Assembly (NCBI GenBank): GCA_017395245.1 | Contig: JAFPVR010000006.1 | Location: 1 to 42,532, forward strand | Origin: Bacteroidales bacterium | GTDB lineage: Bacteria; Bacteroidota; Bacteroidia; Bacteroidales; WCHB1-69 | Length of the DNA: 42,532 nt | Direction of reading: 5' to 3' | Shown here: one piece after another, positions 1-42,532 of the stretch | Numbering within the stretch: position 1 is the stretch's first letter | Layout: each line of letters opens with the position of its first letter | Position numbers and translations under genes: made by a program | The notes under the pieces: generated by a model | Told to the model about the DNA's origin: nothing | The model's database searches: none | What the model saw: the letters and a program-made list of their open reading frames with translations, nothing else

Positions 1-1
1 A

Positions 2-184
2 GATCCGAATAATATCCACTCCCAGCCGGCGAAGTGCCCCTACAACCCCTACATCTGCCTTTGGGAGGGACAGGAGGGCTACGTGCCCGTGGAGGGATGT
101 GGCACCTATTCACGCGAAACAGGGTTTGTGCCCGACAAGAAGAGGATTGCGGAGTTGAACAAACAGATTTGGGGAGAGGAGTGA
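2..184 (+). CDS. C-terminal end of an unrecognised protein (partial)
   Basis: An open frame enters from the left edge and ends at TGA 182-184, giving the last 60 residues of a protein whose start lies outside the window. The piece contains three cysteines, many aromatics and prolines, and a charged C-terminus ending in GEE. I do not recognise the family. It lies on the same strand as the peptide-export genes, only 23 bases before the ABC exporter start, so it may belong to the same transcription unit. That is a guess from position only. Confidence 0.5.
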   Translation, partial: DPNNIHSQPAKCPYNPYICLWEGQEGYVPVEGCGTYSRETGFVPDKKRIAELNKQIWGEE

Positions 185-207
185 CAATTAGGAATTTGTA
201 ATTAGTA

Positions 208-2481
208 ATGAGTAGAAAGTTCCCATATTACCACCAGCTCGACGCCATGGATTGCGGCCCTACCTGCCTGCGGATGGTGGCCAAGCACTATGGCAAGCAC
301 TACTCGTTGGAGACGCTCCGGCAGAAGAGCTTCATCGGGCGGGAGGGGGTGAGCATGCTCGGCATCAGCACCGCTGCCGAAAGCATCGGCTTCCGTTCTA
401 TTGGCGTGCATATCTCTTTTCAACAGCTGGCCGAAGCACCCATGCCTTGCATCGTGCATTGGAAACAGAACCATTTCGTAGTGGTCTATAAAATCCAATG
501 TACAATGAACAATGAACAACGTACAAAGGGGGATATTCCAAAGGGAACCGTTTATGTGGCCGACCCCGCGCAAGGTCTCATCAAATTCACGGTGCAGGAG
601 TTCCTGTCAGGGTGGCTCAGCACCAAGACGGAAGGACAGGACGAGGGAGTGGCTCTGCTGTTGGAACCCACCCCGGATTTCTACAATGCGGAGGGCGAGA
701 AACAGGACAAGACCAAACTCAGCTTCGTGCTGCAGTACCTCAGGCCCTACAAGAAACTCATCGTGCAGCTCTTCCTTGGTATGTTACTCGGTACGTTGCT
801 CCAGCTCATCTTCCCGTTTCTAACCCAGACTATCGTCGATTACGGTATCGGCAACAACAACCTCAGTTTCGTGGTGGTCATCCTCATCGCCCAGCTCACC
901 CTCTACGTGGCACAGACGGCCGTGGAGTTCATCCGTTCGTGGATTCTGCTCCACATCAGCACCCGCATCAACATCTCCATTATCTCCGACTTCCTCATCA
1001 AGCTGATGAAGCTGCCCATCGGCTTCTTTGACACCAAGATGATCGGCGACATCATGCAGCGCATCGGCGACCACAGCCGCATCGAGGCCTTCCTCACCTC
1101 CTCCACGCTGAACACGCTGTTCTCTTTTGTCAACCTGATTGTCTTCAGCATCGTGCTGGCACTCTACAACCTCAAGCTCTTTATGGTGTTCCTCGTTGCC
1201 TCTATCTTGTACGTGCTTTGGATAACCATCTTCCTGAAAAAGCGCAAAGAATTGGACTACAAGCGTTTCGCACAGGCATCCGCCGAGCAGAGCAACCTCT
1301 ACCAGCTCATAACGGGAATGCAGGAGATCAAGCTCAACAATTGCGAGAAACAGAAGCGTTGGGAATGGGAGAACATACAGGCTAAACTCTTTCGCGTGAG
1401 CATCAAAGGTCTGGCACTCAGCCAGTATCAGCAGTCAGGGGCGTTTTTCATCAACGAGACCAAGAACATCCTTATCTCGTTTGTCTCCGCCGCCGCCGTC
1501 ATCAAAGGCGACATGACCTTGGGTATGATGACCGCCGTGCAGTACATCATCGGCCAGCTCAATGCGCCTATCAACCAGATGATCGGATTCATCCAGTCGG
1601 CGCAGGACGCGAAAATCAGCTTGGAACGTTTGGGCGAAATCCATAACCGCGAAGACGAAAACCAATTTGCAATGGGGAATGGGCAATGGGCAATGAATGG
1701 GGATATGTCGAATCCCGATGCCGTAGGGGTGCACCGCGTGCGTCCAATGGATTTACGGATGGAAAACGTCACGTTCCGTTACGAGGAATTGTCGGACAAC
1801 GTGTTGGAGGACGTTTCGTTGGCGATTCCGGCGGGCAAGGTGACGGCCATCGTGGGGATGAGCGGCAGCGGCAAGACCACGATAGTGAAGCTTTTGTTGG
1901 GGTTTTATCCGCCGAAAAAGGGGGAGATTCTTGCAGGAAGCACGAATTTGAAGAACATCCGTCCGTCGGACTGGCGGGCGCGCTGCGGGGCGGTGATGCA
2001 GGACGGCTTCATCTTCTCGGACACCATCGCCCGCAACATCGCCGTGGGAGAGGAACACATTGACGGCCAGCACCTGCTCAACGCCGTGCGGGTGGCCAAT
2101 ATCGAGGAAATGATAGATGGTTTGCCATTGGGCTTTAACACCAAGATTGGACAGGAGGGGAAAGGCATCAGCCAGGGGCAACGCCAGCGAATCCTCATCG
2201 CCCGCTCCGTCTATAAGAACCCCGACTTTCTGTTCTTTGACGAGGCAACCAACGCCTTGGACGCGAACAACGAGAAGGTGATTATGGAGAACCTCCAACA
2301 GTTCTTCAAGGGACGAACCGTGGTGGTGGTGGCGCACCGCCTGAGCACGGTGAGGAACGCCGACCAGATTGTGGTGCTCAACCACGGGCGTATCGTTGAG
2401 GTGGGTACGCACGAGCAGCTGACCGCCCTGCGTGGGGAGTACTTTGAATTGGTGAGGAATCAGTTGGAGATGGGGAGTTGA
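208..2481 (+). CDS. Peptidase-containing ABC exporter (C39 peptidase, membrane domain, ATPase) for a double-glycine peptide
   Basis: A 757-residue bacteriocin/RiPP exporter of the PCAT type, which cuts leader peptides after Gly-Gly and exports the core across the inner membrane. Residues 1-135 are a C39 cysteine peptidase with Gln10, catalytic Cys16 (QLDAMDCGPTC), His89 (KQNHFVVV) and Asp119 (VADP). Residues about 160-450 form the six-helix ABC membrane domain. The ATPase domain has Walker A GMSGSGKTT near 550, signature ISQGQRQR near 654, Walker B FLFFDEA near 675 and the switch His in VVVAHR near 710. Two low-complexity stretches interrupt it without breaking the frame: residues about 97-108, between the catalytic His and Asp, and about 487-500, in the linker before the ATPase. 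Their DNA resembles the genome's intergenic word repeats. The double-glycine precursor follows 400 bases downstream on the same strand, which fits the assignment. Family confident; substrate inferred. Confidence 0.95.
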   Translation: MSRKFPYYHQLDAMDCGPTCLRMVAKHYGKHYSLETLRQKSFIGREGVSMLGISTAAESIGFRSIGVHISFQQLAEAPMPCIVHWKQNHFVVVYKIQCTMNNEQRTKGDIPKGTVYVADPAQGLIKFTVQEFLSGWLSTKTEGQDEGVALLLEPTPDFYNAEGEKQDKTKLSFVLQYLRPYKKLIVQLFLGMLLGTLLQLIFPFLTQTIVDYGIGNNNLSFVVVILIAQLTLYVAQTAVEFIRSWILLHISTRINISIISDFLIKLMKLPIGFFDTKMIGDIMQRIGDHSRIEAFLTSSTLNTLFSFVNLIVFSIVLALYNLKLFMVFLVASILYVLWITIFLKKRKELDYKRFAQASAEQSNLYQLITGMQEIKLNNCEKQKRWEWENIQAKLFRVSIKGLALSQYQQSGAFFINETKNILISFVSAAAVIKGDMTLGMMTAVQYIIGQLNAPINQMIGFIQSAQDAKISLERLGEIHNREDENQFAMGNGQWAMNGDMSNPDAVGVHRVRPMDLRMENVTFRYEELSDNVLEDVSLAIPAGKVTAIVGMSGSGKTTIVKLLLGFYPPKKGEILAGSTNLKNIRPSDWRARCGAVMQDGFIFSDTIARNIAVGEEHIDGQHLLNAVRVANIEEMIDGLPLGFNTKIGQEGKGISQGQRQRILIARSVYKNPDFLFFDEATNALDANNEKVIMENLQQFFKGRTVVVVAHRLSTVRNADQIVVLNHGRIVEVGTHEQLTALRGEYFELVRNQLEMGS
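498..531 (+). repeat. In-frame word repeat inside the C39 peptidase domain
   Basis: The bases read as tandem variants of CAATGTACAATGAACAATGAAC-like words, resembling the simple repeats between genes here. They encode roughly QCTMNNEQRTKG, between the catalytic His and Asp of the peptidase. Homologues usually have a short loop here, so this looks like an insertion tolerated in a loop. Confidence 0.55.
1669..1706 (+). repeat. In-frame CAATGGG word repeat in the exporter linker
   Basis: Repeated GCAATGGGgAATGGGCAATGGG-type words encode a Met/Asn/Gly-rich stretch (AMGNGQWAMNG) in the linker between the membrane and ATPase domains. The words resemble the genome's intergenic simple repeats. Confidence 0.55.
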
Positions 2482-2525
2482 GAATTAGGAATTAGAAATT
2501 AGAAATGAAGAATTAAAAATGAAGA
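2482..2525. repeat. AT-rich word repeat after the exporter gene
   Basis: Tandem variants of GAATTAGAAATTAGAAATGAAGAATTA follow directly on the exporter stop codon. A related fragment (GACAATTAGGAATTTGTAATTAG) precedes the exporter start at 183-205. The function is unknown; similar words flank several other genes here. Confidence 0.6.
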
Positions 2526-2585
2526 ATAGTATGGAATACCAAAGTTTCGTGTTTCATAACGCTCGAATGATGGGGATTGTATAAA

Positions 2586-2752
2586 GTCCCCGCCAAGCGT
2601 GCGCCGGTGGCGGGGACGGGAGAAACGGTGCGGGAGCAGGGTTGCCAGGAACATGCGTAGCAACCAAGACTGGCAGACCCTGCAGGAAAGCACCGTAAGG
2701 TATCGGGCATTGTGGCCCGTTTGTGCGGATATGACTGCAACCGCATAGCACA
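2586..2752 (+). ncRNA. Candidate structured RNA or multi-hairpin repeat upstream of the precursor gene
   Basis: This 400-base gap (2482-2878) holds a dense run of GC-rich hairpins. First is a perfect 10-bp stem, GTCCCCGCCA 2586-2595 with 2608-2617. Second is a long composite stem: ACGGTGC 2625-2631 with 2690-2696, then GCAGGGT 2636-2642 with 2677-2683, then TGCCAG 2643-2648 with 2670-2675, with a purine-rich internal loop. Third is CGGGC 2704-2708 with 2715-2719. Fourth is TGCGG 2724-2728 with CCGCA 2741-2745. I recognise no Rfam family. It could be a structured RNA, a 5' regulatory region, or a dispersed multi-hairpin repeat. The minus-strand open frame across it looks fortuitous. The strand is given as that of the neighbouring genes and is not proven. 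Confidence 0.4.
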
Positions 2753-2784
2753 CTATTCGCCGACGGCAAAAATAATAAAATTGT

Positions 2785-2792
2785 CATATTTG
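2785..2792 (+). promoter_or_regulatory. Possible -7 promoter box for the precursor gene
   Basis: CATATTTG differs by one base from the Bacteroidota TAnnTTTG box. It lies about 87 bases before the precursor start, just after the hairpin cluster. No clear -33 TTTG was seen, so this is tentative. Confidence 0.3.
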
Positions 2793-2878
2793 CGAGCAGT
2801 CACGAAAGCGTTGTGCAAAATGTCTACGCGCCCTGCGGAAAAGAGGGGAAAATATCGTTTAATTTAAAAAAAATTAAC

Positions 2879-3073
2879 ATGAAAGAGATTTTTAAGAATA
2901 TGGGATTAAGTAAATCCGAAAGCGAATTAATTTCTGGCGGCTCAGATTGCTGGACGTGTAAAACAAAAGAATGCCAATTCAAATGCGTCTCTCAATGCAC
3001 ATTGATTAAAGATTGTGTAACAGGCTCATTGTGGGGCTCTTCTGTTATTTCTGACGGCAATAGTAATCAATAA
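2879..3073 (+). CDS. Double-glycine RiPP precursor peptide with six-cysteine core
   Basis: A 64-residue peptide. The start is the ATG at 2879, preceded by an AT-rich stretch; an in-frame ATG at 2813 would add 22 residues unlike any leader and is not preferred. Residues 1-21 (MKEIFKNMGLSKSESELISGG) match the leader pattern of Bacteroidales GG precursors: a short amphipathic helix, Leu/Ile-Ser, then Gly-Gly as the C39 cleavage site. The predicted core is 43 residues (Ser22-Gln64) with cysteines at 24, 27, 32, 36, 40 and 46. Cys32, 36 and 40 form a CxxxCxxxC run, recalling the 'CXXX repeat' targets of radical SAM maturases. The C-terminal 18 residues are Ser/Gly/Asn-rich without cysteine. The exporter lies upstream and the maturase downstream. 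The modification is inferred (thioether cross-links are plausible); disulfides only are possible. Confidence 0.85.
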   Translation: MKEIFKNMGLSKSESELISGGSDCWTCKTKECQFKCVSQCTLIKDCVTGSLWGSSVISDGNSNQ

Positions 3074-3081
3074 GTATTCCG

Positions 3082-3177
3082 AGGGCGCGTCAGAAGTCCC
3101 ATAAACGATACTTGATATTCATAACTATGTGACAAACAAGTAATAGTTTTTGATAGAATTGACTTTTGATGCGCCCT
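3082..3177 (+). promoter_or_regulatory. Long inverted repeat between precursor and maturase genes
   Basis: AGGGCGCGTCAGAAGTC (3082-3098) can pair over 17 positions with GACTTTTGATGCGCCCT (3161-3177); the two non-Watson-Crick pairs would be G-U in RNA. The 62-base loop contains a nested TACTTG/CAAGTA pair. The direct repeat TAAGTATT occurs just outside both arms (3071-3078, overlapping the precursor stop codon, and 3189-3196). It may be a processing or attenuation structure setting the precursor:enzyme ratio, or a small mobile inverted-repeat element with a target duplication. Confidence 0.6.
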
Positions 3178-3204
3178 ATTTAAAAAATTAAGTATTAAAA
3201 TATT

Positions 3205-4701
3205 ATGGATAAAAACAGTAAATATATCATCAATCCAGTTTATAAGTTTCGAAATGACATACATAGAGTCATCATAACAAATCAAAAAAACTACTTCTTG
3301 GAGGATTACGAGGAAGGTTCTTTTGCAGAAGGATTTTCAAGTATGATTCATCCTTACGTAGCTTTTATCTTTAGCTTTTTTGACGGCTCAAACACTGTGC
3401 TTGATGTATACAACAAACTTAAAGACTCGCTACTGATTCCTTCAGACGAATTTTGTGATACCATTTCAAATTTCATTGAAAACAAGGAGACGCAAGTCTT
3501 CAAAGCAGGAGATTCCACCAACAGTATCCCCCGAAATTTTCTTGTAGAATCAAGACCAAATGAGATACGAGATGATTTACGAATATCATTCGATATGGAC
3601 GAAATGTTACAGGGTTTAGACCTGCATACTATTAGAAATTATATTCCGAACGAAATGACGTTAATGTTAAACAATACGTGCTGTACAAATTGCATCTATT
3701 GTTATGCCGATAGGGAAACAAGACCGACAAAATTGATCCCTTTTAACAGACTTCGGGGAATTATTAGAGAAGCAGATGAATTGCATTTTCGAGATATAGG
3801 CATTGATGGAGGTGACTTTTTTATGTATCCTTATTGGTATGAACTACTATTAGAATTGAAAAAATATGAATATAGCCCTTTGGTATCAACAAAATATCCA
3901 ATAACCAAAGATATTGTCAGCAAGTTGTTGTCTGTAGGTATAAAAAAAATTCAATTATCACTAGATAGTGTAAGGAATCAAGAGATTCGACAAATCCTTA
4001 AAGTTAAAGATGATTACTTGCTCAAAGTTATTGATGGGGTCAAAATACTTGATGAAGCAGGGATAGAAATCATACTTAAGCCAGTAATTACAAACATCAA
4101 CGATTCCATCAATTCTATCGAGGAATTGGTGTCTTTCTCTGCTCAGTTTGATAATGTCAACGACATATACTTAACACCTGCCGATTATAGTCAATTTAAG
4201 ACGTTTGACTATCATTCAAGTAGAAATAGACTCAAATTAATTGAGGAGCACGTTCCTTTTCTTAAAGAGAAATATCAAAAAAACATTGTTATGCTTGGAT
4301 ACGGTACAGATGATTCCATCGAGAAAAAAATGAGAATGTTCGGAAATCGCTCCACTTGTTCGGGCAATGTCAGCTCCTTCTTCGTCCTTCCTGATGGGAA
4401 AGTGACTTTGTGCGAACAATTATATTGGCATCCGTTTTTTATCATTGGAGATTTAAATCAACAATCAATCATGGAAATGTGGAATTCAGAAAAAGCCCTG
4501 TCTTTATGGAATTTTTCTCAAGAAGAAGTTCAGGAGTCGAGTCCTTGCAAAAGTTGTAATATGTTTGCAGAGTGTCGCCGAGGACAGGGTAATTGTTGGA
4601 GAATGGCTGTTGCAACGTACGGCCCCGATTGCTATGATTATCCGTCGCCAAATTGCCCACGAGCACCGAAAATAACAAAGAGCATGTTTATCCCTGAATA
4701 G
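3205..4701 (+). CDS. Radical SAM/SPASM peptide maturase
   Basis: A 498-residue radical SAM enzyme expected to modify the cysteine-rich precursor. Residues about 15-100 look like a PqqD-like recognition region, with the IHPYVAFIFSFFDG segment followed by a helical stretch. The SAM-cluster motif CxxxCxxC is Cys159-Cys163-Cys166 (CCTNCIYC). Later DGGDFF and LSLDS fit strands of the partial TIM barrel. The C-terminal SPASM region starts near CSGNVSSFF, continues with DGKVTLCEQLYW, and ends in CKSC, CRRGQGNCW and further cysteines before CPRAP, enough for two auxiliary 4Fe-4S clusters. Length and architecture match the GG/CXXX-type peptide maturases of Bacteroidales. The gene is AT-rich compared with the exporter, and the RDD gene follows after six bases. 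The class is confident; the bond formed is unknown. Confidence 0.93.
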   Translation: MDKNSKYIINPVYKFRNDIHRVIITNQKNYFLEDYEEGSFAEGFSSMIHPYVAFIFSFFDGSNTVLDVYNKLKDSLLIPSDEFCDTISNFIENKETQVFKAGDSTNSIPRNFLVESRPNEIRDDLRISFDMDEMLQGLDLHTIRNYIPNEMTLMLNNTCCTNCIYCYADRETRPTKLIPFNRLRGIIREADELHFRDIGIDGGDFFMYPYWYELLLELKKYEYSPLVSTKYPITKDIVSKLLSVGIKKIQLSLDSVRNQEIRQILKVKDDYLLKVIDGVKILDEAGIEIILKPVITNINDSINSIEELVSFSAQFDNVNDIYLTPADYSQFKTFDYHSSRNRLKLIEEHVPFLKEKYQKNIVMLGYGTDDSIEKKMRMFGNRSTCSGNVSSFFVLPDGKVTLCEQLYWHPFFIIGDLNQQSIMEMWNSEKALSLWNFSQEEVQESSPCKSCNMFAECRRGQGNCWRMAVATYGPDCYDYPSPNCPRAPKITKSMFIPE

Positions 4702-4707
4702 AAAATA

Positions 4708-6549
4708 ATGAAAGCACATTTACTTCAAAAACTATTATATCCGATAATAGATTTTGTCTTTATCGGTACGGGAGTAGCATTGGCTTCCCGTCTATTGTCC
4801 TTTGCGTTTCCACCCATAAGATGGGTCTATCTCCTTGCTATAACTTACCTGTATTACACAACATTCTATCTTTTAAGAAAGCAGACTATTGGACAACAGG
4901 CATTAGGGGTCAAGATACGACACGTCAATGGAAATGAGGCGACCACCAGACAAATATTACGTAGGGAAGCCCTTAAAATCCTCTTGGTCATCGCCATTCC
5001 ACGCCTAATTTTGGAATTAGGATTCAGACAAATTGTTTTCCGGAGTTTTTTGGCCATCGTTATTACGGCAGTCTATGTCTTCATTGTCCTCTTGGTGGGC
5101 TGTGTTTCGGGGAGGAACTTATGGGAATTTTGCTCGAAGACTACAAAAGTTAGACATGAACGTTCCTTCAAATCAGCTGTTTCGACATTCGTGACCATTT
5201 GTTTATTTGGCGTGGGCACTTTCTTCATTTTGATGTTGCACAACAACATCGGTAATGATGCCCCTAACTCAATCTGTGGCTTCAAGGTGCCCTTTAAGTT
5301 ACTGCAACATCCAATAAACAAGTCTGTGGCGCCTTACCAGATATGCATGAAGGAAAATGGAGTGCCTGCAAAAGACTATGTCCTCTCGCTGTTTGAAAAC
5401 TACGACATCGTTGTACTGGAAGAGTCTGTCCATGACGAGTGCCATCCGTGGGACTTAATCTATGACATTGTGTCGGACGATTACTTCGTGAACAATGTGG
5501 GAACCATTTTCACAGAATACGGTGAAGCAAGAGATCAGGCGGACATTGACAGCATGCTCCGCACACGGTATGCAGATGACGAATCGCGTTCAAAAGCAGC
5601 GGCAGCGGCAACGCACATCCGTTCGGGCGGTTATTGTTTCCACAAGTTTCTCAAAAAGATAAACATACTGAATGAGAATCTTCCAGATTCCCTAAAGATA
5701 AGCGTGCGTCCCGAAGAGATTGGCTATGGAAAATACTTTTCCATTATGGATTTTTCTACGGACAGCTTATATCAGCAATTTCTGAAATTAGACAGTTTGC
5801 GAGCACAGGTCACCATAGACTGGTATCGCAAAACAGGGAAAAAGTGCCTCGTTGTGACAAACACAAGACACGCGTATATTTGCACATCGGAGGCACAAAA
5901 AAGGTCTCCCCGCATGTTCAAGAAGGCTTTCGAAGGAAATCAGATGCAATATGTTTATGACAGTCTTCCGGGGAAAGTAGCGAATGTTCATTATTTTGAC
6001 AATTTGGATATCGCATGCCCGAATGTTATGGGCGGGAAATGGGAAGCCGCATTCCGAAGTCTGCAATATCAGCCCGTAGGCTTCGACCTTGAAGGAACAG
6101 TATTCGGTGATGATTATTTCGACTTATACAATTATTGGTGTTACCACGCATTTCGATACCAGGATATTTTTACGGGAATCGTATTTTACACCCCCGCTGG
6201 AGAAGCTTTTTATCGCTATCCAGCCCCATATCTGCGATATGCGGCAAAAAAAGAATATGAAACACGTCTCAGAAATGGTGAAATCACAAAGGACCAACTG
6301 TTAAACGATCAAATATCCCCATTAGGTGGAAAATATGCATGCACCCTCACGCCCGAGCAACTATTCGATTTATATGAAGATCACCCAGAATCTTACACTT
6401 ATGAGCGGACGATGCTATTCTTAAGAGGCAACTATTGGCATTATCTTGACATTTTTATTACCTTATTGCTGTATTTTTTCGGTTTATTTGTGGCTTTTTT
6501 GTCAATATTTAGAATAAAGGTATATAACGAAAAGTTGACCGACAATTAG
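4708..6549 (+). CDS. RDD-type membrane protein with a C-terminal erythromycin-esterase/ChaN-like domain
   Basis: 613 residues. The N-terminal 190 residues form an RDD-like membrane domain: helices around 10-32, 40-55, 90-107, 112-135 and 160-180, and the typical TIGQQALGVKIRHVNGNEATTRQILRRE signature between helices (quoted from residues about 60 to 90). The soluble part then carries NYDIVVLEESVHDECHPW and later GTIFTEYG, resembling the ESxH and following Glu strand of erythromycin-esterase/ChaN-like proteins of Bacteroidota, plus a histidine in NTRHAY. A final hydrophobic helix lies near 590-608. The hydrolase-like domain therefore sits between membrane anchors, probably in the periplasm. 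Its place between maturase and HlyD points to a role in processing, resistance or immunity for the peptide. That role is inference, and the distant domain call is moderate. Confidence 0.7.
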   Translation: MKAHLLQKLLYPIIDFVFIGTGVALASRLLSFAFPPIRWVYLLAITYLYYTTFYLLRKQTIGQQALGVKIRHVNGNEATTRQILRREALKILLVIAIPRLILELGFRQIVFRSFLAIVITAVYVFIVLLVGCVSGRNLWEFCSKTTKVRHERSFKSAVSTFVTICLFGVGTFFILMLHNNIGNDAPNSICGFKVPFKLLQHPINKSVAPYQICMKENGVPAKDYVLSLFENYDIVVLEESVHDECHPWDLIYDIVSDDYFVNNVGTIFTEYGEARDQADIDSMLRTRYADDESRSKAAAAATHIRSGGYCFHKFLKKINILNENLPDSLKISVRPEEIGYGKYFSIMDFSTDSLYQQFLKLDSLRAQVTIDWYRKTGKKCLVVTNTRHAYICTSEAQKRSPRMFKKAFEGNQMQYVYDSLPGKVANVHYFDNLDIACPNVMGGKWEAAFRSLQYQPVGFDLEGTVFGDDYFDLYNYWCYHAFRYQDIFTGIVFYTPAGEAFYRYPAPYLRYAAKKEYETRLRNGEITKDQLLNDQISPLGGKYACTLTPEQLFDLYEDHPESYTYERTMLFLRGNYWHYLDIFITLLLYFFGLFVAFLSIFRIKVYNEKLTDN

Positions 6550-6555
6550 TGCAAA

Positions 6556-7896
6556 ATGGGAGAAAACGATACCATAATCTTTCAGAACAATAATATTCCT
6601 GACGATCTCAATCTTCGCAGCGAGGAAGTCCAGGAAATCCTCGGACGTCCGCCAAAATGGATCGTGCGGGTGGGTATCAGCATCATCTTTGTCGTGGTGG
6701 CGGGACTTTTCGTGGGCAGCTATTTCCTGAAATACCCGGACATCCTGCCCGCCACGATTACCGTCACCACCGAAAACCTGCCCGCCGGTGTGATGGCCAT
6801 GACCACGGGCAAGATTGACACCATAGCCGTTGCGGAGAAACAGACGGTTAAAGAGGGCGAACTGCTGGCTGTCATTCGCAATCCCGCTAAATTGGAGGAT
6901 GTGATGGTGGTGAAACGAATGTTGGAAGAATCGAACACGCTGGTTGTAGAGACGCAAAATTTTGCGTCTCTACAGAATGGCACGTTTCTACAGTTGGGCG
7001 ACCTCCAATCGGCATACACCGCCTTCGACAATGCCCTGACCGATTACCGCCATTTTGTTGAAACGGATTACCATAACCGTAAAATTGCGGTCATTCGGAA
7101 GCAGATTGCTGCCCAGAAGAACCTGCTACAAAAAACCGTCAACCAGCTGAACATCAGCAGAAAACAATTGGCCACGGCACAAAAGCTGTTCGAAATTGAT
7201 TCGATGCTATACAGCAATGCGGCACTTTCCTTGGTGGATTACCAGTCGGCAAGAAACAGTCTGCTGCAACAACTGTCGTCCCTTGAATCGTCCAAGATGA
7301 GCGTTGACAACCAGCGGATGAGCATTTTGCAATCCGAACAGAGCATCTTTGATCTGGAGCAGCAGCGCATTGACGAAGAACAGCAGCTGACATCAGCCCT
7401 GACCAGTGCCAAGGAGCAACTTGCCGCCCAAATACGGCAATGGGAACAGACCTACCTGTTAGTTGCCCCATGCGATGGAAAAGTCACGTTCACCAAGTAC
7501 TGGCAGAAAAACCAGAATGTGAATGCGGGTGAGGTGTTGGTGACCGTAGTTCCCGACGGTGACACGCAGGTGGTAGGGAAGATCTTGCTTCCGCAGCAGG
7601 GCGCGGGCAAGGTCAAGGTCGGGCAGACCGTCAACGTCAAATTGGACAACTTCCCGTATCTGGAATACGGAATGGTCAAGGTATGCATACGGAACATCTC
7701 GATGGTCCCCGTGCAGGTGGATGAAAACACCAAAGCCTATATGCTTGAGGTGGAGTTTCCGGAGAATCTGGTTACAACATACGGTAAGCTGTTGACTTTC
7801 AGCCAGGAAATGACTGGTACGGCGGAAATCATCACCGAAGACTTGAGGCTGTTGGACAAGTTCATCAATCCGATTAGGGCGGTGATAAAGAAGTGA
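6556..7896 (+). CDS. HlyD-family membrane fusion protein (periplasmic adaptor)
   Basis: A 446-residue adaptor expected to join the C39 ABC exporter to an outer-membrane channel. One membrane helix at about residues 36-58 follows a cytoplasmic N-terminus (LRSEEVQEILGRPPKWIVR) typical of Bacteroidota homologues. A biotinyl-lipoyl half motif is seen at AMTTGKIDTIAV...VKEGELLAVI and the returning half at APCDGKVTFTKYW...VNAGEVLVTV. Between them lies a long coiled-coil hairpin, roughly residues 145-300. The 28-bp palindrome at 6946-6973 is inserted in frame and encodes VETQNFASLQ (residues 131-140), near the start of the coiled coil. GC content returns to that of the exporter. The gene starts six bases after the RDD gene. 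No TolC-like gene is in view. Confidence 0.92.
   Translation: MGENDTIIFQNNNIPDDLNLRSEEVQEILGRPPKWIVRVGISIIFVVVAGLFVGSYFLKYPDILPATITVTTENLPAGVMAMTTGKIDTIAVAEKQTVKEGELLAVIRNPAKLEDVMVVKRMLEESNTLVVETQNFASLQNGTFLQLGDLQSAYTAFDNALTDYRHFVETDYHNRKIAVIRKQIAAQKNLLQKTVNQLNISRKQLATAQKLFEIDSMLYSNAALSLVDYQSARNSLLQQLSSLESSKMSVDNQRMSILQSEQSIFDLEQQRIDEEQQLTSALTSAKEQLAAQIRQWEQTYLLVAPCDGKVTFTKYWQKNQNVNAGEVLVTVVPDGDTQVVGKILLPQQGAGKVKVGQTVNVKLDNFPYLEYGMVKVCIRNISMVPVQVDENTKAYMLEVEFPENLVTTYGKLLTFSQEMTGTAEIITEDLRLLDKFINPIRAVIKK
6946..6973. repeat. 28-bp perfect palindrome, copy 1, in frame within the HlyD gene
   Basis: Half-site GTAGAGACGCAAAA is followed directly by its exact reverse complement. It begins on a codon boundary of the HlyD gene and encodes VETQNFASLQ. 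Other copies lie at 18718, 27276 and 40571. Confidence 0.95.
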
Positions 7897-7914
7897 GTGA
7901 TCCGAAAAAAGTTG

Positions 7915-7922
7915 TACTTTTG
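7915..7922 (+). promoter_or_regulatory. -7 promoter box (TACTTTTG) of the OppA-like gene
   Basis: An exact TAnnTTTG match 34 bases before the start at 7956, in the gap after the HlyD stop. It suggests the binding-protein gene is transcribed separately from the peptide locus. Confidence 0.6.
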
Positions 7923-7955
7923 CGCTCCCGTATGAACCCCAAACCTACATCCTAA

Positions 7956-9614
7956 ATGCAGTACGAGTACGACCGTTTGAGAAAGTTTGTTGCAACAGCC
8001 GCCATCGCGCTGCTGTTCACAACGTTGCTGGTCTCTTGCAAGACGAAGTTCGACCATCCCGACAAGCAGATTTTCCACTATAACGAATCGTCGGGCATCC
8101 TGAGCCTCGATCCCGCGTTCGCTTCCGGACAGGCGACGATCTGGCCCTGCAACCAGCTCTACAACGGTTTGGTGGATATGGACGACCAGTTGCGGGTGGT
8201 GCCGGCCATCGCCAAAAGCTGGACTATCTCTGAAGATGGCAAAACTTACACGTTCATTCTCCGCAACGACGTGCAGTTCCACAATACGGACTTCTTCCCG
8301 TTCGCGAAACCGCGCTATGTCACGGCGGAAGATTTTGTCTATAGCCTGGGCCGCATCCTCAGTCCCGATGTGGCCTCGCCAGGCGCATGGATTTTCCAGA
8401 AGGTGAAGCGCGACAAAAATGGCAAACCTGCCTTCAAAGCGCTGAACGACACGGTTTTCCAAATCGAACTGACAGAGCCCTTCCCACCGTTCCTCGGCAT
8501 CCTGACGATGAAATACTGCTCGGTGGTGCCGCATGAGGTCGTGGAACGTTACGGCAAGGACTTCCGGAAATATCCGGTGGGCACCGGCCCATTCCAGATG
8601 CAGCTTTGGGAAGAGGGCGTAAAACTTGTGATGCGCAAGAACCCCCACTATTTCGAGACGGATTCGGCGGGCAAGCAACTGCCCTACATCGACGCGGTGG
8701 CAGTTTCCTTCATCGTTGACAAACAGTCTGTGTTCATGGAGTTTATGAAAGGCTCGCTCGATTTTATGTCGGGGGTGGACCCGAGCTACAAGGACGCGCT
8801 GCTCACCAAAGACGGGCGGCTCAATCCCGAGTATGCCGACAAAATCAAGCTCATCACCGGGCCGTATCTCAACACCGAGTATTTGGGCTTCAACCTGAAA
8901 CCTACGGATAAAAACAACCCGCTGAAGGACAAGCGGATACGGCAGGCCATCAACTACGGTTTCGATAGGGAGAAGATGATGAAGTACCTGCGCAACAATA
9001 TGGGTTATGCCGGGGACGGCGGTTTCGTGCCGCGCGGGATGCCGTCCTATAACCCTGAACGCACCGGCGGATATAGCTATAACCCGCAGAAGGCCTTGCA
9101 GTTATTGGCGGAAGCGGGCTATCCAAACGGGAAAGGGCTACCGGCCATCACGCTGACAGTCTCGGCACAGTATGCGGACCTCTGCCAATACATCCAGCAC
9201 GAGTTGGAGCAAATCGGCATCACGCTAAAGCTGGATATCGCGCAACCGGCACAACAACGGGAAATGATGCGCAGTTACCAGCTGCCCTTCTTCCGTGGCT
9301 CCTGGATTTGCGACTACCCTGACGCAGAGAACCAGATGTCGCTCTTCTACTCCAAAAACATCCTGCCGACGGGTTCCAACTACACCCACTACGTAAACCC
9401 GAAATTCGACCAACTGTACGAAAAATCGCAGCGTTGCACCGATGATTCAGCCCGCACCGAATACTATATCCAGATGGACTCGTTGTTGGTGGCCGACGCG
9501 CCCTTCGTCGTCCTGTACTACGACAAAGTGGCTCGTTTCGTGCAGAAAAACGTGGAAGGTATGGGCGTAAACCCCGTGAATATGCTCGACTTGCGGCGGG
9601 TCAAATTACGTTAA
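7956..9614 (+). CDS. OppA-like ABC transporter substrate-binding lipoprotein (family 5)
   Basis: 552 residues. It starts with a lipoprotein signal peptide ending in the lipobox LLVSC (Cys24 or so), so the mature protein is membrane-anchored. The body follows the family 5 solute-binding pattern: LSLDPAFASGQATIWPCNQLYNGLV, AIAKSWTISEDGKTYTFILRNDVQFHN, TAEDFVYSLGRILSP, YPVGTGPFQMQLW and the DKRIRQAINYGFDREKM segment (stretches from residues about 48 to 340). Such proteins bind oligopeptides or similar ligands for import. No permease or ATPase gene adjoins it, as is common for Bacteroidota. It could bind peptides, including the neighbouring locus's product, but nothing in the sequence shows that. 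Its stop overlaps the 3' end of the convergent GalM-fusion gene by 14 bases. Confidence 0.88.
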   Translation: MQYEYDRLRKFVATAAIALLFTTLLVSCKTKFDHPDKQIFHYNESSGILSLDPAFASGQATIWPCNQLYNGLVDMDDQLRVVPAIAKSWTISEDGKTYTFILRNDVQFHNTDFFPFAKPRYVTAEDFVYSLGRILSPDVASPGAWIFQKVKRDKNGKPAFKALNDTVFQIELTEPFPPFLGILTMKYCSVVPHEVVERYGKDFRKYPVGTGPFQMQLWEEGVKLVMRKNPHYFETDSAGKQLPYIDAVAVSFIVDKQSVFMEFMKGSLDFMSGVDPSYKDALLTKDGRLNPEYADKIKLITGPYLNTEYLGFNLKPTDKNNPLKDKRIRQAINYGFDREKMMKYLRNNMGYAGDGGFVPRGMPSYNPERTGGYSYNPQKALQLLAEAGYPNGKGLPAITLTVSAQYADLCQYIQHELEQIGITLKLDIAQPAQQREMMRSYQLPFFRGSWICDYPDAENQMSLFYSKNILPTGSNYTHYVNPKFDQLYEKSQRCTDDSARTEYYIQMDSLLVADAPFVVLYYDKVARFVQKNVEGMGVNPVNMLDLRRVKLR

Positions 9615-11199
9615 CCGTTCCGAACTTGAACTTCGTCCGGCTGTGATAAACCTCGCCCGGACGTAGGAAAGCATTCGATTCCGGCCAGTTTTGGTTCGGT
9701 GAATCGGGAAATTTTTGCGTTTCTAAACAGACAGCAGCGCGTTGCTGATAGACCACCCCACCCTTTCCGACAAATGTTCCGTCGAGGAAGTTGCCGGTAT
9801 AGACCTGCATCCCCGGTTCAGTGGTGTAAACCTCTAACGCAATGCCCGTTACGGGACTCTCCAAGCGGGCGCACAGACGAGTGTCGTCGCCCTTCGTGTT
9901 CAGCACCCAGTTGTGGTCATATCCGCGCCCGATGCGCAGCTGTTCGAAGTCGGTGGCGATGTCGCGGCCAATCGGCTTGGGCTGCCGGAAGTCCATCGGC
10001 GTGCCCTCCACGGAAGCCAACTCGCCCGTGGGGATGAAGGTTTCGCCAATCGGGGTGTAGCGGTCGGCGTCGATGGTCAGCAGGTGGTTGAGGATGTCGG
10101 TGGAGGCATCGCCGTTGAGGTTGAAGTAGCTGTGGTTGGTCATGTTGATGACCGTTGGCTCGTCCGTAACCGCCTCATACTGAATATCCAGCGCATTGTC
10201 GTCTGTCAGCATGTAGGTGACGCGGGCACACACATTGCCCGGGAACCCGCTGTCGCCGTCCTCGCTGACCAAGCTCAGCACCAGCCGGTTGTCGCCCACT
10301 TCTTCAACGTTAAAGATGCGGTACTGCCAGCCGTCCGGACCGCCGTGCAGACAGTTCTTGCCATCGTTTTGCGGCAGCTGGTACGTTTTCCCGTCGATGG
10401 TTATCTGCCCGTTATTCAGTCGGTTGGCGTACCTTCCAATCGCCGCCCCGAAGTCAGAGCGGTGGTTTTCGGGAAGGTAGTCTTCCACGTTTTCGAACCC
10501 GAGCACGACATCGCGCAAAATGCCGTTTCTGTCGGGCACGAACAATGAAACGACGCGCCCGCCGAGGTTAGTGATGGTCGCACGGAGGCCGCGGGCGTTT
10601 TTCAGCGTGAAAAGGGTGATGGCACTATCGTTATAATCCATTTTTGTTGAAAATTTATCTCGAAGCTCGTAAATTCTGTCCATTATAATGTCTTGCTGTT
10701 TTTCGTTGAGCTGCAACCCGAATCTAACCGTATTCGGATTCCCATTTTCCGACGTGTAATGTATTCGAAGCGAGGCATTATACAAGTACGACCTCCTGAA
10801 AAAAGTCCACCAAGGTGACTCATATTTTTCAATTTCTACAATACAGTTCCACGGGATAGTTGTTTCCCTATCAATGAGTTTTTTAAGATGGATTACGATA
10901 CCGTTTTCATCATACGACACGGTTTCGGCACCCTTAACCTGCCAAACAAGCATATCCAAAGCATATAAAGTATAAGCGACAGGTAACATCAGTAGCAATA
11001 TAAAAAACAATATGCCAAATATATCGGGCCACTCGTCTATTATCCACCAGATAAGGGAAATCAAGCCGATAATACAGAATGCAGAACCGATGAGTGTACA
11101 CAGACCGAAAAAGAGTATGAGATCCGGCTCCGGGCGACTGCGCAGCAGTTTGGTGCGGCCGTTGAGATCGTTTTTGTCAGATTCGGGGTTTGTTGGCAT
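9601..11199 (-). CDS. galM: Fusion: small membrane/PH-like protein joined to aldose 1-epimerase
   Basis: 532 residues made of two complete proteins. Residues 1-186 match the separate gene at 13549-14133: the same opening (MPTNPxSDxN-L-GRTKLLRSRPEPD), two membrane helices, a DMLxWQxKG segment, and a C-terminal domain ending NExQQxIxxxRIxEL. Residue 187 is a methionine that starts a full-length aldose 1-epimerase (mutarotase, 346 residues) with FGAAIGRYANRL, a catalytic-type His in NMTNHSYFNLNG, GYDHNW, and the catalytic-Glu region AAVCLETQKFPDSPNQ. Mutarotase interconverts alpha and beta anomers of galactose or glucose. The join is exactly end-to-start, as if a small deletion removed a stop codon and intergenic DNA. 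Whether the epimerase is also translated from its own ATG (plus-strand position 10641) is open. Confidence 0.9.
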   Translation of the reverse strand: MPTNPESDKNDLNGRTKLLRSRPEPDLILFFGLCTLIGSAFCIIGLISLIWWIIDEWPDIFGILFFILLLMLPVAYTLYALDMLVWQVKGAETVSYDENGIVIHLKKLIDRETTIPWNCIVEIEKYESPWWTFFRRSYLYNASLRIHYTSENGNPNTVRFGLQLNEKQQDIIMDRIYELRDKFSTKMDYNDSAITLFTLKNARGLRATITNLGGRVVSLFVPDRNGILRDVVLGFENVEDYLPENHRSDFGAAIGRYANRLNNGQITIDGKTYQLPQNDGKNCLHGGPDGWQYRIFNVEEVGDNRLVLSLVSEDGDSGFPGNVCARVTYMLTDDNALDIQYEAVTDEPTVINMTNHSYFNLNGDASTDILNHLLTIDADRYTPIGETFIPTGELASVEGTPMDFRQPKPIGRDIATDFEQLRIGRGYDHNWVLNTKGDDTRLCARLESPVTGIALEVYTTEPGMQVYTGNFLDGTFVGKGGVVYQQRAAVCLETQKFPDSPNQNWPESNAFLRPGEVYHSRTKFKFGTVNVI

Positions 11200-11220
11200 A
11201 GGATTATAAATTTTATGAAT

Positions 11221-11243
11221 TATACTTTATAAAAAGAAGTATA
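11221..11243. other. Small inverted repeat TATACTT/AAGTATA upstream of the GalM fusion
   Basis: TATACTT 11221-11227 pairs with AAGTATA 11237-11243 in an AT-rich gap, 22 to 44 bases before the fusion gene start. It could be an operator or a weak stem. No TAnnTTTG box for the fusion gene was found in this gap. Confidence 0.3.
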
Positions 11244-11340
11244 ACACAATTTTTATCATATATAGTTAATAAAAACAAGTGTTTCGCTTAGGCATAGTTC
11301 CACACAATAATAAAAAAGTGCTATTAGCTGAAACCCTTTA

Positions 11341-12177
11341 CTAACTGGAAACCCACCTTTCATATAGATGGTCGAAAGTCCATTTGTTTTTCACTTTTTT
11401 AAGCACGATGGTGCCGCCACGTTTGCACTGATGATATTCTACAACAGCATATTGAAAGGAGCGGTCAAATATAATCTTGTCTATTGAGAAAAAAGGGGTG
11501 ATCACGGACGCCAAAAAGTAATGGCAGAGTATCGAACCGGCATAATCTCTCAAAAAAAATATTCTCTCTAATTCTTCTTGTAATTTTGCCTCCTCTAAGT
11601 CGTAAGGTTCATTCTCATTGCCAGTTATATTCCATATACTATCTGTTTCCGTCATCTCCCAATCATCAAATGTTTCAATTTCCAACGGAGGAAGTATGAA
11701 TGTTGTAAGATAATCGTTGACGATAGTTTTATAACCTTCAGTCAGATAAACTGCCGTAAGTCCTTCGATTTGGTATTTCGGTCGGAAATCTATGGCGGAA
11801 TCAACAGTGACATATACTGTTTTGTCCAAATCACCTTTTTGAAAAGCCATTGATTTCTTATTCACATAACCTATTTTATCCAACGTGCTTTGTACGACAA
11901 GCACTGGTCCGAGAACCTCAATCCCAATCTCCGAGGAAATATCCGGACGTAGCATTGCGGAGAACACCTTGTGCGCCTCCGCGACCCATTTGTCGGGTGC
12001 TTCCACCTCATTATCAGCATATTCCTTCTGCCAATTGTCGAAGAACTGTTCCAAAAGATCATACGATTTGGTATCGTAAGCCCGCTCTAATAGATCCCGT
12101 TGGCCTTCGGACTGCGCATCAAGCCCAAAAGCAGCCGCGAGAAGTATAAATGTCAGTATATATAACCGTTTTTTCAT
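11341..12177 (-). CDS. Conserved secreted protein of unknown function
   Basis: 278 residues with a clear signal peptide (MKKRLYILTFILLAAAFGLDAQS, cleavage after Ala-Gln or just before), so it is exported. The mature part begins helical and acidic (GQRDLLERAYDTKSYDLLEQFFDNW), then has mixed strands. It ends in a segment (GGTIVLKKVKNKWTFDHLYERW) resembling the last strands of small stress or lumazine-like folds, but I cannot name a family. It has its own -7 box at 12197-12204 and lies between the two paralogous membrane proteins. No enzyme motif is visible. Confidence 0.75.
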   Translation of the reverse strand: MKKRLYILTFILLAAAFGLDAQSEGQRDLLERAYDTKSYDLLEQFFDNWQKEYADNEVEAPDKWVAEAHKVFSAMLRPDISSEIGIEVLGPVLVVQSTLDKIGYVNKKSMAFQKGDLDKTVYVTVDSAIDFRPKYQIEGLTAVYLTEGYKTIVNDYLTTFILPPLEIETFDDWEMTETDSIWNITGNENEPYDLEEAKLQEELERIFFLRDYAGSILCHYFLASVITPFFSIDKIIFDRSFQYAVVEYHQCKRGGTIVLKKVKNKWTFDHLYERWVSS

Positions 12178-12196
12178 AAGGGCGATTTTTCCATTG

Positions 12197-12204
12197 CAAA
12201 AATA
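12197..12204 (-). promoter_or_regulatory. -7 box (TATTTTTG) of the secreted-protein gene
   Basis: An exact TAnnTTTG on the minus strand, 20 bases before the start at 12177, giving a very short 5' leader. Confidence 0.65.
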
Positions 12205-12507
12205 GCAACTTTATCTATATGTTATGACGCAAAAAAATCAAAAGGTTGCACCTTGTCTTGAATTTTTTTGTCATCTTCAAAGAAGCCGAACGCATGTCCA
12301 CCCTTACGCACAACTTCGCATCAACTGGTTATGCTGCTTCAGGAAGTTCCTTTTGTTTTGTATGTTTATTCATCCTGCCCTATTTTTAACCGGCAAAAGT
12401 ACACTTTATTGGAATAGACACTATGACTTTACACCTGAAATCTACAATCTGCAACCGACTATAAAGTTAAATTTCGTTAATGCGTCGGAGCATAACAGAA
12501 AAAATAG

Positions 12508-12515
12508 TACTTTTG
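12508..12515 (+). promoter_or_regulatory. -7 box (TACTTTTG) of the Panacea toxin-antitoxin operon
   Basis: An exact TAnnTTTG, 25 bases before the start codon at 12541. The pair of genes downstream is separated by only four bases and probably shares this promoter. Confidence 0.65.
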
Positions 12516-12540
12516 CAGGTTATTCTTAGACATATACTAT

Positions 12541-13119
12541 ATGACGAAAGATACGAAGAAGATCATACAAGCCTTGACTTACTTGGCAGGCAAGGAGGAC
12601 GGCAAGGTGATGGACAACATGAAGGCTTACAAGCTCCTTTGGCTGGCCGACCGTTATCATCTGCGCCAAACCGGTCGTACCATCACCGGTGACGCCTACT
12701 ATGCCATGCCGTATGGTATTGTGCCGAGCGATGCCAAATGTGTGCTGGAAAACGCCAAGACCAAAATGCGTAACCCAAAAGGTTACAAAGATCGTTATAT
12801 CGCCAACAAGGGTAACCACCAGTTCATGGCACTTACCGATGCCGACCTTCAAGTGTTCTCCGACTCTGATCAGGAGGCTCTTGACAAGGTGTGGGAGGCG
12901 TTTGGAAGTATGGACGCCCTGGAGCTCTCCAATCTTTCGCACCAATTCCCGGAGTGGACTTTTTATCGCGACCTGTTAAACGATCGCGAACAGAAGAACT
13001 CCTATCGCATCGATTTGGACCACTTCTTCGAGCAGGGACCTTCGAGCGACTTTTTCTGCGAAAGCAAGGAAATGCTGGAATTGACACAAGAACTGTATCA
13101 CCAATATAACCGTATCTGA
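12541..13119 (+). CDS. Panacea (SocA/DUF4065)-domain antitoxin
   Basis: 192 residues with the Panacea pattern: an N-terminal helical start (KKIIQALTYLAGKEDGKVMDNMKAYKLLWLADRYHLRQTGRTITGD spans residues about 5-52) and then AYYAMPYGIVPSDAK, where Panacea proteins have Y-x-A-x-x-YGPV. A central helical part ending in HQFPEW fits the rest of the domain. Panacea proteins act as antitoxins for many unrelated toxins. The next gene starts four bases downstream and has no recognised housekeeping role, as expected for the toxin. Residues 140-192 form an acidic, aromatic tail (FFEQGPSSDFFCESKEMLELTQELYHQY) that may be the toxin-binding part. Domain call confident; the pairing is inferred from order and spacing. 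Confidence 0.85.
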   Translation: MTKDTKKIIQALTYLAGKEDGKVMDNMKAYKLLWLADRYHLRQTGRTITGDAYYAMPYGIVPSDAKCVLENAKTKMRNPKGYKDRYIANKGNHQFMALTDADLQVFSDSDQEALDKVWEAFGSMDALELSNLSHQFPEWTFYRDLLNDREQKNSYRIDLDHFFEQGPSSDFFCESKEMLELTQELYHQYNRI

Positions 13120-13123
13120 AATC

Positions 13124-13552
13124 ATGGAACTCCCGGGAAGCCTCTTGGGGGCAGTAGTCGGAGAAGGTGAAAAGTACTTCTTCACGGTGGACTGTCCGAT
13201 AGGTGTCCAAGAGCATATTCATATTTGTATCAAGCGCCACAACAAGATATTGCTGTTCTCTACCTGTTCCTCCCAAACCGATACGGCATTTCGGTTGGCA
13301 AAACTGAGAGGACTTGACTTGAACACATTCCCAGTATTCACCCGCAACGAAGTGAACAAGTTCCAACGTGACATGACCTACGTCAACTGCAATAATGTGA
13401 TTGAGGTGAGTGAGGCTGAATTTGGTCAACTTATTAAAGACGGCAAGGTACATCGACTGGATGGTAAACTTGACGAACTCAGTATGGCTCTTATAGCCAA
13501 CGGCGTGAAGTTGAGCCCTGATGTCGAACGTAGAATCAAGGATTTGTTTTAG
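13124..13552 (+). CDS. Putative toxin partner of the Panacea antitoxin
   Basis: 142 residues, four bases after the antitoxin gene. The first 100 residues are strand-rich (GAVVGEGEKYFFTVDCP, EHIHICIKRHNKILLFSTC, FPVFTRNEVNKFQRDMTYVNCNNVIEV), recalling PemK/MazF-like small barrels in which a first strand, a solvent-exposed Ser/Thr/Cys strand and a YV.C..V strand alternate. The last 40 residues are helical. I cannot match it to a named toxin family. Candidate functional residues are His67/68-type histidines in the HIHICIKRHNK strand and the conserved-looking TYVNCNN. The toxin role rests on operon context. It overlaps the stop of the convergent gene by four bases. Confidence 0.6.
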   Translation: MELPGSLLGAVVGEGEKYFFTVDCPIGVQEHIHICIKRHNKILLFSTCSSQTDTAFRLAKLRGLDLNTFPVFTRNEVNKFQRDMTYVNCNNVIEVSEAEFGQLIKDGKVHRLDGKLDELSMALIANGVKLSPDVERRIKDLF

Positions 13553-14133
13553 TTTTTATTTTTAAAACTCTCCACCAGCAACTCATTAATGCGCTCTACA
13601 ACAATCTCCTGTTGGTCTTCGTTGAGCAACAGTCCGAACCGCACCTTTTTGGTCTTGCCTTTCGCGTTTTTGTAAGTCAGACAAAGTGTTTCGTCCCCAT
13701 CTCTCCCTTTAAATTTGTACCACGGATAAGAATAGGGTTCCACGTTCAGGATACAATCCCATGGAATCCGCCACTCCCCGCTGAACAAACTCTTATGCTG
13801 GATGAGCAAGTCCTTTTCCGAATAGGTGACAAGCTCCTCGCCTTTTATCTGCCAAATCAGCATATCCAAAACCATTAGCGTGTAAGCGATGGGAACACCG
13901 CAGATGATGAACGCCTGGAAAAAACCGTTCATAAACGGCCAAAATCCGTCCAAGCCTCGCCAACCGATTTCAATCATCTCAGAAATCACAAAATAAAACG
14001 CCATAAAGCTGAAAAACAACCCGATCAGCGTTGCTATCCCGAACACCAAAATGTTATCCGGCTCCGGGCGGCTGCGCAGTAGTTTGGTGCGGCCGTCAAG
14101 CTCGTTCGGGTCTGATTTGGGGTTCGTTGGCAT
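13549..14133 (-). CDS. Small membrane protein with PH-like C-terminal domain, paralogue of the GalM fusion N-terminus
   Basis: 194 residues: a polar N-terminus (MPTNPKSDPNELDGRTKLLRSRPEPD), two hydrophobic segments at about 28-50 and 68-92, then a soluble strand-rich domain (KGEELVTYSEKDLLIQHKSLF, RIPWDCILNVEPY, KKVRFGLLLNEDQQEIVVERINELL). This layout resembles membrane-anchored bacterial PH-like proteins, but the family is not certain. Almost the same protein forms residues 1-186 of the fusion gene 2.3 kb away on the same strand, so the two arose by duplication. It has its own TATTTTTG box 20 bases upstream. Function unknown. Confidence 0.75.
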   Translation of the reverse strand: MPTNPKSDPNELDGRTKLLRSRPEPDNILVFGIATLIGLFFSFMAFYFVISEMIEIGWRGLDGFWPFMNGFFQAFIICGVPIAYTLMVLDMLIWQIKGEELVTYSEKDLLIQHKSLFSGEWRIPWDCILNVEPYSYPWYKFKGRDGDETLCLTYKNAKGKTKKVRFGLLLNEDQQEIVVERINELLVESFKNKN

Positions 14134-14153
14134 GGAAGTATATTTTCAGGTGG

Positions 14154-14161
14154 CAAAAATA
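14154..14161 (-). promoter_or_regulatory. -7 box (TATTTTTG) of the small membrane protein gene
   Basis: An exact TAnnTTTG on the minus strand, 20 bases before the start at 14133. Confidence 0.65.
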
Positions 14162-14188
14162 GCATTTTTCAGAAACCAGAATATGAAT

Positions 14189-14276
14189 TATTTGGACACA
14201 ATTCGACTATAATCTTTGTCCATATAAATAAATATTATGATTTATTTGGACAAATAATATACTTAGAACTTGTCTA
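14189..14276. promoter_or_regulatory. Candidate operator cluster upstream of the DUF234 ATPase
   Basis: The motif TTGGACA/TGTCCAA recurs: TTGGACAC near 14192, TTTGTCCA 14215-14222, its inverted partner TGGACAAA 14247-14254, and a degenerate TTGTCTAT near 14270. The central pair forms a roughly 40-base AT-rich palindrome with arms extending through ATAAATAAAT/ATTTATTT. It sits just upstream of the promoter, so it may bind a repressor or activator. Confidence 0.4.
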
Positions 14277-14293
14277 TATAAAGAAAAAAAATG

Positions 14294-14301
14294 TATTTTT
14301 G
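14294..14301 (+). promoter_or_regulatory. -7 box (TATTTTTG) of the DUF234 ATPase gene
   Basis: An exact TAnnTTTG, 23 bases before the ATG at 14325. Confidence 0.65.
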
Positions 14302-14324
14302 CGGACAATTTCAAATAGTTGATT

Positions 14325-15770
14325 ATGCAGCAAATTATTGGAAGACAGAAAGAAAGAGAAGAATTGGTTCGTTTGTACCATTCAGGCAGACCGGAGTTTG
14401 TGGTTGTGTATGGTCGGAGACGGGTCGGGAAGACTTTTCTGATTCGGGAACATTTTGAGGGCAGATTCGCTTTTTACCATACAGGACTTTCGCCGGCGGA
14501 AATGGATACGGAAGGTTTCGATCTGAAACGCGAACAACTGCGGAGCTTCTGCACTTCGCTCCAGCAATATGGCGGCGAATGGGACACCTATCCGGCCGAT
14601 TGGTTTGATGCTTTCGATTGTCTGAAAGATTTGCTGGAAATGCAATCATCCAGTGAACGACTGGTGGTTTTCATTGACGAACTGCCTTGGATGGGGTTGG
14701 AGTCGCCGGGATTTGTGACCGCCTTGGAGCATTTTTGGAATAATTGGGGAGCTGCTTGTGCCAACCTTATGCTGATTGTGTGCGGATCCGCCGCCTCGTG
14801 GATGTCAGACAACATCCTGAACAGTACAGGAGGTTTATACGGACGCGCCACATTCGACATTCACTTGGAACCGTTTTCCCTATGGGAATGCGAGCAGTTT
14901 TTCCAATCAAGGAACATTTCTATGGATCGCTATGACCAAATTCAAAGCTATATGGTTTTTGGCGGTATTCCTTACTATCTTAATTATCTTCAGCCGAACC
15001 GCAGTTTGGCGCAAAATATAGATTCACTTTTCTTTTCCAAATCTGGCAAACTGAGAAAAGAATTCTCCAAATTATATAAGTCTTTGTTCGCCGATTCCGA
15101 TAAATATATGCAAATCGTGCGCACATTGGCGGCAAAAAGAGATGGACTCACACGGAAAGAGATTGCCGAAAAGACGGGAATCGCTTACAACGGCCGTCTG
15201 ACCAAGATGCTTAAAACGCTCGTGTTGAGCGATTTCGTTGTGTCATACATTTATTACGGAGGTTCAGCAAAAGAGGTCTATTACAAATTGGTAGATAGTT
15301 TTTCCCTTTTTTACCTGAAATTTGTCGATAATCAGCCAAATGTGCGAGAAAATTTTTGGACAACCAATCTGCGGACACCTCAGTTGAATACTTGGCGTGG
15401 ACTTGCGTTCGAGGACGTATGTATGACGCATATTCGTCAAATCAAAAAAGCCTTGGGGTTTTCCGCAGTGGAAAGTACGTCTTCCCCGTGGCGCAGCAAG
15501 GAAGGGAAAGCTCAAATAGATTTACTTTTCGATCGTGCAGACCGGGTTGTCTGTGTGTGCGAAATGAAATTCTCATCTTCTGAATTTTCAGTGGACAAAG
15601 AATACGATGCGGAATTGCGACGGAAAGTGGACCGTTTTGCGGAAGAAACCCGATGCCGGAAATCCATCCAGCTTGCGCTTGTCACCACCTATGGCCTGAC
15701 TCGGAACAGCTATTCCGGACAGTTCCATTCTGCCATCACAATGGACGCTTTGTTTGAGAAGGAGGCGTGA
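14325..15770 (+). CDS. AAA+ ATPase of the archaeal ATPase/DUF234 family
   Basis: 481 residues from the ATG at 14325; a TTG two codons earlier is less likely. Near the N-terminus are IGRQKEREEL, then Walker A VVYGRRRVGKTFLIREHF, and Walker B VVFIDELPW near residue 117. SAASWMSDNIL fits the sensor I region of this family. The middle part contains a winged-helix-like segment (KRDGLTRKEIAEKTGIAYNGRLTKML from about 270). The C-terminal DUF234 region is a nuclease-like fold (YKLVDSFSLFYLKFVDN, then ADRVVCVCEMKFS). These stand-alone ATPases are common, often multicopy accessory genes in Bacteroidota; their role is not settled, and defence or toxin-like roles have been suggested. Possible DNA binding is inferred from the winged helix. 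An operator-like cluster precedes its promoter. Confidence 0.88.
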   Translation: MQQIIGRQKEREELVRLYHSGRPEFVVVYGRRRVGKTFLIREHFEGRFAFYHTGLSPAEMDTEGFDLKREQLRSFCTSLQQYGGEWDTYPADWFDAFDCLKDLLEMQSSSERLVVFIDELPWMGLESPGFVTALEHFWNNWGAACANLMLIVCGSAASWMSDNILNSTGGLYGRATFDIHLEPFSLWECEQFFQSRNISMDRYDQIQSYMVFGGIPYYLNYLQPNRSLAQNIDSLFFSKSGKLRKEFSKLYKSLFADSDKYMQIVRTLAAKRDGLTRKEIAEKTGIAYNGRLTKMLKTLVLSDFVVSYIYYGGSAKEVYYKLVDSFSLFYLKFVDNQPNVRENFWTTNLRTPQLNTWRGLAFEDVCMTHIRQIKKALGFSAVESTSSPWRSKEGKAQIDLLFDRADRVVCVCEMKFSSSEFSVDKEYDAELRRKVDRFAEETRCRKSIQLALVTTYGLTRNSYSGQFHSAITMDALFEKEA

Positions 15771-15817
15771 TTTAGCATTCCCAACACAAACTTCTTTTTC
15801 CCGCCGTTTCGACACCC

Positions 15818-15846
15818 CTTAACTACTAACTACTAACTACTAACTT
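15818..15846. repeat. AACTACT 7-mer tandem repeat at the end of the GH97 gene
   Basis: About four copies of AACTACT span the gap between two convergent genes. The stop codon of the GH97 gene (plus strand 15840-15842) lies inside the last copy. Confidence 0.7.
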
Positions 15847-17936
15847 CTCACTACTACCGCCGTTCCCCCGCCCGGCGCCAACTCCACTTTTAGTTTGCCA
15901 TCCGCAGGAACAGGCATCGTTTTCTTCTGATAATCAATACCTTTGCGGTGGGCGTTGGGACCATCGATGAACATCGTGACCGTGCCAGAAGAGATGCCTA
16001 AGGATTTGAGATCGATTTCGACCGTGCGGGCGTTCCAGTCAGTGATGGCGCCGACGTACCAAGTGTCGCCTTTGCGTTTGGCGGAGACAATAAACTCTCC
16101 TACTCTACCATCTAAAATGCGGGTTTCGTCCCAAACGGTGGGCACCTTGGCGATGAACTCGGTGCATTCGGGTTCTTGCATGTAGGCCGTGGGAGCATCG
16201 CAGAGCATCGCGAAAGGCGCGTCAAAGACCATGTACTCCGCTAATTGTCGGCAGCGCGTACCTTGGCTCATCGGCTCGTTCCAGCTCGGCACGTAGCACC
16301 AGTAGGCGGCATTGCGCATCGCCCCCTGCGTGAAGTCCATCGGACCGGCGAGCATCCGGATGAAGGGAATCGTGACCTCGTACGTCACCATATCGGTCTT
16401 GCTATCGACCCATTTGCACTGTTCCAAGCCGAACACGCCCTCATAGTTGAGCACATTGGGGTAGGTGCGGCTCAGTCCCGTCGGTTTGTATGCCCCATGG
16501 AAGTCGATAAAAAGGTGGTATTTGGCGGCCATAGCGGCCATCCGTTCGTAGAAGTTGACCACTATCTGGTCGTCGCGGTCCATGAAATCGACCTTGAAGC
16601 CTTTCACGCCCATCTCGGAATAGTGCTTGCAAACGCGCTCCATATCTTTGTCCATGGCGGCATAACCGGCCCAAAGCACGATGCCAACGCCCTTACTCTC
16701 AGCGTATTTCACCAGCATCGGCAGGTCAATTTCGGGAATCACTTGGAAGAGGTCGGCTTGCTTGTTCACCGCCCAGCCTTCGTCCAAAATCACGTATTCA
16801 ATACCTTTATCGGCGGCGAAATCGATGTAGTATTTGTAAGTCTCATTGTTGATGCCCGCCTTGAAATCCACGCCCCAGATGTTCCAGTTGTTCCACCAGT
16901 CCCAAGCCACCTTGCCGGGCTTAATCCACGAGACATCAGCCACTTTCGACGGTTCGGAAAGCAGATAGACGAGGTCGTTGTCCGCCAACTCCTTATCCTC
17001 CGTGGCAATGGCAATCACGCGCCACGGAAAATTCCTTGTGCCAGCGGTCTTGGCGATGTAATCGTGACGTTCTTTCACCACATACTGCAGGTTATTATGC
17101 CCGCCTTGTTCCCACGTTTTCGGCAGTGGCGCGAAATAGCCGATCATGGAGTTTCCGCTCGTGTGCTTGAGGTACATGCCTGGATAGTCGCGCAGGTCGG
17201 CCTCGGTGATGACGGCCATGCGCGTATGAATAGGACTGAGGTATTCACCGCTCAGAACATAGCCTTGTGCCACTAACATTGGTAGGAAAGCCAACCTATT
17301 GTCATCCATTTCCTTAAGTGGAATTTTGGTATAGGTGTTTTCAAACGAAGTGCAGAATTGTTCAGAGAAATCACCGTTTTCTGCTGCTTTGCGATTCACG
17401 TAGGGGACAAAAGCCTCTGTCTGCGTAAACCGGTCTGATTCAAACTCAGCAGGCATACCATCCGAGAAATTGAACTCTGCCGTCTCGTGTGTCACGATGA
17501 TGGAATCTTTCATCTTGGTTACAAAGCGATATGCGATGCCGGAATTATAAGCGCGGAATACCACTTGATAATTCCCCTTAAAACTTATGGATAGCTCGTT
17601 ATATTGGTCATGGATGATTGCTTTTTTGTAGAAATTTGTTCTCACATCTTGGTTAACAGACTTCCGCTCAGTTTTCGTCACTTTCAGGTTACGCCCCAGC
17701 ACAGTGCCGTCGCCCAGTTCCATGCTGATATCAGAGCGTTCAATAAACGGACCAGTTTCCTCGTCGGTATAGACCGAGTAATGTAGATTACTTCCCGGAA
17801 CGAAGTCAATCATGACAACCAGTTTACCGTCAGGAGAGGCAAGTCGTTGTATATGTTTTGTAGAAAAAGTATAATCTTGTGCGGAAAGGGTCACAAACAG
17901 CCCGCAAAACAGCATCAGGAGGAGATGTTTTTTCAT
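15840..17936 (-). CDS. Glycoside hydrolase family 97 enzyme (alpha-glucosidase/alpha-galactosidase)
   Basis: 698 residues with a signal peptide (MKKHLLLMLFCGLFVTLSAQ), so periplasmic. The N-terminal beta-sandwich (ASPDGKLVVMIDF, then GIAYRF) precedes a TIM barrel. Barrel landmarks are KVAWDWWNNWNIWGVDF, YVILDEGWA, VGIVLWAGYAAMDKDM, GFKVDFMDRDDQ with Asp near residue 450, IDFHGAYKPTGLSRTYPN and NYEGVFGLEQ. GH97 has inverting members like SusB (base glutamates) and retaining alpha-galactosidases (Asp nucleophile). The KVDFMDRDD segment suggests the retaining type, but that is inference from a motif. The C-terminal sandwich ends in a Gly-Gly-Thr-Ala strand. Its -7 box is TATCTTTG. No SusC/D pair adjoins it. 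Confidence 0.93.
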   Translation of the reverse strand: MKKHLLLMLFCGLFVTLSAQDYTFSTKHIQRLASPDGKLVVMIDFVPGSNLHYSVYTDEETGPFIERSDISMELGDGTVLGRNLKVTKTERKSVNQDVRTNFYKKAIIHDQYNELSISFKGNYQVVFRAYNSGIAYRFVTKMKDSIIVTHETAEFNFSDGMPAEFESDRFTQTEAFVPYVNRKAAENGDFSEQFCTSFENTYTKIPLKEMDDNRLAFLPMLVAQGYVLSGEYLSPIHTRMAVITEADLRDYPGMYLKHTSGNSMIGYFAPLPKTWEQGGHNNLQYVVKERHDYIAKTAGTRNFPWRVIAIATEDKELADNDLVYLLSEPSKVADVSWIKPGKVAWDWWNNWNIWGVDFKAGINNETYKYYIDFAADKGIEYVILDEGWAVNKQADLFQVIPEIDLPMLVKYAESKGVGIVLWAGYAAMDKDMERVCKHYSEMGVKGFKVDFMDRDDQIVVNFYERMAAMAAKYHLFIDFHGAYKPTGLSRTYPNVLNYEGVFGLEQCKWVDSKTDMVTYEVTIPFIRMLAGPMDFTQGAMRNAAYWCYVPSWNEPMSQGTRCRQLAEYMVFDAPFAMLCDAPTAYMQEPECTEFIAKVPTVWDETRILDGRVGEFIVSAKRKGDTWYVGAITDWNARTVEIDLKSLGISSGTVTMFIDGPNAHRKGIDYQKKTMPVPADGKLKVELAPGGGTAVVVRS

Positions 17937-17955
17937 AATGACAGGATTTAGGCGG

Positions 17956-17963
17956 CAAAGATA
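17956..17963 (-). promoter_or_regulatory. -7 box (TATCTTTG) of the GH97 gene
   Basis: An exact TAnnTTTG on the minus strand, 20 bases before the start at 17936. Confidence 0.65.
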
Positions 17964-17980
17964 CGGAAATTACGGATATG

Positions 17981-18112
17981 TTGAAACCTGCTGAAACGCG
18001 GTTTCAGATCCTTGTTTCAGCAATGTTCAATATTGAAACCTGCTGAAATTGGATTTCGAATCCTCGTTTCAGCAATGTTCAATGTTGAAATCTGCTGAAA
18101 CGGGATTAGTAT
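17981..18112. repeat. 52-bp tandem repeat, about 2.4 copies, between rfbC and GH97
   Basis: Units begin with TTGAAACCTGCTGAAA at 17981, 18033 and 18085 (the last reads TTGAAATCTG). The first unit contains the palindrome CTGAAACGCGGTTTCAG. The third runs into the stop codon of rfbC at 18106-18108. GAAACCTG/CAGGTTTC words also appear near 23470 and 42050. Confidence 0.9.
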
Positions 18113-18654
18113 TCGAACGGCGACACGAAATCCGCGAACGCCTCGCCCATCATATCCTTCTCCGACGTGATCGGATTCTCCACCTGCCAATCGATGTTCA
18201 AAGCCTTGTCGTTGAAGAGGATGCAGCCTTCGGAAGCCTTGTTGTAGAAGGCGGAGCACTTGTAGGCGAAAACAGTGTCATCTTCCAAGGCGGCGAAACC
18301 GTGTGCGAAACCGGCAGGCAGGTAGAATTGGCGGAAATTGTCGGCGGTGAGCAACGTGGAAACGTACTGCCCGTATGTGGGACTGCCCTTGCGGATGTCG
18401 ACCGCGAAGTCGAGGCACGCGCCGCGCAGCACCCGCACGAGCTTGGCTTGCGCATACGGCGGCTTCTGGAAATGCAACCCGCGCACCACACCCTTCTGCG
18501 AGCACGACTGGTTGTCCTGCACGAAATTGTCAGTGATTCCTAACTCTTTGAATCTTTGTTCGTTATAGCTCTCAAAAAAATATCCGCGGTCATCCTTGAA
18601 AACCGTCGGCTCGATAATTAACAGTCCTTCGATTTTGGTTTTGATTATTTCCAT
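18106..18654 (-). CDS. rfbC: dTDP-4-dehydrorhamnose 3,5-epimerase
   Basis: 182 residues, the usual family length. This cupin enzyme epimerises dTDP-4-keto-6-deoxyglucose at C3 and C5 on the way to dTDP-L-rhamnose for surface polysaccharides. Family landmarks are the opening GLLIIEPTVFKDDRGYFFES, the QDNQSCSQKGVVRGLHFQ region with the active-site His of GLHFQ, VRVLRGACLDFAVDIRKGSPTYG, LPAGFAHGF, and the tyrosine in AYKCSAFYN. No other rhamnose genes (rfbA, B, D) are in the window, so it is isolated from the pathway. The 3' end runs into a 52-bp tandem repeat and the 5' end is preceded by a word repeat, so expression signals are unclear. Confidence 0.97.
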   Translation of the reverse strand: MEIIKTKIEGLLIIEPTVFKDDRGYFFESYNEQRFKELGITDNFVQDNQSCSQKGVVRGLHFQKPPYAQAKLVRVLRGACLDFAVDIRKGSPTYGQYVSTLLTADNFRQFYLPAGFAHGFAALEDDTVFAYKCSAFYNKASEGCILFNDKALNIDWQVENPITSEKDMMGEAFADFVSPFEY

Positions 18655-18656
18655 TA

Positions 18657-18714
18657 TTGGTGATTAGTGATTGGTGATTAGTGATTGGTGATTAGTGATT
18701 GGTGATTGGTGAGG
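18657..18714. repeat. GATTAGTGATTGGT tandem word repeat upstream of rfbC
   Basis: Alternating GATTAGT and GATTGGT 7-mers repeat about eight times directly before the start of rfbC. A related complementary repeat (ACCAATCACC) lies at 25717-25822. Confidence 0.85.
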
Positions 18715-18717
18715 GTC

Positions 18718-18745
18718 GTAGAGACGCAAAATCTTGCGTCTCTAC
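18718..18745. repeat. 28-bp palindrome, copy 2
   Basis: Same element as at 6946, with one base changed near the centre (AAAATCTTGCG). It is intergenic, between the 3' end of the ClC gene and the 5' end of rfbC. Confidence 0.95.
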
Positions 18746-18757
18746 ATCCAACCCTTA

Positions 18758-18798
18758 TATTCATAATTCAGCATTCATAATTCATAATTCATAATTGA
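18758..18798. repeat. ATTCATA word repeat after the ClC gene
   Basis: About five copies of ATTCATA(A/T) lie immediately after the stop of the minus-strand ClC gene at 18800. Confidence 0.75.
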
Positions 18799-18799
18799 A

Positions 18800-20587
18800 T
18801 CAGTCTTCGGAATTGTCCGCGATAAATGTCTGATATTCTGACAAAAACTTCGCCTTGGAGACGAACCCGATGTATTTTCGGTCGCGGGTGATGACGGGCA
18901 TGTTGAAGTTGCCGGTGCGTTTGAACTTCTCTAAAACCGTCGCCGCCGTATCGTCCTCATAGATAAACTCTTCGGGCTCGATCATCAGGTCCTCGACATG
19001 CAGTTTGTCGTAAAGTTCCTGCTTGAAGATGACATCGCGGTGGTCGTCCATCACCAAAAGGCCGGAGAAGAGGTTGTTCTCGTCAATAACCACAAAGAGG
19101 TTTCGCTTGCACTGGGCGATGACGTCGGTGTAGGTGCGCAGGGTGCTGCGAACAGGGATGGTGAGGATGTTGGTGTCGATGGTCTGATGCCAAGGCAGTT
19201 TGCGCAAGGCGTATTTGTCTTTGTTGTGGGTGCGGAGGTTGTCTTTCTCGGCCAACGGCTGGGTGTAAACGGAGTATTTCTCGAACGGGTTGACGCAAAG
19301 GTAGGAGCAGGCGGCGGTAACCATCAGCGGAATCAGCAGCGTGTAACCCGTTGAGGATTCGGCGATAAGGAACATGGCCGTGAGGGGTGCCTGCATCACG
19401 CCAGTCATCACGCCGGCCATACCCGCGAGGATGAAGTTGGCGTATGGCAAGTCAATGCCGAGGAAGACGTGCGATACGTGTGCCACCAAGAAACCTGTGA
19501 AAGCGCCGATGAAGAGTGTCGGGGCGAAAACGCCGCCCACGCCGCCCGCAGTGGTGGTGAATGTGGTGGCGAAAACCTTCAGCAGGATGATGGCCGTCAC
19601 CGCGAGAATCAGCAGTCCTTCATGCCCCATCAGCCCGAAGAGGGGCGAGTTGTTGAACATGGACATCCATTGGCCGTTCAGCAGGTCGTTGACGTTATTA
19701 TAACCTTCGCCGTAGAACACCGGGAAAAGGAAGATGAGCGCACTGAGGGCCACCCCACCGATCAACGCCCTGACATACACCCGTTTGATCTTGCGCATCC
19801 ACTTTTCGATCCAGCGTGAGGTGCGCAGAAAATAGACGGAGATGAGGCCGGTAAGCACACCGAGGATAATGTAGAACGGGATATTGCCGACAGAGAAGCC
19901 TTGGGTGGTGTCCACAGTGAACATCACGTCGTGACCGAGGAAAAGGACGGACATGACGGTGCCGGTGGCGGCAGAAAGTAGCAGCGGCAAGAGAGCGCTG
20001 CCGGTGAGGTCGAGCATCAGCACCTCGAAGGTGAAAACCAAGGCGGCGATGGGAGCCTTGAAGATGGCCGCCATCGCGGCAGTAGAACCGCAGGCTAACA
20101 GCAGGGTGGTCTGCTTTGTGTTGAGATGGAAAAACCGCGCCAAGTTCGAGCCGATGGCACTGCCCGTGAGCACAATGGGTGCCTCCAATCCCACGGAACC
20201 GCCGAACCCGACGGTGATCGCACTTGACACCATCGAGGAATAGACGTTATGGAACCGCAGCATACCGTCGCTCTTGCAAATCGACTTCAGCACAATGCTC
20301 ACGCCATGGCTCAGGTTGTCGCGCACCACGCCCCGCACGAACAGGAGCGTGAGAAAAATGCCGATGGGCGGGAAAATCAGGTAGAGATAGTTGACGCTGG
20401 CCGCCGGGAATGCCTGGCTCAACAGCCGCGTGGTGAAGTGCAGCAAGTTCTTGATGATAATGGCTGCAGCGGCACCCAAAAAACCGATTACCACGCTGAG
20501 AATCAGTACAGTAACCTTGTCCGTGAAGTGCTTCTTCACGAACCGCCTAAATCGGGCAACCGCATATAAAAACCGTCTGCTTTTCAT
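18800..20587 (-). CDS. ClC-type chloride channel/transporter with C-terminal CBS domains
   Basis: 595 residues from the ATG at 20587. An upstream in-frame ATG near 20614 lies inside the -7 promoter box TACATTTG and is rejected. The membrane part has ten or more helices and ClC filter motifs: GFGGSVGLEAPIVLTGSAIGS (residues about 112-132), with the Glu in the gating-glutamate position of GxEGP, and GGVGGVFAPTLFIGA for the GxFxP segment. FKAPIAALVFTFE is also typical. Residues about 450-590 form two CBS domains (ILTIPVRSTLRTYTDVI and VEDLMIEPEEFIYEDDT), which in other ClC proteins respond to adenine nucleotides. It moves chloride or other anions across the inner membrane; channel versus proton exchanger cannot be told from what I see. 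Confidence 0.93.
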   Translation of the reverse strand: MKSRRFLYAVARFRRFVKKHFTDKVTVLILSVVIGFLGAAAAIIIKNLLHFTTRLLSQAFPAASVNYLYLIFPPIGIFLTLLFVRGVVRDNLSHGVSIVLKSICKSDGMLRFHNVYSSMVSSAITVGFGGSVGLEAPIVLTGSAIGSNLARFFHLNTKQTTLLLACGSTAAMAAIFKAPIAALVFTFEVLMLDLTGSALLPLLLSAATGTVMSVLFLGHDVMFTVDTTQGFSVGNIPFYIILGVLTGLISVYFLRTSRWIEKWMRKIKRVYVRALIGGVALSALIFLFPVFYGEGYNNVNDLLNGQWMSMFNNSPLFGLMGHEGLLILAVTAIILLKVFATTFTTTAGGVGGVFAPTLFIGAFTGFLVAHVSHVFLGIDLPYANFILAGMAGVMTGVMQAPLTAMFLIAESSTGYTLLIPLMVTAACSYLCVNPFEKYSVYTQPLAEKDNLRTHNKDKYALRKLPWHQTIDTNILTIPVRSTLRTYTDVIAQCKRNLFVVIDENNLFSGLLVMDDHRDVIFKQELYDKLHVEDLMIEPEEFIYEDDTAATVLEKFKRTGNFNMPVITRDRKYIGFVSKAKFLSEYQTFIADNSED

Positions 20588-20603
20588 AGGAAACTCAAGG
20601 CGG

Positions 20604-20611
20604 CAAATGTA
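20604..20611 (-). promoter_or_regulatory. -7 box (TACATTTG) of the ClC gene
   Basis: An exact TAnnTTTG on the minus strand, 17 bases before the ATG at 20587. It overlaps the alternative upstream ATG and so decides against it. Confidence 0.65.
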
Positions 20612-20642
20612 CATATTTTTCGATACCGTGCAATATATTTTG

Positions 20643-20650
20643 TATTTTTG
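20643..20650 (+). promoter_or_regulatory. -7 box (TATTTTTG) of the divergent secreted-protein gene
   Basis: An exact TAnnTTTG, 14 bases before the ATG at 20665, implying an almost leaderless message. Confidence 0.6.
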
Positions 20651-20664
20651 CCGTTTGTTTTCAG

Positions 20665-21621
20665 ATGCTCAAACGCTTTCCGGTCATATTGACATTGATC
20701 CTGCTTTGCTGGACGACGGCTTTCCCCCAAAAGAAGGCCGATTTCCGTATGTGGGAGGACAGCCTCATCCACCTGCGCAACCAGGTGATGGCCGAATCTG
20801 ACGAAACCGTGCGACTTGCCCTCAACGAGGACTTCATGACCCTTTTGGAGGAGGTGCTCCAGATGCCCGACGCCTTCAAATTCACCTGGGATTCGGTCGA
20901 CAACTTCAGCGTTTTGGCCTCTCCCGACAATATTTTCAAGATTTTCACGTGGTATGTCGTCAAAAACAACTACGACATTGAGAATTTCGGCTTCATCCAC
21001 GTCTACAACGACAGCCGCAAGAAGCACGTGCTCTACCCGCTCTACGACAAGCGGCAGAACATTGACTACCCCAAGACGCTCGTCGGCAACCACAACCGCT
21101 GGTACGGCGCCGTCTATTACAAAATTATCCCCGTAAAGGAGAAGAACACCACCTACTACACGCTCCTCGGCTGGAACGGCAACGACTTGTTTACCAATCA
21201 AAAGCTGATTGAGATTCTGCACTTTAACAAGGAGATGACCCCGATTTTCGGGGCGCGGGTCTTCAAGAACTACCCCGAGAAGGTGGCGCGGGTCATCTTC
21301 GAATACTCCAAAAACGCCACGATGTACCTCAACTACGAAAACCAAGAGTACCTCGTCAGCACGGGCAAATACAACCCCAAGACCCGCGACTACGACTACA
21401 AGCGCATCCGCTGCGACATGATTATCTTCGAGGAACTGATCCCGATGGACGAAGCGATGAAAAACGTGCCAGCCTACATGGTGCCGGAATCCAGTCTGAA
21501 CCAGGGTTTTATCGAGGAGGACGGCAAGTGGGTGTTTCAGAAGAGCGTTCGCGGCGCCAACCCCGACAAGCCGCGTCCCGAGCACCAACATAAAAACCGA
21601 AACTACTATTCCGTACAATAA
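20665..21621 (+). CDS. Conserved Bacteroidota secreted protein, unknown function
   Basis: 318 residues with a signal peptide (MLKRFPVILTLILLCWTTAFPQ). The mature protein starts with a charged helical region (MWEDSLIHLRNQVMAESDETVRLALNEDFMTLLEEVL, residues about 28-65). It then has aromatic-rich strands (NIFKIFTWYVVKNN, KEKNTTYYTLLGWNGND, RVIFEYSKNATMYLNYEN) and a C-terminus rich in Asn/Lys/Pro. The LLGWNGND strand is typical of a widespread uncharacterised Bacteroidales family. No catalytic motif is visible. The manA gene follows after six bases, so the two form an operon; a link to mannose or polysaccharide metabolism is only positional. Confidence 0.85.
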   Translation: MLKRFPVILTLILLCWTTAFPQKKADFRMWEDSLIHLRNQVMAESDETVRLALNEDFMTLLEEVLQMPDAFKFTWDSVDNFSVLASPDNIFKIFTWYVVKNNYDIENFGFIHVYNDSRKKHVLYPLYDKRQNIDYPKTLVGNHNRWYGAVYYKIIPVKEKNTTYYTLLGWNGNDLFTNQKLIEILHFNKEMTPIFGARVFKNYPEKVARVIFEYSKNATMYLNYENQEYLVSTGKYNPKTRDYDYKRIRCDMIIFEELIPMDEAMKNVPAYMVPESSLNQGFIEEDGKWVFQKSVRGANPDKPRPEHQHKNRNYYSVQ

Positions 21622-21627
21622 TTCAAT

Positions 21628-22611
21628 ATGTCAACACTATATCCGCTGAAATTCACGCCTGCCCTGAAGGAGAAAATCTGGGGCGGCCGCAAAATCGAAA
21701 CCATCCTCAAACATGACATCGGCAAGTTGCCGAACTGCGGCGAAAGCTGGGAAGTCTCCGGCCTCGTAGACGACGAGTCGGTGGTCCGCAACGGCTTTCT
21801 GGCCGAAAACAACCTCAACGAACTGCTCGAAATCTACCTCACCGACCTTGTGGGCGAGAAAAACTACGAGCAATACGGGCTCGGATTCCCGCTGCTCATC
21901 AAATTCATCGACGCGCAGGACAACCTCTCCGTGCAAGTACATCCGGACGACGCGTTCGCGCAGGAGCGTTACGGGCAGAATGGCAAGACAGAAATGTGGC
22001 ACGTAATCCAGGCCGACGAAGGCGCGGGCCTTTATGTCGGGTTCAACCAGAAGATTACCGCGCAGCAGTATCTCGATGCGGTGGAGAACGGCACACTGGA
22101 ACTCTTTCTCAAGTTCTACCCCGTGAAATCCGGCGACACTTTCATGATTCCCGCCGGCACAGTGCACGCCATCGGCAAAGGGGTGCTGTTGGCCGAAATC
22201 CAGCAGCCTTCCGACATCACCTTCCGCATCTACGATTGGAACCGCGTGGACGCCGACGGCAACCGGCGCGAGTTGCACACGGAGGAGGCCTTCGAAGCCA
22301 TCCACTCCGAGGAGAACCTGAAGGATTTCCAAGTACACTACACCCCCGAGCGAAACAAAACTATTTCGCTGGTAAAGTCGCCCTACTTCACCACCAACCT
22401 GTTGGAGATGGACATGCAAGTGCAGAAGTCGTTCGTAAACCTCGACTCATTTGTCATCTACATCTGTCTGGAAGGCAGCGCGTTCCTGATTGCCGACAAC
22501 ACCAAGGAACGGTTGGAGACTGGCGAGGTTGCGCTCATCCCCGCCGAAATGGAGCAGCTGCAGATTATCCCCGACAATTACGCAAAACTCTTGGAAGTCT
22601 ATTGCGTATGA
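21628..22611 (+). CDS. manA: Mannose-6-phosphate isomerase, class I
   Basis: 327 residues, the length of the short Bacillus-like class I enzymes. It interconverts fructose-6-phosphate and mannose-6-phosphate using zinc. Motifs: FTPALKEKIWGGRKI at the start, NCGESWEVSG, FPLLIKFIDAQDNLSVQVHPDD with the metal-binding Gln/His pair, GKTEMWHVIQ with the Glu ligand, and FMIPAGTVHAIGKG with the second His. The C-terminal cupin half ends near residue 320. It feeds GDP-mannose and fucose synthesis, or mannose use. It lies six bases after the secreted-protein gene. All expected zinc ligands are present. Confidence 0.95.
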   Translation: MSTLYPLKFTPALKEKIWGGRKIETILKHDIGKLPNCGESWEVSGLVDDESVVRNGFLAENNLNELLEIYLTDLVGEKNYEQYGLGFPLLIKFIDAQDNLSVQVHPDDAFAQERYGQNGKTEMWHVIQADEGAGLYVGFNQKITAQQYLDAVENGTLELFLKFYPVKSGDTFMIPAGTVHAIGKGVLLAEIQQPSDITFRIYDWNRVDADGNRRELHTEEAFEAIHSEENLKDFQVHYTPERNKTISLVKSPYFTTNLLEMDMQVQKSFVNLDSFVIYICLEGSAFLIADNTKERLETGEVALIPAEMEQLQIIPDNYAKLLEVYCV

Positions 22612-22730
22612 GAAGGCATTAGGCAGGAGGCAAAAGGCATTAGACCTGTTGATAATTGTTTGTGTTTTAGGAATATACGGATGCTCTTATAAAAAAGTGC
22701 ATCAGTGGTTGGATATATCGAAAAAAAATG

Positions 22731-22738
22731 TATTTTTG
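22731..22738 (+). promoter_or_regulatory. -7 box (TATTTTTG) of the tRNA-Ala gene
   Basis: An exact TAnnTTTG, 15 bases before the first tRNA base. Confidence 0.65.
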
Positions 22739-22753
22739 CCGCCGATTTCAGTT

Positions 22754-22827
22754 GGGGCGTTAGCTCAGTTGGCTAGAGCGTTTGACTGGCAGTCAAGAGG
22801 TCGTGAGTTCGATTCTCATACGCTCCA
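22754..22827 (+). tRNA. tRNA-Ala (anticodon GGC)
   Basis: A 74-base cloverleaf. Acceptor GGGGCGT pairs with ACGCTCC, including the G3-U70 pair that marks alanine tRNAs. The D arm is GCTC/GAGC, the anticodon loop CTGGCAG gives GGC, and the T arm is GTGAG/CTCAT with TTCGATT. Discriminator A73 is present and CCA is not encoded. A promoter lies just upstream and a strong terminator just downstream. Confidence 0.97.
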
Positions 22828-22828
22828 C

Positions 22829-22865
22829 AAAAAACACCTGCGAATGTTTCGCAGGTGTTTTTTTA
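22829..22865 (+). terminator. Intrinsic terminator after tRNA-Ala
   Basis: AACACCTGCGAA pairs with TTCGCAGGTGTT around a two-to-three-base loop and is followed by a run of T. The A-run on the other side makes it usable for the convergent minus-strand gene as well. Confidence 0.9.
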
Positions 22866-22872
22866 TGTTTTG

Positions 22873-23280
22873 TTATGATTTGGCAGTAACCCGTCGCACC
22901 ACCCGCAAGCTGACCTCGTAGAGCAGGTAGAGAGGGATGGTGACGAGGATGAGGGTCATGAGGTCGGGCGGGGTGATGGCGGCGGCGGCCAGCATAATGA
23001 TGAGAAAGGCGTGCTTGCGGTACTTGGAAAGCATCTCCGCATTTACAATTCCCATTTTCCCCAAGAAAAATGCAACCACGGGTAGCTGGAAAACGACTCC
23101 CATAATAGGGAACAGAACCTGTGTGTCAATACTGTAGCTGTGGAAAATGCGGTAGCTGTGGAAAATGCGGTAGCAGGCCATGCGGCTGGTACCCAGCCGC
23201 CGCGCGAGCCAAGCCACGCTGCGCCTCTTTGCTCGCAATTCTTCCTGAATAATATGTCCAATATGAATGGATTCTGCCAT
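22873..23280 (-). CDS. Chimera: helix-turn-helix N-terminus fused to the C-terminal third of TatC
   Basis: 135 residues. Residues 1-56 match a short Bacteroidota helix-turn-helix protein (IHIGHIIQEELRAKRRSVAWLARRLG, then YRIFHSYSIDTQVLF). Residues 57-135 are the last part of TatC, the Sec-independent translocase subunit: FPIMGVVFQLPVVAFFLGKMGIV, then YRKHAFLIIMLAAAAITPPD, then IPLYLLYEVSLRVVRR. Full TatC has about 250-270 residues and six helices; only the last helices remain. The junction falls where the two sequences would have similar short words. An 18-bp tandem duplication (23135-23170) repeats YRIFHS. This looks like the scar of a deletion joining two genes, probably non-functional as TatC; an intact copy may exist elsewhere. 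Confidence 0.75.
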   Translation of the reverse strand: MAESIHIGHIIQEELRAKRRSVAWLARRLGTSRMACYRIFHSYRIFHSYSIDTQVLFPIMGVVFQLPVVAFFLGKMGIVNAEMLSKYRKHAFLIIMLAAAAITPPDLMTLILVTIPLYLLYEVSLRVVRRVTAKS

Positions 23281-23345
23281 GTTGTCTGCGGTTTTAGTGC
23301 ATCACTGATAGTCGGCATACGGGTCTTCGCCAGGACACATAAAAA

Positions 23346-23370
23346 AACGTGGACATTCCTTATCCACGTT
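23346..23370 (-). terminator. Hairpin with T-tract on the minus strand
   Basis: AACGTGGA 23346-23353 pairs with TCCACGTT 23363-23370. On the minus strand it is followed by seven T's, so it could end transcripts coming from the zeta-toxin gene. It also lies about 65 bases before the chimeric TatC gene. Confidence 0.6.
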
Positions 23371-23501
23371 TCTGAGGTCCTGAGAAAACCCGTATTGAAA
23401 GACAAGTTATATCCACGTAAAACGCAGACATTTACAACTTGCTCGTCTCAATACGTATTTTGAAATTTCTCAGGTTTCAGAAACGTTACCGAACAAATAG
23501 C

Positions 23502-23512
23502 AAACGCTATGA
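23502..23512. repeat. Direct repeat AAACGCTATGA, left copy
   Basis: This 11-bp word recurs at 24385-24395, so the two copies bracket the zeta-like gene and its small partner. It may mark a past insertion. Confidence 0.5.
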
Positions 23513-23584
23513 ATTATACTATGTTAGTTTACTTTTTTTCTATCTTTTGTTCGTTTTTGTTAATAATCTTTTCCTTTGAGTATT

Positions 23585-24196
23585 CTACTTCTCGGTTATC
23601 TGCTTCGCCCATTCAGGCAGTTGCGGAATATAATGCTTTGCGACAACTCCGTCAACAAACCGGATCAGCAGCTTTGCTTCTGCATTATCAATGGAGTTGT
23701 CATAAAGATACGCCCGATGGATTTTCTTGATGATATACCTACAGTTTAATATTGACTTTTGATATCGTGATACAACTTTGGTGATAGGCACATCATGCCC
23801 GCCTTTCATTACTCTTGCGGCAATACGTGAAGCATTTATGGTTGGCGATGAGGTGCAAACAAAGAACAGTCGCACAAAAAAACCAGCATCAACGGCTCTT
23901 TCGATGTAGTCGATTTTGTCATCCGCAGACATAACCGTTTCAAAAATGAGGCTTTTTCTTTCAACCAGACATCTCTCTCTCCACTCTTCACAATATTGAA
24001 CCGACTTTATGACAGCCTCTCTTGAATTCCAACCCCCAAAACGTTCTTGTGCCACAATGTCAGGATTAATGTACACACAATCCTCCATCCATTCATGATG
24101 CAGGATTTCGCTGGTTACAGAAGTTTTGCCAGAACCATTCGGTCCGGCTACTACTATCAATATGGGTTTCTTGTTCTGGCTATTCATTGCCGACAT
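23585..24196 (-). CDS. Zeta-toxin-like P-loop kinase
   Basis: 203 residues with Walker A VVAGPNGSGKTSVTSEIL at residues 15-32, then CVYINPDIVAQERFGGW, where zeta toxins have the INPD substrate-binding segment. FETVMSADDKIDYIERAVDAGFFVRLFFV and the RIAARVMKGGHDVP arginine loop match the COG4185/zeta family. Zeta toxins phosphorylate UDP-N-acetylglucosamine and block wall synthesis; some COG4185 relatives have other or unknown targets, so the reaction is inferred. Its first 13 bases overlap the small gene at 24184-24366, a typical toxin-antitoxin arrangement. The module is flanked by an 11-bp direct repeat (AAACGCTATGA). Confidence 0.85.
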   Translation of the reverse strand: MSAMNSQNKKPILIVVAGPNGSGKTSVTSEILHHEWMEDCVYINPDIVAQERFGGWNSREAVIKSVQYCEEWRERCLVERKSLIFETVMSADDKIDYIERAVDAGFFVRLFFVCTSSPTINASRIAARVMKGGHDVPITKVVSRYQKSILNCRYIIKKIHRAYLYDNSIDNAEAKLLIRFVDGVVAKHYIPQLPEWAKQITEK

Positions 24197-24366
24197 CCAT
24201 ATTTCTGGTAATACATCTCATTGATTTCCATAAAATACCTTTTTTCGGCTTCTTCGTTGGACCGTCTGGCTTCTTTCGCAACCTCGCACATGATGTATGC
24301 CAACATCTCATCTGTTGGCTCTTCTTCATTAGTTAGCCGGTAACTGTTGATCTCTTTTTCTGACAT
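24184..24366 (-). CDS. Small acidic partner of the zeta-like toxin (putative antitoxin)
   Basis: 60 residues, mostly helical and acidic (TNEEEPTDEMLAYIMCEVAKEARRSNEEAEKRYFMEINEMY spans residues about 12-52). It ends 13 bases inside the zeta-like gene, so the two are translationally coupled. Size, charge and overlap fit an antitoxin; the sequence itself has no DNA-binding motif I recognise. A similar small gene often precedes COG4185 kinases in Bacteroidota. Function inferred from context. Confidence 0.65.
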   Translation of the reverse strand: MSEKEINSYRLTNEEEPTDEMLAYIMCEVAKEARRSNEEAEKRYFMEINEMYYQKYGCRQ

Positions 24367-24384
24367 ATCCCTTAGTTTTGTCGT

Positions 24385-24395
24385 AAACGCTATGA
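24385..24395. repeat. Direct repeat AAACGCTATGA, right copy
   Basis: Second copy of the 11-bp word at 23502; it lies 19 bases upstream of the small antitoxin gene. Confidence 0.5.
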
Positions 24396-24441
24396 TTTGT
24401 AAATGATGTATGATTATTAGTCAAGGAACTTTAATTCAGTG

Positions 24442-24718
24442 TTATAGGCCATACTTCGCACGCATTTGTTCAAAGCCTGCGTTTCCGTCAATATAAGTGG
24501 CTTCTCCGGACTCCATTCGCCGCAGCCCCTCTACCAATCGCTTTCATTTCCTCTGCCGTGTGGGCGATGGGGGATTCGCTGCGTGATACGTCAGAAGTAA
24601 TGTCCTCCACTATATTGTCAACATACTGCTGTAACCACTCCCCAAACGATTCCTGAGTGAATGTCGGGCGCAGCCGTTTCAAGGCTTTGTCATCTACTGT
24701 TATGGTGTATGTACACAT
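24442..24718 (-). pseudogene. Frameshifted antitoxin-like gene
   Basis: The gene starts MCTYTITVDDKALKRLRPTF, with a TFTQESFGEWLQQYVDNIVEDI helix and an AHTAEEMK segment, like small Bacteroidota antitoxins. After AEEMKAIGRG the open frame goes into unrelated residues and stops at 24488. One extra G in a GGGG run shifts the frame: in the other frame the sequence continues LRRMESGEATYIDGNAGFEQMRAKYGL to a stop at 24442, exactly the ending expected for this family. It is therefore a broken gene, or a sequencing error in a homopolymer. No partner toxin of the usual RelE type is adjacent. Its -7 box (24748-24755) is intact. Confidence 0.7.
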
Positions 24719-24747
24719 CGTTTCTTGTCTTTCATTTTTTCAAACCG

Positions 24748-24755
24748 CAAAAATA
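24748..24755 (-). promoter_or_regulatory. -7 box (TATTTTTG) of the frameshifted antitoxin gene
   Basis: An exact TAnnTTTG on the minus strand, 30 bases before the start at 24718. Confidence 0.6.
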
Positions 24756-24770
24756 CGAAAAATCCCGTTC

Positions 24771-25682
24771 CTATTCAAAATCAATAATCCTCAACTCCTC
24801 TTTCGCCCGAATCGACGGGATGTGGTTGAAGTGCCACCATTCGGAAACGCAGGTGATAAATCCACTCTCGGTCATCACGCGGCGCAAGAGCTTGCGGTTT
24901 TCCAATTCCTCTTTGGTAATCAATCCGTTGGCAACAAGCTCATCCTCGTGGTCAATGCGCGCCTCGGATCCGAAATAGTCGTGCTTCGAGCCCATCGGCA
25001 GAGGCGTGCCTGTGCTGTCCATGATGGTGATATCCACCGCCGCACCATAATTGTGCATTCCCCTGCCCTTGGCCGGATTGGCCACAAACGACACATTGGG
25101 CGTGCCCTTCACCGACTCCCACATCTCGCGCTGCACGCACAGCGGACGCGCGGCGTCGTAAATCAGCAACGATAGATCAGGATTTATCGCTTTCAGCCGC
25201 TGCTGCGCCTTGACGAGTTTTTCCGCCATGGCGGGTATGGCAAAGGCATGGTGGATTTCAGGGTAGAGGACGTGCCCGAGGAAGTTGTCAGGGGTGGCAT
25301 AGACCAACTCCACCCCAATGGTGGAATCGACCTCAGCGATGTCCACCAGCCCGAAATCGAGGAGTTTTTGCTCCATTTCGGTATATTTCGGGGACTCAGG
25401 TTGCAGAACTTCGGTAAGGATAGTGTCTGCCGTTGCAAATGGAGACGCTTGCCTTTCTGACGCGGTGTGACAGGAGGCACAACATAGTAGCGATACGATC
25501 ACCAAGCCCCACACTGCAGCTTCTACCCTATATGATACGCCCCACACCGCGCTCTGCGCATGCAGAGTTACTTGCGCTTCGCACACCCCACACTGCAGAT
25601 TCGCCTTGTGTGTGGTTACTTGCACTGCGTGCGTTTTGCCTCTTCGAGGCTGCTTAAAGAAGAGGTTTTTAAAGATATTCAT
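24771..25682 (-). CDS. VanX-type D-Ala-D-Ala dipeptidase lipoprotein with a repeat-derived N-terminus
   Basis: 303 residues as read from 25682. The enzyme part (residues about 90-303) belongs to peptidase M15D. VELVYATPDNFLG and LLIYDAARPLCVQREMW are followed by the zinc and catalytic segments GRGMHNYGAAVDITIMD (His and Asp) and EWWHFNH (Glu base and His). Such enzymes cut D-Ala-D-Ala or peptidoglycan-derived dipeptides. A lipoprotein signal ends in LLCCASC near residue 70. Residues 1-58 are encoded by the multi-hairpin repeat found upstream of two other genes, so the original start was probably displaced. A GTG near 25500 could begin a shorter signal peptide; the true start is uncertain. Confidence 0.8.
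   Translation of the reverse strand: MNIFKNLFFKQPRRGKTHAVQVTTHKANLQCGVCEAQVTLHAQSAVWGVSYRVEAAVWGLVIVSLLCCASCHTASERQASPFATADTILTEVLQPESPKYTEMEQKLLDFGLVDIAEVDSTIGVELVYATPDNFLGHVLYPEIHHAFAIPAMAEKLVKAQQRLKAINPDLSLLIYDAARPLCVQREMWESVKGTPNVSFVANPAKGRGMHNYGAAVDITIMDSTGTPLPMGSKHDYFGSEARIDHEDELVANGLITKEELENRKLLRRVMTESGFITCVSEWWHFNHIPSIRAKEELRIIDFE
25507..25668 (-). repeat. Multi-hairpin repeat, copy A, overlapping the 5' end of the VanX-type gene
   Basis: One full unit (about 25588-25660) has three short stems: CCCCACAC with its distal partner, GCAC-TGC-GTGC, and GCCTC-TTC-GAGGC. Two partial units (from 25507 and from 25540) continue toward the gene. It is oriented as at 38791 and 39580, upstream of a minus-strand gene, but here it is read through as coding sequence. 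Confidence 0.85.
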
Positions 25683-25716
25683 GTCTCAACGTCTCAAAGC
25701 CCAAGTCTCAATCCAC

Positions 25717-25822
25717 CATTCACCAATCACTATTCACCAATCACCAATCACCAATCACTATTCACCAATCACCAATCACTATTCACCAATCACCATTCAC
25801 TATTCACCAATCACCATTCACA
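25717..25822. repeat. ACCAATCACTATTC word repeat between the VanX-type gene and GH29
   Basis: About a dozen 7-mer words (CACCAAT, CACTATT, CACCATT) in tandem fill the gap up to the stop of the GH29 gene. They are the complement-type relatives of the repeat upstream of rfbC. Confidence 0.85.
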
Positions 25823-25824
25823 AA

Positions 25825-27237
25825 CTACAACACCACCACCACGGCATCCTTCGCCTTCTGACGGACGCTATTCGGCAAAGTAATGACATATTCGTCGCCT
25901 TTTTTACTGACCGTCGCCTTTTCGGAGGAGCCGAGGATGGCGGCCTTGCCAGTCTTCACCGGTTTCTCGGTGCCTTTGAAGGTGTAGGTGGCGGGAACAG
26001 CCTCGTTTTCAGGGATTAACAGCAGGGCGTAACGCTGTCCCTCCTTGCTTTGGGTGAAACGCACCTGACCGCAACAGTAGGGCAGGCAGGGACGGGTGTT
26101 GTAGATAGCTTTCCCGTTGACAACCAACCACTTGCCCATATCCTGCAAACGTTCGACAGCGGTTTGCGGCAGCGTGCCCTCTGGCGACGGACCCACATTC
26201 AGCAAGAAGTTGCCGCCCTTGGCCACGATGTCAATCAGCAGGTGGATTAACTTGTTGGTGGATTTGTAGTTATCGGTGGCCACGTATGACCAGGAATCGC
26301 CCATCGACATGCAGGTTTCCCACGGGTAAGGCAAGAGCGTGTCGGGAACCTGCTGTTCGGGAGTGCGGTAGTTTTCGTACTTGCCGTGCACGCTGCGATC
26401 GACAATGATGAGGTCGGGGTTGTTGGCACGCACGTCCTTGGCCACCCTCTCCATGTCGATGTCCTGGATCCAACCCTGGCAACCGAGCCATTCGCGGGTC
26501 TCCTCGTCCACGCTCCATTCGGGGCGCACCCAGCCGCCGTCAAGCCACAGAATGTCGATATCGCCGTAGTTGTTGGCCAACTCATGCAGTTGCCTGCGAG
26601 TGAAGTCACAGTATTTTTCCCAACGCTCGGGATGCTTGGTCGGGTCGTAGTTCACATTGCGATCGGGAGTGGCCCACTCGGGTGCCCAGTAATCGGGACA
26701 ATGCCAGTCGGGCTTCGAAAAGTAGAGGCCCGTCCAGAGTCCCTCATTGCGAAAAGCTTTCACGAGCGCGCCCGTCACATCGGCCTTAGGATTTTGCGAG
26801 AACGGACAGTCCTTGCCGGTGATGGCATAGTCGGTCTCCCGGGTGTCGTACATGCAAAAACCGTCGTGGTGTTTGGTGGTGAACACGAAGTATTTCATCC
26901 CGCAGTCTTTGGCCAGTTTCGCCCAAGACGCGGGGTCAAACTGCGTTGGATTGAATGTCCTGTTCAGCGCCTGATAGCGGGCTTTATAGTCCGTATAGGG
27001 CTCGCCATTCCTATCAATCCACGGCTCGTTGCAGATGGACCAAGACTCCACCACGCCCCATTGCGCGTAAATGCCCCAGTGCATCATCAATCCGAACTTC
27101 AAATCCTGCCACTGATCGATGCGGTTCAGAATGACTGGATCGATCTCAAATTCTTGTTCGCTCTGTGCATATAGGGTTGAAAATGAGCAAATTGTCAATA
27201 ACAACAACGGGATAAGGAGTGATTTTTTGAATGCCAT
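25825..27237 (-). CDS. Alpha-L-fucosidase, glycoside hydrolase family 29
   Basis: 470 residues with a signal peptide (MAFKKSLLIPLLLLTICSFSTLYAQ, shown here in parts: residues 1-24), so periplasmic or surface-exposed. GH29 landmarks are LKFGLMMHWGIYAQWGV, FDPASWAKLAKDCGMKYFVF, TTKHHDGFCMYDT, GLYFSKPDWH, the nucleophile Asp in DIDILWLDGGWVRPEW, and later NLLLNVGPSPEGTL-like NFLLNVGPSPEGTLP. It releases L-fucose from glycans such as mucin or plant glycans. The C-terminus is a short sandwich ending in a run of valines. No linked SusC/D or fucose genes are seen. Confidence 0.95.
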   Translation of the reverse strand: MAFKKSLLIPLLLLTICSFSTLYAQSEQEFEIDPVILNRIDQWQDLKFGLMMHWGIYAQWGVVESWSICNEPWIDRNGEPYTDYKARYQALNRTFNPTQFDPASWAKLAKDCGMKYFVFTTKHHDGFCMYDTRETDYAITGKDCPFSQNPKADVTGALVKAFRNEGLWTGLYFSKPDWHCPDYWAPEWATPDRNVNYDPTKHPERWEKYCDFTRRQLHELANNYGDIDILWLDGGWVRPEWSVDEETREWLGCQGWIQDIDMERVAKDVRANNPDLIIVDRSVHGKYENYRTPEQQVPDTLLPYPWETCMSMGDSWSYVATDNYKSTNKLIHLLIDIVAKGGNFLLNVGPSPEGTLPQTAVERLQDMGKWLVVNGKAIYNTRPCLPYCCGQVRFTQSKEGQRYALLLIPENEAVPATYTFKGTEKPVKTGKAAILGSSEKATVSKKGDEYVITLPNSVRQKAKDAVVVVL

Positions 27238-27275
27238 AATATCGTTTATTTATAATGATCCAAAGATGATGTTTA

Positions 27276-27303
27276 GTAGAGACGCAAAATTTTGCGTCTC
27301 TAC
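27276..27303. repeat. 28-bp perfect palindrome, copy 3, supplying the dxs stop codon
   Basis: Identical to the copy at 6946. The TAG stop of the minus-strand dxs gene (plus strand 27300-27302) lies inside it. The GH29 start follows 39 bases further on. Confidence 0.95.
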
Positions 27304-29198
27304 AAGCCCCACGCCTCGCGTATCTTCTTCTCAATCGCCTCTTCGTCAAACCCAACTTCGCGATACAAATTCGGGATGTCGCCGTGCGAGATGAAACGGT
27401 CGGGGAGGGCGATGTGGAGCAGACGGTTGGAACATTTGTGATTTTCCAAAAATTCCGCCATCTCGGAGAACAGTCCGCCCTTTTCGGTGCCGTCCTCCAC
27501 GGTAATCCAAACCGGATATTTCGTCGCAAAATCCATCATCGTGCTTTCATCCAAAGGTTTAAGGAATCGCACGTCGTAATGTGCCGCACGGACACCCTCC
27601 ATGTCCAACCGCTGTAGCACATTCTCTACAGCGTTGCCCAACGGTCCGAGCGTCAGCAACAACACCTTTTCGCCTTCACGGAGCATTTCCCCCTTGCCGA
27701 TGGGCAATGCCTTCGGTTCGTTGTGCCAGTCGATGAGGACGCCGCGGCCGCGCGGGTAACGAATTACGAACGGAAGTCCCTGATTCTTTGCGTTTTGGTA
27801 AGCCGTCAACATCAGATTGCGCAGCTCATGCTCGTTGCGCGGGGAAGCGATAATGAGGTCCGGAACGCTGCGCAGGAACGCCAAATCGAAGGCTCCCTGG
27901 TGCGTCGCGCCATCCTCGCCCACCAGTCCGGCACGGTCAATGCAGAAGATGACGGGCAGCTTCTGCAACGCCACGTCATGGATTACCTGGTCGTAGCCGC
28001 GCTGCAAAAACGAGGAGTAGATGTTGCAAAACGGGATATAACTTTCAGCAGCCAAACCCGCTGCAAAAGTCATGGCGTGCTGCTCCGCAATCCCCACGTC
28101 AAACACACGCTCAGGAAATTCTTTATCCATAATGGTCAACGAGCAACCCGTAGCCATGGCCGGCGTGATACCGACTACTTTCTCATCCTCACGGGCGAAC
28201 TCCAAAATGGTATTACCGAAAACATCCTGATATTTAGGCGGTTGCGGTTTTTCCTCGGCATGGATAATCTCGCCCGTCTCAGGGTCGAACTTGCCGGGAG
28301 CATGATATTGGGTCTGATTTTGCTCCGCCGCCTCCAAGCCTTTGCCCTTGACGGTAAGCACATGGAACAGTTTGAGGCCGGGCAGCCGCTTGAGATCCTG
28401 CAACGTTTTCACGAGATAGACCACATCATGGCCGTCAGAGGGACCAAAATAGCGGTAACCAAGGCTTTGGAACCAGTTACTTCCGCCCAGAAGCCATCCT
28501 TTCAGGGAGTTGCCCATCTTGCTGAAGAAATTGGTGGCGCGGTTGGGGTGGTTGGTCCTGAAGGTGAATGCGTTCCACACCTTATTTTTAATCCGGTTGT
28601 AGGCCGGCGACGCAGTGATGGATATAAGGTATTTGCTCAGCGAACCAGTGCTCTGGTCTATAGAAATCTTGTTGTCGTTGAGAATCACCAGCATGTTGAC
28701 ATCGCGGTAAGGGGCCTGGTTCATGGCTTCGAAGGCCATGCCACCACCAATGGCACCGTCACCAATGACCGCGATATGGTTGCGATGCGTATCTCCCGCC
28801 ATCTTCGCGGCCACAGCCATACCGAGCACGGCGGAAATCGACGTTGAAGAGTGACCGGTGCCGAATGCGTCGAACTCGCTCTCTTCGCGGCGCGGGAATC
28901 CGCTGATGCCACCGTAGCAGCGATTTGTGCTGAACAGCTCCTTACGGCCCGTCAGAATCTTGTGACAGTAGGCCTGATGCCCCACGTCCCAAATCAGTCG
29001 GTCATCCGGTGTGTCGAAAACATAGTGGATGGCCACCGTCAGCTCCACCACACCGAGACTGGAACCTAGATGCCCGGGATGCTGCGCCGTCTGCTCGATG
29101 ATAAACTGACGCAACTCGTCGCACAGCTGCGGCAACGACTTGACCGGCAGCTTACGCAAGTCCTCAACCGAATGGATATGAGATAACAAATCGTCCAT
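27300..29198 (-). CDS. dxs: 1-deoxy-D-xylulose-5-phosphate synthase
   Basis: 632 residues, full length. This thiamine-diphosphate enzyme joins pyruvate and glyceraldehyde-3-phosphate, the first step of the MEP isoprenoid pathway. Landmarks are HPGHLGSSLGVVELTVAIHYVFDTP, VGHQAYCHKILTGR, GTGHSSTSISAVLGMAVA, the ThDP motif GDGAIGGGMAFEAMN, DNKISIDQSTG, VGIAEQHAMTFAAGLA and DRAGLVGEDGATHQGAFDL. The C-terminus ends Ala-Trp-Gly-Leu, with the stop codon inside the 28-bp palindrome. The start ATG overlaps the stop of the glycosyltransferase gene by one to three bases (TAATG), so the two are coupled. Confidence 0.97.
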   Translation of the reverse strand: MDDLLSHIHSVEDLRKLPVKSLPQLCDELRQFIIEQTAQHPGHLGSSLGVVELTVAIHYVFDTPDDRLIWDVGHQAYCHKILTGRKELFSTNRCYGGISGFPRREESEFDAFGTGHSSTSISAVLGMAVAAKMAGDTHRNHIAVIGDGAIGGGMAFEAMNQAPYRDVNMLVILNDNKISIDQSTGSLSKYLISITASPAYNRIKNKVWNAFTFRTNHPNRATNFFSKMGNSLKGWLLGGSNWFQSLGYRYFGPSDGHDVVYLVKTLQDLKRLPGLKLFHVLTVKGKGLEAAEQNQTQYHAPGKFDPETGEIIHAEEKPQPPKYQDVFGNTILEFAREDEKVVGITPAMATGCSLTIMDKEFPERVFDVGIAEQHAMTFAAGLAAESYIPFCNIYSSFLQRGYDQVIHDVALQKLPVIFCIDRAGLVGEDGATHQGAFDLAFLRSVPDLIIASPRNEHELRNLMLTAYQNAKNQGLPFVIRYPRGRGVLIDWHNEPKALPIGKGEMLREGEKVLLLTLGPLGNAVENVLQRLDMEGVRAAHYDVRFLKPLDESTMMDFATKYPVWITVEDGTEKGGLFSEMAEFLENHKCSNRLLHIALPDRFISHGDIPNLYREVGFDEEAIEKKIREAWGL

Positions 29199-30409
29199 TA
29201 TTTTCCGGATACTTGTTCGTAGAAGTCTTTGATTTGCTGCGCAATAACGGTGTTGTTATGATGCATTGAGATATAATGCTGCGCGTTTTCGCTGATAATG
29301 GTGCAGAGGTCGGGCATGGCCACGCATTTGTTGACAATGGCAACGAACTCCTCGGGCGTGTTGGCGATGAAAAGGTGTTTTCCGTCCTGCACGTCAAGGC
29401 CCTCCGCACCGATGGCGGTGGTGATGACAACGCGACCCAAAGCCATGGCCTCCACAATCTTGATGCGGATACCGCTGCCGGAGAGCAAAGGCACCACCAT
29501 AATGTCGTAGTCCATCATAAATTCGTTGGCGTTGGGCACGGAACCCACCACTATGACATTCGAGTCGTGACGGTTGCGGATACGCTCGGGGATGTCGTGA
29601 CCCGCCAGCGTGAATGTCAAATCGGGATGCGCAACCAGAATCTCAGGCCACACCTCGTCCAAAAACCACTCGATGCCCTCCACATTCGGCGACCAGTTCA
29701 TGCTGCCGAGATGGAACAGTTCCGGCCGGTCAGTGGCAATGTAGTCGTCATCCTCCATGTCATAGTCATCAACATTGATACCGAAAGGAATCACAACACC
29801 CGGCACATTCGGCGCAGTATTGTGAAAATATTGGTAGTCAGGCTCAGAAATCGACATGTAGCCGTCAACCTCGCGTAGAATTTTTCGCTCCACGCGCTTG
29901 AGCTGGTGCGCGTTAACGCGATAGGCCAGCTTCTTAAACGGGTTGTGCTCATTCTCAGAGAGCCGCTCCCAAATCAGATGCTCGATATTATGCAAACGCA
30001 GGAGAATTTTCGCCTTCGAAAGCTTGCGAAACAGCGGAATATACGGCGCCATGTAGATGGATTCAACATGGATAATGTCAAAATCCTCGTTTTTGAACAC
30101 TTCCGTCAGCTTGGCGACCATATTTTTGTGATAAAACCGGCTAATTTGATAGGAATTTCCGGTAAAGAGGGTTTTCAACGCCTCAATTTTGTGCGGAGTG
30201 GTGTCAATATAGACCGACTCGAAGCGTGTTTTCTTCAGATAGTCCTTGGAATACGCCGTCACCACAAACGGATGCTTCGGCGTGGCCACAGCCAGCACCT
30301 TCACCTCCATCCCGCTGTCCAACAGGCACTGCGTGATGTTGTGAATGGCGATGCAGCCGCCGTCGATGGCGGGCAAGGGGGTCTTATGACACAGTTGTAG
30401 TATTTTCAT
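29198..30409 (-). CDS. Glycosyltransferase, GT4-like
   Basis: 403 residues with the GT-B layout of retaining glycosyltransferases. The N-terminal Rossmann half begins MKILQLCHKTPLPAIDGGCIAI, the loop with which such enzymes hold the acceptor. The C-terminal donor half contains FHLGSMNWSPNVEGIEWFLDEVW, VVGSVPNANEFMMDYDIMVVPLLSGSGIRIKIVEAMALG (stretches around residues 235-340), where the Glu of the IKIVEAMALGRVVITT motif contacts the nucleotide sugar. It probably adds a sugar to a surface glycan or lipid. The gene overlaps lptF/G by 26 bases and dxs by a few. The sugar and acceptor are not predictable. Confidence 0.9.
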   Translation of the reverse strand: MKILQLCHKTPLPAIDGGCIAIHNITQCLLDSGMEVKVLAVATPKHPFVVTAYSKDYLKKTRFESVYIDTTPHKIEALKTLFTGNSYQISRFYHKNMVAKLTEVFKNEDFDIIHVESIYMAPYIPLFRKLSKAKILLRLHNIEHLIWERLSENEHNPFKKLAYRVNAHQLKRVERKILREVDGYMSISEPDYQYFHNTAPNVPGVVIPFGINVDDYDMEDDDYIATDRPELFHLGSMNWSPNVEGIEWFLDEVWPEILVAHPDLTFTLAGHDIPERIRNRHDSNVIVVGSVPNANEFMMDYDIMVVPLLSGSGIRIKIVEAMALGRVVITTAIGAEGLDVQDGKHLFIANTPEEFVAIVNKCVAMPDLCTIISENAQHYISMHHNNTVIAQQIKDFYEQVSGK

Positions 30410-31853
30410 GTCTCTTTTTGTTAAATAGTTTCATATGACTGAGTTTATCCATCCATTTGGCGTATGTATCGGGCGAAAGCACAGCGGTATCCATCGTGGC
30501 GTGGTAGGTCAGGAAGACGCATAGCGGCAACAGGATGAACGACGACATCCAAGTACCGAACCAGACCGGCATGACATTGCCTTTGGCAATTTTCTCACCC
30601 ATAACCGACAAGGCGAAGTAGATGACGAAGAAGATAACCGTCAGCACCAACGGGATGGCAATGCCGCCTTTGCGGATGATGGAGCCGAGCGGCGCCCCGA
30701 TGAAAAAGAAAAGCAAGCAAGCTACCGCAAGACGGTATTTGCGCTGCAGCTCAATCTGATACGACCACATATTCTGCGTGCAGTATTCCGCACTCGTATA
30801 ATTAAACTGCATGGAGTAGATGTATGAACGAGACGAGTTTTCAGCATGGTTCAGGATACGACTTCGCAACTCCGGCGGCATCGAGGCGAGATCCAACGCG
30901 CGACCGGTGTCCATCGTCTTGAACTGCTCGTCGTTCCGGACAAAACTGTTGTAAAAATAGAGGTTGTTGAAGAAGACGTTTGCGGTATTGTCCTCAATTT
31001 CACGGATTTGCACTTTCATGCTGTCAATCTGCGCACTCAGCTGTTTATTGGTCATGGCGGAGGAATGTCCTTCGAAAAGTTCTGCATCTGCCTGCCCCAA
31101 AGTGAAATCCGACATATCGAAGCGCTTGTACTGCTTGTCAAACCTGGCACGCATCAGTGGAAGTTTCGAAGGTTTCCCTCGACTGGCCCCCATGGAGGAG
31201 GTTTCGTCCCAGAAAGAACCGTTTTGCAGGGTGAAAATCAGGTAGTGCTTGTCCGGCGTGACACTCATGGTGCCCGTCTCCGCGTAGGTCACGGAAGTGT
31301 TTCCCATTCGTCGTGAATGGTCGTAAATAAGGATATCCTTGACGGTTTCGCCGTCGGACATTTTCTTGCCGACGAGAATCGAATAGTTGTCGAAACCGTC
31401 GTAGAAAACGCCCTCTTCAATGTTGAGGGCTGGTTTCTGCTCCTGAATATCGAAGAGCAACACCCTGAGTTTCAAGGTGGCACGAGGAATCACTTGATCG
31501 GAGACAAAAAACGAAAGGATGGTGATGAACACCGTAAGGATGGCCAACGGCGTCATCATCTTGCGTGTGGAGATGCCCGCCGACTTAAGCGCGACAATCT
31601 CGTAACGTTCGCCCATGTTGCCGAATGTCATCAGCGAGGCCAGCATCACCGCCAAGGGAAACGCCATGGAACTCAAGGAAACAGCGGCGTAGAACAGCAG
31701 TTTCATCATCACCGTCAACTCCAAACCTTTGCCCACAAGCTCATCCACCCACTTCCATACAAACTGCATGAGTAGGACAAACAAGGCCACAAAGAATGTC
31801 AGGACAAAAGGTCCGAGGAAATTCTTGCAGAGGTATTTGTTGACGATTTTCAC
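30384..31853 (-). CDS. LptF/LptG-family permease (YjgP/YjgQ)
   Basis: 489 residues. The N-terminal helices include FLGPFVLTFFVALFVLLMQFVWKWVDELVGKGL (residues about 12-44) and MAFPLAVMLASLMTFGNMGERYEIVALKSAGIS. A periplasmic beta-jellyroll of about 250 residues follows, then three C-terminal helices (LLFFFIGAPLGSIIRKGGIAIPLVL). This is the architecture of the inner-membrane subunits that extract lipopolysaccharide for the Lpt bridge. Only one such gene is present here; Bacteroidota keep the other subunit elsewhere. It lies 12 bases after the transketolase subunit and overlaps the glycosyltransferase by 26 bases. Whether it acts as F or G is not decided. Confidence 0.93.
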   Translation of the reverse strand: MKIVNKYLCKNFLGPFVLTFFVALFVLLMQFVWKWVDELVGKGLELTVMMKLLFYAAVSLSSMAFPLAVMLASLMTFGNMGERYEIVALKSAGISTRKMMTPLAILTVFITILSFFVSDQVIPRATLKLRVLLFDIQEQKPALNIEEGVFYDGFDNYSILVGKKMSDGETVKDILIYDHSRRMGNTSVTYAETGTMSVTPDKHYLIFTLQNGSFWDETSSMGASRGKPSKLPLMRARFDKQYKRFDMSDFTLGQADAELFEGHSSAMTNKQLSAQIDSMKVQIREIEDNTANVFFNNLYFYNSFVRNDEQFKTMDTGRALDLASMPPELRSRILNHAENSSRSYIYSMQFNYTSAEYCTQNMWSYQIELQRKYRLAVACLLFFFIGAPLGSIIRKGGIAIPLVLTVIFFVIYFALSVMGEKIAKGNVMPVWFGTWMSSFILLPLCVFLTYHATMDTAVLSPDTYAKWMDKLSHMKLFNKKRHENTTTVS

Positions 31854-31865
31854 AGGAGGGGAAGA

Positions 31866-32708
31866 TTAGTAATCTCCCAGTGTTTCAGGGAGTTGCGCGA
31901 GGGCGGCAGCGGCCTGTTCATCGTTGGGCGGCGTGCCGTGCCATTTGTGCGTGCCCATCATGAAGTCCACGCCCTGACCCATCTCGGTCTTCATCAGAAT
32001 AGCAATGGGTTTCTGGTTGCCGGAGAGCGTCTTGGCAAGCTTCATCGTATGGAGGATGCTCCTCATGTCGTTGCCGTTCATATCGAAAACCATCCATTGG
32101 AACGCCTCAAATTTGGCACGCAGATTGCCCAAACTCATCACCGTGTCGGTGCTGCCGTCAATCTGCTTTTTATTATAGTCAACAGTAACAATCAGGTTGT
32201 CAACATGTTTGGAGCCTGCAAACATCAGTGCTTCCCAATTCTGTCCCTCTTCAAGTTCGCCGTCGCCGGTGAGCGTATAGACGAGATGCTTGTCGTGATT
32301 GGCTTTCTTGGCCAAAGCAGCACCGATAGAGACGGAAAGTCCTTGTCCGAGCGAGCCGGAAGCGACACGAATGCCGGGAAGTCCTTCCACCGGCGTGGGA
32401 TGGCCTTGCAAGCGTGTGCCGAGTTTGCGGAAGGTGGCTAACTCCGACACGGGGAAGAATCCCCTGCGAGCCATCACGCTGTAGAGCACTGGGCTGATGT
32501 GGCCGTTGGAGAGGAAAAACATGTCCTCGCCGACACCTTCGCGGGTGAAATGCTCCGGGTCAATGTCCATCACCTCGAAATAGAGAGCCGTCATAAAGTC
32601 GGCGCAGCCTAACGAGCCGCCCGGATGCCCGGACTTCGCCCCGTGTACCATGCGGATGATGTCTCTGCGCACTTGCGCCGCAACCTCTTGTAACTTGTTG
32701 ATTTCCAT
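31866..32708 (-). CDS. Transketolase N-terminal (ThDP-binding) subunit
   Basis: 280 residues, the length of the first half of split transketolases. Landmarks are MVHGAKSGHPGGSLGCADFMTALYF, SNGHISPVLYSVMAR, LQGHPTPVEGLPGIRVASGSLGQGLSVSIGAALA, the ThDP motif TGDGELEEGQNWEALMFAG, and VDYNKKQIDGST (stretches around residues 18-185). The C-terminal half that completes the active site is normally the next gene, but here lptF/G follows after 12 bases. Either the partner is elsewhere or the subunit is unpaired. With its partner it moves two-carbon units in the pentose phosphate pathway. Its -7 box is TACCTTTG. Confidence 0.95.
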   Translation of the reverse strand: MEINKLQEVAAQVRRDIIRMVHGAKSGHPGGSLGCADFMTALYFEVMDIDPEHFTREGVGEDMFFLSNGHISPVLYSVMARRGFFPVSELATFRKLGTRLQGHPTPVEGLPGIRVASGSLGQGLSVSIGAALAKKANHDKHLVYTLTGDGELEEGQNWEALMFAGSKHVDNLIVTVDYNKKQIDGSTDTVMSLGNLRAKFEAFQWMVFDMNGNDMRSILHTMKLAKTLSGNQKPIAILMKTEMGQGVDFMMGTHKWHGTPPNDEQAAAALAQLPETLGDY

Positions 32709-32768
32709 AATAATATATAGTTATCGTTTTAAATTTCAGATGTTTTATACCTTAATATAAGAGCGGTG

Positions 32769-32776
32769 CAAAGGTA
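32769..32776 (-). promoter_or_regulatory. -7 box (TACCTTTG) of the transketolase subunit gene
   Basis: An exact TAnnTTTG on the minus strand, 61 bases before the start at 32708, in the gap after mutY. Confidence 0.6.
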
Positions 32777-32789
32777 CATTTTTTTTCGG

Positions 32790-33779
32790 TTACATGATTT
32801 TCTTCAGAAACTCCGTCATCACCTTCGGCATCGGATAGTTTACAATGTCATCAAAGACGATAATCTGCTGGTTCTGCGATAGTTCTGGAAGCTTTTCCAC
32901 ATTCCTGACGAAGAACTCCGCATGGATGACCTGATGTGAGAGCACCTCGCGGGTGGCAAAAAACGGCTTTTCCAACGTGGACTCCCCATCCGTTTCAACC
33001 AACGGAAACTGGTACATGTTCCGCCAGATGTCCATACCCGTCCTCTTCTCGATAATGGTTTGGTTGTCAGAAAGATACATTGTATAATAAAAATACCGAT
33101 GCTTGAGCTCGGCCTTTTTCTTCTTAATGGGAAGAATATCCACGAGATTGTTGCTCAAAGCGTAACATTCTGATTTGAAGGGACATTCACTGCACAACGG
33201 ATTACGCGGAGTGCAGTGGGTGGCACCGAAATCCATTGCTGCCTGGTTGAAGAGTCCGGGCTGTCGGCGATCTATTTGAGCCTCGCAAATTTCGGTAATT
33301 TGCTTTACAACAGCGGGTTGTGTAACGTCCTCACAAACACCGAATATCCGGCTGATAATACGTATCACATTCCCGTCCACGGCAGGGTAAGGCAACCCAA
33401 AAGCGATGGAGGCGATAGCAGCGGCGGTGTATTTTCCTATCCCCTTCAGCGACAGAATCTTATCGTATTCATTAGGAAACCGTCCCTGATGTTCCGCCAT
33501 AATCTCGCGGGCGGCGGCATGCATGTTGCGGGCGCGCGAGTAGTAGCCGAGACCCTGCCAAACCTTCAGTACACGGTCCTCTTCAGCTTCCGCCAACGCC
33601 TTGACAGTCGGGAAGTTATCAAGAAAACGGAGATAGTAATCCCACCCCTGCTGCACGCGGGTCTGCTGCAGGATGATTTCGGAAACCCAGATTTTGTAAG
33701 GGTCGGCTTCGCCGCGCCAGGGCAGGTCGCGCTTGTGGTCCTCGAACCACGAGATAAGCGTGTCGGCGAAAGCAGTCAT
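32790..33779 (-). CDS. mutY: A/G-specific adenine glycosylase
   Basis: 329 residues. MutY removes adenine mispaired with 8-oxoguanine. The N-terminal part has LPWRGEADPYKIWVSEIILQQTRV with the catalytic Glu, the helix-hairpin-helix LSLKGIGKYTAAAIASIAFGLPYPAVDGNV with catalytic Asp (residues about 108-137), and the 4Fe-4S cluster cysteines in CTPRNPLCSECPFKSEC (C-x6-C-x2-C-x5-C). The C-terminal third is the MutT-like recognition domain (YFYYTMYLSDNQTIIEKRTGMDIWRNMYQFPLVE, residues about 229-262). The ATG overlaps the stop of the OmpA-like gene by one base (TAATG). Confidence 0.96.
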   Translation of the reverse strand: MTAFADTLISWFEDHKRDLPWRGEADPYKIWVSEIILQQTRVQQGWDYYLRFLDNFPTVKALAEAEEDRVLKVWQGLGYYSRARNMHAAAREIMAEHQGRFPNEYDKILSLKGIGKYTAAAIASIAFGLPYPAVDGNVIRIISRIFGVCEDVTQPAVVKQITEICEAQIDRRQPGLFNQAAMDFGATHCTPRNPLCSECPFKSECYALSNNLVDILPIKKKKAELKHRYFYYTMYLSDNQTIIEKRTGMDIWRNMYQFPLVETDGESTLEKPFFATREVLSHQVIHAEFFVRNVEKLPELSQNQQIIVFDDIVNYPMPKVMTEFLKKIM

Positions 33780-34768
33780 TAGTTGCCCTGAATCAGTTGG
33801 AAAAGCTGGTCCAGGTTAGGCGTGAGGATGATTTCCGTGCGACGGTTCTTGGCACGTGCCTCGGCTGTATTTGCCTCATCCAACGGCAGATACTCGCTTC
33901 TGCCGGACGCCGACAAGCGCACAGGCTCAATATTGCCGTTCTGCAACAGTGCCCTCACCACAGAGGTGGCGCGCATCACGCTCAAATCCCAGTTGTCTTT
34001 GATTTGACCACTGCCACGATAGGGCACATTGTCAGTGTGACCTTCGATAAGCACGGTAATATCCGGCTCATTCTCAAGCACTTTCGCCAACTCCTTGATA
34101 GCATTGAGACCTCGCTCATTGAGCTCCCAACTGCCCGAGGCGAACAGCAGTTTGTCATCCATGGAGACATACACCTTGCCGTCCTTCTCATACACATTGA
34201 GACCGCTGCCTTCGAAACCTTTCAGCGCATTGAGAACCTTGTACTTCAAGGCTTTCACCTCAGCGTCTTTCTGCGCCAAGATAGCCTGCATCTCATTGAT
34301 ACGTTGCTCTTTAAGCAAAAGTTCCTCACGGGCTTTCGCGAGAGAATCCTGCTGTATGTTGAGCATCCGCTCTTTCTGCGCGAGCTCGTCTTTGTATTTG
34401 TCGCGGTCGCCGATAAGGTCGTTGATGGTGCTCTGGTTGGTGGAGGAGACATCCGCGAAATTCCGCAGCAACTCATCGTACTCCTTCTGCGCCTTTTCAT
34501 ATTCCATCTCGCAGGTGCGGGCCTTACGATAAAGCCTTACGGTATCGGCGGTAAGCTTCTCGGCCGCAGTGGTCATCGAGGCCAACTGGTCGGCCAAACT
34601 TTTCTTCGCTTCCTGACAATTGTTGTTCTCGGAAGTCAAATATGCCACTTCATCCTGAGAACGCTGATATTTGTTCTCCAATTCGGCATATTGTTGCTTG
34701 GTCACGCAACCGGCAAGAACCGCCGTCATGACCAGCACTGCCGTCACTTTTTTGATTGTATTTTTCAT
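33779..34768 (-). CDS. OmpA-family peptidoglycan-binding lipoprotein with coiled coil
   Basis: 329 residues from the ATG at 34768. A TTG ten codons earlier lies in the -7 box and is rejected. A lipoprotein signal ends in AVLAGC. Residues about 25-190 form a long coiled coil (YAELENKYQRSQDEVAYLTSENN, then repeated heptads). The C-terminal OmpA domain includes VLIEGHTDNVPYRG, WDLSVMRATSVVRALL, RLSASGRSEY and RAKNRRTEIILTP (residues about 240-320), which bind peptidoglycan. It tethers the envelope or marks a cell-surface complex. It is the first gene of an overlap-coupled pair with mutY. Confidence 0.93.
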   Translation of the reverse strand: MKNTIKKVTAVLVMTAVLAGCVTKQQYAELENKYQRSQDEVAYLTSENNNCQEAKKSLADQLASMTTAAEKLTADTVRLYRKARTCEMEYEKAQKEYDELLRNFADVSSTNQSTINDLIGDRDKYKDELAQKERMLNIQQDSLAKAREELLLKEQRINEMQAILAQKDAEVKALKYKVLNALKGFEGSGLNVYEKDGKVYVSMDDKLLFASGSWELNERGLNAIKELAKVLENEPDITVLIEGHTDNVPYRGSGQIKDNWDLSVMRATSVVRALLQNGNIEPVRLSASGRSEYLPLDEANTAEARAKNRRTEIILTPNLDQLFQLIQGN

Positions 34769-34795
34769 TTTCAGACTATTACTTGCAATAAACTG

Positions 34796-34803
34796 CAAAA
34801 ATA
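34796..34803 (-). promoter_or_regulatory. -7 box (TATTTTTG) of the OmpA-like gene
   Basis: An exact TAnnTTTG on the minus strand, 28 bases before the ATG at 34768. It overlaps the TTG that would otherwise extend the reading frame. Confidence 0.65.
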
Positions 34804-34868
34804 CGGCATAAAACGTTGCCTTTTCTTCAAAATAAAGAAAGATATAAACAACGGATTTTGGATAAAAA

Positions 34869-35471
34869 TCAGAGCGGCTCGACCGTCGTCATCGGCACTT
34901 TTTTCAAGGCCTCGGTGATGCGATCAGACTCGCGCTGGCGTACGGAAATGGTGTAGATGCACTGCATATAACTCTGCCTATCAATCACTTGAACTTCAGG
35001 ATCTTTCAGAATCTGCATAATGTCGTTCATCTTCACGTACTCAAACGTCACGCGGTAAGTTTCCTGCACGGTGCGTTCCTCAATGACGGCCGCATCCAAT
35101 GCCTCTTTGGCGGCCACCTTGTAGGCATTCTGCAATCCGCTGACTCCCAGCTTAATGCCACCAAAATAACGGACCACAATCACCAACGTGTTGGTCAAAT
35201 CCTTCGACAGGAGCTGCCCATAAATCGGACGGCCCGCCGTGCCGGAAGGTTCGCCATTGTCGTTCATACGGTAAGCATCCTTGTGCGCCCCGAGGATGTA
35301 GGCATAGCAGTGGTGCCGCGCATCCCAGTGCTTTTTCTGGATTTCGGCAAGCCGCTGCTTTACCTCCTGCTCGCTCTGCACGGGGAAGGCGTAGGCGAGG
35401 AACTTGCTGCGCTTTTCGCTGTAGCTGCCCTCGGCCGGTTTTGCGATGGTCTTATAGCTGTCTTCGAACAT
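34869..35471 (-). CDS. YigZ/IMPACT family protein
   Basis: 200 residues. The first 120 residues carry the UPF0029/IMPACT pattern: KRSKFLAYAFPVQSEQEVKQRLAEIQKKHWDARHHCYAYILG and NDNGEPSGTAGRPIYGQL (around residues 20-85), then VIVVRYFGGIKLGVSGLQNAYKVAAKEAL. The C-terminal half is an EF-G domain V-like fold (VTFEYVKMNDIMQILKDPEV). In other organisms relatives affect translation or peptidase activity, but the bacterial role is not settled. The start lies 20 bases inside the 3' end of ribD. Confidence 0.93.
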   Translation of the reverse strand: MFEDSYKTIAKPAEGSYSEKRSKFLAYAFPVQSEQEVKQRLAEIQKKHWDARHHCYAYILGAHKDAYRMNDNGEPSGTAGRPIYGQLLSKDLTNTLVIVVRYFGGIKLGVSGLQNAYKVAAKEALDAAVIEERTVQETYRVTFEYVKMNDIMQILKDPEVQVIDRQSYMQCIYTISVRQRESDRITEALKKVPMTTVEPL

Positions 35472-36414
35472 AAATCAGCTGATTATCGTCGATATTTACC
35501 TTTTTTTCAGGAATTCTGGGCAATTTCGGAGCCTTCAGCCCCTTACCCCACATCTGGTTGCCCACCAAAATCCGCGCCTCGTCCCACAATTCCGCCTCCA
35601 AAAACTTCTCCAATGTCTTTTTTCCTCCTTCAACAATAACCGATTGGATATTAAGTTGATACATTCTATCCAGGGCTTCTTCCACCTTCTCCGGAAGCGG
35701 CGTGTACGGCAATTCTGAAAGAACCTCATCGCCGCGCTGCATCACAAACCGTTGCGGATTTTTGCCCGGATACTCGCGGGTGGTGAGCTGCGGACGGTCG
35801 TTGGCCATCGTGCGCCAACCCACCAGAATGGCATCCTCCTCGCCCCGCCATTTGTGGGCAAGCACTTTCAATGCATAATTCGTTATCCAATAAGAGGTTG
35901 CATTACCTTCACTGCGGTCTATGTCCATGTAACCGTCGCGGGTCTGTGCCCACTTGAGGATGACGTAGGGCCGGTGCTGCCGGTGGAACGTGAAAAAACG
36001 CTTGTTGAGTTCCTCACATGCATCGCGGCAGACATTCTCGACAACCTCCACGCCGGCATCACGCAACTTGCGCACGCCCGCGCCGTTCACCTTGTCGTGG
36101 TAGTCGATGGAACCGATGACCACCTTGGGAATGCCGTGGCGGATAATGGCGTCAGCGCACGGCGGTGTCTTCCCGAAATGGGCACACGGCTCAAGGTTGA
36201 CATACAGCGTACTCTCTCTCAATAAAGCCTTGTCTTTCACGGCGTTGATGGCATTTACTTCCGCATGCGCCTCGCCGCAACGATGGTGATAACCCTCGCC
36301 GATAATCTCACCGTCACGCACAATGACCGCCCCCACCATCGGGTTGGGACTCGTGCTGCCCAAACCCAACGCGGCGAGCTGTAGGCAACGCTGCATGTAC
36401 TGTTCGTCCGTCAT
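35452..36414 (-). CDS. ribD: Bifunctional riboflavin biosynthesis deaminase/reductase
   Basis: 320 residues. The N-terminal deaminase has the zinc motif HAEVNAI and EPCAHFGKTPPCADAI (residues about 50 to 92), which removes the amino group of the pyrimidine intermediate. The C-terminal reductase part (YVILKWAQTRDGYMDI, then ILVGWRTMANDRPQLTTREYPGKNPQRFVM, and SVIVEGGKKTLEKFLEAELWDEARILVGN) uses NADPH to reduce the ribose chain. The second half is slightly shorter than in many homologues. No FMN riboswitch is visible because the gene begins three bases after the DUF4340 gene. Other rib genes are not in the window. Confidence 0.96.
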   Translation of the reverse strand: MTDEQYMQRCLQLAALGLGSTSPNPMVGAVIVRDGEIIGEGYHHRCGEAHAEVNAINAVKDKALLRESTLYVNLEPCAHFGKTPPCADAIIRHGIPKVVIGSIDYHDKVNGAGVRKLRDAGVEVVENVCRDACEELNKRFFTFHRQHRPYVILKWAQTRDGYMDIDRSEGNATSYWITNYALKVLAHKWRGEEDAILVGWRTMANDRPQLTTREYPGKNPQRFVMQRGDEVLSELPYTPLPEKVEEALDRMYQLNIQSVIVEGGKKTLEKFLEAELWDEARILVGNQMWGKGLKAPKLPRIPEKKVNIDDNQLIYVRRQL

Positions 36415-36417
36415 CGG

Positions 36418-37494
36418 CTACTTCTGCTTCAGGAAATTCGACAGCGGTTGATTCTGCCGGTCAAAATGGTAGTACTGGCACTGCACCAAATCTTTCGTAT
36501 TGCCATTGAGAACGGCATAGAATTTGTCGCGGTTATACGGCTCCTCCTGCACAAGATCCTCCCTCCCGATAATCGCATCCAAATAGTAGGGGTCCGGTTC
36601 CATCTTGCGGTACATATCCAACGTCGTCTTCTCCCCGTTTACATCCGTCAACGTTATGGTTTTAAAGTGGTTATAGCGCAAAATGGAATCTTTGGCTCTG
36701 TCGGACATTCCCGTGACGTACACCTCGTAATTCTTGTCGCGATATTCGGCCAGCATATCCAACAGTTTGGCCGTGTCATAGTCCGTAATCAGCTCTTTAT
36801 GAATATTGTACAAGTTGAAAAAGCGGGGACCGGATTTTTCCACATAGAAGGACTCTTCGGGATTCTCAAAATCCTCGACCAACAACGACTGGATGCGGGT
36901 GATTTTGGTGGAAAAGAGGTCGCAGCTGTACCAATCGACCGGGTTGAAGGCATAAAACGGTGTCAGGAAGCCGCGAAAGCCAGGGATATGGACAATACAA
37001 GGCTCGTCAAAACCCTCTAAAATGGCATAGTTGGCGATATTGTCCATCGTGGACGGCCCCATATAGTAAGTCTTCACGTTCCGCTCCTTAGTGAAAAACG
37101 GGATGCCGAAAAGCTTGAACTTGGGGGCTTTCTGGTAAATCTCCACCTTGACGGCATTCACCGACATCATCTTGTTGATGTTCGACTGCGCAGTCTTGGC
37201 CACAGTCTGCCGCAAGGTGACATTGTGGATGGTGGAAAGCAGATCGTTGACCTTGACGGTCATCGCTTTCACCGAGTCCTGCACGTACCAGCCGTCGTCG
37301 CGACGGGTCAGCAGGGAATACTCGCCGTTCATGTCGGCGATAAAAATCTTGGTGATATTGTTAGTGTCCTTCACGGCAAAGATGTCGGACATAGGCTCTT
37401 TCTTGCCGATGGTGCCGGTCTTGGCCAGAATCAGGAGCAGGCAGCCGACGAGCAGCACGGCGGCCAGGATTATGTAAATCGTTTTCTTTTTCAT
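36418..37494 (-). CDS. DUF4340-domain membrane-anchored protein
   Basis: 358 residues: one N-terminal membrane helix (TIYIILAAVLLVGCLLLILA) and a periplasmic remainder rich in strands. The NITKIFIADMNGEYSLLTRRDDGWYVQDS and VKVNDLLSTIHNVTLRQTVAKTAQSNINKMM segments (residues about 47-120) match DUF4340, a family found beside gliding or ABC-transport genes in Bacteroidota and elsewhere. Here it stands directly upstream of ribD and may be co-transcribed with it. The function is unknown. Confidence 0.85.
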   Translation of the reverse strand: MKKKTIYIILAAVLLVGCLLLILAKTGTIGKKEPMSDIFAVKDTNNITKIFIADMNGEYSLLTRRDDGWYVQDSVKAMTVKVNDLLSTIHNVTLRQTVAKTAQSNINKMMSVNAVKVEIYQKAPKFKLFGIPFFTKERNVKTYYMGPSTMDNIANYAILEGFDEPCIVHIPGFRGFLTPFYAFNPVDWYSCDLFSTKITRIQSLLVEDFENPEESFYVEKSGPRFFNLYNIHKELITDYDTAKLLDMLAEYRDKNYEVYVTGMSDRAKDSILRYNHFKTITLTDVNGEKTTLDMYRKMEPDPYYLDAIIGREDLVQEEPYNRDKFYAVLNGNTKDLVQCQYYHFDRQNQPLSNFLKQK

Positions 37495-37521
37495 TGATTA
37501 TACGGATTAAATTTTAACGTT

Positions 37522-38763
37522 TCATTGCCACCGTTGTTCCGCCTCGTCAATCTCGCGCTGGAGTTTGGCAGGAATCGCCTCGCCATTCATGCAATGGTTG
37601 CAACGCATGTCGAGCGTGTACATGCGGCCAATGCAATAGTTGGAATGTTTGCAACCGCTGCGGGTCAACTCACCGTTGTGCAATTTGTTGACGAAATCGG
37701 TATCATGCACCAGGGCGCGGGCCATCTGGAAGGCCACGAACCCGGAACCAAGCACCTTCTCCATGTTGTCCTTGTCCACCATGCCGCCCACGTAGATCAG
37801 CGGCAGCTTGACGGCCTCGCGGAATTTCATCGCCGTATCGTAGAAATAGGCATCTTTGTAGGGAACCGTCGGGATGACCATGCGGCCGCCGATATGCAAG
37901 CCAATCTTCAGCCACCAGAACTTCCGCACGTCCATGTAGTAAGCGAGGGTTTTCAACGGCATCGCACCGCGCATCACGTGCATCGGAGCCTTGCTGACGA
38001 AGCCTGCGGTAAGCACCAGCGCATGTACGCCGAGTCGCTCCAGTTCTTTCGCCACCTCAAGGCACTCTTCCACCTGCATGCCGCTCCGGAAACCATCGTA
38101 CATATTGGTTTTCACCACGATAGCCATGTCATCCTTTGCTTCTTGCATCACTCGGGTGATGACTTCGCGCATAAAACGCATACGGTTTTGGAGAGAACCG
38201 CCGTACTCGTCCTTGCGATGGTTAGTGTAGGGCGACAGGAACTGGCTGATGAGGTAGCCGTGGCCAGCATGCACCTCGATGCAGTCGAAACCAGCACGAC
38301 GACAAAGATCCACAGCCTTGCCGAAGTCGTCGGTGATCTGCGCAATGTCCGCCTTCGTCATCTTGCGGGTGAACGTCGGCGAATAGAGATTGAAGCGTCC
38401 CGACGGGGAAAGCGGTTTCTCGCCACAGGTAGCGCGATGGGTCATGTTGCCGCAGTGCCCAATCTGGATGGAAGCCTTCGCGCCCTCCGCGTGGATGGCA
38501 TCGGTCAGCTTCTTCAATTCCGGCACAATCTCCTCGCGCAGCCAAAGCTGCCCGTTGAAGGAGAGGCCGCTGCGGCTTACCGAAGCGTAAGCCACCGTGG
38601 TCATGCCGATACCGCCGCGCGCCACGGCCGTATGATAGTTGAACAGCGCCTCCGACGGCGCATTGTCCACCGCCATATTTTCGAATGCGGCGGAACGTAT
38701 CGTCCTGTTTCTCAAAGTTATGGGCCCTATCTGACAGGGCGTGAAGATGGGGGATTCTATCAT
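37522..38763 (-). CDS. NADH:flavin oxidoreductase (Old Yellow Enzyme / FadH N-domain type)
   Basis: 413 residues from the ATG at 38763; an upstream GTG lies in the multi-hairpin repeat. An FMN-binding TIM barrel: FTPCQIGPITLRNRTIRSAAFENMAVDN, GRFNLYSPTFTRKMTKADIAQI, the substrate/flavin motif CIEVHAGHGYLISQFLSPYTNHRKDEYGGSLQNRMRFM (residues about 165-205), and a late YVGGMVDKDNMEKVL. A C-terminal cysteine group (CKHSNYC...MRCNHC) resembles the 4Fe-4S site of 2,4-dienoyl-CoA reductase-like enzymes, though the spacing differs. It ends after this domain, without the second NAD domain of FadH. It reduces activated C=C bonds or similar; the substrate is unknown. Confidence 0.88.
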   Translation of the reverse strand: MIESPIFTPCQIGPITLRNRTIRSAAFENMAVDNAPSEALFNYHTAVARGGIGMTTVAYASVSRSGLSFNGQLWLREEIVPELKKLTDAIHAEGAKASIQIGHCGNMTHRATCGEKPLSPSGRFNLYSPTFTRKMTKADIAQITDDFGKAVDLCRRAGFDCIEVHAGHGYLISQFLSPYTNHRKDEYGGSLQNRMRFMREVITRVMQEAKDDMAIVVKTNMYDGFRSGMQVEECLEVAKELERLGVHALVLTAGFVSKAPMHVMRGAMPLKTLAYYMDVRKFWWLKIGLHIGGRMVIPTVPYKDAYFYDTAMKFREAVKLPLIYVGGMVDKDNMEKVLGSGFVAFQMARALVHDTDFVNKLHNGELTRSGCKHSNYCIGRMYTLDMRCNHCMNGEAIPAKLQREIDEAEQRWQ

Positions 38764-38790
38764 TGTTAAAGATTTTTCGTTTATTTCTGA

Positions 38791-38862
38791 CCCCACACTG
38801 CGGCTTCGCCTTGTGTGGGGTTAATTGCACTTCGTGCGTTTTGTCTCTTCGAGACTGTTTAA
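38791..38862 (-). repeat. Multi-hairpin repeat, copy B, upstream of the flavin oxidoreductase
   Basis: Three stems: CCCCACAC/GTGTGGGG (38791-38820), GCAC-TTC-GTGC (38827-38837), and GTCTC-TTC-GAGAC (38843-38855). The last pair replaces GCCTC/GAGGC of copies A and C, a compensatory T-A for C-G change. It ends 27 bases before the start at 38763. Confidence 0.9.
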
Positions 38863-38897
38863 TGAACTATTTTTCAATATATCTTAATCGTGCATTT

Positions 38898-39455
38898 TCA
38901 GAACCGATAACGCACCCCGACGGCTATATTGAGTAAATTGGGAACAAGGTCGTCCTGACGCAAAGCGAAGATATTGAACATCGGGCGCCAGTCAAGGCTC
39001 AGATTCATCGGAATGGGAAGATTGTACTCAATGCCGATTTGTCCACCAACGGGCAGCCCGAGACGGCGGTAAGTGGTGAGGTTGCCGTGTTTGTCGTAAT
39101 GCGGCCCGTTGAAGAATTCACCGTAGCCCCAGCTCACGCCGAGGCCCAAACCCACGTACCAGTTCAGGTTAGGGTTGATGTTCATCAACCAGTCGTAGAA
39201 GGCCACCAACTGCGCGCGCCCGTAGCGATAGGTTTGCGGGAAAAGGTTGCCGTCTTCGTCTAAATAGGCGCCTTTGGTGTAGAGAAAAGGCGAGATGCCG
39301 GCATCCACCTCTACCATTCCTAATCCCGACTTTGTCCCATATTGGTAGGAGACTTCAAAGTTGTAGCCCGCCCGGATACCGAGGGCCCTGGTCTGCGCCA
39401 TCATCGCCGCTGCGGTCATGACGAGGATTACGATAGTGGTTAGTATTCTTTTCAT
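38898..39455 (-). CDS. Outer-membrane beta-barrel protein
   Basis: 185 residues with a signal peptide (MKRILTTIVILVMTAAAMMAQ). The remainder alternates short amphipathic strands and loops (LGIRAGYNFEVSYQYG, NLNWYVGLGLGVSWGYG, LGLPVGGQIGIEYNLP) and ends in a strand finishing with Arg-Tyr-Arg-Phe, the terminal-Phe signal of Bam-assembled barrels. The size suggests an eight-stranded OmpX/PorT-like barrel. Function unknown. The multi-hairpin repeat lies 21 bases upstream. Confidence 0.85.
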   Translation of the reverse strand: MKRILTTIVILVMTAAAMMAQTRALGIRAGYNFEVSYQYGTKSGLGMVEVDAGISPFLYTKGAYLDEDGNLFPQTYRYGRAQLVAFYDWLMNINPNLNWYVGLGLGVSWGYGEFFNGPHYDKHGNLTTYRRLGLPVGGQIGIEYNLPIPMNLSLDWRPMFNIFALRQDDLVPNLLNIAVGVRYRF

Positions 39456-39476
39456 ATTTTAGTTTGTTTGTTTCTG

Positions 39477-39655
39477 CCCCACACTGCGGCTTCGCCTTGT
39501 ACGCGACTCTCTCCCTTGTTCGTTCCGACCCCACACTTCGGCTTCGCCTTTCACGAGACTCTCCCCTTGTTCGTTTCCACCCCACACTGCGGCTTCGCCT
39601 TGTGTGGGGTTAATTGCACTTCGTGCGTTTTGCCTCTTCGAGGCTGTTTAAAGAA
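39477..39655 (-). repeat. Multi-hairpin repeat, copy C, with two extra tandem units, upstream of the OMP gene
   Basis: A full unit at 39580-39655 matches copy B except for GCCTC/GAGGC. Two more units of about 51-52 bp (39477-39528 and 39529-39579) keep only the first stem, CCCCACAC(T)(G/T)CGGCTTCGCCTT, followed by a shared tail ending TTGTTCGTT. Confidence 0.9.
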
Positions 39656-39679
39656 AGTGTTTTAGTATATAGAGCTGTA

Positions 39680-39720
39680 CGTTAGTTAGTTAGTTGGTTG
39701 GTTGGTTGATTGATTGATTT
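39680..39720. repeat. Tetranucleotide repeat TTAG/TTGG/TTGA
   Basis: GTTAGTTAGTTAG is followed by TTGG and TTGA units in tandem. It lies between copy C of the multi-hairpin repeat and the end of the TatD gene. Confidence 0.8.
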
Positions 39721-39763
39721 ATGAATAATTAAATTAGTCAAATTCGCCCAATTCGCCCACAAC

Positions 39764-40552
39764 CTATTCCGCCGAGGAGAAAAACAGTTGCAGAGCGTTC
39801 GCCGTCGTGCGCTCCATCACTTCCTTAACAGAGACTGACAGAATCTCGGCAATCTTCTGCGCAATAAGCGGAATATAGGCGCTCTCGTTGGGTTGGCCGC
39901 GGTGCGGGGTCGGGGCAAGATAGGGCGCATCGGTCTCTAACACGATGTGGTCCAGGCCAATCTTTGGTACAAGCTCCTGCAACTTGCTGTTCTTGAAGGT
40001 CACGATGCCGCCGATACCGATGGCGAAACCATGCCGGGCCGCCCACTCCGCCTCCTGAATGCCGCCCGAAAAACAGTGCAACACGCCACGCAGAGAACCC
40101 ACCGGATAGCTGTCCAAAATCGGGATGGCCTCGCTGTAGCCGTTGCGGATGTGCAGCGACAACGGGAGTTTGCGGTCGCGGGCCCAGTCCAACTGATGCC
40201 GGAACACAATCTGCTGCTCCTGCTCGAAGTCGCGGTCGTGGTAGTAGTCCAGGCCGATCTCGCCGATGCCCACGATGTTGCGGTCCCCGATGTGGGTCTC
40301 CAACTCCGCCAGCACCTCCTCATAGTTCTCACGCACGTCCGACGGATGCAGCCCGATGAGCCCGAAGATGTTCTCCGGGAACATCTCCACAGCCTCGGCA
40401 ATCATCGGCGGTGTCTGCCTGTCGACGCAGGCGAGCAACACCCGCTCCACACGCGCGTCCACAGCCCGCTGAATCACCGCCCGAAGGTCCTCCGGATAGT
40501 ACTCGCGGTAGAGGTGCGCGTGAGTATCAACAAAAAAGGTCGGTTTATCCAT
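39764..40552 (-). CDS. TatD-family metal-dependent deoxyribonuclease
   Basis: 262 residues from the ATG at 40552; a longer frame starts with a TTG inside the palindrome and is rejected. Amidohydrolase-type metal sites: FVDTHAHLYREYY (His-x-His), VGIGEIGLDYYHDRD, HCFSGG, and VLETDAPYLAPTPHRGQPNE at the C-terminal end. TatD enzymes are 3'-5' exonucleases that act in DNA repair or degradation. Its start is 14 bases past the end of the MATE gene and the 28-bp palindrome. Confidence 0.95.
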   Translation of the reverse strand: MDKPTFFVDTHAHLYREYYPEDLRAVIQRAVDARVERVLLACVDRQTPPMIAEAVEMFPENIFGLIGLHPSDVRENYEEVLAELETHIGDRNIVGIGEIGLDYYHDRDFEQEQQIVFRHQLDWARDRKLPLSLHIRNGYSEAIPILDSYPVGSLRGVLHCFSGGIQEAEWAARHGFAIGIGGIVTFKNSKLQELVPKIGLDHIVLETDAPYLAPTPHRGQPNESAYIPLIAQKIAEILSVSVKEVMERTTANALQLFFSSAE

Positions 40553-40565
40553 ATTAGGTCCAGGG

Positions 40566-41978
40566 TTATTGTAGAGACGCAAAATTTTGCGTCTCTACGT
40601 TCGTTGTTTCATCATTCTGAATTGAGAAGACGTGCCGCTGCGTGTAAAGCAACACGGCGGCTAGGATGGCACCGAAGACGTCAGAGCAGGTGAGGGAGGA
40701 CCAAACACCGTGGAGGCCGTCAAGACCTGCATTCACAAAGAGGTAGGGGATCAGATAGCACATCGGCACCAAGAAGATGACCTGCCGCGACAGGCTGGTG
40801 ACGATGGCCACCCACGGCTTGTCGATGGACTGGAAGAAGTTGGAGTTCACGATGGTGAAGCCGATGAGCGGGAACATCACCATGCTGTAGCGCAGCGCCA
40901 CGTGGCCGATTTCGATAAGGTGGGTGTCGGTAGTGAAAACACGCATCAAGGCACGCGGGAAGGCGCAGGAAACCGCAGAACCGACAAAGCCGACGGCCAC
41001 ACAGATCCACATCGTAAGGATATAAACATGCTTGAGACGCTGGCCGTGGCCCGCGCCGTAGTTGTAGCCAGCAATCGGCTGCATGCCCTGGCAAACGCCG
41101 ATAATGACGAGCACCAAGAAGTTACCGTAAGTGTTGCAGATACCGTAGGCTCCCACCGCATAGTCGCCACCATAGCGCAACAACTGACGGTTCAGGATGG
41201 CAACCACCCCGGCAGCGGCCAGATTCATCAAAAACGGGCTCATACCGATGAGCGTGATGTTCTTGAAAATGTACCCCCGAAGTTTCCAGGCATGCGACTT
41301 GAAACGGATGAACGAGTCAGGCTGCACAAAATGGAGCACCGAGACCACCGTCATGCAGAAGATGGAGATGGTGGAAGCGATGGCCGCACCCTTGATGCCC
41401 ATGCCCAACGCGAAGATGAAAATCGGGTCGAGGATGATGTTGAGGATGGCTCCGCCCGCCATAATCAGCATCGATTTGGTGGGGTAGCCCGAGGCACGAA
41501 TCAGACCCGTAAGGTTGAAGGTGATGGTAATCATAAACATGCCCGGCAGAATCCAGACCATGTACTCATGTGCGTAGGCCACCGTCTCGGCCGTCGCACC
41601 AAACATCATCAGAATGCGATTCATGAAGAGGTAGGTAAACAGTACAACGACACCACTCAATATTAGCGTGAATATCAAGCTATTGCCAAGAATATTCTCC
41701 GCCCATTCCTTGTCCTTTTTCCCAAGGACGATGGACATGCGGGAGGCCGATCCCACGCCAATGAGCGAACCGAAAGCGTGAATAATGTTCATCAGTGGGA
41801 AAGTGATGGCAAGCCCGGCAATGGCCAGCGCCCCCACCCCGCGACCGATAAAGATGCGATCCACAATGTTATATATAGAGGCGATAACCTGGCTGATCAC
41901 CGCCGGCAGCGCATATTTCCATAGCAAACTGCCGATGTCCCGCGTCTCAAGTTCCTTTGTTCTGTCTGTCGTTTCCAA
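40566..41978 (-). CDS. MATE-family efflux transporter
   Basis: 470 residues and twelve predicted membrane helices in two bundles of six (ALPAVISQVIASIYNIVDRIFIGRGVGALAIAGLAITFPLMNIIHA at residues about 19-65, and the repeat-like second half from about 235). Such proteins use sodium or proton gradients to export drugs and metabolites. The last ten residues (VETQNFASLQ) and the stop are created by the 28-bp palindrome at 40571; without it the protein would end near QNDETTN. The -7 region TATCTTCG is a near match. The gene leads into TatD across a 13-base gap. Confidence 0.93.
   Translation of the reverse strand: METTDRTKELETRDIGSLLWKYALPAVISQVIASIYNIVDRIFIGRGVGALAIAGLAITFPLMNIIHAFGSLIGVGSASRMSIVLGKKDKEWAENILGNSLIFTLILSGVVVLFTYLFMNRILMMFGATAETVAYAHEYMVWILPGMFMITITFNLTGLIRASGYPTKSMLIMAGGAILNIILDPIFIFALGMGIKGAAIASTISIFCMTVVSVLHFVQPDSFIRFKSHAWKLRGYIFKNITLIGMSPFLMNLAAAGVVAILNRQLLRYGGDYAVGAYGICNTYGNFLVLVIIGVCQGMQPIAGYNYGAGHGQRLKHVYILTMWICVAVGFVGSAVSCAFPRALMRVFTTDTHLIEIGHVALRYSMVMFPLIGFTIVNSNFFQSIDKPWVAIVTSLSRQVIFLVPMCYLIPYLFVNAGLDGLHGVWSSLTCSDVFGAILAAVLLYTQRHVFSIQNDETTNVETQNFASLQ
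40571..40598. repeat. 28-bp perfect palindrome, copy 4, in frame at the end of the MATE gene
   Basis: Identical to the copy at 6946 and read in the same frame, giving VETQNFASLQ and then a stop just past its edge. It lies 19 bases upstream of the TatD start. Confidence 0.95.
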
Positions 41979-42019
41979 TACTATACAATATTATATAATG
42001 ATGTCCAAAAATCAAGCCG

Positions 42020-42027
42020 CGAAGATA
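42020..42027 (-). promoter_or_regulatory. Near -7 box (TATCTTCG) of the MATE gene
   Basis: One mismatch to TAnnTTTG, on the minus strand, 42 bases before the start at 41978. Confidence 0.35.
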
Positions 42028-42037
42028 CACTTTTTTT

Positions 42038-42096
42038 GGTTTCAAGTTTCAGGTTTCAAGTTTAAGCTGAAACCTGTAACCAAGCGTCCTGTAACC
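42038..42096. repeat. GGTTTCAAGTTTCA word repeat
   Basis: Overlapping GGTTTCAAG/AAGTTTCAGG words and a partly palindromic AAGCTGAAACC lie between the MATE gene and the surface protein. They resemble the 52-bp tandem unit at 17981. Confidence 0.6.
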
Positions 42097-42188
42097 TTTT
42101 CCCATTCTGCCTCGTAAACCTCCCTCGCAAAGTTATGAACATTTGTTGAAAAAAAACAACAAAAAGACGAGCAATAAGAAAAAAAATG

Positions 42189-42196
42189 TATTTTTG
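42189..42196 (+). promoter_or_regulatory. -7 box (TATTTTTG) of the glycine-rich surface protein gene
   Basis: An exact TAnnTTTG, 82 bases before the ATG at 42278. Confidence 0.6.
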
Positions 42197-42277
42197 CAGT
42201 TCGATATTTTGAGGGGAAGAGACGAGTGTTATGTTTTTAACTAATTGATAATAAGTAAAATAAAAAAAAATAGACGT

Positions 42278-42532
42278 ATGACAAAGAGTAATTTATTCCT
42301 AAAAGGACTGGCAACTTTTGTGTGCCTGTTCCTGTTTGCGGGTATAACGTCCGCACAGACCACCAAAAATTTTCTGGTGACCAAAGACTCCACCTGGACG
42401 ATACCGACAACTTTGGACGACGGTATTACGCCTATGACTGTCACCTCTGTGACCTTTGAGGCTATCGGTGCCGGCGGCGCCGGCGGCTACATGCCCTGGG
42501 GCCTTACCCGTCGCGGCGGCGGCGGCGGCGGC
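42278..42532 (+). CDS. Glycine-rich secreted protein, N-terminal 85 residues (partial)
   Basis: Starts MTKSNLFLKGLATFVCLFLFAG and has a signal peptide ending near TSAQ, so it is exported. The visible mature part is Thr-rich (FLVTKDSTWTIPTTLDD) and then Gly-rich (EAIGAGGAGGYMPWG), and ends in a run of Gly codons at the window edge. Glycine-rich segments of this sort occur in large surface or adhesin-like proteins of Bacteroidota. The GGC-GGC run is low-complexity and may coincide with an assembly break. No ORF stop is seen. Confidence 0.7.
   Translation, partial: MTKSNLFLKGLATFVCLFLFAGITSAQTTKNFLVTKDSTWTIPTTLDDGITPMTVTSVTFEAIGAGGAGGYMPWGLTRRGGGGGG

Follow-up and report, generated by a model that had tools for sequence, protein, structure and literature searches.

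Cysteine-rich precursor peptides that are matured by a radical SAM enzyme with a SPASM domain are known from the SCIFF, SkfA-SkfB and subtilosin AlbA systems. The same pairing is found in the window, the stretch of 42,532 nucleotides of a Bacteroidales contig analysed here (Table 1), and SkfB is the best match of the maturase family profile among PDB sequences. However, the cysteine kernel and leader of the window precursor differ from theirs, an RDD/EreA-like partner is present and the maturase lies under the equivalog cut-offs. The Cxxx-repeat and GG-Bacteroidales systems (TIGR04117-04119, TIGR04150) have in common with this locus the Cx3C spacing, a double-glycine (GG) leader and weak maturase matches (TIGR04150, E 8e-7; TIGR04119, E 1e-4), but their profiles find neither the window precursor nor its close relatives, and the maturase again stays under the cut-offs; two distant loci (L038 and L039) carry Cxxx-like precursors with weak matches below cut-off. 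The grasp-with-spasm graspetides (TIGR04192/TIGR04193; branch 5 of PMC8939145) share a C39-HlyD hub with the locus, whose cassette is however without an ATP-grasp ligase. Clusters mined with BAGEL4 from the same bacterial order likewise combine a GG precursor, a radical SAM enzyme and a C39 exporter, but grasp, RDD and erythromycin go unmentioned in the main text (PMC10352776).

An earlier note on this DNA had read positions 208 to 7896 as a candidate RiPP system of four genes, a six-cysteine precursor and radical SAM maturase bracketed by a C39 exporter and a HlyD adaptor. Its coordinates all held on re-checking, the four genes are real, and the RiPP reading stands on the precursor, the SPASM radical SAM enzyme, C39, HlyD and homologous pairs elsewhere, with a short leader-bearing precursor beside a tailoring enzyme at 2879-4701. 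It overlooked, however, a fifth gene in the span (4708-6549), which encodes an RDD/esterase-like partner, as well as the structured leader, the grasp-with-spasm context and the fact that the cassette is inserted into a C39-HlyD operon. The exporter has the C39 (Peptidase_C39, E 3e-31), ABC_membrane and ABC_tran domains of a PCAT in Pfam, which also bears out the HlyD adaptor; it is 91-94% identical to the hub exporters of L025, L046 and L047, and the adaptor is 94-96% identical in G026, G016, G036, G031 and G002 and 81% in G004. The host is a rumen-type bacterium.

Table 1. Features of the six-cysteine peptide locus in the window
Feature	Position	Strand	Basis
Grasp-with-spasm SPASM maturase, C-terminal tail at contig edge	2..184	+	identity to L046:5871-7001
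C39 peptidase-containing ABC exporter	208..2481	+	Pfam; hub exporter identity
Cassette splitting the C39-HlyD pair (approximate breakpoints)	2507..6606	+	junction homology
Upstream short ORF MEYQSFVFHNARMMGIV, ending at first hairpin	2531..2584	+	ORF position
Structured leader element	2584..2699	+	covariance model R1, 83.6 bits (window row itself in model)
Hairpin P1 (GTCCCCGCCA / TGGCGGGGAC)	2586..2617	+	
Upstream element by DNA profile	2604..2885	+	nhmmer E 3.2e-16 (profile from 14 genus copies, window not among them); next best in window E 0.0065
Hairpin P2 (CGGTGC..GCAGGGTTGCCAG / CTGGCAGACCCTGC..GCACCG)	2626..2695	+	
Precursor peptide, 64 aa, GG leader 1-21, six-Cys core	2879..3073	+	ORF, homologues
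Radical SAM/SPASM maturase, 498 aa	3205..4701	+	Pfam, alignment
RDD membrane protein with EreA/ChaN-like domain (~residues 205-500)	4708..6549	+	Pfam RDD, model, fold matches
HlyD-type periplasmic adaptor	6556..7896	+	Pfam HlyD_3 E 1e-13

The precursor was verified in its length, its GG at residues 20-21 and its cysteines at 24, 27, 32, 36, 40 and 46, and is the only one of the 139 ATG ORFs of 40-130 residues in the window in which a GG leader precedes six or more cysteines; the same rule was satisfied by 17 of 1767 ORFs in the fetched loci above 8 kb, which were mostly picked for such systems. In L025, L026, L033 and L035, homologous GG precursors lie 5′ of homologous maturases. In the profile search that the earlier note had suggested, neither the precursor nor nine further precursors (0/10) reached any peptide-family cut-off in NCBIfam release 20. 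The cysteine spacing, which the note could match to no described family, is not unique, as the kernel C27-x4-C32-x3-C36-x3-C40 recurs in four relatives. Beyond leader and kernel the similarity is weak.

We consider it likely that the locus represents a RiPP cassette within a shared export hub, with expression of the precursor set by the upstream leader. The radical SAM/SPASM enzyme would bind the precursor leader and cross-link the core cysteines; the links are most probably thioethers around the kernel. The C39 domain would then cleave behind GG21 and export the core, HlyD serving as its adaptor in the periplasm. The erythromycin-esterase-like domain of the RDD protein probably faces the periplasm, where it may act on the exported product, either as the last maturation step or in self-protection. 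The precursor and its maturase thus make up a defined pair, which can be tested through its cysteine kernel and has a membrane hydrolase as partner.

The RDD domain of the protein encoded at 4708-6549 scores 25.0 bits against a Pfam cut-off of 24.1, and in a model of moderate quality (mean pLDDT 66.8) the C-terminal domain matches the erythromycin esterase/ChaN-like fold at about 12% identity, although here it is fused to an RDD membrane domain within a RiPP operon. E239, H242, E270 and H388 are invariant in nine rows and may be the counterparts of the catalytic Glu/His set of Ere. That the RDD protein is an immunity or resistance factor standing outside maturation falls just short of an even chance: esterase-fold relatives inactivate macrolides, and in three places (L185-L187) the protein is found with no maturase beside it. 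For a graspetide locus with an erythromycin-esterase homologue, the authors of PMC8939145 likewise left open whether that protein serves modification or resistance. Against a purely protective role, gaps of only 6 bp separate the gene from the maturase on one side and HlyD on the other, and the maturase has this partner next to it in 12 of 33 places (21 are without it), including L027 and L035, which have no exporter nearby.

The hub was probably once a grasp-with-spasm operon in which the C39 and HlyD genes lay side by side, and into which cassettes were inserted and exchanged. The tail at the contig edge shows 93% identity, across 60 residues, to the C-terminal end of L046:5871-7001, a TIGR04193 member (E 4e-97). 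In L046 and L047 C39 and HlyD are contiguous, and homology of the window to these junctions stops at 2506 and restarts at 6607 (2490 and 6601 for L045); in hub L049 the two genes are non-contiguous, with a 118-residue ORF between them.

In leader-peptide attenuators a short ORF ends at a hairpin ahead of the regulated gene, and the window short ORF likewise ends at a hairpin before the precursor, P2 lying about 180 nt from the start codon; in contrast to such structured 5′ leaders, the element had no Rfam 15 match in the window, L076, L079 or L132, and it stands before GG peptides and lipoproteins. While a ribosome sits at the end of the short ORF, P1 would stay open, which would couple precursor expression to translation. 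In 34 of 48 element copies a stop begins at one common position (-2), and GKN-type short ORFs are present in 30 of the 48, the spurious one at G100:C86:26361 not being counted; the common LGKNNF-type end is missing from that of the window. Covariation exceeds both shuffles and slid controls, with G-U in 76 of 1378 cells; counts from alignment A7 lean towards structure because it was fitted to the covariance model, and some copies are near-identical (G014, G097, G009, G006), for which reason L153-L155 were left out of the R1 match set. Alignment A5 excludes L083, L084, L086 and L091.

Of 44 copies, 20 precede a GG peptide, 15 a lipoprotein (L125 among them) and nine no recognised target; two L126 rows, split by about 50 nt, were counted as one copy, and three further rows lay too near a contig end. 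By a wider rule, GG targets follow 24 of 48 element places (G019, G036:C112:7147 and the borderline G072 with SG counted, G039:C40 and G075:C3 not) against 175 of 4000 random places. The leader DNA profile found no match in the precursor loci L026, L033, L035, L040 and L068, and on the sequences compared the leader tracks hub and regulon, not the maturase. We propose tentatively, at rather less than even confidence, that these leaders form a new class of regulatory RNA (a short ORF that often ends in LGKNNF[IL]x and whose stop abuts P1, then P2), controlling a regulon of exported products and marking the seam of cassette swaps. Within one Bacteroidales family, the regulon so proposed would comprise lipoproteins as well as GG peptides from several RiPP classes. 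If true, precursor-maturase pairs would be swapped at the leader behind one fixed C39, regulation and export being kept whilst the product changes. The locus offers a concrete way into the question of how rumen-type Bacteroidales may diversify what they secret as peptides, with fixed exporter, exchangeable cassettes and shared leader, and the leader is a signature by which peptide genes of unrelated classes can be located irrespective of peptide similarity.

That the element acts instead as DNA, whether as a promoter or operator hairpin or as a recombination seam for homologous cassette exchange, seems unlikely, although the window and L025 have it in common after C39 (78% over window 2401-2703), with different precursors and maturases following and a similarity that fades directly past P2, and in G055 (L129) it follows a 91% identical C39 and precedes a third kind of GG peptide. 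An RNA role accords better with the covariation including G-U, the fixed strand, the narrow distance to the start codon and a short ORF that abuts the hairpin, though the element may act in both ways.

The identity of the enzyme after the precursor was borne out by Pfam (Radical_SAM, E 5e-14; SPASM, E 3e-11) and by the CX3CX2C motif (C159/C163/C166) and seven C-terminal cysteines, invariant in 16 rows. Among the best 25 of 48 NCBIfam families it passed no maturase equivalog (top score 51 bits, far under cut-offs) and cleared only TIGR04085, the model of the SPASM domain in general (32.8 against 27). SPASM enzymes vary widely in chemistry, those of SkfB and PqqE differ, and both were matched by the family profile in PDB (SkfB, E 2e-15); with W25, F34 and W52 in the core, the enzyme might form a C-C link, epimerise or otherwise modify the peptide, leaving the cysteines to form disulfides after export. 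We regard this as improbable, as close precursors share the cysteine kernel and the aromatic positions are more variable, though L033 and L035 keep a Trp two residues ahead of the kernel.

The earlier note had named absence of the precursor from otherwise conserved loci as a refutation, and this applies in part only: the maturase occurs without a GG/Cys precursor in seven genomes of the genus, that of the window included, yet neither exporter nor partner is present there, and these are therefore read as decayed orphans. That the window cassette is itself such a non-functional relic is highly implausible, its genes being all intact and tightly spaced, the cluster cysteines present and the leader conserved.

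All of the genes of the candidate RiPP system proposed in the earlier note were present at the coordinates claimed, with the expected domains in the exporter, the maturase and the HlyD adaptor. The precursor was likewise as described (64 aa, residues 20-21 forming a double-glycine (GG) motif, cysteines at 24, 27, 32, 36, 40 and 46), and is the only one of the 139 window ATG ORFs of 40-130 aa with a GG leader and at least six cysteines behind it. The span also contains an additional gene, unnamed in that note's title, which encodes an RDD/EreA-ChaN-like protein.

Features of the window (minus strand where stated)
Feature	Start	End
SPASM maturase, last 60 residues	2	181
C39 exporter	208	2481
Short upstream ORF	2531	2584
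Leader element (hairpins P1, P2)	2584	2699
Precursor	2879	3073
Radical SAM maturase	3205	4701
RDD/EreA-ChaN-like protein	4708	6549
HlyD adaptor	6556	7896
ORF, minus strand	9601	11199
ORF, minus strand	13549	14133

The maturase end at the start of the window is 93% identical to L046:5871-7001 (TIGR04193), part of a C39-HlyD export hub with grasp-with-spasm genes. TIGR04193 was above cut-off in all three such hubs (L046, L047, L049) and TIGR04192 in L046 and L049, with L047 at 211 vs 230 bits. L046 and L047 have overlapping C39 and HlyD genes; in L045 the two are directly adjacent, and in L049 a 118-aa ORF separates them. Homology of the window to the L046 and L047 junctions stops at 2506 and starts again at 6607. 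Copies of the window HlyD were found in five other genomes of the genus at 94-96% identity and in a sixth at 81% (7/40, its own included). No radical SAM cassette inserted into such a hub was found in the literature searched, a scope that excluded most subscription journals.

At the related locus L025, a related maturase cassette lies 5' of C39 and a second, different cassette (7045-10512; a GG peptide with ten cysteines, a HEACH-containing DUF4932 protein, and a maturase nearest to TIGR04463 and CefB, below cut-off) lies between C39 and HlyD. The HEACH motif is zinc-peptidase-like, and the open frame of this CefB-like maturase runs on into the HlyD region. Between the window and L025 the exporters are 91% and the adaptors 97% identical, but the maturases only 48% and the RDD proteins 35%, showing that the cassettes and the hub differ in history. 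The end of C39 and the leader element (window 2401-2703) are 78% identical to L025 6595-6882; similarity fades directly 3' of P2, and the cassettes beyond differ. In another genus, G055 has the same leader type behind a 91% identical C39 and 5' of a third kind of GG peptide, with no HlyD found within 13 kb of sequence, and in G094, where a contig ends, a leader again stands behind a C39 of 82% identity. Exporter and leader are thus constant and the downstream content varies.

The region 5' of the window precursor resembles those 5' of GG peptides that are themselves very unlike it. A DNA profile built from 14 genus copies, window excluded, matched window 2604-2885, up to the start codon, at E 3.2e-16 (second-best match, E 0.0065). 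RNAalifold predicted two hairpins from a MAFFT alignment of 16 sequences, the window among them, with double changes in 9/30 pairs (20 cells vs 4.5 in shuffles, matched by 0/500) and slid controls far below; further pair types, one of five measures, were reached in 30/500 shuffles. The covariance model matched 48 places in 26/197 relatives, which belong without exception to genera g1, g4, g9, g11 and g17 of the window's family, and under stricter filters none in other families of the order (~93 genomes, G104-G196 among those listed). Among these 48 matches, aligned by fitting to the model and two of them halves of one copy, double changes were present in 23/30 pairs (148 cells vs 33.4 in shuffles, matched by 0/500), with G-U in 76/1378 cells. 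The element could also act as DNA, in addition to or in place of a role as RNA. Rfam had no family covering it in any of four sequences (window, L076, L079, L132). A conserved GGCAAAGATAC-like stretch, which on the opposite strand resembles a -7 promoter box of the Bacteroidales, lies 158-192 nt 3' of the match start in 26 of 29 copies examined.

At least 250 nt follow 44 of the copies; after correction by hand, 20 of these stand 5' of a GG-leader gene, 15 of a lipoprotein gene and nine of neither, target start codons lying 85-200 nt 3' of the match; 3000 random places in the same loci gave 50 GG and 78 lipoprotein genes. Outside the genus set (n=28) the counts were 7, 14 and 7. The GG targets include those of grasp-with-spasm hubs (L049, L047), CefB-like cassettes (L046, L025) and window-type cassettes (window, L025). 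One contig, G075:C11 (L124), carries six copies within ~14.5 kb, of which one lies 5' of a GG peptide and three lie 5' of lipoprotein genes of the MKKIIYLALIAV..GCEKE type.

A stop codon falls at the identical spot, two bases 5' of the match, in 34/48 places, and in 30/48 the frame has a GKN-type ending (e.g. LGKNNFIE), two of these having no ATG within the sequence examined. The window ORF, MEYQSFVFHNARMMGIV, is close to MEYRSFVNHNIRKMGIV of G055. Synonymous changes in the Gly, Lys, Asn and Phe codons of the GKN-type frames argue that they are translated.

Maturases in L025, L026, L033 and L035 are preceded by homologous precursors; L040, L041, L043 and L068 have more distant GG/Cys peptides in this position. 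The five close precursors share the leader motif M-x-[LM]-S-K-x-x-S-[EK]-x-I-x-G-G and, judging from their Cys gaps (window 2,4,3,3,5; L025 4,3,3,2,3,2,3,3; L026 4,3,3,2,3,3,4; L033 4,3,4,2,2,6; L035 4,3,4,2,3,2,2), a kernel C-x4-C-x3-C-x3/4-C, outside which lie C24 and C46 of the window; at least one Cx3C occurs in each of the nine peptides compared. With the window query, phmmer against a tiny database of nine peptides, the query itself among them, gave L035 (E 2e-8), L026 (3e-5), L025 (4e-5), L040 (0.006) and L033 (0.008), whilst L043, L041 and L068 were not significant. None of ten precursors, the window's included, reached an NCBIfam cut-off.

Among the best 25 of 48 NCBIfam families the window maturase passed only the general SPASM domain cut-off (32.8 vs 27 bits) and no equivalog cut-off, the best equivalog giving 51 bits vs 231; SkfB (E 2e-15) and then PqqE were the best PDB sequence matches of the family profile. 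The maturase occurs in 19/197 relatives at E 1e-40, and with the profile at E 1e-70 in 12/393 genomes of the order and 3/395 of the class (own genome counted in each), these searches together giving 33 places, one of which, a fragment in G047, lacks both precursor and partner in its 2.8 kb. All 16 aligned rows conserve the cysteines of the CX3CX2C motif and seven more in the C-terminal part. In the tree, the window's maturase falls outside those of L025 and the chromosome. In seven genomes of the genus, its own included (L028-L032, L034, L036), a maturase without in-frame stop adjoins what we take to be pnp, and no GG/Cys precursor was found near it; the own-genome copy (G000:C64, L032:5864-7357) is solitary and 45% identical to the window's. 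At this site in G039 (L026) a precursor is retained, along with a truncated RDD gene.

In the mechanism we favour, the maturase would cross-link the precursor and the C39 exporter would cleave and export the peptide, as expected from established families; the fold and context of the RDD protein suggest that it acts in the periplasm, and the leader, from its anatomy, would exert translation-coupled control. Shorter EreA/ChaN-like relatives without the RDD part occur in L189, L190, L191, L192, L195 and L196, several with apparent export signals. The two minus-strand ORFs have very similar starts (MPTNP.SD.N.L.GRTKLLRSRPEPD), after which the longer runs on into an aldose epimerase-like part, a possible gene fusion.
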